Shown: in pieces, positions 1 through 64,000 of the stretch
How positions within the stretch are numbered: position 1 is the stretch's first letter
Layout of the letters: every line of letters begins with the position of its first letter
Origin: Colwellia sp. 20A7
GTDB taxonomy: Bacteria; Pseudomonadota; Gammaproteobacteria; Enterobacterales; Alteromonadaceae
Reading direction: 5' to 3'
Length of the DNA: 64,000 bases
Assembly (NCBI RefSeq): GCF_009832865.1
Contig: NZ_CP047130.1
Location: 1,736,001 to 1,800,000, forward strand
Translations under genes and position numbers: made by a program
The notes under the pieces: generated by a model
Databases searched by the model: none
What the model saw: only the letters and a program-made list of their open reading frames with translations
Told to the model about the DNA's origin: nothing

Positions 1-606
1 ACGTATCAGCAATATATTGTTCCCGGACTTTGTTGCATGATTATTTTATTCAATGGTATGCAAAGCTCTCTTTCTATGGTGTATGACAGAGAGATGGGTA
101 GTATGAAAGTATTATTGATGAGCCCATTACCCAGACCATTTTTATTGGGTAGCAAGTTAGTTGCTAGCGCATTATTGTCATTGTTACAGGTTGTTATTTT
201 CTTGTTTTTTGCCCAATTTGTTGATGTAGATATCCCGCTTATTGGCTATTTTACAGCGATACCAGCAATTTTCTTAGTGGCTTTTTTTCTTGGCTCACTC
301 GGCCTTATGTTGTCTAACCTTATTAAACAGTTAGAGAACTTTGCAGGTGTGATGAACTTTGTTATTTTTCCAATGTTCTTTTTATCAAGTGCGTTATACC
401 CTTTATGGAAGATGAAAGAAGCAAGCCTTTGGTTATATTGGCTATGTCAATTCAACCCATTTACTGCTTGTGTCGAGTTATTAAGGTTTGCGCTTTATGG
501 GGAAGTTGAACCGACTGCTTTAACTACTGTGATAATTGTAACAACCGTTGTATCATTTTTTGCGTTAATGAGCTTTAGGCCGCAACATGGTCGTAGTGGT
601 AAATAA
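1..606 (+). CDS. ABC-2 type transporter permease, 5' end outside window
   Basis: The reading frame is open from the first base, so the N-terminus lies outside the window; an internal ATG at 37 is not needed as a start. About 200 residues are visible, with four to five hydrophobic segments and the cytoplasmic motif MVYDREMGSMKVLLMSPLPR that follows a membrane segment in ABC-2 permeases. That motif resembles the permease found with PQQ-dependent alcohol dehydrogenases (PedC type), so an alcohol-oxidation or metal-uptake context to the left is possible but cannot be seen. It would be an inner-membrane subunit working with an ATPase encoded upstream. The family is clear; the substrate is not. Confidence 0.8.
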   Translation, partial: TYQQYIVPGLCCMIILFNGMQSSLSMVYDREMGSMKVLLMSPLPRPFLLGSKLVASALLSLLQVVIFLFFAQFVDVDIPLIGYFTAIPAIFLVAFFLGSLGLMLSNLIKQLENFAGVMNFVIFPMFFLSSALYPLWKMKEASLWLYWLCQFNPFTACVELLRFALYGEVEPTALTTVIIVTTVVSFFALMSFRPQHGRSGK

Positions 607-693
607 CTTAATTTCAGCAGACATAAACGCGTTAATTCACTTTATTAATGTATGCGTTGCAAATAAATACCAATACGGGAATATTTTTTATTG

Positions 694-725
694 AATAGCC
701 AACTATTTGGTCGGCTATTTTAATA
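694..725 (+). terminator. Probable terminator after the ABC permease
   Basis: The arms AATAGCC (694-700) and GGCTATT (713-719) form a stem with a 12-nt loop, followed by a short T-rich tract. It lies 90 bp after the permease stop. It also abuts the 3' end of the AraC relic, whose present stop codon falls inside it. Confidence 0.4.
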
Positions 726-903
726 CAACACTTTTATCATTAGGCATATGTTGATAATTACTATTAATATATAAGCTTTTCATTTCAGCGCCATATTGTG
801 TTGAAACAGTATGTTGATAGCCACATGGGAGCCAAACTGCATTTTCAGGAGGAATAAATAACCTTTCTCCAATCACGTCAACAATCAATACACCTGAGGT
901 TGC
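715..903 (-). pseudogene. AraC-type regulator, second fragment (cupin half)
   Basis: Reading the minus strand down from 903 gives ATSGVLIVDVIGERLFIPP and then NAVWLPCGYQHTVSTQYGAE, which is the second half of the sensory cupin domain of an AraC-family regulator. It continues in frame from the N-terminal fragment whose last codon is 6145-6143 (ending HTHKWHQLVYA). Joined, the two give a normal cupin start, so the DNA between them is an insertion. The frame ends at a TAG at 717-715. No DNA-binding HTH domain follows, so the 3' end of the gene was lost in a separate event. Confidence 0.8.
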
Positions 904-918
904 TGAGTTTCCTGTAAA

Positions 919-1242
919 TCAAAATACCATCTGTACTCTAGTGGGGGCTTTTGCTCTAACAGTATCAGATAGCAAAGTGAGCTCTCTTTCAAAGACATGT
1001 TTGTACATAAAAACAATTGAACATAATGCTAAGTTTTGAGTTGAAGATGTTACCTGCCTATTAACCGCTAAATAAGTGAGATAATTACTGACTTCTTGCT
1101 CTCCCATGTCCTTGGGGTGGCGTTTTTGGTTGAAGAGAATAAATCGTTTAATCCATAGTAAATACGTTTTTTCAGTTTGAATACTGTAATGCTTTGTACG
1201 GAGGATATGACGGATACTTTCAAGAAAAGGAGATGTAGACAT
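919..1242 (-). pseudogene. intI: Truncated integron integrase, N-terminal part only
   Basis: The product has 107 residues, against about 320 for a full IntI. It starts with SPFLESIRHILRTKHYSIQT and includes YLLWIKRFILFNQKRHP and YLAVNRQVTSSTQNLAL, the SAM-like core-binding domain typical of integron integrases. It stops just after RAKAPTRVQMVF, where family members go on to the catalytic domain with its Arg, His, Arg and Tyr residues; all of these are missing. The stop lies 15 bp from the junction with the AraC fragment, so the truncation coincides with the insertion edge. It is transcribed away from the cassettes, as expected. Inactive as a recombinase. Confidence 0.85.
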
Positions 1243-1257
1243 TTTTCAAACCCTTGT

Positions 1258-1277
1258 GACTATGTTTATATACAGTT
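1258..1277 (-). promoter_or_regulatory. LexA-like SOS box upstream of the intI remnant
   Basis: The bases CTATGTTTATATACAG (1260-1275) match the CTGT-N8-ACAG LexA operator with one mismatch in the left half, and flanking bases extend the match. The site lies 16-35 bp upstream of the integrase start codon. LexA control of integron integrases is well established. The downstream gene is now truncated, so this would be a relic. Confidence 0.5.
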
Positions 1278-1320
1278 TCGGTTTGAGGTAAATAAATATC
1301 AAATATTATATCAGCGGATA

Positions 1321-1340
1321 TTACTGAGAAGTCTCAGTAA
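1321..1340. repeat. Palindrome 1 in the intI-cassette intergenic region
   Basis: TTACTGAGA and TCTCAGTAA (9-bp perfect arms) flank a 2-nt AG centre. The same core recurs at 1417-1456 and 1542-1557. The region between integrase and first cassette should hold attI and the cassette promoter, so these could be protein-binding or recombination sites. Confidence 0.7.
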
Positions 1341-1416
1341 ATGACAATAAACAGGATTAACTCATTATGGTGATAGGTTAACCTTATGAAAAATATCAAT
1401 TTAATTGGTTTTATGG

Positions 1417-1456
1417 TAATTGGATATTACTGAGACTTCTCAGTAATATCCAATTA
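1417..1456. repeat. Palindrome 2, perfect 19-bp inverted repeat
   Basis: TAATTGGATATTACTGAGA (1417-1435) is followed by CT and the exact reverse complement (1438-1456). The 40-bp near-perfect palindrome contains the same ACTGAGA/TCTCAGT core as palindrome 1. There is no T-run after it, and its position upstream of the cassettes argues against a simple terminator. Confidence 0.8.
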
Positions 1457-1541
1457 TAAATATTTTCTTAAATTTTAATCTTTCTAATTCATTGAAATTA
1501 TGGAATATTAAGCGTTAATAAATTAATTTTATGGGACGGAC

Positions 1542-1557
1542 ATTACTGAGAAGTCTC
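1542..1557. repeat. Third copy of the palindrome core, one arm shortened
   Basis: ATTACTGAGA, then AG, then TCTC repeats the core of the two upstream palindromes, but the second arm ends after four bases. It lies about 35 bp before the GTG start of the first cassette gene. A GCGTTAAT stretch at 1512-1519, a possible attI/cassette junction, precedes it. Confidence 0.5.
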
Positions 1558-1590
1558 CATAATAAGCTGTTAGCATTACAAGGAGGTTTG

Positions 1591-1854
1591 GTGACAACAT
1601 CTAAAAAAGAACTACGGTTTCTTACAACCTATATGACTCTGCTGTTAGTTTTATTAAGTTCTGATTGGATATTATCTTTAATAGGTTTTGAATATAATAT
1701 ATGGACAGATCCTTTTGAATATAATATATGGTCAGATCCTTTTGATATTATTAAATTTATAATTAAGCTCATGACTATTTATCTTTTCTGTTTTATTGGT
1801 AATAAGTTTTTTAGTTGGTTGTATTCTGCATCACCACAAAAAACTAAAGAGTAA
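1591..1854 (+). CDS. Small membrane protein in the first integron cassette
   Basis: I do not recognise this gene. An in-frame ATG exists at 1531, but GTG at 1591 is preferred because AAGGAGG sits at 1580-1586 just upstream and the longer start would run through the palindrome copy at 1542. The product has 87 residues with two hydrophobic helices (about residues 8-30 and 55-75), so it is probably an inner-membrane protein. An internal duplication, FEYNIWTDPFEYNIWSDPF, comes from a 27-bp tandem repeat. It is the first gene rightward of the integrase remnant, as expected for an integron cassette. An IS110 element interrupts the DNA soon after its stop, probably within its attC. Confidence 0.55.
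   Translation: MTTSKKELRFLTTYMTLLLVLLSSDWILSLIGFEYNIWTDPFEYNIWSDPFDIIKFIIKLMTIYLFCFIGNKFFSWLYSASPQKTKE
1686..1739 (+). repeat. 27-bp tandem duplication inside the cassette gene
   Basis: Two 27-bp units (1686-1712 and 1713-1739) differ at one base (GGACAG versus GGTCAG). They keep the reading frame and duplicate a nine-residue loop between the two membrane helices. This is a recent slippage-type duplication. Confidence 0.85.
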
Positions 1855-1904
1855 ACTTGGCAGTTATTTAAAGTAAAGCTAACAAGAGACTATGGCGTCA
1901 ATAG

Positions 1905-3075
<1,171 letters not shown>

Positions 3076-3116
3076 TGTATTATCCATACAAGAAATTGAA
3101 CTAGGACAAAAAAACA

Positions 3117-3178
3117 GTTGGCTTTTGCTCCTTCGTCGCTTATTTTAGCCAACAATTTTTTGCCTGTTAATTGGGCGT
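3117..3178. repeat. attC-like 3' part / dispersed palindromic repeat copy
   Basis: GTTGGCT (3117-3123) and AGCCAAC (3147-3153) bracket a 23-nt loop. AATTTTTTGCC, a small GCC/GGC hairpin and GGCGTTGG follow. The layout resembles the 3' part of the attC near 4975-5069, which has ACTATTTTTTGCC and then GCGTTAGGC. The stem and loop also match a chromosomal repeat at 36657-36705. It may be the attC remainder of the cassette split by the IS110 element, or a copy of a repeat family targeted by IS110 elements. Confidence 0.5.
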
Positions 3179-3179
3179 T

Positions 3180-3500
3180 GGTATGACTCCCCACGTCAAG
3201 TTAAATACACTGATCCTTATTCACTAATTTAAGAATCCTTTATATTCACTTCTATGATTAAGTGAGTTAACGCATAGAATGAAGCAAGTAATTTCGTCGG
3301 TTATCATGCTGATATTCGTGGATTATTAACCTATTGGTTAACAGCGCCTACCTTACTCATTTCGTCGTGACACCTGTCTTCAGTCTATGTTCGTGGTTCA
3401 ATAGCCGTTAGGCTATTGCCATCCTAACGCCGTCGGTGGTTGTGCCACACCCGATGCTTGATCCCATGCGCTAACTCAAAACTCTTCTCTATTAAAATAT
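3180..3500. other. Non-coding stretch downstream of the IS1111-type relic
   Basis: I see no gene here. It lies downstream of the minus-strand IS1111-type transposase fragment, where IS1111 elements keep their bridge RNA. It contains a perfect hairpin CAATAGCC-GTTA-GGCTATTG (3399-3418), then CCTAACGCC and GC-rich inverted stretches near 3430-3460. It may be the 3' end of that element. Confidence 0.35.
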
Positions 3501-3710
3501 TCATGCAGGCATCCTTGCTAAACGTAACTTCACATCAATGACAGGCAAGACAACTTCTCGTGATATTGCCCAAATATAGGCTATCATTTCTCTGGCGATA
3601 GCCGTAACAACCACATTACGATGCTTACCTTTGTGCATTAACCGGTTATACCTGCGACATAGCCTTAATTGCGCTTGCCATGCCATATCTATGACCTGAT
3701 CTTCCCCCGA
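3501..3710 (-). pseudogene. IS1111-type transposase, C-terminal remnant
   Basis: The visible product contains QVIDMAWQAQLRLCRRYNRL, then HKGKHRNVVVTAIAREMIAY and IWAI, the C-terminal tail of IS1111-subgroup transposases. Only about 70 residues remain of roughly 340, so the gene is a remnant. The reading frame upstream of residue 9 (above 3697) runs into what looks like the end of another IS, so the true junction is near 3697-3710. IS1111-attC elements are known to insert into attC sites, which fits its place inside an integron array. Confidence 0.75.
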
Positions 3711-3769
3711 TAAAACGGACACCAAAATCTAACTAAAGATGAGGTGTTACATGACTAAGGAAGACTACA
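3697..3769 (+). mobile_element. Possible IS3-like left-end remnant
   Basis: The block TGATCTTCCCCCGATAAAAC then GGACACC (3697-3723) looks like an IS3-family terminus, followed by GAGGTG and an ATG at 3751 opening a nine-codon frame (MTKEDYSGR). A similar CTAACTA, GAGGTGTTAC, ATG arrangement recurs at 5803-5826. The short frame overlaps the GTG start of the next gene. This is an impression from end-like sequence only; no transposase remains. Confidence 0.25.
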
Positions 3770-4972
3770 GTGGCAGGTAAGCTCGATAAAGTTGACAAAG
3801 CTTTTGCTTTTTTCAAAATATACTCAAACAACGCTACTTCTTTCAAATTAGATGAGTTAGCTAAAAATACTGGTTGGGGTCTTTCAACAGTACAAACGTA
3901 TAGTACTAAAAGGTGGTCTACATTTCTTAAGAAATCAAAAAGCTCCTTTTCAGTTGATAAATCTTTCAATAAATTTAATAAGAATACTTTTCGTCAACAT
4001 CATAGTCAGAAATATTCTGTAAAGAAATTCTTCTATCAACTATTAGTCGATAAAGCCGTAACAGCGTGTGTTTCCGCAATTGAAATTTATAATAAACCCG
4101 ACTTCAAATTTAGAGAAGAAAGTTTTTCGATTCTAATGATAAATGCTTGGGAGCTTTTACTTAAAGCCAAACTACTAGCAGATAATGACGACGATAAAGA
4201 GGCTATATATTTCAAGAATAAAGGAAGTATTGTCACAACTGCCTCTGGCAACCCAAAAACAATTTCAATTTCAAAAGCAATAAACCTACTAGAATCAGCC
4301 GGTATCTTAAAGAAGGTTGTTAGTGACAACGTAAGATTACTTATTGAGATTCGTGATGAGTCTGTACATTTTATTCATAACGATATGTCGTTAGCTGTAA
4401 AGGTACAATCTATTGGTATGGCGTCATTAAAAAACTTTATGACATTAACTATGGACTGGTTTGGTTTCGATTTTAAAAAATATAATTTCTATTTAATGCC
4501 TGTGTCATTCTTTCATCTATCTGACGTGGAAAGCTTTAGCATTGATAATAATTCAAAGGACAACTTAGTCAAACATCTTAATAAAGTTGAAAAGTCACAT
4601 GAAAATGATGACGATCCTCAATTTAGTGTTTCGTTAAAACTTGAAACTAAACTGGTAAAAACAACCTCAGATGAAGCGGTTCAATTCAGAGCGACAGATG
4701 ATCCTAACGCTCCTGAAATCAAAATATCAGAAGAAGATGTGTTAAAAAACTACCCTTATACTTATCAAAGCCTTTGCGATGTTTTAAGGAAACGATATGG
4801 AAACTACAAACAAAACAAGCAGTTTAATCAACTGATGAGAGACCTTAAAATTAAGGGTGATGAATTCTGTAAAGAAAGAAGACTAGAGCCTGATAATCCT
4901 AAAAGTATATATAAAATTTTCTACCATAGTAGAATTGTAGAGGAGTTTGATAAGCATTATCAGCGTAAATAG
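3770..4972 (+). CDS. DUF3644 protein with HEPN-like R-x4-H motif, integron cassette
   Basis: The product has 400 residues. Residues 20-55 look like a helix-turn-helix (KLDELAKNTGWGLSTVQTYS). Residues 85-235 carry the DUF3644 core: REESFSILMINAWELLLKAK at 115-134, an NVRLLIEIRDESVHF stretch near 187-201, and a segment SIGMASLKNFMTLTMDWF. R195 and H200 in RDESVH form the R-x4-H motif of HEPN ribonucleases. The C-terminal 100 residues are basic and could bind nucleic acid. The start is GTG, with TAAGGA about 8 nt upstream; a nine-codon frame from ATG 3751 overlaps it and may couple translation. It is followed closely by an attC-like site, so it is a cassette gene. A toxin or antiphage role is inferred from the HEPN motif and cassette setting, not shown. 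Confidence 0.75.
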   Translation: MAGKLDKVDKAFAFFKIYSNNATSFKLDELAKNTGWGLSTVQTYSTKRWSTFLKKSKSSFSVDKSFNKFNKNTFRQHHSQKYSVKKFFYQLLVDKAVTACVSAIEIYNKPDFKFREESFSILMINAWELLLKAKLLADNDDDKEAIYFKNKGSIVTTASGNPKTISISKAINLLESAGILKKVVSDNVRLLIEIRDESVHFIHNDMSLAVKVQSIGMASLKNFMTLTMDWFGFDFKKYNFYLMPVSFFHLSDVESFSIDNNSKDNLVKHLNKVEKSHENDDDPQFSVSLKLETKLVKTTSDEAVQFRATDDPNAPEIKISEEDVLKNYPYTYQSLCDVLRKRYGNYKQNKQFNQLMRDLKIKGDEFCKERRLEPDNPKSIYKIFYHSRIVEEFDKHYQRK

Positions 4973-4974
4973 TC

Positions 4975-5069
4975 ATGTAAGTTGCTCAAAAGGGCAACAA
5001 ACAGCTTGCTGTTTTCGTGCCTCAAACATTATAGCAAACTATTTTTTGCCTCTTAGCAAAGCGTTAGGC
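4975..5069 (+). repeat. attC recombination site of the DUF3644 cassette
   Basis: It begins just after the DUF3644 stop and ends with GCGTTAGGC (5061-5069), whose GTTAGGC is a perfect GTTRRRY core; the cassette junction is G/TT at 5063-5064. Upstream there is an imperfect fold with TTGC/GCAA stems and the stretch AACTATTTTTTGCC. The 5' core is less clear: GGGCAAC fits RYYYAAC poorly. The next gene starts 35 bp after the core, as in a cassette. Confidence 0.6.
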
Positions 5070-5103
5070 TAAATATTTCGACCATCGCACTCCGAGGATA
5101 AAC

Positions 5104-5658
5104 ATGACTGAAAAGCAGTTCGAAAAATTAAAATACTACGTGATTGCAGTTACTGTATTTTTCGTAGCTGGACATCTGTTGTGGGAGCATTTGAATGGTG
5201 GAATATTGAGCCATCACTTGATGCACCATCCTGGTTATCCTTTAATATCAAACTGGTGGGGGGTATTAATCCTCCCATTCTTGGCTTGGCTTTCTATAGT
5301 GCGGATAAAGAAGCGTATAACTCTTCAACCTAGTGACGCGCCTGAGAGAGCAAAGATTTTACGAGCCGTACTCATCGGTTTTTTTGGCATGCTGGTCTTG
5401 AGTCTTGTACAGTCAGTCAGTGTTATTTTTGGCTACGAGAACGTTGCAATGTACTTGTCGTTAGGGCTGGTAGTAGTCGGTTTGTTCCTGCCTATATACA
5501 AAGCGGAGTGTATTTTTGGTTATGTATTTGGCTCAATAGTTTTTACTGGAGCAGTAATTCCACTTATAGGTATATTGGTAATTGCGGGGATTTCATGGTT
5601 TTCTCACCTATGTATAAAGCCATTAGTTTTTCGAGTTCTTAGGGCGCAACCGCAGTAG
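5104..5658 (+). CDS. Cassette-encoded membrane protein of unknown function
   Basis: I do not recognise the family. The product has 184 residues and about five hydrophobic segments (near residues 10-28, 48-64, 88-108, 112-130 and 138-165), joined by a short basic cytoplasmic loop (IVRIKKRI) and a polar loop (PSDAPERAK). A His-rich stretch, LSHHLMHH, lies between segments one and two and could be a metal site. ATG at 5104 is preceded by GAGGA. The gene is flanked by an attC core at 5063-5069 and another attC-like site at 5663-5740, so it is a complete cassette. Base composition is richer in GC near the 3' end than in neighbouring genes, consistent with foreign origin. Confidence 0.65.
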   Translation: MTEKQFEKLKYYVIAVTVFFVAGHLLWEHLNGGILSHHLMHHPGYPLISNWWGVLILPFLAWLSIVRIKKRITLQPSDAPERAKILRAVLIGFFGMLVLSLVQSVSVIFGYENVAMYLSLGLVVVGLFLPIYKAECIFGYVFGSIVFTGAVIPLIGILVIAGISWFSHLCIKPLVFRVLRAQPQ

Positions 5659-5662
5659 TCTA

Positions 5663-5740
5663 GGCTAACAACCCACGTCATTCGGGGCCTGTGACCCCTG
5701 CGACGCTCACAAGTTCGCGCGCATGCGCGAGGCGTTATCG
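5663..5740 (+). repeat. GC-rich attC-like site after the membrane-protein cassette
   Basis: GGCTAAC (5663-5669) and GCGTTATCG (5732-5740) resemble the outer cores. Between them an imperfect stem CGTC-ATTC-GGGG / CCCC-TGC-GACG and a GCGCGCATGCGCG stretch fold back. The site is far richer in GC than the surrounding DNA, so it probably came with the cassette from another host. The last core deviates from GTTRRRY. Confidence 0.55.
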
Positions 5741-6143
5741 ATACAAGATCTAATCCAATACATTGATTAGGACTTAGTGTAGTGGCATAGTTAATTTGGC
5801 CACCTAACTAGAGGTGTTACAATGAATTTATTTGGGAACTCAGCCACAGTATGAATGCTTGAGTATTCAGGATTTGACAACAGAGGGTGGTTACTTTTAG
5901 TTTACAGTCGATAGTGTAAGTGCGAATTGAATATTTATGCAACTTTAAGTCGTTTGAACCGTCTTGTTATTTAAGGCATAAGTTATGAATAGCGCTATTG
6001 TTCTTAGTATTACAATCCTACTAGTTATGAAAATTTATTGTTGTTTATTGTTCACGTCCCCTCCGTCTGAAGCGACGCGCTTCACTCAATGTTGATTAAC
6101 GGACATTGACAACTTACTCTTCAATTTGTATCTATCAGGGAAA
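5741..6143. other. Right end of the integron insert, no convincing gene
   Basis: An IS-like stretch at 5778-5826 (GTAGTGGCATAGTTAATTTG, CTAACTAGAGGTGTTAC, ATG) resembles the remnant at 3697-3769. A 36-codon frame at 5985-6095 (MNSAIVLSITILLV and onward) has one hydrophobic stretch, but I cannot support it as a gene. The insert ends at the AraC fragment at 6145. Confidence 0.3.
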
Positions 6144-6304
6144 GCATATACTAGTTGATGCCATTTATGTGTATGTATTGGGAAGTAGTGTTTTGCTGGT
6201 ATATGTTGTTGTCGAACAAACACATCGCGCGGTAGGTTTTCTAAATCAAGTAATTTAAGTTGATTACTCTTTAATTTACGAGAGACAGTTGGCATTTTTT
6301 TCAC
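6144..6304 (-). pseudogene. AraC-type regulator, N-terminal fragment
   Basis: Translation starts at ATG 6304 and gives LENLPRDVFVRQQHIPAKHY then FPIHTHKWHQLVYA, the opening strands of an AraC-family cupin sensor. From residue 55 on (FPDRYKLKS, to a stop at 6086) the sequence is foreign. The missing continuation is at 903-715. The gene is divergent from the MFS transporter at 6403 with about 100 bp between them, so it probably once controlled that transporter. Confidence 0.8.
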
Positions 6305-6402
6305 ATTTTGAGGCTTTATCTGTATATATTGTCATAATGTATAGAGATAGTTTTTTTATTATTCGTTATTCTACGGTATAAGATTTTAATCTGTGATGTT
6401 GT

Positions 6403-7617
6403 ATGAAATTATCAGAACAATTTAAAGTTCAATTTGCCTGTGTACTTGGTGGCGTAATTACTGTTGGTATCGCGAGATTTGCCTATACACCAATGCTACC
6501 TGAAATGGTTGAAGATATTGGCCTTACTGAGACGGTTGCAGGTTTTCTCGCTGCAGCAAACTATGCCGGATATTTATCTGGTGCACTACTGATTTCACTT
6601 ATTCACAATCTTCAATTAAAAGTTAAATTATACCGTTATGGCTTGATGGCAGCAGTCTTTACTACACTATGCATGGCGGCGACCACGCATGAGTGGTTAT
6701 GGTACTTATTACGCTATATTTCTGGCTTAAGCAGTGCTGCAGGTATTTTATTGGGGGCTGGATTATTAATGCATTGGCTCAGACATAACAATGCAAAAGC
6801 TGAACTAGGTATTTTCTTTTCAAGCTTAGGTATTGGTATTGTTTTGACGGCAATTACTGCCCAGTTAATTAAAGTTGAATATACTTGGGATGAACAGTGG
6901 GTTATTTATGGTTTGCTGTCTTTATTGCTTATTCTTCCTGTGATGTATTGGTTTCCTGATTTTTTTAAATCGACAACTAGTACAGAACACTCTGAGCACA
7001 AAGAAACTCAATCTCCCCCTTCAAAAAAATTCTTGTTAACCTTACAAGCCGCTTATTTTTGTGCAGGTTTTGGCTATGTAGTCACGGCTACATTTTTGAT
7101 TGCAATCGTTGAATTACTTCCTGGTATGAAAGGGCTGGGTTGGGGTGTTTGGTTATTAGTAGGCATTGCTGCTGCACCAGGATGTTGGTTGTGGGATATT
7201 TACGTAAGAAAGGTAGGTCTTTGGTCATCGTTGTTTCAAGCATATATTTTAAATATGACCAGCACCGCTTTGCTTTTGTGTGATCCGTCGCCAGCAATAA
7301 TTTCTATTAGTGCAATTATATATGGTTTAAGTTTTATTGGTATTGTGAGTATGACATTGTCAATGATAGGTCGGTTGTATCCAGACAACTCGTCTAGATC
7401 GATGAGTCATCTAACATTCAGTTACGGACTGGCACAGGTTATTGCACCTGCGTTAGTTGGGGTTATTGCTGAAAAAAATGAAAGTTTCACTGATGGGTTG
7501 ATAATCACAGTAGTGGTGATGTTAATAGGAATTGGTTTATTGGCACGAGCGGTAATATTATTGAAAGAAGAAAAATGTGAACAGTTATCACAAGTTAATG
7601 GTTCTAAAACCACTTAA
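6403..7617 (+). CDS. MFS transporter, YbfB/YjiJ family
   Basis: The 404-residue product has about twelve hydrophobic segments. The N-terminus, VLGGVITVGIARFAYTPMLP, with the following MVEDIGLTETVAGFLAAANY, is characteristic of the YbfB/YjiJ (MFS_4) group of inner-membrane permeases, whose substrates are mostly unknown. A hydrophilic loop of about 30 residues (DFFKSTTSTEHSEHKETQSP) separates the two six-helix halves, as is usual for the superfamily. The gene lies divergently from a broken AraC regulator, its likely former controller; with the regulator dead, expression may be constitutive or silent. Full length; the family is well supported and the substrate unknown. Confidence 0.85.
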   Translation: MKLSEQFKVQFACVLGGVITVGIARFAYTPMLPEMVEDIGLTETVAGFLAAANYAGYLSGALLISLIHNLQLKVKLYRYGLMAAVFTTLCMAATTHEWLWYLLRYISGLSSAAGILLGAGLLMHWLRHNNAKAELGIFFSSLGIGIVLTAITAQLIKVEYTWDEQWVIYGLLSLLLILPVMYWFPDFFKSTTSTEHSEHKETQSPPSKKFLLTLQAAYFCAGFGYVVTATFLIAIVELLPGMKGLGWGVWLLVGIAAAPGCWLWDIYVRKVGLWSSLFQAYILNMTSTALLLCDPSPAIISISAIIYGLSFIGIVSMTLSMIGRLYPDNSSRSMSHLTFSYGLAQVIAPALVGVIAEKNESFTDGLIITVVVMLIGIGLLARAVILLKEEKCEQLSQVNGSKTT

Positions 7618-7793
7618 GTAGTTCTTGGTTATAGCTCGAGTATCGCCCAGGTATAATTCAAATATGGCGCTAAAATAGTGGATAAAAATCAATAAATTAT
7701 TTATTTAGCAGGTAAGGTGATGAAATCGTACCTGCTTATTTATAACTAAATCAGTGAATTATTATATGTAAAAATAAAGACGTCGCGTGAATA

Positions 7794-8282
7794 TTAACTC
7801 TCTTTTGCAAAATCGATAAGTGTTTGACCTGACATGCGATAACCAACCCATTCATCTTGTGATTGGGCACCAATTGATTGGTAAAAATCACGGGAAGGTT
7901 TATTCCAGTCTAAGCAACTCCATTCAAATCTACCACAATTATTATCGACAGCAATTTTAGCCATTGTTTTAAGTAGTAGCTTTCCGCCACCTTTACCTCT
8001 GTGTTCTAAAGAAATGTATAGATCCTCTAAATAAAGCCCTGATTTCGCCAACCATGTTGAATAGTTATAAAAGTAAATAGCTATCCCAATGGCGTGATCG
8101 CCTTGCATGCAAATTAATGCACTAACATGACTATTTTCAGCAAAAATTGACTGCTTAATGGTATCTTCAGTTGCTAACACTTCATGCTCAGCTTTTTCAT
8201 AAATAGCCAGTTCACGAATAAAATGTAAGATTAATGCTGCATCTTTTGTTTCAGCTTTACGGACGGTTAATTTTTCCATCAT
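7794..8282 (-). CDS. GNAT N-acetyltransferase, diamine/thialysine type
   Basis: The 162-residue product begins MEKLTVRKAETKDAALILHF and carries the GNAT acetyl-CoA loop in LEHRGKGGGKLLLKTMAKIA, then FEWSCLDWNKPSRDFYQSIG, which is typical of the spermidine/spermine or thialysine acetyltransferase branch. It probably acetylates small polyamine-like or lysine-analogue amines in the cytoplasm. AAGGAG precedes two consecutive ATG codons; spacing favours the second (8279) slightly. It is monocistronic, convergent with the MFS gene. The substrate is inferred from family only. Confidence 0.8.
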   Translation of the reverse strand: MMEKLTVRKAETKDAALILHFIRELAIYEKAEHEVLATEDTIKQSIFAENSHVSALICMQGDHAIGIAIYFYNYSTWLAKSGLYLEDLYISLEHRGKGGGKLLLKTMAKIAVDNNCGRFEWSCLDWNKPSRDFYQSIGAQSQDEWVGYRMSGQTLIDFAKES

Positions 8283-8642
8283 TTACTCCTTTGATTTTAT
8301 TGGTAATATCATAACGTGCCATTCGTTTTATGTGAATAAGAATAGTTAATTAGTACTCTTAATAACAATTAGATGTGGCAGAAGTTGTAATAGGTCGTTA
8401 GGTTTTATATAAATAAAATATGTATTTCAATTTATTTAGGTTTTTTATCAACTTAAGCTATAAATATTGGGTAGTAAATTAATCATACTTTAGCATGATA
8501 ACCATTGACTGAGTTTTATTTATCTTATTGTATTTAATAGTTTTATTTTTACGTTGAGTGTTATTTGAACATTAGCATAAATTATTACATTTTTATGAAT
8601 GAGGGTAGACTGAAGAAAGAGATTATTTATTTGGAAACTGTA
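8283..8642. other. Intergenic region before the first TonB receptor
   Basis: This AT-rich spacer lies between divergent genes. I see no gene, strong hairpin or recognisable operator. A TTG at 8565 opens the receptor frame early, but the added residues lack any signal-peptide character. Confidence 0.4.
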
Positions 8643-10964
8643 ATGAAAAGATTATTAACTTGTATTATTACTTGCACTTGTTTACCTGCTTTAGGGGATG
8701 ATATTGCTGCTGTTGAAAAAATTAGTATATATGGACAAACACCACTTTCATCAAATGCAGTTAGCGAGAAAAGTATTTTTGGTAGTGTTCAGATGATCAA
8801 TGCGAAAGCGCTTGATGAATCTCAAAGTATTTCATTAGCAGAGCATATGAAAAATCAGTTAACGAGTGTCCATATCAATGATGTACAAAATAATCCTTTC
8901 CAACCTGACGTGCAGTACAGAGGTTTTACAGCATCACCATTACTAGGCTTACCCCAGGGAATTTCTGTTTATTTAAACGGTGTACGATTTAATGAACCTT
9001 TCGGTGACACCGTTAATTGGGACCTTATACCCCTTGCGGCAGTTGATACGGTATCTTTATATTCCGGCTCTAATCCTGCTTTTGGTCAAAATACCTTAGG
9101 TGGTGCATTAGCTTTACAAACAAAAAATGGTTTTAGCTATACAAAAAATGAACTTGATGTACGTGTTGGTAGTTTTGGACAACAGCAATATACGTTGCAG
9201 TCGGGCGGTAATAAAGGTAATTGGGGTTATTATGTTTTGGCCAATCATTACAAAGAAGACGGCTGGCGAGATTATTCGGAAAGTGAGTTGAATCAGCTGT
9301 TTGCAACACTAAGTTATGTCACTGATGTACGTACTGTTGAGTTTACTTTTGCAGGTAATGACAATGAAATGCTTGGTAATGGTGCTATACCTGAAATACT
9401 TGCTGATTTAGCAAGCAGAGATGCTATTTATACGCAACCAGATAAAACTCATAATCGTTATAAGCAATTTAGTCTTAAAACAGATAGTGTTATTAATAGC
9501 GAAATGTCATGGCAGGCTAATGCCTATTATCGTCAAAACGAAATTAATAGTATTAATGGCGATGACAGTGACTATGAAGAGTGTGAATTTGGTGAAAGCT
9601 ACAGCTTATGTGAAGAAGAGGAAGAAGATGAGTTAGAGCTGGTGCATTTTGTTGGTTATGATGAAGGGGTTTTTCTCAGTGATCTGAGCGATATAGATCC
9701 TGATACCGTTGATGGCACACTTAATACTGGTTTCACTGATAATGAAAGTTATGGCGCAGCATTACAATTTGTTAAGTTAGGTAAGTTGGCCTCTTTTGAT
9801 AACGAATTTATTTTTGGTTTAGGTATAGATAAAGCAAATATTCATTTTAATAGTGATACACAATTTGCCGTACTTCATAATGAAACAGTAACGGATGATC
9901 GCTCAGTAACGGGTATTGGTTTTTATGATATGGAATCACGTGTTGATTTAAAAGTTGACACAAAACAGCAGTACCTTTACTTTTTGAACGCTATATCCAT
10001 TAACGATAAACTTACTATTAACCTTGCTGGTCGATATAATCATGCTCATATAAGTATGCAAGATCAAATAGACACGGGAGAAGGATCACTTAATGGTGAA
10101 CACTCTTTCAATCGATTTAATCCAGCGATATCTGCTGATTATCAGCTTTCTTCTGAATATATGGTTAAATTAAGTTACAGCGAGTCATCAAGAACACCTA
10201 GCCCAGCAGAACTGAGCTGTGCAGATGAAAATGACCCTTGTAAATTACCTAATGGCTTTGTGGCCGATCCTCCGCTTGAACAGGTTGTGGCGAAAACAAC
10301 AGAAGCCTCGTTAAGTTATAACAAAGATAATTTTTCTGCACTTGCAACGGTTTTTTCAACGATTAGCTATGAAGATATTATTTTTCAACAAGCGACAAAT
10401 AAGTCTAATCAAGGTTACTTTATCAACCTTGATAAAACTCAACGTCAAGGTGTTGAACTTGCCTTTAACACCCAAATAAAAGCGGTGGATTTTGGCGCTA
10501 GCTATAATTTATTAAAGGCAACTTTTGAATCACCTTTTGTTTCTTTTAGCCCTGTGAATCCGTTAGGCGCGAATCGACAAGTTAATCCAGGCGATACGAT
10601 TCCGGGTCAACCAGAGCATCAAGTTAAGTTTCACGCTAATTGGCAGATTAATGATGCTGTTAACCTTGGCACTGAGTTTTTATATGCCTCGTCATCATAT
10701 TATCGTGGTGATGAAGCAAATGAAAATAAGAAGATACCGTCGTATTCTGTCACCAATATTTACCTAAACTATCAAGTTACCGAACAGTTACGATTATCAG
10801 CTAAAGTTGATAATGTCTTTGATCGTGAATTTGATACCTTTGGTACGTATGGTGAAGCGGATGAAGTGTTAGAAGATATATACCCAGATGCTGATTTTGA
10901 TGAGTATTTTGTTGGACCATCAAGACCACGCTCGGCAAGTATTAATCTGAACTATCAATTTTAA
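8643..10964 (+). CDS. TonB-dependent outer-membrane receptor with acidic loop
   Basis: The chosen ATG at 8643 gives a standard signal peptide (MKRLLTCIITCTCLPALGDD); the frame is open 26 codons further up from a TTG that adds no sensible sequence. A TonB-box-like VEKISIYG follows, then a plug domain (VQYRGFTASPLLGLPQGISV, LNGVRFNEPFGDTVNWDLIP, GSNPAFGQNTLGGALALQTK) and a beta-barrel ending in YQF, as outer-membrane proteins do. The barrel holds an unusual insert at about residues 307-335 with two cysteines and a run of Glu/Asp (YEECEFGES then LCEEEEEDELEL), probably surface-exposed and able to bind cations. It lies upstream of an ABC importer, suggesting joint uptake of one ligand. Ligand unknown. 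Confidence 0.88.
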   Translation: MKRLLTCIITCTCLPALGDDIAAVEKISIYGQTPLSSNAVSEKSIFGSVQMINAKALDESQSISLAEHMKNQLTSVHINDVQNNPFQPDVQYRGFTASPLLGLPQGISVYLNGVRFNEPFGDTVNWDLIPLAAVDTVSLYSGSNPAFGQNTLGGALALQTKNGFSYTKNELDVRVGSFGQQQYTLQSGGNKGNWGYYVLANHYKEDGWRDYSESELNQLFATLSYVTDVRTVEFTFAGNDNEMLGNGAIPEILADLASRDAIYTQPDKTHNRYKQFSLKTDSVINSEMSWQANAYYRQNEINSINGDDSDYEECEFGESYSLCEEEEEDELELVHFVGYDEGVFLSDLSDIDPDTVDGTLNTGFTDNESYGAALQFVKLGKLASFDNEFIFGLGIDKANIHFNSDTQFAVLHNETVTDDRSVTGIGFYDMESRVDLKVDTKQQYLYFLNAISINDKLTINLAGRYNHAHISMQDQIDTGEGSLNGEHSFNRFNPAISADYQLSSEYMVKLSYSESSRTPSPAELSCADENDPCKLPNGFVADPPLEQVVAKTTEASLSYNKDNFSALATVFSTISYEDIIFQQATNKSNQGYFINLDKTQRQGVELAFNTQIKAVDFGASYNLLKATFESPFVSFSPVNPLGANRQVNPGDTIPGQPEHQVKFHANWQINDAVNLGTEFLYASSSYYRGDEANENKKIPSYSVTNIYLNYQVTEQLRLSAKVDNVFDREFDTFGTYGEADEVLEDIYPDADFDEYFVGPSRPRSASINLNYQF

Positions 10965-11012
10965 TATTATCAATTTTAGTAGTATCAATTTTAATATTAT
11001 CCATTTTAATTT
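10953..11012 (+). repeat. Four 15-bp tandem repeats starting in the receptor stop region
   Basis: Units of 15 bp begin at 10953, 10968, 10983 and 10998, each starting TATCAATTTTA (last unit TATCCATTTTA). The first encodes the receptor's terminal Tyr-Gln-Phe and stop, so the outer-membrane C-terminal signal codons and stop have been reiterated beyond the gene. Confidence 0.85.
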
Positions 11013-11115
11013 TGTTAACTAAAATGGGTCCAAGGTTGTACAGTAAAGCCCTTGTGTTTAAAGATAAGCTTTTCTTACTAAAAGATGAGCTTTGTCATAC
11101 TAAAGAAGGGACGTA

Positions 11116-11186
11116 TTGTTGATAAAGTCCTAATAGAATTAGGGCTATATTTTATTTACTTATTTTTAAATGAAATAAGTAAATAA
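11116..11186. terminator. Two hairpins between the receptor and ABC operon
   Basis: CCTAAT-AGA-ATTAGG (near 11129-11143) is followed by GCTATATTTTATTT. It overlaps a perfect 14-bp inverted repeat, TTATTTACTTATTT (11152-11165) with AAATAAGTAAATAA (11173-11186). The first fits a terminator for the receptor gene; the second could be a terminator or an operator for the ABC genes. The rest of this 400-bp spacer shows nothing else. Confidence 0.45.
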
Positions 11187-11365
11187 ATACTGAGTATCGA
11201 TACTATCAACGCCATTTATTTCATTGAAATTCTAATTATTCTACTGGCGTTTATACTCAAACCATCTCGTTTAAACTGGTTAATCATAGACTTTACATCT
11301 TGGGATGAATGTTATCTATTAACATTCAACTCTACTCAGGAAAATTTCAAAATAAAGGGGATAAT

Positions 11366-12331
11366 ATGAGTAAATGGTTGATCAGTATAGCATTATGCAT
11401 TTCATTGCCTTTTCAAGCTTTTGCTAACCCTGAAGTACGTGTTGGTGTTTTAAAATATGGTACGGTTAATTGGGAAATAGCGGTAATTAAGCACCATCAG
11501 TTAGATAAAAAATTCCAATTTGATTTAAAAGTCATGTCACTAGCAAGTAAGAACGCCTCGGCTGTGGCGCTACAAAGTAATGCGGTTGATATTATTCTTA
11601 GTGATTGGCTTTGGGTTAATCGTCAGCGATATGAACAGCGAATGTACACGATATTCCCAACATCAATGGCGACAGGTGGGCTCTATATTTCGGCTAATAC
11701 TGGCATTAAATCTTTAGTTGATCTTAAAGGGAAGAAAATTGGTATTGCAGGTGGCGCTGTTGATAAAAATTGGTTGTTGTTACAAGCATACAGCAAGAAA
11801 AAATATGGTTTTGATTTGAATAATGAAACAGAGCCTACGTTTGCTGTACCACCATTATTAAACAGACTGATACTGAGGGGAGATTTGGCAGCCGCCATTA
11901 ATTTTTGGCACTATGGTGCTCGGCTAAAAGCGGCAGGTTATAAGCATTTAGTCACGATGTCAGAAATGCTTACAGAGTTTGGTATTGAAGCTAAAATTCC
12001 TTTATTGGGCTGGGTTTTTGATCAAGAGTGGGCAAACCAACACCCTAATGCAATAACACGATTTTTACTCGCCTCACGCGAAGCAAAGCTGATATTAGCG
12101 TCGTCTGAACGTGAGTGGGAGCGTATTCGGCCTTTACTTAAGGCTGAGAATGATGATGTGTTTACTGCATTAAAAACAGATTACCGTGCAGGCTTATTAA
12201 GTGAATTTGGAGCGAAAGAAATTGACGCTAGTAAACAAGTGTTCGATATTTTGGCACAGGAAGGCGGCCGTACTTTGGTGGGTAAAGCGACATCGCTAAG
12301 TGATGGACTCTTTTGGAAATCAAATCAGTAG
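11366..12331 (+). CDS. NitT/TauT-type ABC substrate-binding protein
   Basis: ATG 11366 is chosen because AAAGGGG sits just upstream and the product then starts with a clean signal peptide (MSKWLISIALCISLPFQAFA); an upstream frame start at 11309 lacks both. The mature protein begins NPEVRVGVLKYGTVNWE and has the SBP features ALQSNAVDIILSDWLWVN and LKGKKIGIAGGAVDKNWL of the NMT1/NrtA/TauA superfamily. It should capture a small ligand in the periplasm for the permease and ATPase that follow. Nitrate, taurine, sulfonate and pyrimidine-like ligands all occur in this superfamily and none can be chosen here. A TonB receptor upstream suggests a bulky or scarce ligand. Confidence 0.82.
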   Translation: MSKWLISIALCISLPFQAFANPEVRVGVLKYGTVNWEIAVIKHHQLDKKFQFDLKVMSLASKNASAVALQSNAVDIILSDWLWVNRQRYEQRMYTIFPTSMATGGLYISANTGIKSLVDLKGKKIGIAGGAVDKNWLLLQAYSKKKYGFDLNNETEPTFAVPPLLNRLILRGDLAAAINFWHYGARLKAAGYKHLVTMSEMLTEFGIEAKIPLLGWVFDQEWANQHPNAITRFLLASREAKLILASSEREWERIRPLLKAENDDVFTALKTDYRAGLLSEFGAKEIDASKQVFDILAQEGGRTLVGKATSLSDGLFWKSNQ

Positions 12332-12419
12332 ACGTATTTAAATCATATTTCCGTTGATCTTCATAAGGATCAGTGAAGATTTTTCTGTTAATTATTGTTA
12401 AGACAAAGGGGGAAGGAAT

Positions 12420-13187
12420 ATGGCACTTTTAAACAAATTACTTTCCTTTTTATTGACTAAGTTTGGTGTTGTTTTTGTCTTGTGTGCCCTGTGGCAAAGT
12501 ATAGCTTTATTAATTGATAACCCCGACTTTCCTTCTTTACTTGTCGTTATTAAAAGCTTACACCTTCATTTAACCGAAGGTGAAATGATTAGCAACCTCT
12601 TCATTACTTTAAAGCGAGCATTATTAAGCTTTATTATTGCTATGTTACTAGGTGTTTTCATTGGCATTATGATGGGTGTTAATGCCTGGACCAATAAGCT
12701 TACAGATTCACTACTTATTATTATGCTCAATATTCCTGCGTTAGTGACTATATTACTTTGTTATATTTGGATTGGTTTAGTTGAAACTGCCGCAATTACC
12801 GCTGTGGTTATCAATAAAGTACCCACGGTTGTCATAATGATCAGGGAAGGAGCTAGAACCGTAGACCAAGATTTATTAGCGGTAGCTAAAATTTATAAAT
12901 TGTCACCGAGTAAAACTTTCTTTCGTGTTTTTTTACCCCAACTTTATCCCTACATCATAGCTTCTGCGCGCTCTGGTTTGTCTTTGATTTGGAAAATAGT
13001 ACTAGTGGTTGAATTGTTAGGACGAAGTGATGGTGTTGGCTTTGCGCTTAATACTTTATTTCAGTTTTTTGATATTGCCGGGATTCTTGCGTACACCATC
13101 GCCTTTGTCATTATTATATTAATCATTGAACTATTGTTCTTTAAACCTTTTGATAAACTTGTCGCTAGAGGAAAACGTTTTGATTGA
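12420..13187 (+). CDS. ABC importer permease, SsuC/TauC type
   Basis: The 255-residue product has six hydrophobic segments and the cytoplasmic coupling (EAA-type) loop around AVAKIYKLSPSKTFFRVFLP and the following QLYPYIIASARSGLSLIW. It matches the BPD_transp_1 family in size and layout. GGGGGAAGG is placed 5-8 nt before ATG. It lies 88 bp after the binding protein and its last codons overlap the ATPase start by 8 nt, so the three form an operon with translational coupling. It provides the inner-membrane channel for the ligand bound by the upstream protein. Confidence 0.88.
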   Translation: MALLNKLLSFLLTKFGVVFVLCALWQSIALLIDNPDFPSLLVVIKSLHLHLTEGEMISNLFITLKRALLSFIIAMLLGVFIGIMMGVNAWTNKLTDSLLIIMLNIPALVTILLCYIWIGLVETAAITAVVINKVPTVVIMIREGARTVDQDLLAVAKIYKLSPSKTFFRVFLPQLYPYIIASARSGLSLIWKIVLVVELLGRSDGVGFALNTLFQFFDIAGILAYTIAFVIIILIIELLFFKPFDKLVARGKRFD

Positions 13188-14016
13188 ACTCAATGTTGCC
13201 ATTAAAGATAAGTATTATGGAAATAGCGAAACTCCGGTATTGGCGAAGCTTAATTTTAGTGTGAAGCCGGGAGAATTTGTTGCCATTATCGGTCCTTCAG
13301 GGTGTGGGAAAACTACGTTATTAAATATGATTAGTGGTCTTGAATCATGCGTGGGGCAGCATATTAATTATCGCCATAGCTTAGAAAATAGTGATGTTAT
13401 AAACAATCATAAGGGCTTAGAAAGTGATAGCTCAAAAAGTAACGGTGAAAAAAATAATCGCACCAAGGGTGAATGCCTAGTAAATAAGCAGCCTAGTCGT
13501 ATTGGATATATCTTTCAGCAACCAAGATTAATGCCATGGTTGACCGTGCGAGAAAATATCGAATTAGTATTAGATCCAACACAGTTCAACAAAGTAGAAG
13601 GGTTATTAGCACAAGTTGGTTTAGCACAAAAAGGTGAATATTTTCCTAGCCAGCTATCTGGCGGAATGCAGCGACGGGTTAGTATTGCTCGTGCTTTTGC
13701 AATAAACCCACAATTGTTATTATTAGATGAGCCATTTAATTCTCTCGATGCTCCTACTGCTGGTCGGTTGAGAAAGCTATTAATTGACTTGTGCACAGAA
13801 AAAAAGACGACAGTCGTGTTTGTTACTCATGATTTACAAGAGGCTATATATTTAGCAGATCGCATTATTTTCTTAAGTGACTCACCTTGCACTATGATCC
13901 ATGAATCTATTATTAATTTACCTAAACCCCGTTCAGAATCTGGTATTGCTGAATTAGCATTTCAAGCGAAACTCATAACGCAATTTCCGTTTTTACTGTC
14001 GGGTATTATTGACTGA
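13180..14016 (+). CDS. ABC importer ATP-binding protein, SsuB/TauB type
   Basis: TTG 13180 is the preferred start: AGAGGAAA lies upstream at 13167-13174 and it overlaps the permease stop by 8 nt. The in-frame ATG at 13126 would overlap the permease gene by 62 nt. Motifs are complete: Walker A GPSGCGKTT, Q-loop FQQPRLMPW, signature LSGGMQRRVSIARAF, Walker B LLLLDEPFNSLD and H-loop VTHD. An extra segment of about 45 polar residues (NNHKGLESDSSKSNGEKNNR is its core) lies between Walker A and the Q-loop, unusual for this family and likely a surface loop. It powers the importer. Confidence 0.88.
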   Translation: MIELNVAIKDKYYGNSETPVLAKLNFSVKPGEFVAIIGPSGCGKTTLLNMISGLESCVGQHINYRHSLENSDVINNHKGLESDSSKSNGEKNNRTKGECLVNKQPSRIGYIFQQPRLMPWLTVRENIELVLDPTQFNKVEGLLAQVGLAQKGEYFPSQLSGGMQRRVSIARAFAINPQLLLLDEPFNSLDAPTAGRLRKLLIDLCTEKKTTVVFVTHDLQEAIYLADRIIFLSDSPCTMIHESIINLPKPRSESGIAELAFQAKLITQFPFLLSGIID

Positions 14017-14032
14017 TTTTTGGAACAACTTA

Positions 14033-15364
14033 ATGACACCTAATCTCAATACAGAAGCGAAAAAAGCAACGGTTAAGCATTGTCATTCCACGCGCGCAAA
14101 CATTGTTGTTTCTCCGCTACGCCAGCAAATATCACAAGAACTACACAATAGACCATCACCACAAGTTTATGCACCAACTTCGATAACGCACATGGCGGTT
14201 CGTTTAACCGAAAAGGATCAAGAACAAGAATATCAGCAAATATATTCCTTATGCCAACGTTATAATGTTAACCCACCTAGCCGCGATGCAAGTTGCTATT
14301 ATCAAGATTTTGGTGGTTTTGAATTACGTTGGGAACGTCATTTGGAGTTTTCAAGTTATAGTTTTATTCGAAAAGGGCTAGGAGAATACCTTTTCGACGG
14401 TTATGCAACAGAGTTTGTGCCACAAGAGTGGTTCGACAATATTGTTGGTGAATTAGTGAGTGCGGTAAATTTAATTATTAATAAAGATAAAATCTCAGAA
14501 GAAGTATTACACTGTGCATTTGAAGGACATCAAATATTGGGAAGTCGTGTTTCTGATAATAGAGCAAATGTTTATGCTTCTTTTAGAGTACATAGTGATG
14601 GTTTTGACCGTATTATCATTCAAAGTGATTTACTGAATAGCTATCAAGCTGGTCGGTTAATACAACGGATGTTAGAAATACAAACCTACCAAGTGATGGC
14701 ACTCTTGAGTTTACCTATTGCTCGCTCTTTATCACCTAAGGTGGCGCAAATGGAAAATGATTTAGTCAAAATAAATCAGGAAATGGCAGGTGTTGGTGAA
14801 AAAAATGATAGTAAGATGCTTGATAAACTCTCAGATTTAGCTGGAAATACCGAGCAACTGATCGCTGATATTAGTTATCGTTTTAGTGCCACAAACGCTT
14901 ACTATGAGTTAGTTTGTGCTCGACTTGAACAACTTAAAGAAACAGACATTGAAGGTATTGAACGCATAAATGAATTTGTTACCCGACGATTAAGTCCCGG
15001 TATTCGAACTTGTCAGGCATTATCTGTTCGTTTGGAAGGGTTAACACGTCGAATTGCTCGGGCAAGTAGTTTACTGAGAACTCGAGTTGACTTAACCATT
15101 GAACAACAAAATCAACAATTATTATCTGCGATTAACCAACGTGGTAAAGTGCAATTGCGTTTACAACAAATGGTTGAAGGTGTTTCTGTTGCGGCGATGG
15201 CTTTTTACTTGATGGGGTTGCTAGATTATGTACTTAATGCAGTGACTCTTGCAGGTTTTGAGCTTAATAAAACGCTCGTGAAAGGTTTTTCTGTTCCAAT
15301 TTTTTTACTCATTACGTGGTTATTTGTGCGACTTGCTATTCGTTATGTCAAAAAAGCCCCATGA
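14033..15364 (+). CDS. DUF3422 membrane-anchored protein
   Basis: The N-terminal part contains ELHNRPSPQVYAPTSITHMA, the opening signature of DUF3422. The middle is helical with likely coiled coil (residues about 240-380), and two hydrophobic segments near the C-terminus (VAAMAFYLMGLLDYVLNAVT and VPIFLLITWLFVRLAIRY) anchor it, as known for the family. Function is unknown; an old family note suggests a regulatory role that I cannot confirm. A TTG at 14009 overlapping the ATPase stop by 8 nt is an alternative start and would couple translation. Its place directly after the importer genes suggests it serves that transporter. Confidence 0.8.
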   Translation: MTPNLNTEAKKATVKHCHSTRANIVVSPLRQQISQELHNRPSPQVYAPTSITHMAVRLTEKDQEQEYQQIYSLCQRYNVNPPSRDASCYYQDFGGFELRWERHLEFSSYSFIRKGLGEYLFDGYATEFVPQEWFDNIVGELVSAVNLIINKDKISEEVLHCAFEGHQILGSRVSDNRANVYASFRVHSDGFDRIIIQSDLLNSYQAGRLIQRMLEIQTYQVMALLSLPIARSLSPKVAQMENDLVKINQEMAGVGEKNDSKMLDKLSDLAGNTEQLIADISYRFSATNAYYELVCARLEQLKETDIEGIERINEFVTRRLSPGIRTCQALSVRLEGLTRRIARASSLLRTRVDLTIEQQNQQLLSAINQRGKVQLRLQQMVEGVSVAAMAFYLMGLLDYVLNAVTLAGFELNKTLVKGFSVPIFLLITWLFVRLAIRYVKKAP

Positions 15365-15596
15365 ATTATTGTCATAATGAATTTATTTAAATCTATGTAA
15401 TATAGAGTAATTAATAAATGCCGTGGCAGGTAAACTTAATTGTTATCCTACTTCTTAATTTTTCCTCCTACTAAAGCAGTAAGACTTTTACTTACGACTA
15501 AAGCACAATTAATTTCGATAAGTTGACTCATTCTCTTTGCTTAAGGTTATTTTTATTATGATTGAACTCTAATAACGATAAAAAAGGAAGCATGAA

Positions 15597-16778
15597 ATGA
15601 CTAAACGATTCAAAATTAGCTTAATCACTGCGACATTAGCTATGGCAGCATTTAACTCAAATGCTGCAGTTGAAATATACAATAACGACGGGATAACCTT
15701 TAGCACAGACGGGTTAGTTAATGTATTTTATTCTAATAGTTCAATTGATACAACTGATGCTGCCGGTGTAGAAGCAGATCGCACACAATCACGTGTCCGT
15801 ACTGGCTTTTTACCAAGTAATATTGGTTTCAATATCGCTAAACAACTTGATGATGTAAAAATCTCTATGCGTTCATCATTTTGGGTATCACTAAGTGACA
15901 CCGATAATGTGCGTGATGAATCTCCTCTTGATTTAGGCACAGGTTCATTAATTGATGTTCGTCAGTTTTATGCCACTATCAGCGGTGACTTCGGGGAAGT
16001 ACTAATTGGTAAAGACTTTGGTTTATATAACCGTGCTAACATTCTTGGGGATGAATTGTTGCTAGGTTTTGGTCAAACATCTGACTTCTTTGGCTTAGCC
16101 GATGGTAACAATGTCTCTTTTGGTAACATTGCGACAGGTTATACCTACCCAATGCCAAAATCACAAATCACTTATAGAACACCCGATTTTAATGGCTTCA
16201 AGTTAGCAGTTGCCATTATGGATCCTAATAAAATTGGTGTTGGATCTTCAGAAGAGCTACCTCGTTTTGAAGCTGAATTAATGTATAGCACTAACTTTAA
16301 TGATGACTCTTCGTTAAAGGCTTGGGTTAGTGGTGTTACTCAGTCAAGTGAAATAAATGACGTTGAACATGATCAGACTGGCGTTGGCTATGGTATTAAC
16401 TTTAAAATTGCTGGCTTATCATTAACTGTGTCAGGTTACAGTGCTGAAGGATTAGGTCATGTTGCTGGCTTAGATCAAATCGTTGGGCCAGACACTATTG
16501 AAACTGAGGGTTACTTAGTTCAAGCAGCTTATACAATGAATGATAACCGTATTGTATTAACTTATGGTGAGTCAGAAACCAGTAACAGTGGTAATGTTGA
16601 AACTGTTGGTATTGTAGGTGATGCTACCCATAGTAATACGGGTATTGCTTACTTTAGAACAATTCTCCCAGGTTTAACTGCAGTAGTTGAATATAATAAT
16701 ACTGAGGCAGACGCGACTGATTCACTAATAGCAGAAGATAACAATACTTTCTCAATTGGTGCTGTGGTCACTTTCTAA
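15597..16778 (+). CDS. Outer-membrane porin
   Basis: The 393-residue product has a signal peptide (MTKRFKISLITATLAMAAFN then SNAA) and the general gram-negative porin pattern: DGITFSTDGLVNVFY, SRVRTGFLPSNIGFNIAKQL, VRQFYATISGDFGEVLIGKD and a terminal phenylalanine for outer-membrane assembly. It forms a passive channel. AAAAAGGAAG precedes ATG. It is 230 bp after the DUF3422 gene with its own spacer, so it may be separately transcribed, but it fits the uptake theme of this locus: outer-membrane porin, TonB receptor and ABC importer. Confidence 0.88.
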   Translation: MTKRFKISLITATLAMAAFNSNAAVEIYNNDGITFSTDGLVNVFYSNSSIDTTDAAGVEADRTQSRVRTGFLPSNIGFNIAKQLDDVKISMRSSFWVSLSDTDNVRDESPLDLGTGSLIDVRQFYATISGDFGEVLIGKDFGLYNRANILGDELLLGFGQTSDFFGLADGNNVSFGNIATGYTYPMPKSQITYRTPDFNGFKLAVAIMDPNKIGVGSSEELPRFEAELMYSTNFNDDSSLKAWVSGVTQSSEINDVEHDQTGVGYGINFKIAGLSLTVSGYSAEGLGHVAGLDQIVGPDTIETEGYLVQAAYTMNDNRIVLTYGESETSNSGNVETVGIVGDATHSNTGIAYFRTILPGLTAVVEYNNTEADATDSLIAEDNNTFSIGAVVTF

Positions 16779-16977
16779 TATCGTTATTTAAATCAAGGAG
16801 TAGGAAATAGTTTTCTACTCCTTAAAAACCAAAGACATAATGTTTTTTAAACAAATATAACGCTAAAATTATATTTTATACCTAAAAGATGAGTTTTTTA
16901 CAACTATAGGAGGGTTAACTAGTTGGTAATAAACTGCTAGAGTCTAGTAGCTTACTCATTTTACGGTATTTTACCTT

Positions 16978-17646
16978 ATGTATAAAATCTTGGTCGCAGA
17001 CGATCATCCGCTATTTAGAGATGCCATTGTTAATATTATTGGCATGAAATTTCCAGGATCAACGACTTACGAAACTGAAGATATTGACTCTACTCTAGCT
17101 TTTGTTAAAGATAATGATGAAATTGATTTAATACTTCTAGATTTGAATATGCCTGGTATGTCAGGCCTTAATGGTTTACTTGATTTACGTAATCAATGCC
17201 CGACAACGCCTGTTGTTATTGTTTCAGCAGAGCAAGAAAAACAAAAAGTTTTGCAAACCTTGTCTTATGGTGCGGTGGGTTTTATTTCTAAATCCTCTTC
17301 AAAAGATGTTATTGGTGAAGCAATAGAGAGTGTTTTTCAAGGTAATGTTTATTTACCATCAGATATCATGCGTTCCGAATCTACAACAACAACGTCAAGC
17401 TCAACAGCAAAAGAATATAAAGTTTTACCTGAAAATATCTCCTTACTTACTCGCCGTGAATTGATTGTGTTAAAACACTTAACTAAAGGCGAGGCTAATA
17501 AACAAATTGCGTTCAATCTTCATATTTCAGAAACTACAGTAAAATCTCATGTTTCATCAATTCTTAAAAAGTTAGGTGCATCTAACCGAGTGAAAGTAGT
17601 ACTTGGGTGTAGTGATATCGACTTCAATCAATATTTAAAGCGTTAG
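16978..17646 (+). CDS. NarL/FixJ-family response regulator
   Basis: The 222-residue product has a receiver domain (ILVADDHPLFRDAIVN with acidic pocket D9 and D10; phospho-acceptor Asp in LILLDLNMPGMSGLNG; Lys in FISKSSS) and a LuxR-type HTH (LTRRELIVLKHLTKGEANKQ, then ISETTVKSHVSSILKKLGAS). A Ser/Thr-rich linker joins them. It is a DNA-binding transcription regulator. No histidine kinase is adjacent, so it is an orphan here and its partner lies elsewhere. It could control the upstream transport genes, though only proximity suggests this. Confidence 0.9.
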   Translation: MYKILVADDHPLFRDAIVNIIGMKFPGSTTYETEDIDSTLAFVKDNDEIDLILLDLNMPGMSGLNGLLDLRNQCPTTPVVIVSAEQEKQKVLQTLSYGAVGFISKSSSKDVIGEAIESVFQGNVYLPSDIMRSESTTTTSSSTAKEYKVLPENISLLTRRELIVLKHLTKGEANKQIAFNLHISETTVKSHVSSILKKLGASNRVKVVLGCSDIDFNQYLKR

Positions 17647-17736
17647 TTTTGACTAGAGCTAGCGGTATTAGCTAACTCTCTAACTTATTTCACTTGAAGG
17701 TTATTAACGTATACTTCAAGACACGAAAAACAATCA

Positions 17737-17772
17737 AAAAAAAGCCCTTATCATCGAGATAAGGGCTTTGTA
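17737..17772 (+). terminator. Strong intrinsic terminator after the response regulator
   Basis: AAAGCCCTTATC and GATAAGGGCTTT form a perfect 12-bp stem with a 5-nt loop (ATCGA). The upstream A-run and the TTT end make it usable from either strand. Confidence 0.85.
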
Positions 17773-17799
17773 TTGAAATATTCAATTTAACAGCTCAAT

Positions 17800-18077
17800 T
17801 TAGCTTAGTTTTCCAATATCATCACTAATGATCTTAAAATTAATACTCACTAACACAAAACTAATTTCATCACTTTGAAGCGAATATAAGTCACTAGAAC
17901 CCAACTAACTGATTTCAGATAAACTGAAGCTATCATTCATACATCATTTATATCAAGGGTGACAAAAACAGCACCTTTAGTGTCCAATGTTATGTCATTA
18001 GAATCTTCTGCCCATAATGTTTCTGTACTTAAAGCACTATGGGTAACAAAACTTGATGCAACACAAAGGCCTATCAA
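17800..18077 (-). pseudogene. Decayed gene for a small exported protein
   Basis: From TTG 18077 the frame reads IGLCVASSFVTHSALSTETL then WAEDSNDITLDTKGAVFVTL, with a signal-peptide-like start, and stops after 46 codons. A shift of frame continues with MNDSFSLSEIS, a TAG, and then LGSSDLYSLQSDEISFVLVS to a stop at 17802-17800. One frameshift and one internal stop suggest a relic of an exported protein of about 90 residues. I do not recognise the family. The remaining 260 bp up to 18337 show nothing. Confidence 0.35.
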
Positions 18078-18336
18078 GCTTTAATTTATTCTACTATTGC
18101 CGAGAAGCTGACTTGTTTTTACCTTATTCGTTCTCATTTAATCTCTCCAAGTTTATAATCATTATTTTTTAAAAGTTAAAACTTATTCTGAACTTTACAT
18201 ATTGCATTACTGTTAAAAAAACGTAAGTAACTAGTTAAGGTTGATTGGGTAGCCAATATATAACGCTTAAATCATTACTTTTAATGATTTATAATAATTT
18301 TCATTTTAACCATCGACTTTAGGTTTCAATATAACA

Positions 18337-19716
18337 ATGATAGAAATAACTAACTTTAAGCATGAAAACCTCAGCATTAAGCAGTGGACAATCACTAACA
18401 ATGAAACTTGGTGTGTTTTGGGGCGAAATGGATCTGGCAAAGAGTATCTTGATCAATTATTAACAGGGGAATTATCTGATTACACAGTCGATCATTTCCA
18501 CTTACCTACGCCGAATAAAGTTGGAATAGTTTCTTTTGAAGCACAACAAGTTATTTATGAAAATGAATTAAAAATGGATGCGACAGATTTTACTGATAGT
18601 AATGATATAGGTACGCAAGCGAAGAACTTTCTTCCTCAAGATAAGTTAACTGACCCATTAATCACTCAATTTGGTTTAGAACATAAATTAGAAAGTGGGT
18701 ATCGACAACTTAGTACTGGAGAAGGGCGAAAGTTACTTATTTTACAAGCAATACTCAGTGGTGTTGATTTATTGGTGTGTGATAACCCGTTTGACAGTTT
18801 AGATGAAGCTTCTTGTGACGCACTATCAACAATATTAGCATTATTACCACAACAAAATATTAATGTCTTACTGATTTTAAGTAATCGTCAAGACATCCCA
18901 ACTTGGTGCCAGAAAGTTGCTTTTATTGAACGTGGACAACTTGATGTTATAGGCGAATTTGATAATGAAGAAACAAAACGTCAATTAGATGCTTTACTTA
19001 CACCGAAACCCGATAACCTTGAATGGCCGAAATCGATTAATTCATTGTCTGATTATGAACATCCATACATAGTTAAATTAACTAATGGTAAAGTACACTA
19101 TGGTGGCGTGAACGTATTTGAAAATCTAAATGTTACGATAAAGCCCTTACAACATACGTTAATAACAGGTAAAAATGGCAGTGGAAAATCGACATTAATG
19201 CAGCTTATAACGGGTGATTGTACACAATGTTATAGTAACGATATTGAAGTATTAGGCTTTAAGCGTGGTTCAGGTGAAAGTATCTGGCAACTAAAAGAGC
19301 ATATGGGCATTGTTAGCTCCGAGTTCCATCGACAATATCGGGTAAAAGGAGAGCTCTTAACTGTAGTTTTATCAGGTTTATTTGATTCTGTAGGTTTATA
19401 TCAAAAACCTGAAAACTATCAGATTGAAATAGCTCAAAAGTGGCTGGATATGGTGGGATTATTGTCATGTCAGCATGCGATGTTTCAAGAGTTAAGTTAT
19501 GGTGAACAGCGATTAGCTTTAATTGCTAGGGCGCTTGTGAAATCGCCTTATTTATTAATATTAGATGAACCTACACAAGGTTTAGATGAAATTAATCGTC
19601 ATAGAGTGCTTAATTTCTTAGAAATATTGGTTCAACAAAAGCACAGTACGTTGATATTGGTGAGTCATCGTAAAGATGAGCATTTACCTATATTCACACA
19701 ACATATCTCATTATAA
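18337..19716 (+). CDS. modF: ModF-like twin-ATPase ABC protein
   Basis: The 459-residue product has two fused ABC ATPase halves without membrane domains, as in ModF/PhrA. The second half is canonical: Walker A GKNGSGKST, signature ELSYGEQRLALIARAL, Walker B LLILDEPTQGLD, H-loop VSHR. The first half is degenerate: Walker A reads GRNGSGKEY, with Glu where Ser/Thr should bind the nucleotide phosphates, and Walker B reads LLVCDNPFDSLD, with Asn in place of the catalytic Glu; the signature is LSTGEGRK. Only one site should hydrolyse ATP. ModF is linked to molybdate transport in other bacteria, but no mod genes are visible, so the role here is open. Confidence 0.8.
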   Translation: MIEITNFKHENLSIKQWTITNNETWCVLGRNGSGKEYLDQLLTGELSDYTVDHFHLPTPNKVGIVSFEAQQVIYENELKMDATDFTDSNDIGTQAKNFLPQDKLTDPLITQFGLEHKLESGYRQLSTGEGRKLLILQAILSGVDLLVCDNPFDSLDEASCDALSTILALLPQQNINVLLILSNRQDIPTWCQKVAFIERGQLDVIGEFDNEETKRQLDALLTPKPDNLEWPKSINSLSDYEHPYIVKLTNGKVHYGGVNVFENLNVTIKPLQHTLITGKNGSGKSTLMQLITGDCTQCYSNDIEVLGFKRGSGESIWQLKEHMGIVSSEFHRQYRVKGELLTVVLSGLFDSVGLYQKPENYQIEIAQKWLDMVGLLSCQHAMFQELSYGEQRLALIARALVKSPYLLILDEPTQGLDEINRHRVLNFLEILVQQKHSTLILVSHRKDEHLPIFTQHISL

Positions 19717-19740
19717 GGTTTTCGGGCGATAAAGTGACTA

Positions 19741-19782
19741 TTTACAAGTTATATTAAGAGATTTATTAATATAACTTGTAAA
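19741..19782. promoter_or_regulatory. Perfect 16-bp inverted repeat over the deaD -35 region
   Basis: TTTACAAGTTATATTA (19741-19756) and its exact complement (19767-19782) flank a 10-nt loop. The right arm overlaps the -35 box of the deaD promoter. It could be an operator or a terminator-like hairpin for the preceding gene; no T-run follows. Confidence 0.6.
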
Positions 19783-19803
19783 CTGGTATGCTTTGTGTAT
19801 AAT
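19776..19803 (+). promoter_or_regulatory. Sigma-70 promoter for deaD
   Basis: TTGTAA (19776-19781) and a perfect TATAAT (19798-19803) are 16 bp apart. Transcription should start near 19810, leaving a leader of about 430 nt before deaD. Confidence 0.65.
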
Positions 19804-19810
19804 GCGCACC

Positions 19811-20243
19811 CTCGATGAAGGGATGTTGATTCAACCGATTTTTATATCAAAGTAAAATCAACAAAATGATAGATAACACTTAATTTTAAAAATAGTGTTC
19901 AGCTTATTAGTCATATTCTTAAAGAAAGAATCTCAAAAAACTAATAAGCTCATCGATATGAGTAGGGGTTTTCCGCCCAATAGACTTGCCCAGCTGAACA
20001 TTTCGTTTTCAGCAGAAATATAGCGTTCCTACGCTATGCGCTTTAAGTCTTCCTGGTGGTTTCCTCGTATGATGTACGCAGGTTAAGACTTAGCAATTTA
20101 AAATTTATTCAATTCAGTACACTTTCCATAACAATGTTATGTGTGAAGGTGAGCTATTCTTTGTTCTTTATTTTTTGCTAATTTTTCTTTATTAGAAGTC
20201 TTTCTATAAGTGTCTTAGAGATGCTCTAAACACCTGCCTTAAA
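19811..20243 (+). promoter_or_regulatory. Long structured 5' leader of deaD
   Basis: The leader contains successive stems: AGCTTATTAG/CTAATAAGCT (19901-19950, perfect 10 bp), GCTGAA/TTCAGC (19993-20013), ATAGCG/CGCTAT (20020-20037), and TAAGTCTT-CCTG/CAGG-TT-AAGACTTA (20044-20092). Long folded leaders are known on cold-shock mRNAs, including the E. coli homologue of this helicase gene. A temperature-responsive RNA switch is plausible. Confidence 0.5.
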
Positions 20244-22115
20244 ATGATGATAATTAAAATGACTGAACAAACAAACACAGAAAATAATAATGAACAAACT
20301 AATGATGCAGTAGAAAAACTAGCTGTTACCTTTGACTCTTTAGGTCTACCTCAAGACTTATTAACAGCAGTTCTTTCTATTGGCTTTACTTCTGCTACAG
20401 ATATTCAAGCACAAACTATTCCTCCTTTATTAGCAGGTAAAGATGTTCTAGGTGAAGCACAAACGGGTACTGGTAAAACGGCTGCGTTTGGTTTACCTGC
20501 ACTAGCAAAAGTAGATACTTCAATTAAAAAACCACAATTAATGGTTTTAGCACCTACACGTGAATTAGCTATGCAAGTAGCTGAAGCCATTGAATCTTTC
20601 GGCAAAAACATGAAAGGTTTACGTGTTGCTACATTGTATGGTGGCCAATCTTACGGTCCACAATTTCAACAATTAGAGCGCGGTGCGCAAGTTGTTGTTG
20701 GTACACCTGGACGTTTAATGGATCATTTACGTCGTAAAAGCCTTAAATTAGATGATTTAAAAGTATGCGTACTTGATGAAGCTGATGAAATGTTAAACAT
20801 GGGCTTTTTAGAAGACATTCAGTGGATTTTAGATCACTTACCTAAAACTACACAAATGTGTTTATTCTCTGCAACTATGCCTCCAGCCATTCGTAAAATA
20901 GCGAATCGCTTCTTAAAAGATCCAGAGCATATTAAAATTGCAGCAGTTAAAAAAGCTAAAGCTAACATTACACAGTATGCATGGAAAGTAGGTGGCATTA
21001 CTAAAATGACCGCTTTAGAGCGTATTGCTGAAATTGTTGATTACGATGCAATGATAATTTTTGTACGCACGCGTAATGATACTGTTGATGTTGCTGAAAA
21101 ATTAGAGCGTGCGGGTTACCCTGCATTAGCCCTGAATGGTGATCTTAACCAAGCACAACGTGAGCGTTGTATTGATCAAATGAAATCAGGTAAGTCATCA
21201 ATATTGGTAGCGACTGATGTTGTTGCTCGTGGACTAGATATTCCTCGTATTTCTTTAGTTATTAACTACGATTTACCTGGTGATCATGAAGCTTATGTTC
21301 ACCGTATTGGTCGTACAGGTCGTGCTGGTCGTGAAGGCATGTCAATTGCTTTTGTTCGTCCACGTGAAATGTATTCATTACGTCACTATGAGCGTTTAAC
21401 CTCAGGCACAGTGAATATGTATGAATTACCAAACATACAAGAGTTAGGTCAAAAACGTGTTGAACGTGCTCGTGATGAAATAGCTAAAATTATTGAGTCA
21501 AAAGAATTAACTGCTATGCGTGAAATTGTTGAAGCAATGGCAAGTGAATCTGATATGTCGATGACAGATTTAGCTGCTGCGTTAATATACCAAAAGCAAT
21601 TAAAACAGCCATTCCAACCGAAAGAAGATCCTAAACCACGCCGCGATGCTCGTACAGATACTCGCTCAGAAGGTCGTGGTGAGCGTAATGGTCGTGATAG
21701 AAATGACCGTGGTAGAGATTCTCGTCGTGACGCTAGATCAGATAGCAGAGGCGATCGTAACAGCCAACGTGGTTCACGTGATGAGAAGCCGCGTAAAGCA
21801 AAAGTAGATCGTAATGATGTTGATTGGCAGACTTACCGTTTAGAAGTTGGTAAAGAACATGGTGCTCGTCCAGGTGACATCGTTGGCGCAATTGCTAATG
21901 AAATTTCATTAGATAGCAGCTACATCGGTGCAATAAACTTGCATGACAAGCATAGCTTTGTACAGTTACCTAAAGGTATTCCTGATGATTTATTTAAACA
22001 ATTAAAAGGTGTACGTGTACGTCGTCAACCTTTAGCTATCACAGCTTCAGAAGAACAAGTTGAAAGACAACAAGCTCCACGTCGTCGTAGTGAACGTCCA
22101 CAACGTCAAAACTAA
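20244..22115 (+). CDS. deaD: DEAD-box RNA helicase DeaD/CsdA
   Basis: The product has about 620 residues. Q motif and Walker A (GEAQTGTGKTAAFGLP), PTRELA, the DEAD box in VLDEADEMLNMGF, SAT, and HRIGRTGRAGREG are all present. A long Arg/Asp/Gly-rich linker (residues about 455-525, e.g. RGERNGRDRNDRGRDSRRDA) precedes a DbpA-type RNA-binding domain (EHGARPGDIVGAIANEISLD), then a basic tail. It unwinds RNA during ribosome assembly and mRNA decay and is important in the cold. Two starts are possible: ATG 20244 or, giving MTEQTNTE, ATG 20259; neither has a strong ribosome site. A terminator follows. Confidence 0.95.
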   Translation: MMIIKMTEQTNTENNNEQTNDAVEKLAVTFDSLGLPQDLLTAVLSIGFTSATDIQAQTIPPLLAGKDVLGEAQTGTGKTAAFGLPALAKVDTSIKKPQLMVLAPTRELAMQVAEAIESFGKNMKGLRVATLYGGQSYGPQFQQLERGAQVVVGTPGRLMDHLRRKSLKLDDLKVCVLDEADEMLNMGFLEDIQWILDHLPKTTQMCLFSATMPPAIRKIANRFLKDPEHIKIAAVKKAKANITQYAWKVGGITKMTALERIAEIVDYDAMIIFVRTRNDTVDVAEKLERAGYPALALNGDLNQAQRERCIDQMKSGKSSILVATDVVARGLDIPRISLVINYDLPGDHEAYVHRIGRTGRAGREGMSIAFVRPREMYSLRHYERLTSGTVNMYELPNIQELGQKRVERARDEIAKIIESKELTAMREIVEAMASESDMSMTDLAAALIYQKQLKQPFQPKEDPKPRRDARTDTRSEGRGERNGRDRNDRGRDSRRDARSDSRGDRNSQRGSRDEKPRKAKVDRNDVDWQTYRLEVGKEHGARPGDIVGAIANEISLDSSYIGAINLHDKHSFVQLPKGIPDDLFKQLKGVRVRRQPLAITASEEQVERQQAPRRRSERPQRQN

Positions 22116-22138
22116 TTTGTTGTAATTTATTACTCAAT

Positions 22139-22166
22139 AGAAGGCGCTTTTAAGCGCCTTTTTTAT
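22139..22166 (+). terminator. Intrinsic terminator after deaD
   Basis: AAGGCGCTT and AAGCGCCTT pair through a short TT centre and are followed by a T-run. It lies 24 bp after the deaD stop. The remaining spacer before the next gene shows no other clear signal. Confidence 0.85.
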
Positions 22167-22395
22167 TGCCTGTAAATAATTAAGTACATCCTCTATCAAG
22201 CCTATACATAGATTTGCTTTATATTTGTTCCATTTATATGGAATTTAACGTAAATATTCATTTACGTACACTTTACTTTTACTGTTGAACATAGCCTTCC
22301 GTAATAGCTAAATCCTCTAGATAATGAAGTTATAACAATAAGCGCCTTACTTAATTTAATAAGGTGTAACAATTTCAAAATTAAGAGATTATAAA

Positions 22396-23475
22396 ATGAA
22401 TAGCACAACATTAATCAATCATAATCCGTTAAAACTATGTGGCATAGAATTTATCGAATTTGCCAGTCCCGACTCTGATTTTATGGAGCAAGTTTTCTAT
22501 GGCTTTGGCTTTTCAAAGACTAAAAAATTCAAAGGCCTTGATATAGATTACTTTAATCAAAATGATATTCATTTCTTGCTTAACAGAGAAATAAAGGGGT
22601 TTTCAAAAGAGTTTGCTACTAGCCATGGACCCGCAATTTGTTCAATGGGGTGGCGTGTTGATGATGCTGGCTTTGCTTTTAAAGAAGCGCTTAAACGTGG
22701 TGCAAAGTCAGCTAAAAATGAAATAGGTAAGTTACCTTATCCAGCCATTTTTGGTATTGGAAAAAGCCTAATTTACTTTATAGATAATTTTATCAAAGAA
22801 CAAAAAAAGGAAAGTAAAAACAAAGGGAATATATATGATATTGATTTCGACACTCATGACTCACCTGTTTTAGTAGAAGATAAAGGGTTCTTAGCTGTAG
22901 ATCATTTAACTAATAATGTTTATCAGGGCACTATGAGTGTATGGGCTGATTTTTATAAAGACATTTTTGGATTTACTGAGGTACGTTATTTTGATATCAA
23001 AGGTATTAAAAGTGCGTTAATTTCTTACGCCTTACAATCACCTTGTGGAAAATTTTGTATCCCTATTAATGAAGGTAAGGGTAATAGTAATAATCAAATT
23101 GATGAATATCTGGATGAATATAATGGCCCAGGTGTACAGCACTTAGCTTTTATAACCGATGACTTAGTGGGTTCTTTAGATAAGTTAGATCGTAATATCG
23201 TTGAAACATTGCATATTGTGCCAGAATATTATGACGAAATATTTAATCGTGTTCCTTGGATTAAAGAAGATAAAGAAAAAATTAAAGCGCATCAAATATT
23301 AGTTGATAGCCAAGCTGAAAATACTTATTTACTACAAATTTTTACTAAAAATTTGTTTGGGCCTATTTTTATTGAAATGATTCAGCGGGTAGATGATCAA
23401 GGTTTTGGCGAAGGTAATTTCTCTACTTTGTTTAAATCTATTGAGTTAAATCAAATGGAGCGAGGCACGTTATAA
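22396..23475 (+). CDS. hppD: 4-hydroxyphenylpyruvate dioxygenase
   Basis: The 359-residue product is full length for the bacterial enzyme, which converts 4-hydroxyphenylpyruvate to homogentisate in tyrosine breakdown. The 2-His-1-Glu iron site is visible: His in LAVDHLTNNVYQGTMSVWAD, His in GPGVQHLAFITDD, and Glu in GPIFIEMIQR near residue 337. The N-terminal vicinal-oxygen-chelate domain starts GIEFIEFASPD. No homogentisate dioxygenase is adjacent, so the rest of the pathway is elsewhere, or homogentisate accumulates as pyomelanin precursor. Monocistronic. Confidence 0.95.
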   Translation: MNSTTLINHNPLKLCGIEFIEFASPDSDFMEQVFYGFGFSKTKKFKGLDIDYFNQNDIHFLLNREIKGFSKEFATSHGPAICSMGWRVDDAGFAFKEALKRGAKSAKNEIGKLPYPAIFGIGKSLIYFIDNFIKEQKKESKNKGNIYDIDFDTHDSPVLVEDKGFLAVDHLTNNVYQGTMSVWADFYKDIFGFTEVRYFDIKGIKSALISYALQSPCGKFCIPINEGKGNSNNQIDEYLDEYNGPGVQHLAFITDDLVGSLDKLDRNIVETLHIVPEYYDEIFNRVPWIKEDKEKIKAHQILVDSQAENTYLLQIFTKNLFGPIFIEMIQRVDDQGFGEGNFSTLFKSIELNQMERGTL

Positions 23476-23534
23476 ACTTTAATATTTTATATGTAGCAGG
23501 ATGATGATGTATTGTCGTCATCCTGCTTTGTATT

Positions 23535-24137
23535 TTATTTATTACTACTTACAGAAACATTCAAGTCTTTTAAAATACCATCACGTAAATTATAAACTAC
23601 CCCATGTACGGTTACATTTTGTTCAGCAAGCCATGCACTACGTAATATGGTTGTATTTGAAATATTAGCGACTTGTTCAATAACATTAAGCTCACAAAGT
23701 AAATCAATGCGCTCTGCTTCACTTTTAACATCATTTAATTTAGCCTGATTAAAGCGATATACATCTTGTATATGGCGCAACCAGTTATCAATTAAACCAT
23801 GGCTTTCATCATGATAAGCAGCATGAATACCACCACAACCATAATGACCACAAACAATAATATCTTTTACTTTTAAAATTTCTACAGCAAATTGGATTAC
23901 CGATAAGCAATTAAGATCCGAATGAACAACTTGGTTGGCAATATTACGATGAACAAATACTTCTCCTGGTAGCATGCCCAATAATTCATTTGCAGGTACG
24001 CGAGAATCCGAACAACCTATCCATAAATATTTAGGTGATTGTTGCTCGGAAAGACTTTTGAAAAAAGTAGGGTTGTCTGCTGTGATTTTGTCAGCCCATT
24101 GTTTATTATTTTCAAATAAATGATCAATTGTGCTCAT
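23535..24137 (-). CDS. can: Beta-class carbonic anhydrase
   Basis: The 200-residue product has the zinc site: Cys and the Asp/Arg dyad in IGCSDSRVPANELLG, and His and Cys in CGHYGCGGIHAA. HRNIANQVVHSDLNCLSVIQ is also typical. It interconverts CO2 and bicarbonate in the cytoplasm, supplying bicarbonate for carboxylases. Length matches E. coli Can (about 220) with a slightly short tail. It is convergent with hppD, about 60 bp apart. Confidence 0.95.
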   Translation of the reverse strand: MSTIDHLFENNKQWADKITADNPTFFKSLSEQQSPKYLWIGCSDSRVPANELLGMLPGEVFVHRNIANQVVHSDLNCLSVIQFAVEILKVKDIIVCGHYGCGGIHAAYHDESHGLIDNWLRHIQDVYRFNQAKLNDVKSEAERIDLLCELNVIEQVANISNTTILRSAWLAEQNVTVHGVVYNLRDGILKDLNVSVSSNK

Positions 24138-24321
24138 ATTTGTTGGTTACATTGATTGAGTTAAGTTATCCACATTTTATGGTAATAACTAATTTAGTAA
24201 AAGATATTTATGGTATTACCAGTAGAATAATACCTAGCTATTATCTTAAAGGTGTATAACAGCGGAGTGAGGCTCGACATGGTTAAAAGTTTTAACTATG
24301 TCGGTAAAGATCAATAATTCA

Positions 24322-24498
24322 CTATTTATCTTTCTCTTCTTCTTCCTCTTCTTTGTCTAACTCATCATTACGTTTTTTGACTTTTTCTAGTTGCTCAGGA
24401 GTTAAGTTAAATTTTTGAGCCGTTTTTCTTATAAAATACACGCTGCCAATTATTGAACCTAATGCTATGACAGTTATAACTATTCCAAATAATGACAT
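24322..24498 (-). CDS. Small membrane protein, DUF2897-like
   Basis: The product has 58 residues: one N-terminal transmembrane helix (SLFGIVITVIALGSIIGSVY), a basic patch (FIRKTAQK), and a charged C-terminal helix ending in a Lys/Glu run (DELDKEEEEEEKDK). This matches the DUF2897 pattern of short inner-membrane proteins of unknown function. AGAGG sits 4-5 nt before ATG 24498, a good ribosome site. It stands alone between the carbonic anhydrase and a MITE. Confidence 0.65.
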   Translation of the reverse strand: MSLFGIVITVIALGSIIGSVYFIRKTAQKFNLTPEQLEKVKKRNDELDKEEEEEEKDK

Positions 24499-24618
24499 AA
24501 AACCTCTTTATTGAATTTTATCCTAATAGCCATTGTTAAATAGTAATAATAAAACAGCTCCTTAACAAATTACTTATTTTTTAAATAAACATAATAATCA
24601 GTACTGTTGGATAAATGT

Positions 24619-24708
24619 ATGAATGAAAATTTAAGTACAAAGCTTATTTTAACTATGATGGTCATAGTCTTTGCTTTAGCTATTTTTTTTACCCGAATCG
24701 ATAAGTGA
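24619..24708 (+). CDS. Possible 29-residue single-helix membrane peptide
   Basis: From ATG 24619: MNENLSTKLILTMMVIVFAL then AIFFTRIDK and stop. A polar start, one hydrophobic helix and a positively charged end are what small membrane proteins look like. No strong ribosome site is visible, and I know no family. It could be chance. Confidence 0.3.
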   Translation: MNENLSTKLILTMMVIVFALAIFFTRIDK

Positions 24709-24752
24709 ATATAACGTATTTGTTATTATAATAATACTTGTTATAACTTATG

Positions 24753-24918
24753 TTATACCAATCTCACTAACTATGTGATCATTCCTACTTGCTAAAATCG
24801 CCAACTACATCGTTATTTATTTAATAATTAGAACAACTAGTTATTGAAATAAATGCCTTGTATTTGGCAATTTTTTCTACGTATAAAATTGTTCACTTAA
24901 TTAATGAAACTGGTATTA
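24753..24918. mobile_element. Fold-back MITE-like element, about 166 bp
   Basis: The ends TTATACCAATCTCACTAA and (reverse strand) TAATACCAGTTTCATTAA match at 14 of 18 positions. Inner parts also fold back: AAAATCGCCAACTACATCG on the left matches AAAATTGCCAAATACAAGG read from the right, so nearly the whole element is one long imperfect hairpin. There is no coding capacity. This is the form of a miniature inverted-repeat element. Confidence 0.65.
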
Positions 24919-25138
24919 CCTTTTCAAACTTCTCTGTGTGCTCAAGAACAACATAACTCAACCGTATCAATTAATGAGGATATGGTGGCATTATTGTTAC
25001 TCAGTAGCGAGGTAAATGAAGGACTAGCTTTTGTTACTAAACATGAAAATTTAGAAGAGAAACATCTACAGAAGTAGATATTATCTTAACTCGTCTTTGT
25101 GTTTAGTGTTAATTATCAGTGAAGATAAATGGATTTTT
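24919..25138. other. Intergenic stretch with a possible coding relic
   Basis: A plus-strand frame ending at a TAG near 25077 reads EDMVALLLLSSEVNEGLAFV then TKHENLEEKHLQK, with a protein-like composition but no supported start. It may be the tail of a lost gene. Nothing else is visible. Confidence 0.25.
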
Positions 25139-25573
25139 TTAGAAAGGATCTTTTAATATTTTATCGATAATCCATTGATTTTTATCATTTTGAATTAAAG
25201 AAAGACGCTTAACATCTTTTATAACGTCTTCATCTTGATAACCAGATAAATAAACGGTTACTTCAGTTGAATTTTTAAATATTTCTCTGATTTTTATGCC
25301 AGAGACATCAGGCTCTATTTGTGTAACCCTATCATATGACATGTTAAACAAGTGCCTGGCAACAGATTGTGGTGTTTTATAGTGCAGTAACAAACGAGCT
25401 AATTTAGGTGAGCAAGCAGAAGCGGCTTTAATAATATTTTTCTCGTTATATATGGCTTCAAAAAAAGCAACGGCGACAAGCTGTGGATCATCAGTCTCGA
25501 TAATTCTGTCTTCATCGCTACAAGCAGGAAGAAAAATGATAAACATGAATATTAAAGAAAGTGTCTTATACAT
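25139..25573 (-). CDS. Small lipoprotein, unknown function
   Basis: The 144-residue product has a lipoprotein signal peptide with lipobox LPAC (MYKTLSLIFMFIIFLPAC); Asp at mature position +3 and Ser at +2 leave the sorting uncertain. The mature part (DPQLVAVAFFEAIYNEKNII then KAASACSPKLARLL) resembles the DUF4878/NTF2-like fold seen in small exported proteins, ending in a strand-rich region (NQWIIDKI). It should be anchored in the cell envelope. It sits downstream of cysK on the same strand but 150 bp away and behind a terminator, so it is probably transcribed separately. Confidence 0.65.
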   Translation of the reverse strand: MYKTLSLIFMFIIFLPACSDEDRIIETDDPQLVAVAFFEAIYNEKNIIKAASACSPKLARLLLHYKTPQSVARHLFNMSYDRVTQIEPDVSGIKIREIFKNSTEVTVYLSGYQDEDVIKDVKRLSLIQNDKNQWIIDKILKDPF

Positions 25574-25647
25574 AAGGTAAAACTAACTAAGCCAACTAAC
25601 GAGTATTAATCTTAGCATAAACGCAAACTTGATAGGCTATTCAATAA

Positions 25648-25711
25648 AAAAGGTGCCGAAGCACCTTTAAAAGATAAAGTGAAATAAACCGTTATTTCAC
25701 TAGCTTTACTA
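25648..25711 (-). terminator. Terminator hairpins after cysK
   Basis: AAAGGTGC-CGAA-GCACCTTT (about 25650-25669) is a compact GC-containing stem, with T-rich sequence beyond it on the minus strand. A second stem, AGTGAAATAA/TTATTTCACT, lies nearer the gene (about 25677-25700). Both sit just after the cysK stop. Confidence 0.7.
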
Positions 25712-25725
25712 AATATCTATAAAGC

Positions 25726-26721
25726 TTATTGTACTAATTCTTTTTCTGAAAAAGTATCACTAAATAAAGCACTAGATAAATAACGCTCTGCTGAGCTTGG
25801 TAGAATAGCAACAATAACTTTACCTGAGTTTTCTGGTTTTTCAGCAAGACGTTTAGCAGCCATTACCGCTGCGCCAGATGAAATACCTGCAAGAATACCT
25901 TCTTCTTTCATTAATCTATGAGCCATAGCCATAGATTCATCATTTGTTATTTGTTCAACACCATCAATTATATCTAAATCAAGGTTACCAGGAATAAAGC
26001 CAGCACCAATACCTTGAATTTTATGAGGACCAGGTGTTAGATCTTCACCAGCAAGTTTTTGTGTAATAACAGGTGAATCTGTTGGTTCAACGGCAATACT
26101 TTGAATTGCTTTACCTTTTGTTAGTTTGATATAGCGGCTAGTACCAGTAATCGTTCCGCCTGTACCTACACCTGCAACTAAAATATCAATAGCACCATCA
26201 GTATCACGCCAAATTTCAGGACCCGTAGTTTTTTCATGAATTTGTGGGTTAGCTGGGTTGTCGAACTGACCTAATAAAACATATTTTTCAGGGTTAGAAT
26301 CTTTAATTTCTTGGGCTTTAGCAATCGCACCATTCATACCTTTAGCGCCGTCAGTTAATTCAACTTTTGCACCTAAAGCAGTTAATAATTTACGACGTTC
26401 TAAACTCATCGTACTTGGCATAGTCAACGTAATACCGTAACCTCGAGCAGCAGCAACAAATGCAAGGGCAATACCTGTATTGCCACTGGTAGGCTCAACA
26501 ATTTCTTTACCAGGAACTAATAAACCTTTTTCTTCTGCGTCCCAAACCATACCTGAGCCAATACGACATTTAACACTAAAGCTAGGGTTTCTTGACTCTA
26601 TTTTTGCGTAAACTGTTGCTGTAGGAGTGCCTTCACTGTTTTTACTAGCGATTACACGGTTAAGTTTTACCAATGGAGTATTTCCAATGGAGGTTGAATT
26701 ATCTTCAAATATATTAGACAT
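25726..26721 (-). CDS. cysK: Cysteine synthase A
   Basis: The 331-residue product contains the PLP lysine (K51 in SFSVKCRIG), the substrate-binding loop [20 protein letters not shown], the PLP phosphate loop [18 protein letters not shown] and the serine-containing [11 protein letters not shown] near the C-terminus. It makes L-cysteine from O-acetylserine and sulfide in the cytoplasm. It is full length for the family. AGAGG lies upstream of ATG. Monocistronic, with a terminator downstream. No CysB site could be recognised in the 180-bp promoter spacer. Confidence 0.95.
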
Positions 26722-26906
26722 AGCGGGATCCTCTGACTTCTTTCACATAAGTATATTTGCTAAGATTAGTCCTTTATAACAGAAAAAGAAGTGATATTTT
26801 GTTATAACTTATATGCTTTTATGGAATAGATATATACTTTTCTAGTATTATTCAAAAAGTGTAAAGTAAGCACACCACTATTATTATAAATTATTGGAAA
26901 TTACAT

Positions 26907-27752
26907 ATGAACGCATTTCAAGGTACAACCAATTATATAGCATCAAAAGATCTTCAATTAGCTGTAAATGCTGCCATTGCTTTAGAAAAGCCATTACTAA
27001 TAAAAGGTGAGCCAGGAACAGGCAAAACGATGTTAGCAGAAGAGTTAGCCGCTAGTTTAAATGTAGAACTTATTCCGTGGCACATAAAGTCAACGACTAA
27101 AGCCCAGCAAGGGTTGTATGAGTATGATGCGGTATCTCGGTTAAGAGATAGTCAGTTAGGTAATGATAAAGTTGAAGATATTGGCAACTATATTATTAAA
27201 GGAAAACTGTGGCATGCATTTACTGCAGACAATCGTCCGGTATTACTTATTGATGAAATTGATAAAGCTGATATTGAATTTCCGAACGATTTATTATTAG
27301 AGCTTGATAAAATGGAGTTCTTTGTTTATGAAACACAAGAAAAAGTTGTTGCTAAGCAAAGACCTATTATTATTATTACATCAAATAATGAAAAAGAGTT
27401 ACCCGATGCATTTTTACGTCGTTGCTTTTTCCATTATATTAATTTTCCTGAAAAGGATGAAATGCAAGCCATTGTTGATGTTCACTTTCCCAAAATAAAA
27501 CAAAAGTTATTAGATGAAGCCCTTGCTTTATTTTTTGATTTACGTGATATGCCAGGACTGAAGAAAAAACCATCTACATCTGAATTAATTGATTGGCTAA
27601 AATTATTACTTGCCGAAGATATTTCAGAAGAAGTTTTACATGAAACCAGACAGAAAAAAGTGATTCCACCATTACATGGTGCTTTATTAAAAAATGAACA
27701 AGATGTTCATTTATTTGAAAAACTTGCTTTTATGAACCAGCGCAACCGTTAA
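26907..27752 (+). CDS. MoxR-type AAA+ ATPase
   Basis: The 281-residue product has Walker A (KGEPGTGKTMLAEELA), Walker B (RPVLLIDEIDKADIEFPNDL), sensor 1 (IIIITSNNEKELPDAF) and an arginine finger in FLRRCFFHY. MoxR ATPases act as chaperones, often with a VWA-domain partner, in assembling metal cofactors or protein complexes. The partner gene starts 18 nt downstream. The protein is short for the group, with a standard lid domain (KKPSTSELIDWLKLLLAEDI). Which enzyme the pair serves is not evident here. Confidence 0.9.
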   Translation: MNAFQGTTNYIASKDLQLAVNAAIALEKPLLIKGEPGTGKTMLAEELAASLNVELIPWHIKSTTKAQQGLYEYDAVSRLRDSQLGNDKVEDIGNYIIKGKLWHAFTADNRPVLLIDEIDKADIEFPNDLLLELDKMEFFVYETQEKVVAKQRPIIIITSNNEKELPDAFLRRCFFHYINFPEKDEMQAIVDVHFPKIKQKLLDEALALFFDLRDMPGLKKKPSTSELIDWLKLLLAEDISEEVLHETRQKKVIPPLHGALLKNEQDVHLFEKLAFMNQRNR

Positions 27753-27770
27753 TCGAAGGCTGAAATTCTT

Positions 27771-28943
27771 ATGTTAATTGATTTCTTTTGTAAAGTACGA
27801 GACTACAAAGTGCCTTGTACATTACGTGAATTGTTAGATTTGCTACGTGCGTTAGAACAGGGCGTTGTGTTTGCTAGTATTGATGATTTTTATAGTGTAA
27901 GTCGTACGATTCTTGTTAAAGATGAAGCGCATTTTGATAAATTTGACCGTGCTTTCGCTGATTATTTTAAAGGCGTGGCATCATTAGAGTTAGATTTGTC
28001 TGAAATACCAGAAGAGTGGCTTAGAAAACATTTTGAAAAACAATTAAGTGATGAAGAAAAAGCAAAAATAGCTGCTTTAGGTGGCTTAGATAAGTTGATG
28101 GAAACGCTCGCTGAACGCCTGAAAGAACAAGAAAAGCGTCATCAAGGTGGTAATAAATGGATCGGTACTGGTGGTACATCTCCTTTTGGTGCTTATGGTT
28201 ATAACCCAGAAGGTGTTCGTATTGGGCAAGATACCTCTAGGCATCGTAAAGCGACAAAAGTTTGGGATAAACGCCAATTTAAAAACCTTGATGCAAATGT
28301 TGAAATAGGTACGCGTAATATGAAGGTTGCGTTGCGCAAGCTACGTCAATTTGCTCGCACTGGCAGCAGTGAAGAGCTTGCGCTTGATGACACTATTGCC
28401 GCGACAGCACGTAATGCAGGTTATCTAGATATTAAAATGAAACCTGAACGCCATAACGCCATTAAGGTACTGATGTTTTTTGATATTGGTGGCTCAATGG
28501 ATGATCATATTAAAGTGTGTGAGCAATTATTTTCTGCAATGCATGGTGAATTTAAGCACTTAGAATTTTTTTATTTTCATAACTGTCTTTATGAAACTGT
28601 TTGGCGTGACAACAATCGTCGACAAAGCGAAAAAATAGACTTATTGCAAGTGCTGCATACCTATAGTCGAGATTATAAAGTCATTTTTGTGGGAGATGCC
28701 ACTATGGGACCCTATGAAATTACGTATCCTGGCGGTAGTGTTGAACATTGGAATGAAGAAGCCGGTAGTGTGTGGATGAAAAGATTAACTGATCATTTTG
28801 ATAAAGTTATTTGGTTAAACCCTCAACCGGAGCCGCAATGGCCTTATTATGCTTCTATACAAATAATGCAGCAACTTGTAGAGCGTAAAATGTATCCGTT
28901 AACGCTGGCTGGTTTAGGGCAAGGTATTAAAGCCTTAATTTAG
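27771..28943 (+). CDS. VWA (CoxE-like) domain protein, MoxR partner
   Basis: The 390-residue product has a charged N-terminal half and a C-terminal von Willebrand A domain. The metal-ion site appears as MFFDIGGSMDDHIKVCEQLF, a DxGxS variant normal for CoxE-like proteins, followed by FFYFHNCLYETVW and VIFVGDATMGPYEI, which supply the second and third loops. A Gly-rich stretch (GTGGTSPFGAYGYNPEG) lies between the halves. It forms a two-gene operon with the MoxR ATPase 18 nt upstream. Known pairs help insert metals or activate oxidoreductases; the client is unknown. Confidence 0.88.
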   Translation: MLIDFFCKVRDYKVPCTLRELLDLLRALEQGVVFASIDDFYSVSRTILVKDEAHFDKFDRAFADYFKGVASLELDLSEIPEEWLRKHFEKQLSDEEKAKIAALGGLDKLMETLAERLKEQEKRHQGGNKWIGTGGTSPFGAYGYNPEGVRIGQDTSRHRKATKVWDKRQFKNLDANVEIGTRNMKVALRKLRQFARTGSSEELALDDTIAATARNAGYLDIKMKPERHNAIKVLMFFDIGGSMDDHIKVCEQLFSAMHGEFKHLEFFYFHNCLYETVWRDNNRRQSEKIDLLQVLHTYSRDYKVIFVGDATMGPYEITYPGGSVEHWNEEAGSVWMKRLTDHFDKVIWLNPQPEPQWPYYASIQIMQQLVERKMYPLTLAGLGQGIKALI

Positions 28944-28977
28944 GTTAACTTAAATTAACCTAAATTATATTTATTAA

Positions 28978-31293
28978 CTATTTAGCCCAAGCATAACTGA
29001 TTTTTGTAAAAAAAGTTCTATCAGTTCGGGTTAACTTAGTTAAATCTTGATCTTGATAGCTATTGTCTGAATAACCTAAGAAAAATACAGTTTGGGGGTT
29101 AAGCTTATAAGCATATATTAATTGTGTCGATAACGCTTTTATGTTCTCAGAGCCTGAGTATTCAATATTATCATAGACCAAACTGAGCTTTAAATAACTG
29201 AGTACATCAAATTGATAAGATAGGCGTAGTTCTGAAATATTGGCGATATAAACATTAACATCATGATCATCTTCTTTGGCATCTAATTTACTGTAGGTTT
29301 GATAAAAATCAAATTCTAAATGATCAGTAATGAAAACAGTTAAATTACCCGTGGCTTCTATCAAGTCGCCTAAACGGTCATTGGAATAATCAATTTTATC
29401 ACCAACAATTACATTAAGTGATAGATAGGTACGGTTATTTACATTAGCACTTGAGTATAATTGGAGCTGATCCTCGTTAAACATTGAAGTATTACCATCA
29501 ATATCGGTTAAACTCTTGTCGTAACGAAGCCCAACCCTTTCACCATGAATGAAATCGATTTCAAATATGGATTGTAGGGGACCGTCAATACTAAAGCTTG
29601 CTGTTAACTCTCGCTCTATCAGCTCATTATTTACATTATGAGCAATTTTCCACTCTCCTGATATTCCCGCTTCTTGCCAGTAACTGTCTTGGTCGGAATA
29701 AAAGGTTCTTTTAAGTAATACTTCGTTTGTTTTTATATCTGTTTTGGGGATATAGCCTAAATCAGCACGAAAGTCTGCGCCTATACTTTGGTGTTCTAAG
29801 TCGAGCAACCAATATTCGGAGTGGTGATTAAAGTTCACTTTAAAAGCTTGATCATTCAAGCTGCTATTATTTAGTTCAACGTATTTAGGGGCATTATTTG
29901 AGAATATAATGTCAGAATATTCGCTATCAGAGCTTAATAGTTGTGCTTTAATAGCATTTGATTCTGATAAACGATAACGTGCATCAATTCCTGCAACATA
30001 GTTATGGTAGCTATCTGCTGAACGAAATGTTGCTATAGAGCCAACGGTTAAATTTTCATTAAAGTCATAACGATAACGTAAAGCACTAGAGTTGTTCTTC
30101 TTATCTAAAGTGACTAGCCTAGAGTTTAAATTACCGGGGAGCAGTATATTCGTTTCAGTGTCATTAGCGGTGAATACACCGTAACTATGCTTATCTATAC
30201 GGCCTGTGAGTTTAGCACCAAAGTCTGGATCAGCAATATTTCGCGTATATATCAAGTCAAAATCACTACTAAAATAATCGCTATTATCTAAGAAAAAAGC
30301 ACGCTTTTCTTCATAATATAATGAAAAGTTAGTATTAACGCTAAGTTGTCCACTATCACTCTCTACTGTAGAAAAATCAGGATTAATCGTTGCATTTAGT
30401 AAGTTATTCGTATTTATTCCCCAACGTAAATCAAGACCAACTTCAATATCATCTTCTGTAACCCAACCATTCGTTGGATCATCATTAGCTAAATAAACAT
30501 CACGAAATTCATCTCTAGTTGCTGTAAGTGTTGGTGTTAATCTTACATTCTTTCCTATTTTAGTTTTTTTAAAGCCTTTCGCTTCAGGGTATTGGCAAAG
30601 CCAGCAGGGGTTATCTCTATTTAATGGCACATGAGAAATACGTAAATTGGTATCTCTTGGGTAAGTTCTAACTAACTCAATGGCCCATTTTTTTTCTTGG
30701 CCATCACTTTTAAAGTTTAATATATTATAGGGAATCGCTATCTCTACTTGATAGCCTTGTTCTGTTATTTTACCAAAAGAATACCAAAGACCATCCCATG
30801 AAGTATTGCCTTCGCCAGTAATTTCATTAAAAGTAGCATCATTTTGTACACCATAAGGGTTAACAAAGAATTCATAATTTAAGCGACGATTATTATGTGT
30901 ATCAAGCTTAATACCTACCAAGTCATGAAACCAGGCATTATCACGGTCAGTTAAGAAGGCTTGTATTTTTTCAGGGTTAGGATCTATTGCAGTAAATGAT
31001 ATATAAAGGAACTCACCATTTTCCACAAGTTTTGCGGTTGTTTTTACCGGGCTAGGAAGGTTATCCCATGGACTATTTACAAGGTTTAGCTCTACAGAAC
31101 GTGCGTGTATCCACAAATCATCATTGAGTTCTCCATCAATATTGATTTTACCTTCGTAATAGGGAATATCTATAGGTTGAACTGTTATTTCATTTTTTTG
31201 TTGTGTGTTAAATGCTTGAACTGCTGAAGTTTGTGATATCAGTATAAAAGCAACAAAAAGCACAAATAAGTTATTAAAACTTAGCTTTTGCAT
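28978..31293 (-). CDS. DUF5916 outer-membrane-type protein with CBM9-like domain
   Basis: The 771-residue product has a signal peptide (MQKLSFNNLFVLFVAFILIS), then a CBM9-like domain (residues about 45-230: KINIDGELNDDLWIHARSVE, FLYISFTAIDPNPEKIQAFL, DNAWFHDLVGIKLDTHNNRR). The rest is a beta-rich DUF5916 region with alternating aromatic strands, probably an outer-membrane barrel. A CWLC pair occurs in NRDNPCWLCQYPEAKG. Family members are often near carbohydrate or peptide utilisation genes, but function is unproven. It stands alone, convergent with the VWA gene and separated by an AT-rich 340-bp spacer from the next operon. Confidence 0.75.
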   Translation of the reverse strand: MQKLSFNNLFVLFVAFILISQTSAVQAFNTQQKNEITVQPIDIPYYEGKINIDGELNDDLWIHARSVELNLVNSPWDNLPSPVKTTAKLVENGEFLYISFTAIDPNPEKIQAFLTDRDNAWFHDLVGIKLDTHNNRRLNYEFFVNPYGVQNDATFNEITGEGNTSWDGLWYSFGKITEQGYQVEIAIPYNILNFKSDGQEKKWAIELVRTYPRDTNLRISHVPLNRDNPCWLCQYPEAKGFKKTKIGKNVRLTPTLTATRDEFRDVYLANDDPTNGWVTEDDIEVGLDLRWGINTNNLLNATINPDFSTVESDSGQLSVNTNFSLYYEEKRAFFLDNSDYFSSDFDLIYTRNIADPDFGAKLTGRIDKHSYGVFTANDTETNILLPGNLNSRLVTLDKKNNSSALRYRYDFNENLTVGSIATFRSADSYHNYVAGIDARYRLSESNAIKAQLLSSDSEYSDIIFSNNAPKYVELNNSSLNDQAFKVNFNHHSEYWLLDLEHQSIGADFRADLGYIPKTDIKTNEVLLKRTFYSDQDSYWQEAGISGEWKIAHNVNNELIERELTASFSIDGPLQSIFEIDFIHGERVGLRYDKSLTDIDGNTSMFNEDQLQLYSSANVNNRTYLSLNVIVGDKIDYSNDRLGDLIEATGNLTVFITDHLEFDFYQTYSKLDAKEDDHDVNVYIANISELRLSYQFDVLSYLKLSLVYDNIEYSGSENIKALSTQLIYAYKLNPQTVFFLGYSDNSYQDQDLTKLTRTDRTFFTKISYAWAK

Positions 31294-31630
31294 ACATCAT
31301 CCGTAAATTTATTATTATTATGAATTTAAAATACATTATGTATTTCAAATTTATCCCTATAGCTGTTAATAACTGTTAATTTATTCCATAGTCTATAGTA
31401 GGTTAAGTCTAACAGTACAAATTTTGAGGTAAATTGTTACAAATTTTATTCGTTAACACAATGTTTACTTTTTTTGACTATTTAGATCGTTCAATAGAGA
31501 GTAGTAAAACTCAAATGTTTTCCATTTTATTGAGAAAAAAATCAATAATCATTGATATTGTGTTGCAGTATTTAACTAAAAAGTTAATATTGCTAACGTT
31601 AGTTCACCCTTATAATTTCACGAGTTTTAA
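31294..31630. other. AT-rich spacer before the DUF599 gene
   Basis: This spacer lies between divergent genes. A 70-codon open frame (31434-31646) starts at TTG, lacks a ribosome site and overlaps the next gene, so I do not count it as a gene. No strong hairpin is seen. Confidence 0.4.
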
Positions 31631-32365
31631 ATGCCCTTATCGATAATTGATGTTTTTGCCTTGTTCACGTTTATCCTATCTTGGTTTGGCTATAGTTGGT
31701 TTGCTCGTAGAAAAGCAAAAAGTACCGACTGTTTGGCACGTAGTTTACATCAACATAGAATTCACTGGATGCATGAAGCTATTACTAAAGAGATGAGAGT
31801 AGGTGAAGCTTCATTATTATCAAATTTAGAGCGTAATATAACGTTCTTTGCCTCTAGTACACTATTAGTTTTAGCGGGTTTATTAACGCTTTTTGCTAAA
31901 ATTGAAACCCTAGACATGGTTATTTCATCCATGCCTTATGCTGATCATACTAGTCCTTTAATGATACAACTAAAGTTAAGTTTGCTTACTTTCATTTTTG
32001 TTTTATCATTTTTTCAATTTACTTGGTCTATGCGCCAATATGGATTTGTTAATGTTATGATGGGCGCTGCTCCTATTGATGTTTCAGGTCAAAATGAAAA
32101 TCTAAAGTCTTATGCAAAACAAATGGCTACTGTGCAGGATCAAGCAGCTCACTCCTATAATTATGGGCTTCGTTCATACTATTTCGCTTTAGCTGCAATG
32201 TGTTGGTTTTTTCATCCTGTTTTATTAATTTTAATGAGTGTATGGGTTGTGTATACCTTATATACACGTGAATTTAATTCAAAAGCAGTAAAAGCAATCA
32301 CTGAAGGACAAAGATTATTGAAAATTGAACGTGACACTAGAATGCAAAATAAGGCCAAGAGGTGA
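31631..32365 (+). CDS. DUF599 membrane protein
   Basis: The 244-residue product has four to five hydrophobic segments and DUF599 features: FTFILSWFGYSWFARRKAKS, RITFFASSTL-like NITFFASSTLLVLAGLLTLF, and FFQFTWSMRQYGFVNVMMGA. It is an integral inner-membrane protein of unknown function. It overlaps the next gene by 4 nt (GTGA), so the two are translationally coupled. dnaQ and a TIGR03503-like gene follow, a grouping also seen in related gammaproteobacteria. Confidence 0.85.
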   Translation: MPLSIIDVFALFTFILSWFGYSWFARRKAKSTDCLARSLHQHRIHWMHEAITKEMRVGEASLLSNLERNITFFASSTLLVLAGLLTLFAKIETLDMVISSMPYADHTSPLMIQLKLSLLTFIFVLSFFQFTWSMRQYGFVNVMMGAAPIDVSGQNENLKSYAKQMATVQDQAAHSYNYGLRSYYFALAAMCWFFHPVLLILMSVWVVYTLYTREFNSKAVKAITEGQRLLKIERDTRMQNKAKR

Positions 32366-32862
32366 ATAAAAAAACCTCTAAAAAATATCAGAACTATTCT
32401 GTAGGCGATTTTGATAACTATGACTGCTTAAAACTATCAAAAAAGTTTTATTTAATTTTAATTTTTTTACTACGTGGTTATCTCGTTTGGTTGATGTCAG
32501 TGACTAATATGCGTGATAGAGTGAGTATTGTATCTTGGATATATCCTGAAAAATCTCTGTTTTATTTTAGCTTGTTTTCAGGAGCTATTGGTTTGTTTGT
32601 TTTACTAATTATCAGTTTACGCAGACCAGAAGCAAGCTCATGGGTGCAAACAAGCTGGCGACATTGTCGAACAATTTTAAGCGTTGCGCTATTATTTGAT
32701 TTACTGACCCATGTGATTGGCTATTTTTATTGGCAACTTTTCTCATTAGAATGGCTTATAATTCAAACTATAATTACATTAACGTTAATTTTACTTTGTT
32801 ACACTAGCGAGAGGTTTAAAATTAATCTCTCGGAATTTCCACAGAAAATGCCTGAAAAATAA
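32362..32862 (+). CDS. DUF2919 (YfeZ-like) membrane protein
   Basis: The 166-residue product starts at GTG 32362, overlapping the DUF599 stop. It begins with the DUF2919 signature YSVGDFDNYDCLKLSKKFYL and then IFLLRGYLVWLMSVTNMRDR, with about four hydrophobic helices. Integral inner-membrane protein of unknown function, related in pattern to E. coli YfeZ. It is followed by dnaQ 29 bp later, so a four-gene operon is likely. Confidence 0.8.
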   Translation: MNKKTSKKYQNYSVGDFDNYDCLKLSKKFYLILIFLLRGYLVWLMSVTNMRDRVSIVSWIYPEKSLFYFSLFSGAIGLFVLLIISLRRPEASSWVQTSWRHCRTILSVALLFDLLTHVIGYFYWQLFSLEWLIIQTIITLTLILLCYTSERFKINLSEFPQKMPEK

Positions 32863-32891
32863 CTTCATCAAAAGAATTAGAGATATTTATA

Positions 32892-33692
32892 GTGAACTTA
32901 AGCAATAACCCTATTGAGAAAGCAACAAGAACCGACACTAAAGTAGAAGAGCGGTTAATTATTCTTGATACGGAAACAACGGGTATTAACCCAAGAGAAG
33001 GGCATAGAATTGTTGAAATTGGCTGTGTAGAAATGATCAATCGACAATTAACAGGTCGAACGTATCATGCCTATATAAAACCGATGGATTCTCGCGGAGA
33101 AGTCTTCGTTATGGATCAAGAAGTTATTAATGTTCATGGCCTAACGAATGAATTTTTAAATGATAAACCTATCTTCTCGCAAGTTGTTGATGAATTTATA
33201 GACTTTATTCGTGGTGGAAATTTGGTTATTCATAATGCCAAATTCGATGTTGGCTTTATGAATAATGAATTTTCTTTATTGAATTTTGCTGAACGCTCTC
33301 GTAATAAAGTCCCTATGACGGAAGATATTTGTACGGTTACAGATACGTTAAAAACCTCAAAAGATGAATTTGGTTCGCCTAAAACCTTAGATTACTTAGC
33401 TCGTTTTTATAAAGTTGATAAGTTAATTGATCGTACTTATCACGGGGCTTTGATTGATGCCCAACTACTTGCTTTTGTTTATATTGAAATGACACGCAAG
33501 CAGTCTACATTTAATCTTTCTGTTGGTAATAATAGTGGTGGTGATGCAAATGAAATTAGACGACTGAGTCCGGATAGAGAAAAATTAAAGGTTATTGCCG
33601 CTACTGTCGATGAAAAAGAAGCGCATAAAGAAAGATTAGACGTTGTTAAGCAAAAAGGGGGAGAGCCACTTTGGAAATTACCAAGCTACTAG
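32892..33692 (+). CDS. dnaQ: DNA polymerase III epsilon subunit
   Basis: The 266-residue product is a proofreading 3'-5' exonuclease of the DEDDh type: ExoI LIILDTETTGINPREGHRIV, ExoII VIHNAKFDVGFMNNE, ExoIII YHGALIDAQLLAFVY. The C-terminal tail, after a flexible Gly/Asn-rich linker (LSVGNNSGGDANEIRR), would bind the alpha polymerase subunit. The start is GTG 32892. It overlaps the next gene by 22 nt. In E. coli dnaQ lies near rnhA; here it is placed after DUF599/DUF2919 genes. Confidence 0.93.
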   Translation: MNLSNNPIEKATRTDTKVEERLIILDTETTGINPREGHRIVEIGCVEMINRQLTGRTYHAYIKPMDSRGEVFVMDQEVINVHGLTNEFLNDKPIFSQVVDEFIDFIRGGNLVIHNAKFDVGFMNNEFSLLNFAERSRNKVPMTEDICTVTDTLKTSKDEFGSPKTLDYLARFYKVDKLIDRTYHGALIDAQLLAFVYIEMTRKQSTFNLSVGNNSGGDANEIRRLSPDREKLKVIAATVDEKEAHKERLDVVKQKGGEPLWKLPSY

Positions 33693-35026
33693 CATTTTGT
33701 TTCCTGTTACTGATGAGTGTTAATGACGCTTTTTCACAAGAGGTAACAAAAGCAGAAGTACAAACCATGGAAAAAGATGGTGATGTATTTGATAGTGAGG
33801 AAAAACAGCTAACAAAGCGTGAAATAGACTTTTATCAAAGTGATAATATAACCAATGAAATACCTTATTTTGATAATCGATTTCATATTGATGCTGAACT
33901 TGATGAAATAACACTGATATTTTTCAGAGTGCGGGGCAGTAAGCCCATAATTCTAGTACAACCGGATGGCAAAAAAATACGTGTCAGTGATGATGATCCT
34001 GAAACGGTAAAATGGCATGACGACAGTACTTTTGACATGGTACAAATTAAGAAACCTATGCCTGGTCCTTGGCAAGCAATCGGTGATATTTTACCTAAAA
34101 GTAAAATATTAATTGTGTCAGAAGTTAAAATTGAAATAGAACCTTTTCCAAACGTTTTATTATCTGGAGAAACAATAAAAGTTGTTGGTAAGCTATTCAA
34201 TGGCAATAGAAATATTGAGATTTCAGAATTTAAAGAGGTTGTTGAATTAGATGTTAATTTTTTTAGCACCAACAATTCTGATTATGCTAATTTTGGCGCA
34301 GATGCCCTTAAAGTAAGTTCGTTTAGTGATAATGGCCGGGGGCTGGATGAATATGCAGGAGATAATATTTATACTGGTGAATTCATTTTAGATTTTGCTC
34401 CAGGTGAGTGGCAACCAGTTTTTGTTATAAAGCTCCCTTTAATGACAAGAGAACTTCGTTATGAGCCCATTATTTTACATAAAGCACCCGTAGAAATTTC
34501 GGTAGTGCCAGCAGAAAATGAGACTATGCCACATAGCTTAGTGTTGACTATTGATCCTACTTACGTCGATCCGAGCAGCTTAGTTTTTCAAGGAAAGATA
34601 ACCTCACCTGATAGACATACAAGACCATTTTCAATTGTTGATGATGAAAGCATAGAAAATCCTACCATTAGAACTAAAGGTTTCCCTTATACTGAGCCAG
34701 GTATTCATCGTGTGACTTTGGATGCTTTTGGCCGGACGATAACAGGACGTGAATTTCGTTTAGCTGTACCTGAGTTTTCTTTCAATATTAGAGAATTCAT
34801 CAATGAAACCGCAGAAATACCAGAAAGTGATTTACTGCTTGATCAACAAATGAAACTTGCTGAGAAACAAAAAGATGAACTGGCTGATAAAATAGAGCAA
34901 CAACAAAAATTAGATGAAGAAAACAATATGAATACTATTCTTATTATTGCTGTCGCTAATATTGTTATTATTTTGTTCGCTGTTGCTTTGTTTTTCTTTA
35001 TACGTAAGAGAAAAGTTAACAGTTGA
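33671..35026 (+). CDS. TIGR03503-like exported, membrane-anchored protein
   Basis: The 451-residue product starts at TTG 33671 inside the dnaQ end, with AGGGGGAGAG upstream. It has a signal peptide (ITKLLAFCFLLLMSVNDAFS), a beta-rich periplasmic body (RFHIDAELDEITLIFFRVRG, GPWQAIGDILPKSKILIVSE, DNGRGLDEYAGDNIYTGEFI), a charged coiled-coil stretch (LAEKQKDELADKIEQQQKLD) and a C-terminal transmembrane helix followed by basic residues (FFIRKRKVNS). This fits the conserved protein found after dnaQ in Vibrio and Shewanella-type genomes. Function unknown. Confidence 0.75.
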   Translation: MEITKLLAFCFLLLMSVNDAFSQEVTKAEVQTMEKDGDVFDSEEKQLTKREIDFYQSDNITNEIPYFDNRFHIDAELDEITLIFFRVRGSKPIILVQPDGKKIRVSDDDPETVKWHDDSTFDMVQIKKPMPGPWQAIGDILPKSKILIVSEVKIEIEPFPNVLLSGETIKVVGKLFNGNRNIEISEFKEVVELDVNFFSTNNSDYANFGADALKVSSFSDNGRGLDEYAGDNIYTGEFILDFAPGEWQPVFVIKLPLMTRELRYEPIILHKAPVEISVVPAENETMPHSLVLTIDPTYVDPSSLVFQGKITSPDRHTRPFSIVDDESIENPTIRTKGFPYTEPGIHRVTLDAFGRTITGREFRLAVPEFSFNIREFINETAEIPESDLLLDQQMKLAEKQKDELADKIEQQQKLDEENNMNTILIIAVANIVIILFAVALFFFIRKRKVNS

Positions 35027-35051
35027 TTATGTACTGTCGGTAATTTTTTAC

Positions 35052-35179
35052 AAGATTAAAGCGCAGCCATTAGGATTGGGTAAAGTTAACTTAGACGATG
35101 GTAGTTGGGTAACTAGCTTTACTTGTGAAGGTTACGCATCGAGTCTACTACTGACATCACTCATTTAGGTGGCTGGTAA
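35052..35179 (+). pseudogene. Relic of allophanate hydrolase C-terminus
   Basis: The frame reads KAQPLGLGKVNLDDGSWVTS then FTCEGYASS, and after a frame shift DITHLGGW and a stop at 35177-35179. This pattern (GxGxVxLxDGS-V-F-xE, then DIT-x-x-GGW) is the extreme C-terminus of allophanate hydrolase, used in urea breakdown. Only about 40 of roughly 600 residues remain, so the gene was deleted here. No urea carboxylase is nearby. Confidence 0.55.
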
Positions 35180-35440
35180 GCTTATACTCATCAAGATAAG
35201 TAATTGCTCGGACTTATATATCAATAAAAGGGGGCAGAGCTTTTACTTTGCACTCTTTTATTATAGTTAAAACCAAGCTTTTAAAGATGATTTTTAAGCA
35301 TAAATCTTCAAATAAAAGCTTTAAACTTAAGTTTTAATTTAAGCTTTCAAGTATTGTTAGCCTTTAATCGTTCGTAATAAGTAAACCAAAATATGTTTAT
35401 CTACGTATAATCTATTACTGTAATTTTAGGAGTAATGATA
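35180..35440. other. Spacer before the DUF6435 gene
   Basis: AT-rich, with repeated AAGCTTTAAA-like stretches (35270-35350). I see no gene. The segment may be further decay of the allophanate hydrolase locus. Confidence 0.3.
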
Positions 35441-35620
35441 ATGTTCGGAATATTTAAGAAAGATCCAATTAAAAAGTTAAATAAGGCTTATGAAGCTAAA
35501 CTTGAGCTAGCGATGAATGCACAAAGAAGTGGTGATATTAAGTCTTACGCTATGATTACCGCTGAAGCTGAAATCATTAGAGAAAAAATAGTAGTGTTAG
35601 AAAGTTCTACCGCAGATTAA
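35441..35620 (+). CDS. Small DUF6435 protein
   Basis: The 59-residue product (MFGIFKKDPIKKLNKAYEAK then LELAMNAQRSGDIKSYAMIT) matches the DUF6435 pattern of short, charged, helical proteins common in marine gammaproteobacteria; function unknown. AGGAG lies at the right distance for ATG 35441, whereas the ATG at 35435 is too close, so the shorter form is chosen. Probably cytoplasmic, perhaps membrane-peripheral through its basic N-terminus. Monocistronic. Confidence 0.8.
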   Translation: MFGIFKKDPIKKLNKAYEAKLELAMNAQRSGDIKSYAMITAEAEIIREKIVVLESSTAD

Positions 35621-35644
35621 TGTGTTAATTATAAATAATAAACA

Positions 35645-35680
35645 GTTGGTTAAATCAATAAGTAACGAAGGACAACCAAC
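35645..35680. repeat. Palindromic repeat copy, also a possible bidirectional terminator
   Basis: GTTGGTT (35645-35651) and AACCAAC (35674-35680) flank a loop containing AACGAAGGA. Stem and loop resemble the copies at 3117-3153 and 36662-36700. It lies between convergent genes, so it may serve as a terminator here. Confidence 0.5.
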
Positions 35681-35741
35681 TATTCTTTATGTTCTCAATA
35701 CAACGAGATTGTTATAGTGAGAATGTTATAGAGAAAATTTA

Positions 35742-36053
35742 TTAAAGCTTAATTTCACTAATCTGAATTTGAGGTTGTATATTTGTGAAATTAGCAAGAT
35801 CAGCCATGATAGTCTCAGCATGAGGCCCAAAAGCTTCTTGAAAATTTTCAACTGAATCAAATGTCATATGTGCCATTGCAATAAAGGCAGGCTCTTCCCC
35901 AGGAGCACCTCCAGCGATGCCTGAATCAATAGCTACATTCTTTAAGGCACCTCCTAATAGCTCACCGACGAGTGGAATATGTGTTTTACAGTAATAATTC
36001 ATGTCGAAAGTTCCATCTAAAGACTTTGGATACATCACGCTAACTTTTATCAT
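35742..36053 (-). CDS. EthD-family protein
   Basis: The 103-residue product (MIKVSVMYPKSLDGTFDMNY, HIPLVGELLGGALKNVAIDS, AFIAMAHMTFDSVENFQEAF) is a dimeric alpha-beta barrel protein of the EthD type. Members are small cytoplasmic proteins linked to ether or aromatic degradation, but many have no known role. The fold is clear and the substrate is not. Length is usual. Monocistronic, convergent with the DUF6435 gene. Confidence 0.82.
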   Translation of the reverse strand: MIKVSVMYPKSLDGTFDMNYYCKTHIPLVGELLGGALKNVAIDSGIAGGAPGEEPAFIAMAHMTFDSVENFQEAFGPHAETIMADLANFTNIQPQIQISEIKL

Positions 36054-36376
36054 TATTTTTATCCTTATAGCTTATATTTATTCAAGGGTTTAGAATATTG
36101 CTAACGCTAAAATGCACGTTAACTTTTAGCTTTTTATTTGAACGCCTCATGGATAATACACTGATATAATTTACTATTACAACTCATTTTTTGAGCAATA
36201 ATAAAGTCAGGCTGAAGCTAAAAATGCTATTTTTTATATTGTCGATATAGATTTTACACTTGTATCATGATTGTTATATTTAAACAATTTGATAAATGAG
36301 TATAGAGAAAAAGAACATATAAAATAGCTATAGATAGAGCTAATTTGTATCAGTTTTTTCATTATGCAGAAGCGAA
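36054..36376. other. Spacer without recognisable content
   Basis: AT-rich DNA between two minus-strand genes. I see no open frame of note, no strong hairpin and no clear promoter. Confidence 0.4.
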
Positions 36377-36616
36377 CTAGGTACTGTCTTTTTCTTCGTG
36401 TAATACAATATTCACAAGTTTATGGACGATAGGAGACACAATAATGATGGCTGGAAATGCAACGAGAAAAGCAAAACTCCAAGCGTTTAACCAAATATCA
36501 ATGATGTTGCTAACCATACCTACGTTAAAAACACTGATAACAAAAGACATAATACATGACATGAGTAATGCCATAAAAAAAGAAAATACTATTTTGTGAT
36601 GTTTACGTGAAATCAT
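36377..36616 (-). CDS. Small DUF2798 membrane protein
   Basis: The 79-residue product has two hydrophobic helices (FFMALLMSCIMSFVISVFNV and AWSFAFLVAFPAIIIVSPIV), joined by a loop with an aromatic NAW motif, and a charged tail (HEEKDST). This is the DUF2798 layout: a short inner-membrane protein of unknown function. The basic start MISRKHHKIV supports the chosen ATG. It stands alone; the upstream spacer holds a palindromic repeat copy and then msrA in divergent orientation. Confidence 0.75.
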   Translation of the reverse strand: MISRKHHKIVFSFFMALLMSCIMSFVISVFNVGMVSNIIDIWLNAWSFAFLVAFPAIIIVSPIVHKLVNIVLHEEKDST

Positions 36617-36635
36617 TGAGTTACTCGGTATTGGT

Positions 36636-36705
36636 ATGACGCCTTATTAATGGCGTAAAATAGTTGGCTAAAATAATCGATGAGTGAGCAAAAGCCAACT
36701 ATTTT
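36636..36705 (-). repeat. Chromosomal copy of the attC-like palindromic repeat
   Basis: AAAATAGTTGGCT (36657-36669) and AGCCAACTATTTT (36693-36705) are perfect 13-bp arms around a 23-nt loop. Read on the minus strand, the loop and the trailing ACGCC-ATTAATAA-GGCGT hairpin align with the integron copy at 3116-3178, with conservation in the loop as well as in the stems. It is upstream of both flanking genes, so it is not a terminator for either. Confidence 0.7.
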
Positions 36706-36805
36706 TTTGTTTCTGTTTTATTTAGTTTACAATATATTAGGATAATTCATTGTAAACTATCCTTGAATCTAAAACATCGAACCGAAACTTTTTTAAAGAG
36801 TAATA

Positions 36806-37312
36806 ATGAAGATCGAACAATACAATAATGATAACAACGAACGAGAAGTTATTTATTTTGCCGGTGGATGCCTTTGGGGCGTACAGGAATTTCTTAAGCA
36901 TCTCCCGGGTGTTTTTGAAACGGAAGCAGGTCGAGCTAATGGTTTAACTGATAGCACTAAAAGTAGTTATGACGGTTACGCAGAATGTGTAAAGGTAACT
37001 TTTTCTCCAAACGCAGTTAATGTTAATGAACTTATTGGTTATTTTTTTGAAATAATTGACCCTTATAGCATTAATAAGCAAGGGGAAGATATTGGCAAGA
37101 AATACCGAACAGGTATATACAGCAAACAAAGCCGCCATCTCAAAAGCGCTGCTCAGTTTATTACGCGTCGTGATGATGCGGATCAGATTGTTGTTGAAAT
37201 ATTACCGCTTGTTAATTATGTGAAAAGTGACGAGGAACATCAAGAAAGGCTAACTCGCTTCCCGAATGATTATTGTCATTTACCTAAAAAAATATTACAC
37301 AAATATAAGTAA
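36806..37312 (+). CDS. msrA: Peptide-methionine (S)-S-oxide reductase
   Basis: The 168-residue product has the MsrA active-site motif as GGCLWGVQEF (usually GCFWG), with the catalytic Cys at about residue 22, and the conserved YDGYAECVKVTFSPN and EEHQERLTRFPNDYCHLP stretches. It reduces methionine-S-sulfoxide in oxidised proteins using thioredoxin. Leu replaces the usual Phe next to the Cys, which alters the hydrophobic pocket but is tolerated in some MsrA-like proteins. It lacks an obvious MsrB partner nearby. Monocistronic. Confidence 0.88.
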   Translation: MKIEQYNNDNNEREVIYFAGGCLWGVQEFLKHLPGVFETEAGRANGLTDSTKSSYDGYAECVKVTFSPNAVNVNELIGYFFEIIDPYSINKQGEDIGKKYRTGIYSKQSRHLKSAAQFITRRDDADQIVVEILPLVNYVKSDEEHQERLTRFPNDYCHLPKKILHKYK

Positions 37313-37822
37313 TAGTAATGTTTTTCATTTGTTGAATATTCGAATAAGTTAAGCGTTACTGTAAGTTATTGTTATAAATTACGATTATTATAAAATATTA
37401 TAGGTAAAGCTTGTTATGAATTCTGCAGTAATAAGTTAATAATGAATGTTATGCATTAACGAGTAGTATTTCTACACTCTCATCAAAATCTAATAACCCC
37501 AATTGATAACCTAGGCTAACTAGCATCAGTAATTTACGTTATTATTATTATTATAATGTTTCTTATATGAACAGATGTAAACCGTATGCTGTTTGGGTTG
37601 GTTTACATCTGTGATGTTTTAGTGACTCCTATATAATGCTCATTAACATAACGATTACTTTCTAACTGAACCCAGTATTATTTACGGTATTTCTGCTGGG
37701 ATGTTTCAATAATTAAGTTCCGCTTTATATTAGCAATCGAAGTAAGACCTTCTTTGCTAATGACTTATGTGCTTAAAAGAAAGTAATCATTTTTATCAAG
37801 AGAGTGAATAGAGAATATTAAC
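37313..37822. other. Spacer before the second TonB receptor
   Basis: Contains one clear signal, a perfect inverted repeat ACAGATGTAAACC (37571-37583) and GGTTTACATCTGT (37600-37612) with a 16-nt loop. No coding frame of note and no cobalamin riboswitch or Fur box that I could recognise. Confidence 0.5.
37571..37612. promoter_or_regulatory. 13-bp perfect inverted repeat upstream of TonB receptor
   Basis: The arms ACAGATGTAAACC and GGTTTACATCTGT are exact complements. The site lies about 210 bp before the receptor start and 260 bp after msrA. It could be an operator or a folded leader element; no T-run of terminator quality follows. Confidence 0.45.
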
Positions 37823-39727
37823 ATGATTCGAATTGTAAAAGTTGCCTTACCTGCTTTGTTGTTTAGTTTATCGACTTCTGTATTAGCATCTGATATTAAT
37901 CAGGAAAAAAATAATGATGCAAACAATGAAGTAAAAAATGATGTTGAAAAACCAAGTCCTGATATTGAAAAAATTATGGTGGAAGGTTCAATTACGGCTA
38001 ATAACAAACCTGTAGGAACTTTTGGTTCGCCAGTGTCAAACCTAGAATATGATCCTCGCGTAGATCTTCAGTCACGTAACATGGCAGAAGCTCAAGCCGA
38101 TGTAACGATTCGTGGCGGAATTTTCGAAAATACAGGTTTTAGGGTGGGTAGTGCTACTTTAGTTGATCCACAAACAGGGCATTACTTTGCAGAAATCCCT
38201 ATTGCTCAAGAAATGTTAGGAAATGCTAATGTATTTACTGGTGCTGATAATGCACTTCTTGGCATGAATAGTTCTGTAGGAACAGTATCTCGTGAATGGA
38301 AACAGATAAAAACTGCAGGTAGTGCTTCAATTGGGGCAGGTAATAATAATTCTAACCTTCAACGTATACATAGTGCAGTTAGTATAGAACTTGAAGATTT
38401 CACTGATTGGTCTATCGGTTTTGAAGGTGAATATTCGCGCTCTGAAAGTGATGGTACTATAGAATTTGGTGATCACGACTTTCAACGGGCTTCTGGTCGT
38501 ATTCAATTAGCGGGTCCATCATCTCAAACTGATTTGTTTTTTGGTTCTCAAGAAAAGTTTTTTGGCTGGCCAAATATGTATACGCCATTTAATGTTAATG
38601 AAACGGAAGATATTAAAACAAAATTATTAATACTGAATCATAAACAGCATTATGCTCAAGACAGCACATTTGAAGTCTCTGCTTACTACCGTAATAACAA
38701 CGACCATTATGTTTTTTCTCGTGAAAATCCAGAGTCATTTGAATCTTTCCATGAAACAGATGTTAAATCGATTGGGTTATCTGGTCGTCATGCACAAACA
38801 ACAGCATTTGCATTAAATTACTCTGCGCAGTTTATAGAAGACAATATTAGATCAACGTCACTTGAGAATAACTTTACCTCTCGTACTTATTACAAATTTA
38901 GTGTATTACCTGAGTATCGAATTGAGTTACAAGATGAACAACAGTTATCTTTTCGTTTGGGTGCTGCTTTTGATGATACTAACCGAGATGATTCACAAGC
39001 TTCATTAATTGGTGATATAACATGGAATACAGTCAATGCTGATGATACTTCTCAAACACTTTATATTTCCTATGCCGAAGCGAGCCAAGTAGCAGGTTAT
39101 ACCGCTATTGGAGGCAGTAATACCGGTGGATTATTTAGAAGTAATTATGAGCTTGAGCGAGAAACGACTAAAAATATAGAGTTAGGCTTGGCTTTAGATC
39201 GAGAAACTTGGCGCTTAGATTCTGCTATTTTTTATCGACAAGATAATGATTTAACCGATTGGACTTACAGCCTAACTTCAACGTCTGCTCGTACTGCAAA
39301 CCCGGTCGACATCGATACATTAGGTGTAGAGCTGATTGCGATAAAGCGTTTAGAAAATGCCGAAATAATTACTAGTTATACCTTTCTTGATAAATCTGAA
39401 GACTATGGCCTTGCGGATATTGATGCTAGCTTTTATGCTTTGAACTTTCCCGACCACCGTGTAACCTTAGGTGTTATCTGGCGTCCTACTAGCATTGTTG
39501 AAGTTCGTGTTGATAATGAATGGCGCAAACAAGAAAAAAATATTCTTCGCAACGGAGATGAAGATGCTTTATTTACACACCTAACGGTAAAAATATCTCC
39601 TTCACAAATTAAAGGTTTAGATATTATGCTTGCTGCTGATAACCTTTGGAATGAATCTTTTGAAGAAGTGCCTGGTACGCCTGGCCGTGGTGAACAATAT
39701 ACTATTAGTGCTACTTACCATTGGTAA
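37823..39727 (+). CDS. TonB-dependent outer-membrane receptor
   Basis: The 634-residue product has a signal peptide (MIRIVKVALPALLFSLSTSV then LAS), a Asn/Asp/Lys-rich linker, a TonB-box-like IEKIMVEG, a plug (AEAQADVTIRGGIFENTGFR, GADNALLGMNSSVGTVSREW) and a beta-barrel ending in SATYHW with a terminal aromatic. It is rather short for the family, resembling the vitamin B12/BtuB-size class. It imports an unknown ligand across the outer membrane using TonB energy. No periplasmic binding protein is adjacent; a DMT permease follows 130 bp later on the same strand. Confidence 0.88.
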   Translation: MIRIVKVALPALLFSLSTSVLASDINQEKNNDANNEVKNDVEKPSPDIEKIMVEGSITANNKPVGTFGSPVSNLEYDPRVDLQSRNMAEAQADVTIRGGIFENTGFRVGSATLVDPQTGHYFAEIPIAQEMLGNANVFTGADNALLGMNSSVGTVSREWKQIKTAGSASIGAGNNNSNLQRIHSAVSIELEDFTDWSIGFEGEYSRSESDGTIEFGDHDFQRASGRIQLAGPSSQTDLFFGSQEKFFGWPNMYTPFNVNETEDIKTKLLILNHKQHYAQDSTFEVSAYYRNNNDHYVFSRENPESFESFHETDVKSIGLSGRHAQTTAFALNYSAQFIEDNIRSTSLENNFTSRTYYKFSVLPEYRIELQDEQQLSFRLGAAFDDTNRDDSQASLIGDITWNTVNADDTSQTLYISYAEASQVAGYTAIGGSNTGGLFRSNYELERETTKNIELGLALDRETWRLDSAIFYRQDNDLTDWTYSLTSTSARTANPVDIDTLGVELIAIKRLENAEIITSYTFLDKSEDYGLADIDASFYALNFPDHRVTLGVIWRPTSIVEVRVDNEWRKQEKNILRNGDEDALFTHLTVKISPSQIKGLDIMLAADNLWNESFEEVPGTPGRGEQYTISATYHW

Positions 39728-39864
39728 CATTGTAAAGGCATAGTGTAACGCCCCCTATTCATTGGATAGGGGGTAATAGTTTTAAGCAGTATTTGAATAA
39801 GATGCAATGGTGTATTTATTAAAGTAGTTAATGAATATGTTGACCTTACTTATAGAGATTTTTG

Positions 39865-40728
39865 ATGATTTATTTAGTGATCACCACGTTGATTTGGGCT
39901 TTTTCTTTTGGTCTTATTGGTAATACGCTCAAAGGTATTGATCCACTTCAAATTGCCGATACTCGCCTATTACTTGCGCTAATCGCTTTTCTTCCTTTTA
40001 TCAAGCTGCGCAATACTAATTGGCAGGAGAAAAAGCAACTTATACTACTGGGTGCTCTTCAGTATGGTGTAATGTATACCTGCTACCTTTCTGCTTTTCG
40101 TTATTTGCCGTCGCATTTGGTTGCGCTATTTAGTGTACTTACACCACTTTATATAGTTATTATTAACGATCTTCGACAACGCAGTTTTACCCCTTGGTAT
40201 TTAATAGCCACTATTCTTTCTGTGTGTGGTGCAGCTATTATAAAAATGGGTAATATAGACTCAAACGAAGTTTGGTTAGGATTTGCTCTAATGCAAATAG
40301 CTAATATCGCTTTTGCTTTTGGGCAAGTTTATTATCGTGATTGGAAACAAAAACGACCACATATTAGCGATAGTTCTATTTTTGGATTTTTATATTTTGG
40401 TGCAGCTATTTTTACTATGCTTGCAACACTATTAATTTCACAGAAACCACCTTTACCTTTAAATGCCACAGCTGAACAGTGGTTCGTTCTAGTGTATATG
40501 GGAGTGATTGCTTCTGGGCTTAGTTTCTTTTTCTGGAATAAAGGGGGAACTCAGACAAGTGTGGGGGTATTAGCCGCGTTTAATAATGCTGTTGTTCCAC
40601 TAGCGATGTTTGCTTCTTTATTTGTGTTCGGCGAAGCTAAGGGGGGAACACCTGAAGAGTTAGTTAGGCTTGCTATTGGTTCCATTTTTATTGTTGCAGC
40701 GCTATTTATTGCTAAACGTAGAACATAA
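39865..40728 (+). CDS. EamA-family (DMT) permease
   Basis: The product has about 287 residues and ten predicted transmembrane helices in two EamA repeats (first: MIYLVITTLIWAFSFGLIGN; second: IANIAFAFGQVYYRDWKQKR onward, with GVIASGLSFFFWNKGGTQTS near the end). Such inner-membrane carriers export or exchange amino acids, nucleotide precursors or organic acids. ATG 39865 is chosen over a TTG at 39862. It follows the TonB receptor on the same strand, which may be co-transcription, but a spacer of 130 bp leaves that open. Confidence 0.85.
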   Translation: MIYLVITTLIWAFSFGLIGNTLKGIDPLQIADTRLLLALIAFLPFIKLRNTNWQEKKQLILLGALQYGVMYTCYLSAFRYLPSHLVALFSVLTPLYIVIINDLRQRSFTPWYLIATILSVCGAAIIKMGNIDSNEVWLGFALMQIANIAFAFGQVYYRDWKQKRPHISDSSIFGFLYFGAAIFTMLATLLISQKPPLPLNATAEQWFVLVYMGVIASGLSFFFWNKGGTQTSVGVLAAFNNAVVPLAMFASLFVFGEAKGGTPEELVRLAIGSIFIVAALFIAKRRT

Positions 40729-40850
40729 TTTTATTCGCTGATTTGATGATAAGGCTATGGATTGCGTGATAATTATCGTACTTTGGCAGATTTTATTTTA
40801 AACAAATATTGCTATACTGCTCTTATACAGAAAAATAATAAACTACTTGA

Positions 40851-41318
40851 ATGAAATTTACGATAGGTTTTAGAAGCGTAACGCATGAAGATTTAGATTT
40901 TTTATTAATTTTAAGAAAAAAATCAATGTCTAAGCATTTAGCTAATGCGAAAATAAAGCTAACTAGTGAACAACACCTTGATAGAGTGAAAGAGCACTAT
41001 TACGATTCTCACATTATTTTAAGAGATCGCAAACCAATAGGTTTGTTAAAGCTTGGTATAGTTTCCCTTAACAATACAAGTAAAAGCTTACACATCAGGC
41101 AATTACAAATATTGCCTGAATATCAAGGGAAGGGTATTGGTAGTAAAGTGTTAACGGTAGTTAAAAAGAAGGCATTACAACTTCAGCTACCTATAACCCT
41201 AAATGTATTATTAAAAAACCCTGCTAGAGGGCTTTATTTACGCCATGGCTTTCAAATTGAAGGAAAAAACAAAATAGAATTTCAAATGCGTTGTTCACTT
41301 GATGTTCTCGCTAGTTAG
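40851..41318 (+). CDS. GNAT-family acetyltransferase
   Basis: The 155-residue product has the acetyl-CoA-binding motif A in LQILPEYQGKGIGSKVLTVV and the C-terminal NPARGLYLRHGFQIEG, both typical of GNAT enzymes. The N-terminus, GFRSVTHEDLDFLLILRKKS, fits the first strand-helix unit. It should acetylate a small amine or a protein N-terminus; the substrate cannot be told. Single gene, convergent with the peptidase gene and only 14 bp from its stop. Confidence 0.85.
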   Translation: MKFTIGFRSVTHEDLDFLLILRKKSMSKHLANAKIKLTSEQHLDRVKEHYYDSHIILRDRKPIGLLKLGIVSLNNTSKSLHIRQLQILPEYQGKGIGSKVLTVVKKKALQLQLPITLNVLLKNPARGLYLRHGFQIEGKNKIEFQMRCSLDVLAS

Positions 41319-41332
41319 TTTATTAACGTCAG

Positions 41333-42709
41333 TTAATAAATAACACCTCTATTTTTTACTTTATTTACATCTATGCGTGATGGCGTCACTGAACCATCAA
41401 CCAAAGGTTGAGTTGCAACGGTAAGTGCTTCTATTACTTTATGTAAAGAAGGTAAATTTAATGAAGACAGGTCATCAGTCACATTATGATAATGTTTATC
41501 TTTGTCTAGCTGAGTGCTACTAAAGCTATGAGCAGGTACGCCTAATCTTGCTAATGTTGCATTGTCTGAACGATAAAATAAACCTTGATCAGGGTAAGGG
41601 TCTTGATGAATTTCGTTACCTGATTTAGCTAACACTTGGTTTAATTGCTCACCTAAGCTGGATCTTTCCATTCCTGTCATCCACATCGTTCCTGCACCAA
41701 ACTTAGAGGGTTTACCAATCATTTCAATATTTATCATCGCCGTGATACTGTTAGGATCTAATTGCTTTGAAAAATACTCTGACCCAAAACCACCGAGCTC
41801 TTCTGCACTAAAAGCTGCAAACATTAAGGTACGAGCATTATTTCCTTGTTTAGCATAATACTGGGCAATATTGATGATTGCGGTTGTACCTGAAGCATTA
41901 TCATCAGCACCATTAAAAATATCATCACCTTCTTTGTTTGTCATACCTAAATGATCATAATGTGCAGAATAAAGAACTACTTCATTCGGTTTGGTTTTTC
42001 CTGGTAATACTGCTATTACGTTGGCAAGTTCACTGATACTTCTTTTGTTTTTAGCGACGAGAGCTACGTTTTTAACTTCTTCTGATGTTACTTTAGAAAG
42101 CGCTATTACTATTGTGCCACCAATATCTTGCTGATTATTTTTTTCTACCAGTTTAGTGACTCCGCGGGCAAATCGCTGTTGATAGCGTTGGAATGTTTTT
42201 TCATGTGCAGGGTTTAAAAGAACCAGGTGATCTCCACCTTGGCTATTTATATTGCTCAGTGCGTCACGCAGGCTATCATCTTCACCAATAGTGTGAATTG
42301 TAAACTCATTGCTTTTAACACCATTAGTCATTAACCATGATACGTCTGTTGCCGTACTGGCTATTGTTAAGCTGTCAGTGACCTGTGCTTGTCCATTTAA
42401 AACTAAGTCCAGTTTTGTAGAACTCATTTTTAATATTTTATATTTTTGTAAAAAGCCATGCGTCGCTATATCTTCAGCACCCGTTAAACCACTCTCTTCG
42501 AAACGTTTTGCTATATAATTGGCCGCTTGCTTAATTTCGGTAGAGAAATTTCCTCTACCTTTTAAATCATCACTGGCTAAGTAGGTTATATCTTTAGTTA
42601 CTTGCTCTAAAGATATCGTGCTTTGCTCTGCTAACGTAGAAAATGAAGAGACTAAGCTTGTTGCTAATATACTGACAGTAAATAAAGACGTAGAGATTTT
42701 TTTAATCAT
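41333..42709 (-). CDS. M28-family zinc aminopeptidase, exported
   Basis: The 458-residue product has a signal peptide (MIKKISTSLFTVSILATSLV) and an M28 catalytic domain in the C-terminal half. Zinc and catalytic residues are visible: His and Asp in VVLYSAHYDHLG, Asp in FNGADDNASG, the catalytic Glu pair in FSAEELGGFGSEYF, a further Glu in MINIEMIG and a final His in HYHNVTDD. A PA-like inserted region fills the middle. It cleaves N-terminal residues from peptides in the periplasm or outside. Length is usual. Next gene upstream is yaeQ, about 50 bp away on the same strand. Confidence 0.9.
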   Translation of the reverse strand: MIKKISTSLFTVSILATSLVSSFSTLAEQSTISLEQVTKDITYLASDDLKGRGNFSTEIKQAANYIAKRFEESGLTGAEDIATHGFLQKYKILKMSSTKLDLVLNGQAQVTDSLTIASTATDVSWLMTNGVKSNEFTIHTIGEDDSLRDALSNINSQGGDHLVLLNPAHEKTFQRYQQRFARGVTKLVEKNNQQDIGGTIVIALSKVTSEEVKNVALVAKNKRSISELANVIAVLPGKTKPNEVVLYSAHYDHLGMTNKEGDDIFNGADDNASGTTAIINIAQYYAKQGNNARTLMFAAFSAEELGGFGSEYFSKQLDPNSITAMINIEMIGKPSKFGAGTMWMTGMERSSLGEQLNQVLAKSGNEIHQDPYPDQGLFYRSDNATLARLGVPAHSFSSTQLDKDKHYHNVTDDLSSLNLPSLHKVIEALTVATQPLVDGSVTPSRIDVNKVKNRGVIY

Positions 42710-42756
42710 ATTATTTTCCTATGTTTCCTATTAAGTATGAGCAAGGCTTTATGAAA

Positions 42757-43299
42757 TTACTGCTCTATTTTTAATGTATTTGTTTCTATTAATAAAGATT
42801 CACCACCACAGCTTAGCCATAATTGACCATCTTGAATGCTGCATTGGAATTCCATCGTTCTATTGAGTAGTTTAACCAATTCGTCTGTAGTACTGGTTTC
42901 AAACTGTTCAATACTCAGTTTTGGAAATTTACTTAATGAATTTTGTGATTGTGACCACCAAGTTTCAACGCTTGGTCCATAACAGTAAAGTTTTACATGA
43001 GCTGATTTGTTACAGGCCTTTTTGATGCGCTTTTCATCTATTTGTCCTAATTCAATCCATAAAGCTATTTCATCACTATAGTTTACTTGCCAAATGACCG
43101 CTTCGTCTTCATCACTTAACCCCTTACCAAACTGTAAGTCATTATGAGCATTTAAAATATAACTGATCAAACGCACCATAAGTCGTTGATCTGTTTCAGA
43201 AGGGTGCTGTGCTATGGTAAGTTGCAAAGAGTCGTAATAGTTACGATCCATGTCTGCAAGTTCAATGTTAGCTTTATAAATTGTTGCTTTAAGTGCCAT
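42757..43299 (-). CDS. yaeQ: YaeQ family protein
   Basis: The 180-residue product starts MALKATIYKANIELADMDRN then YYDSLQLTIAQHPSETDQRL, the YaeQ signature, and includes LSDEDEAVIWQVNYSDEIAL with acidic residues on a PD-(D/E)xK nuclease-like fold. The biological role is unclear; E. coli YaeQ was once linked to RfaH function. Full length. It is placed just upstream of the peptidase gene on the same strand and divergent from the aminotransferase gene. Confidence 0.9.
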   Translation of the reverse strand: MALKATIYKANIELADMDRNYYDSLQLTIAQHPSETDQRLMVRLISYILNAHNDLQFGKGLSDEDEAVIWQVNYSDEIALWIELGQIDEKRIKKACNKSAHVKLYCYGPSVETWWSQSQNSLSKFPKLSIEQFETSTTDELVKLLNRTMEFQCSIQDGQLWLSCGGESLLIETNTLKIEQ

Positions 43300-43468
43300 G
43301 TGTATTTTTTTACTATTTCAAAAAATAAGTTATTGATAATGATAACAGTATAAGAAATCCTTACTACACATTTTTAAAATAAATAGTTGAGATAATGGCG
43401 ATAAATTTAATAAATAATTTAGAAAATGTTATGGTATTGTTCTAATAATTTTTTTATTTGAGTTTATT

Positions 43469-44590
43469 ATGCCAATTCAATCTTTTATACCACCAGAACG
43501 TACATTAATGGGACCAGGTCCTTCAGATGTAAGTCCTAGAGTTTTATCTGCACTTGCACGACCTACTATAGGTCATTTAGATCCTATGTTTATTGAAATG
43601 ATGGATGAAGTTAAATCGTTATTACAATATGCCTTTCAAACTAAAAATACCTATACCATGGCAATATCGGCTCCAGGCTCTGCGGGAATGGAAGCTTGTT
43701 TTGTTAACTTAGTTACACCTGATGACACGGTTATTGTTTGTCAAAATGGCGTTTTTGGCGCACGTATGATTGAAAATGTTGTCCGTATTGGCGCTAAAGC
43801 TGTGGTAGTTGAAGGTGAATGGGGTAGAGCAGTTGATCCAAAAGCCTTAGAAGAAGCATTAAAGCAAACACCACAGGCTACTTTTGTAGCATTTGTGCAT
43901 GCAGAAACTTCTACCGGCGCGCTGTCAGATTGTAAAACCTTATGTGAAATAGCACGTAAATATGATTGTTTAACTATTGTTGATGCCGTTACTTCATTAG
44001 GTGGTGTTGAATTAAGAGTTGATGATTGGGGAATTGACGCAGTTTATTCTGGTAGTCAAAAGTGTTTATCTTGTGTTCCAGGATTATCACCAATAAGCTT
44101 TAGTGATAAAGCGGCTGAAATTATCAAAAACCGTGATAGCTCTGTGCAAAGTTGGTTTTTAGATCAGTCATTGGTGATGGGATATTGGTCTGGGCAGGGT
44201 AAACGAAGCTACCATCATACTGCACCAGTAAACTCTTTATATGCATTACATGAATCGTTAGTTATGTTGCAAAATGAAGGTTTGGAAAATAGTTGGGTGC
44301 GTCATCAAGCACAACATAAAAAATTAGCGGCTGGGTTAGAAAGCTTAGGGCTTGAGTTTATCGTACCTGAAGATGAGCGTTTACCACAATTAAACCTAGT
44401 TTACATTCCCGAAGGGATTGATGATGCTAAGGTACGTCAATTTTTATTAACTGAATATAATTTAGAAATTGGTGCTGGTTTAGGAAAATTTGCAGGTACT
44501 GCTTGGCGAATTGGCTTAATGGGACATACTGCGCGTAATGAAAATGTATTGTTATGTTTAGCAGCGCTTAAAGAGGCTTTAGCTCAATAA
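43469..44590 (+). CDS. Alanine-glyoxylate / serine-type aminotransferase
   Basis: The 373-residue product is a class V aminotransferase of the AGXT type. The PLP lysine lies in AVYSGSQKCLSCVPGLSPIS; TLMGPGPSDVSPRVLSALAR, HLDPMFIEMMDEV and VDAVTSLGGVELRVDDWGID are characteristic. It interconverts glyoxylate and glycine with alanine or serine and pyruvate. Length is normal. Monocistronic, with a hairpin of terminator type between it and the convergent glyoxalase gene. Confidence 0.9.
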   Translation: MPIQSFIPPERTLMGPGPSDVSPRVLSALARPTIGHLDPMFIEMMDEVKSLLQYAFQTKNTYTMAISAPGSAGMEACFVNLVTPDDTVIVCQNGVFGARMIENVVRIGAKAVVVEGEWGRAVDPKALEEALKQTPQATFVAFVHAETSTGALSDCKTLCEIARKYDCLTIVDAVTSLGGVELRVDDWGIDAVYSGSQKCLSCVPGLSPISFSDKAAEIIKNRDSSVQSWFLDQSLVMGYWSGQGKRSYHHTAPVNSLYALHESLVMLQNEGLENSWVRHQAQHKKLAAGLESLGLEFIVPEDERLPQLNLVYIPEGIDDAKVRQFLLTEYNLEIGAGLGKFAGTAWRIGLMGHTARNENVLLCLAALKEALAQ

Positions 44591-44601
44591 GCATTGCTAA
44601 G

Positions 44602-44636
44602 AGCTAAGTATATTATGTGTAATAATGTACTTAGCT
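44602..44636. terminator. Bidirectional hairpin between convergent genes
   Basis: AGCTAAGTA (44602-44610) and TACTTAGCT (44628-44636) are exact complements, with further pairing of TATTAT and ATAATG inside. It lies between the ends of the aminotransferase and glyoxalase genes and could serve both. Confidence 0.55.
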
Positions 44637-44657
44637 AGTTAATGATAGTGCGAAATA

Positions 44658-45077
44658 CTACCAAGAGCCTATATTTTCCATGCTTAACCAAGGCTCTTGT
44701 GGTGGCAGTGCGTCGCCTTTTTGTAGTAACTCAATTGAAATATTATCAGGTGATTTAATAAATGCCATATTGCCACATCGCGGTGGGCGATTAATAACAA
44801 CACCACTGTTTTGTAGTGATAAACATGTTTGATAAATATCATCTACTTCAAAAGCTAAATGACCAAAGTTACGCCCACCTTCATAGTTTTCTTCTGAACC
44901 CCAGTTATGAGTTAGTTCAACTTCAGGCTCTCCTATCGCCGTAGCTAAATAGATTAAGGTGAATTTTCCTTCAGGTACATCTACGCGTTTTGTTTCAATT
45001 AAACCGAGCTTGTTGGTGTAAAAGTCTAGTGATTGCTCAAGATCACGAACACGCACCATAGCATGTAAAAATTTCAT
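44658..45077 (-). CDS. gloA: Lactoylglutathione lyase (glyoxalase I)
   Basis: The 139-residue product has the four metal ligands of the small glyoxalase I: His in FLHAMVRVRDLEQSLDFY, Glu in EPEVELTHNW, His in NFGHLAFEVDD and Glu in ISIELLQKGD. It converts the methylglyoxal-glutathione adduct to lactoylglutathione. Compared with the E. coli enzyme (135 residues), it is equal in size, with an extra C-terminal PPQEPWLSMENIGSW tail. Monocistronic. Confidence 0.88.
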   Translation of the reverse strand: MKFLHAMVRVRDLEQSLDFYTNKLGLIETKRVDVPEGKFTLIYLATAIGEPEVELTHNWGSEENYEGGRNFGHLAFEVDDIYQTCLSLQNSGVVINRPPRCGNMAFIKSPDNISIELLQKGDALPPQEPWLSMENIGSW

Positions 45078-45224
45078 TGATATTCCTTTGGTTGTGAATT
45101 TATAGCAAAATATAATCTTAGTTAAACGGGGGTTACTTAGTTTCTACGTTTCTATTAGTAAATTGTACTTATTTAAGTCATGCAATAATAGAAGAATGGC
45201 CTTTTTTTATTAACAACACATACC

Positions 45225-48200
45225 TTATTGGTTATTTTCAATAATAAGCTTTCGCTGAGCTTGTTTCGGGGTTTCTTGATATTTATCTTTAAAGCATTTC
45301 GAAAAGTGGGGCAAGGTTGTAAAACCACAAGATATTGATATATGGGAAATACTATCACCGAATTTTAGCATTTCATATGCGCATTGAAGTCGATATTCTC
45401 GAATAATATCTTTAGGTTTTTGTGATAGGTAAAGTTCTGATTTACGTCTTAAAGTTCTTTCATCCATTGCTAATAACTCTGACAGTTTTTTTACATTAAA
45501 TTCGGGATCAGGAAAGTGTATTTTTAAAAACTCTCTAGTTCGTTGAATAAATTTATTAGCAGTACTATCGCCTGATAGCTCTATTTGTAAATGGTTAGCT
45601 GCTACTGCCGTAATTATATTTCTAGTTTCGGTTGATGAATTTAATAAATTTGCAATTTTCAATTTTAATATTTCGCCACTAAAAGGTTTACTGACATAAT
45701 CTGTAGCGCCAACTTGCAAGCCTTGTTTTTGGCTTGCTATATCACTTTTTGCGGTAAGTAAAATGATAGGGCATTTACTATATGGTTTATCGCTTGTTCT
45801 GATAAATTGACATAATTCAAAGCCATTCATTAATGGCATCATCACATCAGATAAAATTAAGTCAGGTTGAAATCCATCAATAAGCTCAACGGCTTCTTTT
45901 CCATTGTGTGCGCTTAAAACTTCATAGTTTGATGCCAGTAATTCAGTCAGAAATTGGTTTATTTCTAGGTTATCTTCAACAATAAGTAGTTTGATATTAC
46001 ACTGATTTAGACCGATGTTGGTTTGTAAGCTAGCCTCACGACTGCTTTTATCCTCTATTAATGTCTGATCAATGTTAAAAATCAAATCAATAGGTAAGGA
46101 AACAATAAATTGAACTAGATTGGGTTGGGTATTATCTAAAGTTAACATGCCTTGATAAGACTCAGCTAACTCTCTACTAGAGGAAAGGCCTATTCCTTGT
46201 CCCTCCGTTTGATAGTGATGTTCAAGACGGTAAAACTTTTCAAAAATAATGTTTTCGTATTGTGTTGGGATATTATCCCCTACATTGCTGACTCTAATAA
46301 TGCAAAAAGGAGTTTCTAGCATACAGGTGATTTTAATTTCACTTGCATTGTGTGCATATTTAATGGCGTTTGAAACAAGGTTACTCAAAATTGTCTCTAA
46401 TGTTTCAGTTTCAATTATTAGCTCTATATTAGTTTTGCAATCAAGCGTCAAGGTTAGTTCTTTTTCTGAGGCTAAAGTGGAAAAATTATTAATGACTTGT
46501 ATGCAGGAATTCTTCAGCTCAACAATTGATTTATTTGCTGTTGATTGTTCGTTGTTAGCAAGCGATAACAACTGTTCAACAAGATTAAATAAGCGTTTTC
46601 CATTATGTTTGATATTGCTCATCTTTTTATTATTTTCGGCGCTTAATTCTGTATTGGATACAGTTTCCAAAGCGTTAAAAATTAATGTTAATGGTGTTTT
46701 TAATTCGTGCGATATGTTTTCAATAAAATGCTGCTTTTCTTTAAGTAGTTTTTCAACTTCATTTTTGCTTTGTAATATCTCTACGGTTTTTAATTTAACC
46801 TGACTTTTAAGTTGATTTTCACGTTTACTATGTTCCTTTTGCCGAGCTAACATATAAAGATAAATGCCGGTGATAATAGCAATGATATATAAAGTAAGTG
46901 CTGTCCAAGAATAATAAAATGGCGGTGTAACTGTTAGCATTAGTGTTGTGGGATTATTAGACCACATACCTTCGTTATTACTGGAGTCAATTTCAATTTT
47001 ATACTGCCCAAACGCTAGCTTTCTAAATGTTAAGTCTTTGAAGTTAGGGTTGATGCTTGACCAGTAGCCGTTATCGACTCTATAGCGATACTGATTTTCT
47101 TCTGGCTGAGTAAATTCATTATTAGCCACAGAGAGTGAGAAGGGCTGATCATCATAACTGAGTTGTAATTTATCTGCGTAGCCTATCCATTGGTCTAAAC
47201 CTTGATGTAATTCAGGTGTGATCAGCTGGTCTTTAATTCTAAGTTGGCTAAAAAATGTGTTTTTGGGAATATTTGGGTTAGAGCCCATATGCTTTTCTGG
47301 ATTAAAACTAAGTACACCATTTAAACCGCCAAAAAATATTGTACCGTCTTCGGCGTGAAACGCGCTCTCTGAATCAAATTCAATTTCCGATAACGGAGCT
47401 GAAAATTTATAGTGCTTTATTATCGGCTCGCATTGATAGTTAAATGCGACTGGGTATCTGTGACAAGGGATCATTTTATCAAGCCCTCCAGCGGAGCTAA
47501 TCCACAGACTCCCTAATGTATCTTCAAAAATAGCATAAATAACATTGCTCGAAAGACCATCTTTCATCGTGTAATGATGGAAACTTTTACCATCATTTTT
47601 TAATAAATTAAGACCTCCACCCCAAGTTCCAACCCAAATGTCTTGGTGGCTATCAACTTTAATGGCAAATATTAAATCATTAGATAAACTATCTAGTTGT
47701 TCGGGATCATGATTAAAGTTTTTCCATTCGTGACTTAGCGTATTAAATTTATATAAACCTCTCGCATAAGTGTATTTTTCTTGTTCTTTTGATTTATTAA
47801 AGTGAGTACCTATCCATAAATTGTTTTTATTATCAGGGCTTAATGCTCTAACCATTGGCGAAGTATCATTGTCTTCTACTGGAGAATAATTGGTAAATTC
47901 GTGAGACTTTGTTGAAAAAGAAGTGATCCCTCGGCCATGACCTATCCATAAGTTATGCTCTTTTCCTTCATGTAAATTGAAAATGTGATCTTGCCAACCA
48001 TTTTGTTTAAATCGCTGCCATTTTTGGGTTTGTTCGTTAAATAAATTAAGGCCTCCTCCTTCTGTGCCTGCCCAAATGTTACCTTGTGCATCTTCAAGTA
48101 GTGCTCTTACATGATTATTTGACAAGGCGTTTTTGTCATTTTTACGATGAGAAAAATAATCCCATTTTTTAGTTTGGCTGTGATAGCGGCTAATACCTTT

Positions 48201-49484
48201 ATCTTGGCTACCCAACCATAAGCGATTTTTAGAATCATACATAATTGCACGACTCAATGTGCTAATAGGACCAAAGGATGACTTAGGATCAAAAAGGTAG
48301 TTATTAAATGTGGGCCGGTTAAAAGTTACTTTGGCAATACCCTGTGAGGTTATCATCCATAAGTTTTGTGAGGTATCACTAAAAATATTAAGTATCTCGT
48401 TGCTTACGTCACTTTTGGGGAAAGCGCCTAATTGGATACGTTTCATTGTTTGGCTAGCATAATCATATTCGACTAATGAACTGGGTAATGCTATCCAAAG
48501 TCTTCCATCCATTTTTTTTATCGCGAGGGCTTCGTTGGTTTCAGATTGATTAAAGCGCTTCGGTTGAAAGTGTTTGAGCAGCTTGTTTTCTACTGACAGT
48601 TGGTAAATACCATTTTGAGCTGTTATCCAATAACTAGAATCACTTTCAATAAGTATATCTAGCAGCTTATTCGATGAAGAGTCCGTAGCGAAAACTAATT
48701 TAGTTTCGCCTGTTTTATTATTAATTTTATAGACTGACTCATTGGTTAAAACCCAACTATAGCCTTTATTGTAAATGAATTTATCTACGGGTTTATTCTT
48801 TAAAGAATTAGATGTTAGTGGTGTGAATTGTTTTTGCTCCTCTTGCCAAAAATAAACCCCTTGGCTTGTTGCTAGGGCCATTTGATTATCAGTGAAGTAA
48901 CTAACTTGATTAAAAATCAGTAGCTCATCAGGCTCCTGATTGGCGATAGGAATTGCAGTGAGTAATTGTGTGTTGGCATTATAAATAAATACACCTGAAT
49001 CAGTGGTTAACCAAATTGTCCCTTTTTTATCAACAAAAACCTGATGACCGGTTAGCTCTATTAATTTACCGTGTAGATCTCTGAATGAGACTTTAGCTAG
49101 TTTCCATTCTCGTTTGTCTAATCGAAAAATACCATTAGAAAAATTTAAAAACCAAATTCCTTTTTGGTTATCTTCATAAATGTGGGCAACATTTAATGGC
49201 TTTTCTCCTGTGTCATTCAACTGAACGGCTAACTTGTTAAATTGCCCACCTAAATTCCAATTAACATCAGTTTCTGTACCAGCCCAGATAATACCATCGC
49301 TATCTTGAAAAATAGTATGCAAATTTGAGTTACTTAATCCTTGTTCTTTACCAAGGTAATCAATAGATACTGCCAAACTAGCGGGTGAAAAAAACAAGAT
49401 AAACAATACCCCCCAAGAAAAGGAGAGTAGTGAAGAGTTATTTTTTATTATTTTTGATGGCATAGTAAATTGTTTATACGTCAT
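45225..49484 (-). CDS. Hybrid two-component sensor with AraC-type output
   Basis: The 1419-residue product is a one-protein signalling system. After a signal anchor (about residues 20-40) comes a periplasmic double beta-propeller with many Reg_prop repeats (e.g. IFQDSDGIIWAGTE, ALLEDAQGNIWAGTEGGGLN), then a Y_Y_Y domain and one membrane helix (ALTLYIIAIITGIYLYMLAR). Inside are HisKA (FIENISHELKTPLTLIFNAL), HATPase (NLVSNAIKYAHNAS, GQGIGLSSSRELAESYQG), a receiver (LIVEDNLEINQF, LILSDVMMPLMNGF, ATDYVSKPF) and a HTH_18 AraC domain (ISCGFTTLPHFSKCFKDKYQ). This class is best known for polysaccharide sensing. It lies divergent from an ECF sigma gene. Start uncertain: ATG 49463 is an alternative. 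Confidence 0.92.
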   Translation of the reverse strand: MTYKQFTMPSKIIKNNSSLLSFSWGVLFILFFSPASLAVSIDYLGKEQGLSNSNLHTIFQDSDGIIWAGTETDVNWNLGGQFNKLAVQLNDTGEKPLNVAHIYEDNQKGIWFLNFSNGIFRLDKREWKLAKVSFRDLHGKLIELTGHQVFVDKKGTIWLTTDSGVFIYNANTQLLTAIPIANQEPDELLIFNQVSYFTDNQMALATSQGVYFWQEEQKQFTPLTSNSLKNKPVDKFIYNKGYSWVLTNESVYKINNKTGETKLVFATDSSSNKLLDILIESDSSYWITAQNGIYQLSVENKLLKHFQPKRFNQSETNEALAIKKMDGRLWIALPSSLVEYDYASQTMKRIQLGAFPKSDVSNEILNIFSDTSQNLWMITSQGIAKVTFNRPTFNNYLFDPKSSFGPISTLSRAIMYDSKNRLWLGSQDKGISRYHSQTKKWDYFSHRKNDKNALSNNHVRALLEDAQGNIWAGTEGGGLNLFNEQTQKWQRFKQNGWQDHIFNLHEGKEHNLWIGHGRGITSFSTKSHEFTNYSPVEDNDTSPMVRALSPDNKNNLWIGTHFNKSKEQEKYTYARGLYKFNTLSHEWKNFNHDPEQLDSLSNDLIFAIKVDSHQDIWVGTWGGGLNLLKNDGKSFHHYTMKDGLSSNVIYAIFEDTLGSLWISSAGGLDKMIPCHRYPVAFNYQCEPIIKHYKFSAPLSEIEFDSESAFHAEDGTIFFGGLNGVLSFNPEKHMGSNPNIPKNTFFSQLRIKDQLITPELHQGLDQWIGYADKLQLSYDDQPFSLSVANNEFTQPEENQYRYRVDNGYWSSINPNFKDLTFRKLAFGQYKIEIDSSNNEGMWSNNPTTLMLTVTPPFYYSWTALTLYIIAIITGIYLYMLARQKEHSKRENQLKSQVKLKTVEILQSKNEVEKLLKEKQHFIENISHELKTPLTLIFNALETVSNTELSAENNKKMSNIKHNGKRLFNLVEQLLSLANNEQSTANKSIVELKNSCIQVINNFSTLASEKELTLTLDCKTNIELIIETETLETILSNLVSNAIKYAHNASEIKITCMLETPFCIIRVSNVGDNIPTQYENIIFEKFYRLEHHYQTEGQGIGLSSSRELAESYQGMLTLDNTQPNLVQFIVSLPIDLIFNIDQTLIEDKSSREASLQTNIGLNQCNIKLLIVEDNLEINQFLTELLASNYEVLSAHNGKEAVELIDGFQPDLILSDVMMPLMNGFELCQFIRTSDKPYSKCPIILLTAKSDIASQKQGLQVGATDYVSKPFSGEILKLKIANLLNSSTETRNIITAVAANHLQIELSGDSTANKFIQRTREFLKIHFPDPEFNVKKLSELLAMDERTLRRKSELYLSQKPKDIIREYRLQCAYEMLKFGDSISHISISCGFTTLPHFSKCFKDKYQETPKQAQRKLIIENNQ

Positions 49485-49722
49485 TTTAGCAGTAAGTCAT
49501 TATTGTCGCATTTCAGACAAACATCGTAAAACTATTTATTTTTAACGTGTTAAATCATGATTCATATAATAAAAAATTATTCCGAACCTATTTAGACCGT
49601 TTTTGATAAAAAAACGCCCGGTTTCGATAAACGCTAAAATTGCTTTGGCCCTATCATAGATACATTGTTTAAGTGCTCACCTGTAGTGTTAAATGTTACA
49701 TAAATGAGCGAAGGAGAACTTA
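49485..49722. other. Spacer upstream of the hybrid sensor gene
   Basis: I see no gene or strong hairpin. It probably holds the divergent promoters of the hybrid sensor and the small relic that follows. Box assignment was not possible. Confidence 0.35.
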
Positions 49723-49835
49723 ATGAAGAATAAGCTGTAGGCGTTTTAGTTGCCTTAATAACTTCTTTTGTATTTACATTAGTGGATCAATTTCGTGATT
49801 TATCACAAGTTATTCCTAGCGATTTCTGTTGGTGA
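49723..49835 (+). pseudogene. Decayed small membrane or exported protein gene
   Basis: AAGGAGAA stands just before ATG 49723, an excellent ribosome site, but the frame stops after MKNKL. One base shift continues with VLVALITSFVFTLVDQFRDL then SQVIPSDFCW and a stop, a hydrophobic helix plus polar tail. It looks like a frameshifted gene for a short signal-anchored protein of about 35 residues. No family is recognisable. It lies between the hybrid sensor and the sigma gene. Confidence 0.4.
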
Positions 49836-49922
49836 TACAACCCTTAATTAATTTATTCAATCTATAAACTTACTAATAGTTTATAGATTCTACTAAACCC
49901 CTTAAGAAGAGTTTACTTTACT

Positions 49923-50447
49923 ATGCTTAATGAACGGCAGCTTGTTGCTTTAGTACAAGAAAGTATTCCTTATGACACGCATTTATTTCAGCAATTAATT
50001 ACACCGTATTTACCTGTGTTAAAAGGGTATTGTGTGAAGTTGCTAAATAATCAGTCTGATGCTGAAGATGTTGTACAAGAAATTCTTATAAAAATATTAC
50101 ACAATCTAAAAAATTTTAAGTGGGTGGTGTCGTTCCGAGCATGGCTATTCAAAATAGCTCATAATGAGTGTATTAATAAGATAAGAGAGAGGCGTTGGGA
50201 TCTTATTGATGATAATGAAGAATACCTCGAAAACTTAATAGACGAAGAAAATTATGGCGAAGACTCAGTTTACGTATTATCCGAGTTAATACAATACTTA
50301 TCATTTACTGATCGTAACATTATGTTGTTACGATATCGTACTGAATTAGACTTTAAGGAAATTGCCGACATTCATCATTTAAAACTTTCAGCAGTAAAGA
50401 TGCGACATAAACGGGTTATCGAATTTTTAAAAGAAAAGTTAAAGTAA
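49923..50447 (+). CDS. ECF-type RNA polymerase sigma factor
   Basis: The 174-residue product has sigma region 2 (LKGYCVKLLNNQSDAEDVVQ then EILIKILHNL, with RAWLFKIAHNECINKIRERR as the -10 binding part) and region 4 (LSFTDRNIMLLRYRTELDFK then EIADIHHLKLSAVKMRHKRV). No region 1 or 3, so it is an ECF factor. No anti-sigma gene follows; the next gene is nth on the opposite strand, 8 bp from its stop. It is divergent from a hybrid sensor with a relic gene between them. Its regulon is unknown. Confidence 0.9.
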   Translation: MLNERQLVALVQESIPYDTHLFQQLITPYLPVLKGYCVKLLNNQSDAEDVVQEILIKILHNLKNFKWVVSFRAWLFKIAHNECINKIRERRWDLIDDNEEYLENLIDEENYGEDSVYVLSELIQYLSFTDRNIMLLRYRTELDFKEIADIHHLKLSAVKMRHKRVIEFLKEKLK

Positions 50448-50454
50448 TAGGGGA

Positions 50455-51114
50455 TTACTCTGTTTTTTCCTTGAAATCACATAAATCTTCTATAATACAC
50501 GAACCACATTTAGGTTTACGAGCTGTGCAAGTGTATCGTCCATGTAAAATGAACCAGTGATGTAAATTAAACATAAATTCTGTTTTGTTTGGAGTATTCT
50601 TGATGATGGCCTGCTCTGTTTGTTCAACCGTTTTACCTTTTGCATAGCCCGTACGGTTTGCCAGCCGCTGAATGTGAGTATCAACGGCTAAAAAGTAGTT
50701 ACCTTCATTATCTTTAAGCCAACCAAAAGCTGTGTTTAGTACAACATTTGCTGTTTTTCTACCAACACCGGGCAATGCTTCAAGTGCAGCTCTATTTTCT
50801 GGTACTTCACCACCGTGTAAATCGACTAACATTTGACAGGTTTTCATGGTGTTTTTAGCTTTGGTATTAAATAAGCCTATGGTTTTCACATAAGATATTA
50901 AACCCTCTAACCCTAAATCGAGTATTGCCTGAGGTGTGTTCGCTACAGGGTATAATTTAGCGGTTGCTTTATTTACACCAACATCAGTTGCTTGAGCAGA
51001 AAGGAGTACTGCTATTAGTAATTCAAATGGTGTATTAAAATTTAATTCTGTTGTTGGCTCTGGATTATTTTCACGCAGCCTAGTTAGCATTTCTAATCGT
51101 TTAGCTCTATTCAT
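50455..51114 (-). CDS. nth: Endonuclease III
   Basis: The 219-residue product has the helix-hairpin-helix with catalytic Lys (ALPGVGRKTANVVLN), the catalytic Asp in FLAVDTHIQRLANRTG and the C-terminal iron-sulfur motif CTARKPKCGSCIIEDLC, spaced as C-x6-C-x2-C-x5-C. It removes oxidised pyrimidines from DNA and cleaves the abasic site. It is the last gene of the rnf cluster, 43 bp after rnfE, the usual order in gammaproteobacteria. Confidence 0.95.
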   Translation of the reverse strand: MNRAKRLEMLTRLRENNPEPTTELNFNTPFELLIAVLLSAQATDVGVNKATAKLYPVANTPQAILDLGLEGLISYVKTIGLFNTKAKNTMKTCQMLVDLHGGEVPENRAALEALPGVGRKTANVVLNTAFGWLKDNEGNYFLAVDTHIQRLANRTGYAKGKTVEQTEQAIIKNTPNKTEFMFNLHHWFILHGRYTCTARKPKCGSCIIEDLCDFKEKTE

Positions 51115-51157
51115 GTGTATAGGTCACTATTGTTTATTGCAGTTCATCATATTTTAC

Positions 51158-51952
51158 TTATGAGTCAAAGTTAACTCTAACTCGCTCAATAGTGGCTTTG
51201 TCTTCTTTTGGCTGACGTTGTTTTATATAAGTATCAATACTGTTTTTAAGTGCAATGATAAAGCCCATAGCAATAAATGCTCCAGGAGGAAGTATTGCTA
51301 ACAAAAACTGACTATCTAATTGCACAACTTCAATTCGTAAAACAGTTGCCCAATCACCAAAGAGTAAGTTGGCACCATCAAACAATGTACCTTGTCCTAA
51401 AATTTCTCGAATAGCGCCTAACAAAATTAACACTAATGCAAAGCCAAGTCCCATCATTAAACCATCAAAGCTTGCTTGCTTTATTGGGTTTTTAGATGCA
51501 TAGGCTTCTGCTCTACCAATAATGGCACAATTGGTTACGATTAAAGGGAGAAATATCCCCAATGATTGATAAATACCGTAAGTGTATGCGTTCATTAATA
51601 GCTGAACACAAGTAACAAATGATGCAATAATTAAGACGAAAATAGGTATACGAATTTCTTTAGGTACCCAATGTCGAATAGCCGAAACAGTTGCATTAGA
51701 TGCGACTAAAACTAACAAGGTAGCAAGCCCCAAACCTAGAGCATTGGTCACAGTAGCAGTTACTGCTAGCAATGGACAAAGACCGAGTAATTGAACTATA
51801 CCAGGGTTGTTTTTCCATAACCCTTGGATAGCTAATTCTTTATATTCAGCTTTTAGCGCTTTTTTGGCCAATACTTTTTCTGCTAATTGTTGCTCATGCT
51901 CAATAGGATTGTCTGGCGATTGAGGAGCTTCATTCTTATCATTAGTACTCAT
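51158..51952 (-). CDS. rnfE: Rnf electron-transport complex subunit E
   Basis: The chosen ATG at 51952 gives [20 protein letters not shown] and overlaps the rnfG stop by 11 nt; an earlier in-frame start at 51988 is less likely. About six transmembrane helices (e.g. [40 protein letters not shown] segments) and [20 protein letters not shown] are typical of RnfE. It is an inner-membrane core subunit of the ferredoxin:NAD oxidoreductase that pumps ions. The N-terminus carries about 45 extra polar residues compared with shorter homologues. Confidence 0.92.
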
Positions 51953-52673
51953 TAGTAGCCTCATATTCAGGTTGAGGTTTTTGATCACCTATCAAGCAGC
52001 TATTAGGAAGCGTTAATAATGTGCTTTTGTTTTCTGTAAAAAATAATAGCGTGTTTTTCACCGCTTTAACGACAGCTCTTGGTGTAATGGTTGCACCGGT
52101 AAATTGATCAAAAACACCACCATCTTTTGATACTTGCCAGCGTTTGTCTTGCTCTGAAAGTAATTTTTTGTCATTAAAGGTTGTGATCCAGTTACTTTTC
52201 TTGAGTTCAACTTTATCACCTAAACCAGGTGTTTCCTGATGCTTTAATACCCTGACACCACTAATACTGTTATCAATGTTGATAGCAACAATCAGTTCAA
52301 TTTTGCCATTATAACCATCGGTAGCGGTACTTGTGATGGCTACCGCTACAGGAGAGTTGTTATTACGAGCAATGTAGGCTTTTTGGACTATGTTATTATT
52401 CTTAGAGCTGCCAAGTAAAGTTGAGCTAACGCTTACACAGTCTTGAGTTATCTCGTTGTTGTAACTACTTGGTTCAATTATCTCGTGTAGTGTATTTAAC
52501 AATTGTAATTGTGTTTGTTCTTGTATTCTATCTTTTGTTAACTCATTAACTAAGCCAACGATGGCAGTACATACGATAGCGAATATAGCCAGTATTTGAC
52601 TATTTTTTTGTATCGGTAAACGAAATGCCGATTTTTTGTTAGCATCTTTATTAGGGGGTAAAGAGTTAGTCAT
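51942..52673 (-). CDS. rnfG: Rnf electron-transport complex subunit G
   Basis: The 243-residue product has one N-terminal membrane helix ([20 protein letters not shown]) and a periplasmic FMN-binding domain with the covalent-FMN threonine in [20 protein letters not shown], consistent with the usual SGATxTS-type motif. [20 protein letters not shown] is also typical. It carries electrons between RnfD and the rest of the complex. It starts 3 bp after rnfD on the same strand and overlaps rnfE. Confidence 0.93.
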
Positions 52674-52676
52674 TAT

Positions 52677-53768
52677 TTAACCTTTGTCACTATCAATATC
52701 ATGGCCGTAGGTACGCGGACGAGTATACTGATCTATTAAAGGAGCTGTCATATTACAAAGTAATACAGCAAAGGCAATACCATCAGGATAGCCACCAAAG
52801 GTTCTAATTAAATACACTAATAACCCTGCAAAAGCACCCATAATTAATCGACCTTTTACACTTGTAGCACCAGTAACCGGGTCTGTTAATATAAAAAAGG
52901 CACCTAACATACAACCACCAGTTACCCAGTGGAAAAGGGTAGAAGCATTCGTGTCAGGGCTTAAGCTATAAGCAATAAAAGAACAAACGAATAGACTTAA
53001 TAAAAAACTAACAGGCGTTTGCCAAGCAATTCCTTTTTTAGCTATTAATATTAAACCGCCAATTAAAAATGCAATATTTACCCATTCCCAGCCAAAAGCA
53101 AAACCTAAACTTAAGTCCATATCATTAGAGTACAAGCTATTCTGTATGGTTTCTAATGCGGTATAGCCTAAATTAATACTCGTTTTTAAAGTGTCTAACG
53201 GCGTGGCCATTGTGAAACCGTCAATGTTAGTACGAAGTTGCTCGACCGAGTATCCTTCATTAGTAAAACCTGTAAATATTGTTGTTAACGTGTTGGTAAA
53301 ACCTAAATCTATACTCATCAGAGATAATGGCGGTTGCCATGATGTCATTTGAACAGGAAAAGAAATAAGTAACATAACGTAGGCTGCCATAGCAGGATTA
53401 AATGGGTTATGTCCTAAACCACCATAAAGCTGTTTTACCACTAAAATAGCAAATGCAGCGCCAATAACTGAAATCCACCATGGAGCCACAGCTGGTAGGC
53501 AAATACCAAGTAGTATTGCCGTTAGTATGGCACTACCATCAAAAAGTTGTTTGCGTATATGTTTTGTATTACTTCTTAACGACAAAGCAATAAACTCACA
53601 GAGTAATACTGTGGTTATCGCTAATGTTATATGAATCACATTACCCCAACCAAAAAAATACCATTGAGCGAATATTCCAGGAAATAAAGCATAAATTACT
53701 AAACGCATTAAAGCCGAGGTTTCGGTTTGATTGTGATTATGGGGCGAACTTGCTATCCAAAATGCCAT
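52677..53768 (-). CDS. rnfD: Rnf electron-transport complex subunit D
   Basis: The 363-residue integral membrane protein has about nine to ten helices. The FMN attachment site lies in DGFTMATPLDTLKTSINLGY, and LYGGLGHNPFNPAMAAYVML and FILTDPVTGATSVKGRLIMG are conserved landmarks. It translocates ions with RnfG and RnfE. It follows rnfC by 2 bp. Confidence 0.95.
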   Translation of the reverse strand: MAFWIASSPHNHNQTETSALMRLVIYALFPGIFAQWYFFGWGNVIHITLAITTVLLCEFIALSLRSNTKHIRKQLFDGSAILTAILLGICLPAVAPWWISVIGAAFAILVVKQLYGGLGHNPFNPAMAAYVMLLISFPVQMTSWQPPLSLMSIDLGFTNTLTTIFTGFTNEGYSVEQLRTNIDGFTMATPLDTLKTSINLGYTALETIQNSLYSNDMDLSLGFAFGWEWVNIAFLIGGLILIAKKGIAWQTPVSFLLSLFVCSFIAYSLSPDTNASTLFHWVTGGCMLGAFFILTDPVTGATSVKGRLIMGAFAGLLVYLIRTFGGYPDGIAFAVLLCNMTAPLIDQYTRPRTYGHDIDSDKG

Positions 53769-53770
53769 AA

Positions 53771-56041
53771 TTATTCTAATTCTTCATTGCTAGATTTTAA
53801 AGGTGATGTGTTGTCACTATTACTTACTTGTAAGAGATCTTTTTGTTCTTGGGCTTTTTTAGCGTTTACCTTAGCTTTAGCTTTAGCTTTTGCAACGGCA
53901 GCCGCAATTCTAGCTTTTTTATCATCAGCTTGGCTTGTTGCTTGTTCTGCCTGATTATCATCGGAGCTAGGTAAAGAATGCTCTTTTTCGCTATTCTTTT
54001 TCGCTTTAGCTTTTGCAACGGCAGCTGCAATTCTAGTTTTTTTGTCATCAGCTTGGCTTATTGCTTGTTCTGCCTGATTATTATCGGAGCTAGGTAAAGA
54101 ATGCTCTTTTTCGCTATTCTTTTTCGCTTTAGCTTTTGCAACGGCAGCTGCAATTCTAGCTTTTTTGTCATCAGTTTGGTTTATTACTTGTTCTACCTGA
54201 TTATCATCTGAACTAGGTAAAGAATGTTCTTGTTCATTATTCTTTTTTGCTTTAGCTTTTGCAATAGCTGCTGCTATTCTAGCTTTTTTGTCATCAGCTG
54301 GGCTTGTTGCTTGCTCTACCTTGCTATTATCTGAGCTAGGTAAAGTTTGTTCTTGTTCATTCTTCTTTTGCATCAGCTTTTTGGCTTTTGCTCTGGCAAT
54401 GGCTGCTTGCACTTGTGACTTATCATTCTGTTCTTCAGTATCGGCAACAGGCGCATCATTATTATTTTCGATTGCTTGTTTTTTGGCTTTTACCCGAGCA
54501 AGTGCTGCAGCAACCGCTGAGCTTGCCGTTCCACCATCAGCGGTTTTTTTATCCATAGTCGCTTTACGAGCTGCAGCCGCTTTTTTATGTTTTTCTTCAC
54601 GTTCAGCTTTTTCTTTCTCTAAGCGGAGCTTTCGGGCTTCAAATCTTACTTTCGCTTTTTCTGCTTTTATATCGAGTTGTTGCTGTTGGCGTATTTCTGC
54701 TTTGGCAACGCGATAATACTGCACTAATGGAATTTGGCTAGGACAAACATAAGCACATGCTCCACAATCAATGCAATCAAATAAATTTAATTTGAGTAGT
54801 TGTGGATGATCTTTAGCCTTAGCGCTCCATTGCATCTCTTGTGGCAATAATTGACTTGGACAAACTTCTGCACATTGACCACAGCGAATACATTCAACTT
54901 CATTTGAATTATTATCAAAGGCGCTCGGCATTTCTTTTTTGCTTGGCGCTAGAATACAATTACTCGTTTTAACAATGGGTACTAATTCATTTAAAATAGT
55001 AAACCCCATTAATGGGCCGCCCATGATCACTGGAGGAGTAGCGTTTGGACTTTCGGACGTAAAACCTGTTTGTTCTAGTAAATGGCTAACGGGTGTTCCA
55101 AGTAATGCCCAAACATTTTGGGGGTTACTTAGTGCTTGACCGGTAACCGTTACAACTCGTCTAATTAGCGGTATATCATTAATCACTGCATCACTAATGG
55201 CAAAACAAGTTGCGACATTTTGAACAATAATACCTGAATGAATAGGTAGGGCACCGCTCTTAATTTCTTTCCCGGTTAATATTTTTATAAGTTGTTTTTC
55301 GCCACCCGCAGGGTATTTAGTGGGGACTACACAAATTCTAATTTTATCAATATTTTTAGTTGCATGTTCTAATGCTTTTATCGCTTTAGGTTTATTATCT
55401 TCAATACCAATTAATATAAGTGTAGGGTTAAGTAATTGATCCAGTATTTTTATACCATCTATAATTGCTTCACTTTGCTCACACATTAATAAATCATCAG
55501 CAGTGATATAAGGCTCACATTCTGCTGCATTAATTATTAGAAAGTCTATATTAGGTTTTGTGTTAACTTTTATATGAGTCGGGAATCCAGCACCACCCAT
55601 ACCTGCAATACCGGCATCTGCGATTTTACTAACTATTTGTTCCGAGCTCAGTTTGGTGAAGTCTTGGCATATATTTCGTGGTTGCCAAGTATCTTCAAAA
55701 TCAACATCAATAAAAACACATAGTTCACTTAATGCTGATGGATGCGCTATAACTGATTTTTTTATATCACTAATAATACCACTGGTTGGGGCATGTATAG
55801 GAACCGTCATCGGGTTAGTGCTTTTTGTTAGTGGTTGACCTTTTAAAACTTTATCGCCAACGTTGACTAATAAATCTCCAGGGCTACCTATATGCTGCTG
55901 TAAAGGCAATATTAACTGTTTTGGTAAAGACAACTGCTTAATCGGTTTATTTGACGTCAGTGTTTTCTGTTCAGGTGGATGAATACCACCGTGAAAGTTC
56001 CAAAAATGATGCTGATTAATACGCTCGATTATAGTGTTCAT
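53771..56041 (-). CDS. rnfC: Rnf electron-transport complex subunit C
   Basis: The 756-residue product has the NADH/flavin-binding region in the first half (GIAGMGGAGFPTHIKVNTKP, INAAECEPYITADDLLMCEQ), two 4Fe-4S sites (CIRCGQCAEVCPSQLLP and CIDCGACAYVCPSQIPL), and a long Lys/Ala-rich tail. The tail includes four near-identical 41-residue units, each with KARIAAAVAKAKAKK and EHSLPSSDDNQ-like segments. RnfC/RsxC tails are commonly Ala-rich and variable. It is the peripheral subunit facing the cytoplasm. Start as in homologues (NTIIERINQHHFWNFHGGIH). Confidence 0.95.
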   Translation of the reverse strand: MNTIIERINQHHFWNFHGGIHPPEQKTLTSNKPIKQLSLPKQLILPLQQHIGSPGDLLVNVGDKVLKGQPLTKSTNPMTVPIHAPTSGIISDIKKSVIAHPSALSELCVFIDVDFEDTWQPRNICQDFTKLSSEQIVSKIADAGIAGMGGAGFPTHIKVNTKPNIDFLIINAAECEPYITADDLLMCEQSEAIIDGIKILDQLLNPTLILIGIEDNKPKAIKALEHATKNIDKIRICVVPTKYPAGGEKQLIKILTGKEIKSGALPIHSGIIVQNVATCFAISDAVINDIPLIRRVVTVTGQALSNPQNVWALLGTPVSHLLEQTGFTSESPNATPPVIMGGPLMGFTILNELVPIVKTSNCILAPSKKEMPSAFDNNSNEVECIRCGQCAEVCPSQLLPQEMQWSAKAKDHPQLLKLNLFDCIDCGACAYVCPSQIPLVQYYRVAKAEIRQQQQLDIKAEKAKVRFEARKLRLEKEKAEREEKHKKAAAARKATMDKKTADGGTASSAVAAALARVKAKKQAIENNNDAPVADTEEQNDKSQVQAAIARAKAKKLMQKKNEQEQTLPSSDNSKVEQATSPADDKKARIAAAIAKAKAKKNNEQEHSLPSSDDNQVEQVINQTDDKKARIAAAVAKAKAKKNSEKEHSLPSSDNNQAEQAISQADDKKTRIAAAVAKAKAKKNSEKEHSLPSSDDNQAEQATSQADDKKARIAAAVAKAKAKAKVNAKKAQEQKDLLQVSNSDNTSPLKSSNEELE
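53886..54377 (-). repeat. Four 123-bp tandem repeats in rnfC
   Basis: The marker GCTTTTGC on the plus strand recurs at 53886, 54009, 54132 and 54255, exactly 123 bp apart. Units encode 41 residues each and stay in frame, so repeat number can change without breaking the gene. A fifth, more diverged unit follows. Confidence 0.85.
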
Positions 56042-56049
56042 AATATTTT

Positions 56050-56604
56050 CTAATCTATTTGTTTTACAGCAATTTTATTTAAATCCCATTGCCAGTTTTG
56101 AATGGTTTCAGGAATAGGGCGCATTTCAATACAATCAACAGGACAAGGAGCGACACACAAGTCACAACCTGTACACTCATCAATAAGTATGGTGTGCATT
56201 TGTTTAGCGGCACCTAGAATGGCATCAACAGGACAAGCTTGAATACACTTGGTACAGCCAATACAGTCTTCCTCGATAATAAAAGCAACCGTTGGGCCTT
56301 TGTCCGCTTCATGGTTTTCATCTAACGGTTCAACATCAACACCAAGTAAGTCGGCAATTTTCTTTATGGTATCTTCACCACCCGGAGCGCATTTATTTAT
56401 GGCTTCTCCATTGGCAACAGCTTCAGCATAAGGTTTACAACCAGGGTAACCACATTGACCACATTGCGTTTGTGGCAGTAGTGCATCAAGTTGTTCAACG
56501 ATAGGGTCGCCTTCAACATGAAAGCGCACAGAAGCGTAACCTAAAATAGCCCCAAAAATTGCGGCGATAAGTCCTAAAACGAGTATAGCGATTAGAATGT
56601 TCAT
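56050..56604 (-). CDS. rnfB: Rnf electron-transport complex subunit B
   Basis: The 184-residue product has an N-terminal membrane helix ([20 protein letters not shown]), a 4Fe-4S motif ([20 protein letters not shown]), and a C-terminal double 4Fe-4S ferredoxin ([20 protein letters not shown] and [20 protein letters not shown]). It accepts electrons from ferredoxin and passes them on. It sits between rnfA (15 bp) and rnfC (8 bp). Confidence 0.95.
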
Positions 56605-56619
56605 TAATATGTTATTACC

Positions 56620-57201
56620 TTACATCTTTATTAGGCCAGAGAAGCCCATGAAAGCTAAAGACATTAAACCGGCAGTGATCATGGCAATTGCTGCGCCTTT
56701 GAAAGGTGTTGGAACATCAGCATTGACTAATTTTTCTCTCATAGCCGAAAACATAACTAAAACTAAAGAGAAACCTGCTGCAGCACCGAAGCCATATATA
56801 ATTGATTCAAAAAAGTTATGTTCTAATCTTAGGTTTAATAAAGCAACACCTAATACGGCACAGTTTGTGGTAATAAGTGGTAAAAAAATACCAAGTAATC
56901 GATAGAGACTGCTACTGGTTTTATGTACTACTATTTCAGTAAATTGCACAACAACAGCAATGACTAGAATAAAACTCATAGTCGTAAGGTATTCAAGATT
57001 TAGTGGCGCTAAAATATAGGTAGTAACCAAATAACTTAAAAGAGACGCTAACGTCATTACAAAGGTAGTAGCGAATGACATACCTATGGCAGTCTCGGTA
57101 CGAGATGATACCCCCATAAAAGGGCATAAACCAAGGAATTGCACTAATACAAAGTTATTCACTAGTACTGTGCCAATAAGTAGCAGAATATAATCAGTCA
57201 T
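56620..57201 (-). CDS. rnfA: Rnf electron-transport complex subunit A
   Basis: The 193-residue product is an integral membrane protein with six helices ([60 protein letters not shown]). NCAVLG is shared with RnfE, its paralogue. It is the first gene of the rnf operon; the promoter should lie in the 170 bp between it and the IS982 element. Confidence 0.95.
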
Positions 57202-57364
57202 TTGCTTTTTAGATCAGGATGTTAGTTTTATCATATAATTTACATTATCCTTTGTTTTAAGGTATATAACAACACTAGTCTCAATGGGGATATAGATATT
57301 TACAATATTGCTTTATATTTTCGTTTTAAGTAAATATATGATGTGAAAAATGACCTAAAATAAT

Positions 57365-58387
57365 TAACTAACCTGAGATCTGGATAAGGTGCGGCATTTT
57401 AAGCACTCATAATGGACTGTTCCCTATCCGATAACTTAATACACGGCTTTTGTCTTTTTAAACAATAAGCAACTATTCCTGAAATTACATTAAGCATAAA
57501 ACCTGTTTCACTACGATGGCGGCTGTGCTCTATTTGAGATATGTTTTTAAGTTGATCATTCACTGTCTCTATTATGTATCTCTTTGATAGCATTGCCCGA
57601 TCAAAGGCTGATATTACTTTAGCTTTCATATTTTTTCGCACGGTCGTCACTAAGTCAATATCTGATTCCTTTAATGTCTGGCTCAAGTTTTTTCCAATGT
57701 ATCCCTTATCTGCATATAGCTTACCAGTAAGATTTTTACATAAGTCAGGTATTGGAGTTCGGTCATTTGTATTGCCCGGCGTAATATTCAAAGCAAGGAT
57801 TTCACCTTTATGATTAATCAATAGATGAAGCTTAAAGCCGAAAAACCAGCCCATTGTTCCTTTTCCTCGCTTAGCCGTATCTGCAAATACACGGTTACGT
57901 GGAATACGGATATTGTGACATACCTTTAGGCTTGTAGAATCTACAAATGCAATTCCTGTTGGCTCACCTTTCACCGTTTGAAAGTAAGCACACATTGGTA
58001 CAATAAGATCTGACATTGTATTGATGAAACGAGTGTAGCTGAGCAGCTCTGGGAAATCATCAGTCCAGTATCGTTGGACTAAACCAATATAGAAGTTTTT
58101 GAAATCTCTATGATTTGACTGATGAAATGCAATCATAATGCTCATTCGCTCGCTGGTAGACATTTTCGAACTACGTCTACGCTTGCGAGTACCGTCTGAT
58201 AGCAATTGTGCTTCCCATTTAGGTGAAAATTGATGACAAAAATCATCGACATCACAAAATATTTCCACTAAATTATCCATCTGCCCACCTTATTTGCTTT
58301 CAAATCGTTTCTTGGTCGAAAGATCTGATCGCTAGGTGGGTATTTAGTTCAATTTTTTATCTTCTTATCCAGAATTGAGGTTAACTA
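57365..58387 (-). mobile_element. IS982-family insertion sequence with 6-bp target duplication
   Basis: The element spans 57371-58381 (1011 bp). Inverted ends: ACCTGAGATCTGGATAAGG on the left, ACCTCAATTCTGGATAAG on the right (reverse complement), matching at 15 of 18 positions. TAACTA occurs on both sides (57365-57370 and 58382-58387), a 6-bp target-site duplication. It encodes an intact transposase. The insertion lies about 170 bp upstream of rnfA. Confidence 0.85.
57399..58280 (-). CDS. IS982-family transposase
   Basis: The 293-residue product has the IS982 layout: N-terminal FCDVDDFCHQFSPKWEAQLL, the SERMSIMIAFHQSNHRDFKN region, catalytic acidic residues in IAFVDSTSLKVCHNIRIPRN and KLYADKGYIGKNLSQTL, and a final Glu in RYIIETVNDQLKNISQIEHS (DDE-type). 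No frameshift. It occupies almost all of the IS. Confidence 0.95.
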   Translation of the reverse strand: MDNLVEIFCDVDDFCHQFSPKWEAQLLSDGTRKRRRSSKMSTSERMSIMIAFHQSNHRDFKNFYIGLVQRYWTDDFPELLSYTRFINTMSDLIVPMCAYFQTVKGEPTGIAFVDSTSLKVCHNIRIPRNRVFADTAKRGKGTMGWFFGFKLHLLINHKGEILALNITPGNTNDRTPIPDLCKNLTGKLYADKGYIGKNLSQTLKESDIDLVTTVRKNMKAKVISAFDRAMLSKRYIIETVNDQLKNISQIEHSRHRSETGFMLNVISGIVAYCLKRQKPCIKLSDREQSIMSA

Positions 58388-58445
58388 GCATTAAATGTGG
58401 GTTACAGTTAATGCTAGTTGATAATCAAATTGCGTTGTTCAGTTA

Positions 58446-60359
58446 TTACAGTGTTTTAGGTTTTCCTATGTAAAAACCTTGGCATCCATCAATAAGTAAC
58501 TTTTCTAAAGTATGTTTTTCTTCTTGGCTTTCAACACTTTCAGCTAATACATTAATACTTAATCTATGTGCTAAATCGACCATTAAACGTAAGAAATATT
58601 GGTTGTTTTTATCATCATCAATATCACGAGTATAAGAGCTATCCATTTTAATGTAATCAGGTGTTAAATCCCTAAAGAATTTAAATGACGTTAAACCAAC
58701 ACCAAAACGTTCAACGGTTACTTTAGACCCAACTCGATGTAACATATCAATTAAGCGTTTACTTGTTTTAATATTTTGTTGTAATCCGTATTCTGTTATT
58801 TCAAAGACTAATATTCGTGCAACTTTGCTTTCACGTAATAACTTACGCTCTAACCAAACGATAAAGTGTTCATCACTTATACTGCGTGCATTAAGGTTTA
58901 TACCAAAGCTATGGTCATGCATGTTTTTCTGGTTAATTACATCGATAGTCGTTTCAATAATAAGTTTATCAATTGCTGTTATTTTATCGAGCTTCTCTGC
59001 CATCGCTAAAAAAGAAGAGGTAGGTAGCATATCTTCATTTGAATTCAGGAATCGGGCTAAAACTTCTCCATAAACCTTACTATTACGTCCGCTTGGTTGA
59101 ATTGGTTGTACTAAAAGGGTTACACGTCGATTTTCTATAACACTGTCTATTTCTTGTCGCCAATTTTGATTGCCATAGTTAGCACTATTTTTTTGTAATA
59201 TATCAGTGTCAGTTTGTGAGTACCAAGAATTTGGTGCTTGGGTTTGTGCTATGCTAACGCTAGTATCTACTAAGGCAAGTAGTTCACCTAAAGGCTTAGA
59301 TTTATCAAATGAAACTAACCCCGTATAAGCAACAGATTCTAATTCAGAAGAAAGTTGGTAAGCATTAAATAAGGCGGTTAATTCAGTGGTGAAAATTTCA
59401 GCTTCTTTTAATTTTATATTAGGTAATATACAAGCAAAATCAGAGCTATTTAATCTAAATAACCTTCCGTCAGGATAAGGTGAAAGTGCTCTTTTAAGAA
59501 GGTTTGCCACTTGTGCAATATAACTATCACCTTCTTTATATCCATGTATTTGGTTAATTGTTTGCAACTCGGAGCAACGTGTTATAGATAAAACACCAAA
59601 TTTAACAGGGCTATCTTGTCTTATTTGATTATCATAAAACTGGACAAAACGGCTACGATTATCAAGTTTTGTTAAATGATCAACATAAGCGGCTTGTTCT
59701 AAATGAGTAACACTTTCTAATTGTTGAGCCATCAATAATTTTATATCAGCAATCCCTTGTTGTAACTCAGGGATTTCTAACAGTTTACTATCTGGAATAG
59801 TTTCTTTTTTATTATCTACAGTAGTGTTGTTTATTAAAGCAAAATCATTTTTTATTTGTTGACTAATAATATCAAACATTGCTTTATGTCGTTTTGTACT
59901 CATTGCAACGGCAAAAACAACTAACAGTAAGGATACAATTGTTGAAATAACAATTATCACGAGTACTAACGTTAATTCGCCTTGAAAGTTAAGTTGATAA
60001 TTGATTTTTAGTGGAAAATCATCAAACGTGACCTGTTTTATTTCAGGGGTAACAAATGGGATGATGAGGCTTGTGTTTGTGTTCTTAAAGTCTGATAACT
60101 TGTTACCGGTTAAATTATAAATAGTTAAACTATTATAATTTGATATTTCTTTGAGTTGGTTTAACAGGTTGTTGGCCGTTTGCTGTTCATTATTAGTTAA
60201 CTCAATTTGTTGAGTTAACGCAGTAATGATTTGAGTATGCTTATCGGCTTTACTTTCAAGTAAAGAAGACAACATAATGGTTGAAACAGTACTGATGGAT
60301 ATGATGAAAAATATCGCTAAGCTAATGTTTCTTAATAACAATTGTGAAAAAGTATACAT
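58446..60359 (-). CDS. Degenerate GGDEF-EAL signalling protein (LapD/CsrD-like)
   Basis: The 637-residue product has an N-terminal membrane helix, a periplasmic region of about 110 residues, a second helix (LTLVLVIIVISTIVSLLLVV) and then GGDEF and EAL domains. The GGDEF motif reads NSSDF and the EAL motif EVL. The catalytic DDFG is replaced by ERFGVGL, while FEITE and YIKMD are kept. It therefore probably neither makes nor cleaves c-di-GMP and acts as a receptor or a regulator; LapD (adhesin control) and CsrD/MshH (RNase E targeting of Csr RNAs) are the known degenerate examples. The topology is closer to LapD. Confidence 0.8.
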   Translation of the reverse strand: MYTFSQLLLRNISLAIFFIISISTVSTIMLSSLLESKADKHTQIITALTQQIELTNNEQQTANNLLNQLKEISNYNSLTIYNLTGNKLSDFKNTNTSLIIPFVTPEIKQVTFDDFPLKINYQLNFQGELTLVLVIIVISTIVSLLLVVFAVAMSTKRHKAMFDIISQQIKNDFALINNTTVDNKKETIPDSKLLEIPELQQGIADIKLLMAQQLESVTHLEQAAYVDHLTKLDNRSRFVQFYDNQIRQDSPVKFGVLSITRCSELQTINQIHGYKEGDSYIAQVANLLKRALSPYPDGRLFRLNSSDFACILPNIKLKEAEIFTTELTALFNAYQLSSELESVAYTGLVSFDKSKPLGELLALVDTSVSIAQTQAPNSWYSQTDTDILQKNSANYGNQNWRQEIDSVIENRRVTLLVQPIQPSGRNSKVYGEVLARFLNSNEDMLPTSSFLAMAEKLDKITAIDKLIIETTIDVINQKNMHDHSFGINLNARSISDEHFIVWLERKLLRESKVARILVFEITEYGLQQNIKTSKRLIDMLHRVGSKVTVERFGVGLTSFKFFRDLTPDYIKMDSSYTRDIDDDKNNQYFLRLMVDLAHRLSINVLAESVESQEEKHTLEKLLIDGCQGFYIGKPKTL

Positions 60360-60534
60360 ATTAAGTTAAATTACTCCAGAAAATAGCAGCAAATAAAAAA
60401 CCTGCTTAGCTAATATTAAATATTATAAATGGCTTTGTAGCGCTATTATTTTATTTATACTAACTTATTGTTATACGTATGTTAATTTTTTCTGCTAATT
60501 TGCCCCCATTTTTAACTATAATTGTTAATCAGGC
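60360..60534. other. Spacer between the signalling gene and the rimP promoter
   Basis: AT-rich; I see only divergent promoter material and no gene. Confidence 0.35.
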
Positions 60535-60563
60535 TTGCGCTTAGCCTCTCTCCCTTATATAAT
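60535..60563 (+). promoter_or_regulatory. Sigma-70 promoter for the rimP-nusA-infB operon
   Basis: TTGCGC (60535-60540) and a perfect TATAAT (60558-60563) are spaced 17 bp. Transcription should start near 60570, at the foot of the first hairpin. Confidence 0.7.
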
Positions 60564-60567
60564 CTCA

Positions 60568-60602
60568 CCTGTTAATTTTAGCGTTAAAGTAAAATTAACA
60601 GG
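60568..60602 (+). promoter_or_regulatory. 13-bp hairpin at the 5' end of the rimP leader
   Basis: CCTGTTAATTTTA (60568-60580) and TAAAATTAACAGG (60590-60602) are exact complements with a 9-nt loop. It lies at the predicted transcript start, where it could protect the RNA 5' end or bind a protein. Confidence 0.65.
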
Positions 60603-60609
60603 TAACAAG

Positions 60610-60690
60610 ATGTCACTGAAGAGTTATCTACTGTTAATACAGGCGATGGTTCCTATTCTTGTTACTGATGTTCTTTTTTATACTTGTTAG
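60610..60690 (+). CDS. Possible 26-residue leader peptide of the rimP operon
   Basis: From ATG 60610 the frame reads MSLKSYLLLIQAMVPILVTD then VLFYTC and stop, a hydrophobic peptide. It ends just before the competing hairpins of the leader. The ribosome site is weak. It may be a chance frame, but its place fits translational attenuation. Confidence 0.3.
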   Translation: MSLKSYLLLIQAMVPILVTDVLFYTC

Positions 60691-60703
60691 TTTAAAATAA
60701 GAA

Positions 60704-60748
60704 CATGGGGTCAGTGATATAGGCCCCTTTTATGGGGTTTTTTTGTTT
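60704..60748 (+). terminator. Terminator with competing fold in the rimP leader
   Basis: GCCCC-TTTTAT-GGGG followed by TTTTTTT (60723-60745) is a terminator. The same CCCC can instead pair with GGGG in ATGGGGTCAGTGATATAGG (60704-60722). The two folds exclude each other, an attenuator-like arrangement. Confidence 0.55.
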
Positions 60749-60799
60749 TTAGTGCTTAAGTTTTATTAGTTAGCGTTAGTATTAAAAACAAAAATACAC

Positions 60800-60834
60800 A
60801 GCAAAAACATGCTGGGCTATATGCCCTTTTTTTG
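60800..60834 (+). terminator. Second terminator-like hairpin in the rimP leader
   Basis: CAGCA/TGCTG (60800-60815) overlaps GGGC-TATAT-GCCC (60815-60827), followed by seven T residues. Transcripts must read through this and the previous hairpin to reach rimP. Confidence 0.6.
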
Positions 60835-60843
60835 TACCTTAAA

Positions 60844-60870
60844 TTTTATTTAAGTAGTACTTAAATAAAA
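60844..60870 (+). promoter_or_regulatory. 13-bp palindrome just before the rimP ribosome site
   Basis: TTTTATTTAAGTA (60844-60856), a central G, then TACTTAAATAAAA (60858-60870). It directly precedes CAGGAG, the rimP Shine-Dalgarno. It could be an operator or a weak AU-rich hairpin controlling translation. Confidence 0.55.
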
Positions 60871-60883
60871 CAGGAGAAAAATA

Positions 60884-61339
60884 TTGGCTAAATTTGAACA
60901 AAAACTAACTGAGATGCTTCGTCCCGCAGTGGAAGAAACAGGTAAAGAATTACTGGGCGTTGAATTTATCAGTGCAGGTAATAATTCAGTTTTACGTTTG
61001 TTTATTGATCATGAAAATGGCATCGATGTTGATGATTGCGCAGAAGTTAGTCGTCAGGTAGGCGCTATTTTAGATGTCGAAGATCCAATAAGTAGTGAGT
61101 ACAATTTAGAAGTTTCATCACCAGGCATTGATAAACCATTGTTTGACATGGCGCATTTTAAATCAGTGATTGGTGAAACAGTAAACATTAAATTATCTAT
61201 GCCATTAAATGGCCGTCGAAAGTTCAAAGGAACTTTAGTTGCGATAGAAGACGACACATTGATAGTTGATGTCGATGGTAGTGATTATGAACTTGTTTTC
61301 AAAAATGTTGATAAAGCTAATCTTGTCGCACGTTTATAA
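60884..61339 (+). CDS. rimP: Ribosome maturation factor RimP
   Basis: The 151-residue product starts at TTG 60884 with CAGGAG 8 nt upstream. ELLGVEFISAGNNSVLRLFI then DHENGIDVDDCAEVSRQVGA, and YNLEVSSPGIDKPLFDMAHF, are diagnostic of RimP, which helps mature the small ribosomal subunit. First structural gene of the operon, 91 bp before nusA. TTG suggests deliberately modest translation. Confidence 0.95.
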   Translation: MAKFEQKLTEMLRPAVEETGKELLGVEFISAGNNSVLRLFIDHENGIDVDDCAEVSRQVGAILDVEDPISSEYNLEVSSPGIDKPLFDMAHFKSVIGETVNIKLSMPLNGRRKFKGTLVAIEDDTLIVDVDGSDYELVFKNVDKANLVARL

Positions 61340-61430
61340 GAACCAAATTAAATAAAGAATTTTAAGTTTAATAAAAGTAGTTATTCTATTTTGAATGAAT
61401 AGTTACTCAAAAAATTAGGGCTAAAAGAGC

Positions 61431-62927
61431 ATGAGTAAAGAGATATTACTGGTTGTTGATGCGGTATCAAATGAAAAAGCATTACCTAGAGAGAGTATTT
61501 TTGAGGCAATGGAAACTGCTTTAGAAACAGCGACCAAAAAAAAATATGAGGGTGATATTATCGTACGTGTATGTATTGATCGTATCTCGGGTGAATTTGA
61601 TACATTCCGTCGCTGGCTAATCGTTGCAGACAACGGTGAACCTATGGAAAACCCTTATGCAGAAATTAGTTTAGCAGCTGCTCAATATGAGAATGCAGAA
61701 TTAAATGTTGGTGATTATGTAGAAGATCAAATTGAGTCAGTAAAATTTGATCGTGTTACTACACAAACAGCTAAGCAAGTTATCGTTCAAAAAATTCGCG
61801 AAGCAGAACGTGCTTTAATTGTTGAAGCTTACCAAGAACAAGTTGGTGAACTAGTAACAGGTGTTGTTAAAAAATCTAGCCGTGAAAGCGTTATATTAGA
61901 TTTAGGTAACAATGCAGAAGCGATAATTTATCGTGATGATATGTTACCACGTGAAAGCTTCCGTCCAGGTGATAGAGTTCGTGGTTTATTATATGAAATA
62001 AAACCAGAAGCACGTGGCGCTCAATTATTTGTTAGCCGTACTAAACCAGAAATGCTAATTGAGCTTTTCCGTGTTGAAGTACCAGAGATTGGCGAAGAAA
62101 TGCTTGAGATTAAAGGCGCAGCTCGCGATCCTGGTTCACGCGCTAAAATTGCTGTAAAAAGTAATGACAAGCGTATTGACCCTGTTGGTGCTTGTGTTGG
62201 TATGCGTGGTTCACGTGTACAAGCGGTGTCAGGTGAGCTAGGCGGAGAGCGTGTTGATATCGTCTTGTACGATGACAACGTTGCTCAATATGTTATTAAC
62301 GCTATGTCACCAGCTGAAGTTGCTTCAATTATTGTTGATGAAGACAAAGGTACAATGGATATTGCTGTTGAAGAAAGCAATCTAGCCATGGCTATTGGTC
62401 GTAGTGGTCAAAACATTCGTTTAGCAAGCCAATTAACTGGCTGGGAACTAAATGTAATGACTGTTGCTGACATGAAAGAGAAGCATCAAGCAGAAAACGA
62501 TAAAGTACTCAATTTATTTATTGAAAAATTAGATCTAGATGAAGATTTTGCCACATTATTGTCTGATGAAGGTTTTACTTCTCTAGAAGAAATAGCCTAT
62601 GTACCTGTAGCAGAAATGTTAGAGATAGATGGCTTAACAGAAGAAATTATTGAAGAGCTTCGTGAGCGTGCTAAAGAAGCCCTAACAACTCAAGCCCTAG
62701 CAAGTGAAGAAACGTTAGAAGGCGCAGAGCCAGCAGCTGATTTACTAGCGTTGGACGGCTTAGAACGTCATTTAGCTTTTGTATTAGCAAGTAGAGGTAT
62801 TTGTACACTCGAAGACTTGGCTGAACAAGGTATTGATGAAATTAGCGATATAGAAGAATTAACTGAAACCAAAGCGGGTGAGCTAATAATGGCTGCACGT
62901 AACATTTGTTGGTTTAACGAAGAATAA
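61431..62927 (+). CDS. nusA: Transcription elongation/termination factor NusA
   Basis: The 498-residue product has the N-terminal polymerase-binding domain ([20 protein letters not shown]), S1 ([20 protein letters not shown]), two KH domains ([20 protein letters not shown] and [20 protein letters not shown]) and two C-terminal acidic HhH repeats ([40 protein letters not shown]). It modulates pausing, termination and antitermination. In E. coli it autoregulates its operon, so the terminators in the leader upstream of rimP are natural targets. Confidence 0.97.
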
Positions 62928-62950
62928 ATAACACCGGGAGAATAGTGTAA

Positions 62951-64000
62951 ATGGCAGATATAACTGTAGCAGAACTTGCCAAAGAAATTGGTACACCGGT
63001 GGAGCGTCTAGTAAGCCAGTTGGCTGATTCTGGCGTATCGAAATCGGAAACTGATGTGATTTCGCAAGATGAAAAAGAGTCATTATTAGGTTACTTAAAA
63101 AAGCAACATGGTGATGAGTCAGAAGCAAAACCGAATAAATTAACGCTAAACCGTAAAACTAAGTCTACATTGACTATGGGACACGGAAGCAAAGCTAAAT
63201 CAGTTAATGTAGAAGTACGTAAAAAGCGTACCTATGTTAAACGTAGCGAAATAGAAGAGCAGGAAATAGCAGAAGCTGCAGCAAAAGAAGAAGCTGAAGT
63301 AGCAGCAAAAGCGGAAGCTGATGCTCAAGCAAAAGCTGAATTAGCAGCGAAAGAAGCTGAAAATGCTCGTGCTGTAGCGTTAGCAAAAGCTGAAGCTGAA
63401 GTTGAGCGTAAAGCAGCAGCGAAAGTTGAAGCAGCTGAGAAAGCTAAACAAGTAGCAGCTGAAAAGGCTAAAAACCCTGAAAAAGCTCCTGTTGCTAAAG
63501 TTGAAGAAACAGAAGAAGCTAAACAGCTTCGTTTGATTCAAGAAAAAGAAGCTGCAGCTAAAATTGAAGCTGAAGCGAAAGAAGCTGCTGAAGCTGCTAG
63601 AAAATTAGCAGAAGAAAATGAAGCACGCTGGAAAGAGCAAGAAGAAGAACGTAAAGCCAAAGAAAAAGAGGTTGTTCACGTAACTTCTTCTGTTTACGCT
63701 CAAGAAGCTGAAGATAAAGTTGATGCTGCTGACGAAGGCGCTGGTCGTCGTCGTAAGAAGAAAAAAGCTGCTCCTGATAGAAACGCTCGTGGCGCTCGTA
63801 CAGGTAAAGGCCGTAAAGCAACATTATCTGCACCACAAAGTTTGAAGCATGGTTTTACTAAACCAGTTGAAACTAAAGTGCAAGATATACGCATTGGTGA
63901 AACTATTTCAGTTGCTGAATTAGCTAACAAAATGGCGAAGAAAGGTGCTGAAGTTGTTAAAGCCATGTTTAAAATGGGGGCAATGGCGACAATAAACCAA
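62951..64000 (+). CDS. infB: Translation initiation factor IF-2, 3' part outside window
   Basis: The start is ATG 62951, 23 bp after nusA. The visible 350 residues include the IF2 N-terminal domain ([20 protein letters not shown]), then a long Ala/Glu/Lys-rich helical region (about residues 95-245), a basic patch ([20 protein letters not shown]) and the second IF2_N-like unit ([20 protein letters not shown]). The GTPase domain lies beyond the window edge. Confidence 0.95.

Follow-up and report, generated by a model that had tools for sequence, protein, structure and literature searches.

Proteins with the DUF3644 domain form an already known class, since they were among the newly defined HEPN families of Anantharaman et al. 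(2013, PMC3710099). The closest described system is the EC042_2821 family, which according to the family description in that paper overlaps DUF3644, is fused to winged-helix, endonuclease and zinc-ribbon domains and is found in restriction-modification (R-M) operons. Within the literature searched, which covers few subscription journals, DUF3644 and EC042_2821 are named in this one paper, and PDC-S19, a single-gene phage-defence candidate in PADLOC, is not mentioned at all. A further cassette-borne HEPN protein is the integron cassette protein of PDB 3jrt, which the listing in PMC3710099 sets apart from DUF3644. Phage defence in integrons has been described by Darracq et al. and Kieffer et al. 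(as cited in PMC13092281).

The protein described here comes from the window, the whole stretch of 64,000 nucleotides that we analysed. With the EC042_2821 type, as described in PMC3710099, it has in common the Pfam family, the combination of winged helix and HEPN domain and the conserved Rx4H motif, and defence-type neighbours are seen in part of the family. As the class is known, what our analysis adds is the recurrent carriage of DUF3644 genes in integrons and at the orf30 site of P2-like prophages, neither of which is described for DUF3644 in the accessible text of PMC3710099, the absence of any recognisable endonuclease domain and the decay of the locus.

The DUF3644 protein and its domains

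The gene and the parts of its product are as follows.

3770..4972, plus strand: DUF3644/PDC-S19 protein, 400 aa, GTG start, from the list of open reading frames (PF12358, E 2e-47; PADLOC PDC-S19, E 3.4e-107)
3773..3955, plus strand: predicted N-terminal winged helix-turn-helix, residues 2-62
4031..4462, plus strand: HEPN four-helix domain in the predicted models, residues 88-231
4151..4165, plus strand: Ex3K motif E128-K132 in helix 2
4352..4369, plus strand: RDESVH, i.e., R195-x4-H200, at the end of helix 3
4763..4951, plus strand: small C-terminal domain of the predicted models, residues 332-394, helix-helix-strand-strand-helix

The assignment to DUF3644 made in the initial annotation is confirmed by the Pfam profile search, in which PF12358 matches residues 92-275 with 161.6 bits (curated cut-off 27.6); genome-wide this is the single PF12358 match. 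The PADLOC profile PDLC04954 (PDC-S19, 330 positions), for which the library gives no curated cut-off, covers residues 88-399 and thus leaves the N-terminal winged helix outside. At E <= 0.001 there are 1360 homologues, and PF12358 is present in all 120 homologues listed. Among 196 genomes of the bacterial family to which the window belongs, DUF3644 was matched in 17, in 15 of these above the cut-off.

The N-terminal region had been annotated as HTH-like. Two predicted models and structural matches to winged-helix regulators agree with this reading, and the ortholog L018 gives weak HTH matches below the cut-off; a winged helix is also present at the N-terminus of the EC042_2821 type. The HEPN domain is predicted as a four-helix bundle (helices at 88-108, 115-138, 182-200 and 206-231, the second model agreeing within 2 residues) with an insert between helices 2 and 3. 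Structural matches were obtained to AF0298 (2hsb) and to the HepT toxins of the MNT-HEPN pairs, with sequence identities of only 10-16%. Unlike HepT, the window protein has no recognised MNT partner and carries extra N- and C-terminal domains.

R195 and H200, proposed at the outset as an R-x4-H signature of HEPN ribonucleases, lie where the Rx4-6H motif of the superfamily is expected, helix 3 ending at 198-200 in both models. Both residues are invariant in the 121 rows of alignment A2 (window protein and 120 listed homologues) and in the 123 rows of alignment A5, in which identity reaches down to 17%, so that the poor conservation that would have spoken against the signature is not seen. Besides the window protein, A5 includes 22 of the homologues listed (120 in total), 13 of the 16 loci from the search of the bacterial family (not L015 and the partial L016 and L017), 78 of the 80 genome loci (not L023 and L044) and 9 of the 10 viral loci (not L116). 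The genome and viral loci (78 + 9 rows) had been found via other motifs of the protein, and therefore the choice of rows favours those motifs and not R195/H200. The residue following the arginine is polar throughout (D in 113 rows, N in 9 and H in 1), and the Ex3[KR] motif of helix 2 is retained as well, E128 and K132 being each present in 119/123 rows. Membership of the HEPN superfamily is almost certain, and RNase activity of the protein is probable.

The C-terminal domain (332-394) resembles a winged helix in the order of its elements only and was not matched to any known fold. It occupies the position of the endonuclease domain in EC042_2821. Whereas the EC042_2821 type, as presented in PMC3710099, has a C-terminal restriction-endonuclease-like PF18740 domain, the Pfam profile search found no PF18740 match in the window protein up to E 1. 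Downstream of residue 232, A5 has no acidic or lysine column conserved in at least 90% of the rows, the nearest being E322 and D394 (110 rows each) and E321 (109 rows). The poorly modelled residues 240-330 leave room for a remote REase-like fold. A distant relative, L011, has a sub-threshold PF18740 match (22.2 bits, cut-off 24.9).

The integron locus

Around the gene we find the following features.

919..1242, minus strand: truncated integron integrase, N-terminal 107 aa (TIGR02249, E 1.4e-30, positions 1-101 of 315)
1531..1854, plus strand: 107-aa ORF, probable first cassette, no family match in profile searches
1905..2861, minus strand: IS110-family transposase, encoded by the element within the upstream attC (PF02371, E 8.1e-19; PF01548, E 1.2e-18)
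3082..3183, plus strand: right-hand part of the upstream attC (R1, E 3e-19; both halves read in the sequence)
3190..3697, no strand assigned: multi-copy repeat between upstream attC and gene (99% copy at G000:C1:2419233, five further copies at 75%)
3697..3759, no strand assigned: end of a second multi-copy repeat, stopping 10 nt before the GTG (four further places at 84-100%)
4975..5069, plus strand: attC of the DUF3644 cassette (R1, E 3.4e-16; R2, E 9.8e-11; 88.6% identity to L107:6411-6497)
5104..5658, plus strand: 184-aa ORF after the attC, probable next cassette, no family above curated cut-off

Two covariance models were used for the attC sites. The genome has a single integron integrase above the cut-off, which is complete (G000:C1:4132119-4133063, 467.7 bits, cut-off 265), and the locus beside it, L107, carries an attC array. 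Nine clean sites of L107 (alignment A3, one start corrected by eye) gave a consensus hairpin of 29 pairs, 9 of them with changes on both sides, and from these sites model R1 was built. The wider model R2 was trained on 52 matches in L107 and ten relative loci.

That the cassette has an attC of its own, as initially proposed, is borne out by both models. The site begins 3 positions past the end of the stop codon of the DUF3644 gene; its R' box GTTAGGC is intact (5063-5069), whereas R'' is without the AAC core, so that the set of boxes is incomplete. Directly 5' of the gene neither an R' box nor an attI was seen, the nearest attC ending 587 nt upstream behind repeat debris. As we read the sequence, this upstream attC would have been split by the IS110-family element, its left end GCTAACAAG lying near 1876-1884 and thus parted from the right-hand part. 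Elements of the IS1111 family that target attC sites are already on record (PMC11187229). The repeat at 3190..3697 is probably IS-like debris. Behind the 184-aa ORF a site at about 5662-5740 was spotted by eye and was not found by R1 or R2.

Taken together, the broken upstream attC, the imperfect R'', the truncated integrase and the repeats characterise the window cassette as a decayed remnant. Over 105 residues the integrase fragment shares 39% identity with the complete integrase, which might act in trans on the window cassette.

Some further elements were noted. The interval from the integrase fragment to the first cassette ORF has three copies (one with 2 mismatches) of the 20-nt palindrome TTACTGAGANNTCTCAGTAA, at 1321-1340, 1427-1446 and 1543-1562, with 0.06 expected by chance; an exact match to its 18-nt core is absent from the loci compared, including the complete integron, except for L099, which covers this very place. 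Two attC-like hairpins, at 35612-35713 and 36634-36734, lie about 1 kb apart in an ORF-poor stretch of the window; the latter scores E 1e-7 on the minus strand with R1, both are weak with R2, and they may be orphan attCs or a related mobile hairpin. L107 holds three 341-aa ORFs (4619-5644, 9697-10722 and 13427-14452), each followed after a few hundred bases by the right half of an attC in which other sequence stands in place of the left half, which is the placement expected for an attC-targeting element.

Relatives in integrons, prophages and R-M neighbourhoods

Of the 106 relative loci, 102 were searched with R1 (29 + 73; L016, L017, L117 and L118 left out) and 99 with R2. At E < 1e-3 an attC starts between -5 and +4 nt from the DUF3644 stop in L003, L005, L018, L019, L022, L030 and L031 (R1) and in L035 (R2). 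L045, L057, L077 and L078 have weaker matches (best E between 0.066 and 0.88) placed on or close to the stop, at -5 to -12. Directly upstream an attC was found only in L007/L023 (one locus), L020/L113 (one locus) and L060. On the 73 loci (1.18 Mb) R1 gave 12 matches, 5 of them at the DUF3644 stop (L030, L031, L057, L077, L078), and in the control, made up of 20 arbitrarily chosen stretches of 20 kb from nine genomes in the window's bacterial family, one weak match (E 0.11). In a tree from which the N-terminal domain was omitted, the integron label, given to 17 rows including the window and the weak cases, changes at least 6 times against the other labelled groups, with well-supported branches forcing 3 changes. 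The attC matches at the stops and these label changes lead us to conclude that integron carriage of DUF3644 is recurrent. L003 and L005 form a distant DUF3644 branch within the same bacterial family (25-26% identity, tblastn), and the attC sites of their cassettes are of the same type (E 9.5e-27 and 3.5e-20).

Relatives are also encoded on ten viral contigs, eight of which fall into the winged-helix clade with 56-65% identity; within this set L113 is the integron of L020 and L116 begins inside the gene. In L109, L110, L111, L114 and L115 the DUF3644 gene is flanked by the baseplate gene V and the tail completion gene S and runs on the opposite strand, and of this pair L116 shows S only. In P2 this is the place of orf30, one of three accessory-gene sites of P2-like phages according to PMC3091744. 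The portal gene comes directly after S in L114 and L116, which differs from the listed P2 gene order, and the relative in L112 is near an integrase. We also considered the defence hotspot of Rousset et al.; as this is placed between gpA and gpQ in PMC9122126, the V-S site is a different one.

The gene neighbourhoods were surveyed for defence islands, as suggested in the initial annotation. The core set comprises 73 loci (L025-L097), and 64 of the 72 included in A5 have at most 20 residues before the HEPN domain. In 25 of the 73 a member of ten recurrent neighbour families lies within five ORFs; the profile matches of the family representatives are to R-M proteins of type I, II, IIG or III, to helicases or to PDC-M19 proteins, and 55 of the 56 neighbour ORFs are on the plus strand, as is the DUF3644 match. 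Searched by tblastn, the ten representatives match in 24/73 core loci (18/67 without the six source loci), in 0/14 loci of the winged-helix clade and in 0/20 control stretches, which come from one bacterial family and are a rough guide only.

Five DUF3644 loci also have relatives of the paired PADLOC candidates PDC-M19A/B, assigned by profile scan in L039 and by similarity in L052, L058, L092 and L097. In L014 (1210-3320) the DUF3644 gene overlaps the start of a SIR2-like ORF (23.6 bits, cut-off 24.5), possibly as a two-gene system.

Possible function of the protein

The HEPN fold, the invariant motif and the carriage of relatives in integrons and prophages support the initial reading of the gene as an antiphage candidate. 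That the genes are carried in integron cassettes as well as at an accessory site of P2-like phages is an independent reason to expect a benefit for the carrier. On balance we favour a stand-alone mobile phage-defence protein made up of a winged helix, a HEPN RNase domain and a C-terminal domain, and we regard an antiphage role of the window protein as rather likely. R195-x4-H200, assisted by E128 and D196, would form the active site, and the flanking domains would keep the protein inactive, probably as a dimer or higher oligomer. Since no antitoxin gene is evident beside the DUF3644 gene, control probably resides in the protein itself. A phage-derived signal, most likely sensed by the N- and/or C-terminal domain, might free the protein, whose paired HEPN sites could then cleave host or phage tRNA or mRNA in a metal-independent reaction, with translation and infection being stopped in what would be an abortive outcome.

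If this is right, a widespread candidate family becomes accessible to a defined experiment with one gene, two point mutants and a phage panel, natural variants with and without the winged helix are available for locating the sensor, and the proposed storage of phage defence in chromosomal integrons gains a concrete gene. More tentatively, the winged-helix clade may represent a one-gene immune receptor and effector, with either the winged helix or the C-terminal domain detecting a product of the phage and turning on the HEPN RNase, the module having moved repeatedly between chromosomal integrons and P2-like orf30. Bacteria and prophages would then share one defence gene via two unrelated transfer systems.

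An integron HEPN toxin could also slow translation under general stress or in dormancy without being directed at phages, as suggested in PMC3710099 for HEPN domains of integron cassettes, and DUF3644 cassettes do occur in several integrons. The P2-like orf30 carriage and the R-M-rich neighbourhoods of other branches point instead to phage conflict and the open reading frames of the window cassette include no evident partner antitoxin, so that we consider a stress RNase unlikely. Toxin-antitoxin pairs with a stabilising function are common in integrons and prophages, and the protein might accordingly be an addiction toxin for its integron or prophage with the antitoxin encoded elsewhere. However, the V-S interval of the five P2-like contigs yielded no other gene of at least 60 aa, if gene calls antisense to V or overlapping S are set aside, and on its own strand the window cassette has one ORF of at least 80 aa. 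A very small or an RNA antitoxin could still lie beside the gene; even so an addiction function appears quite improbable.

Equally far-fetched in our view is a regulator with a DNA-binding winged helix, in which the HEPN bundle, as in MtlR-like proteins, would serve for dimerisation or sensing and not for catalysis: the figure given in PMC3710099 for the motif in MtlR is conservation in only 60%, against 123/123 here, and 63 of the 123 A5 rows have at most 6 residues before the HEPN domain and thus no winged helix. All these readings are compatible with the window copy itself being a silent passenger with an intact ORF in an inactive integron remnant. The truncated integrase (919-1242), the upstream attC interrupted by the IS110-family insertion, the imperfect R'' and the repeat debris reaching to 10 nt before the start are in line with such a state. 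We nevertheless hold it to be somewhat doubtful, as the ORF is full-length with its motifs intact and its product is 95% identical to P0001, a full-length homologue of metagenome source.
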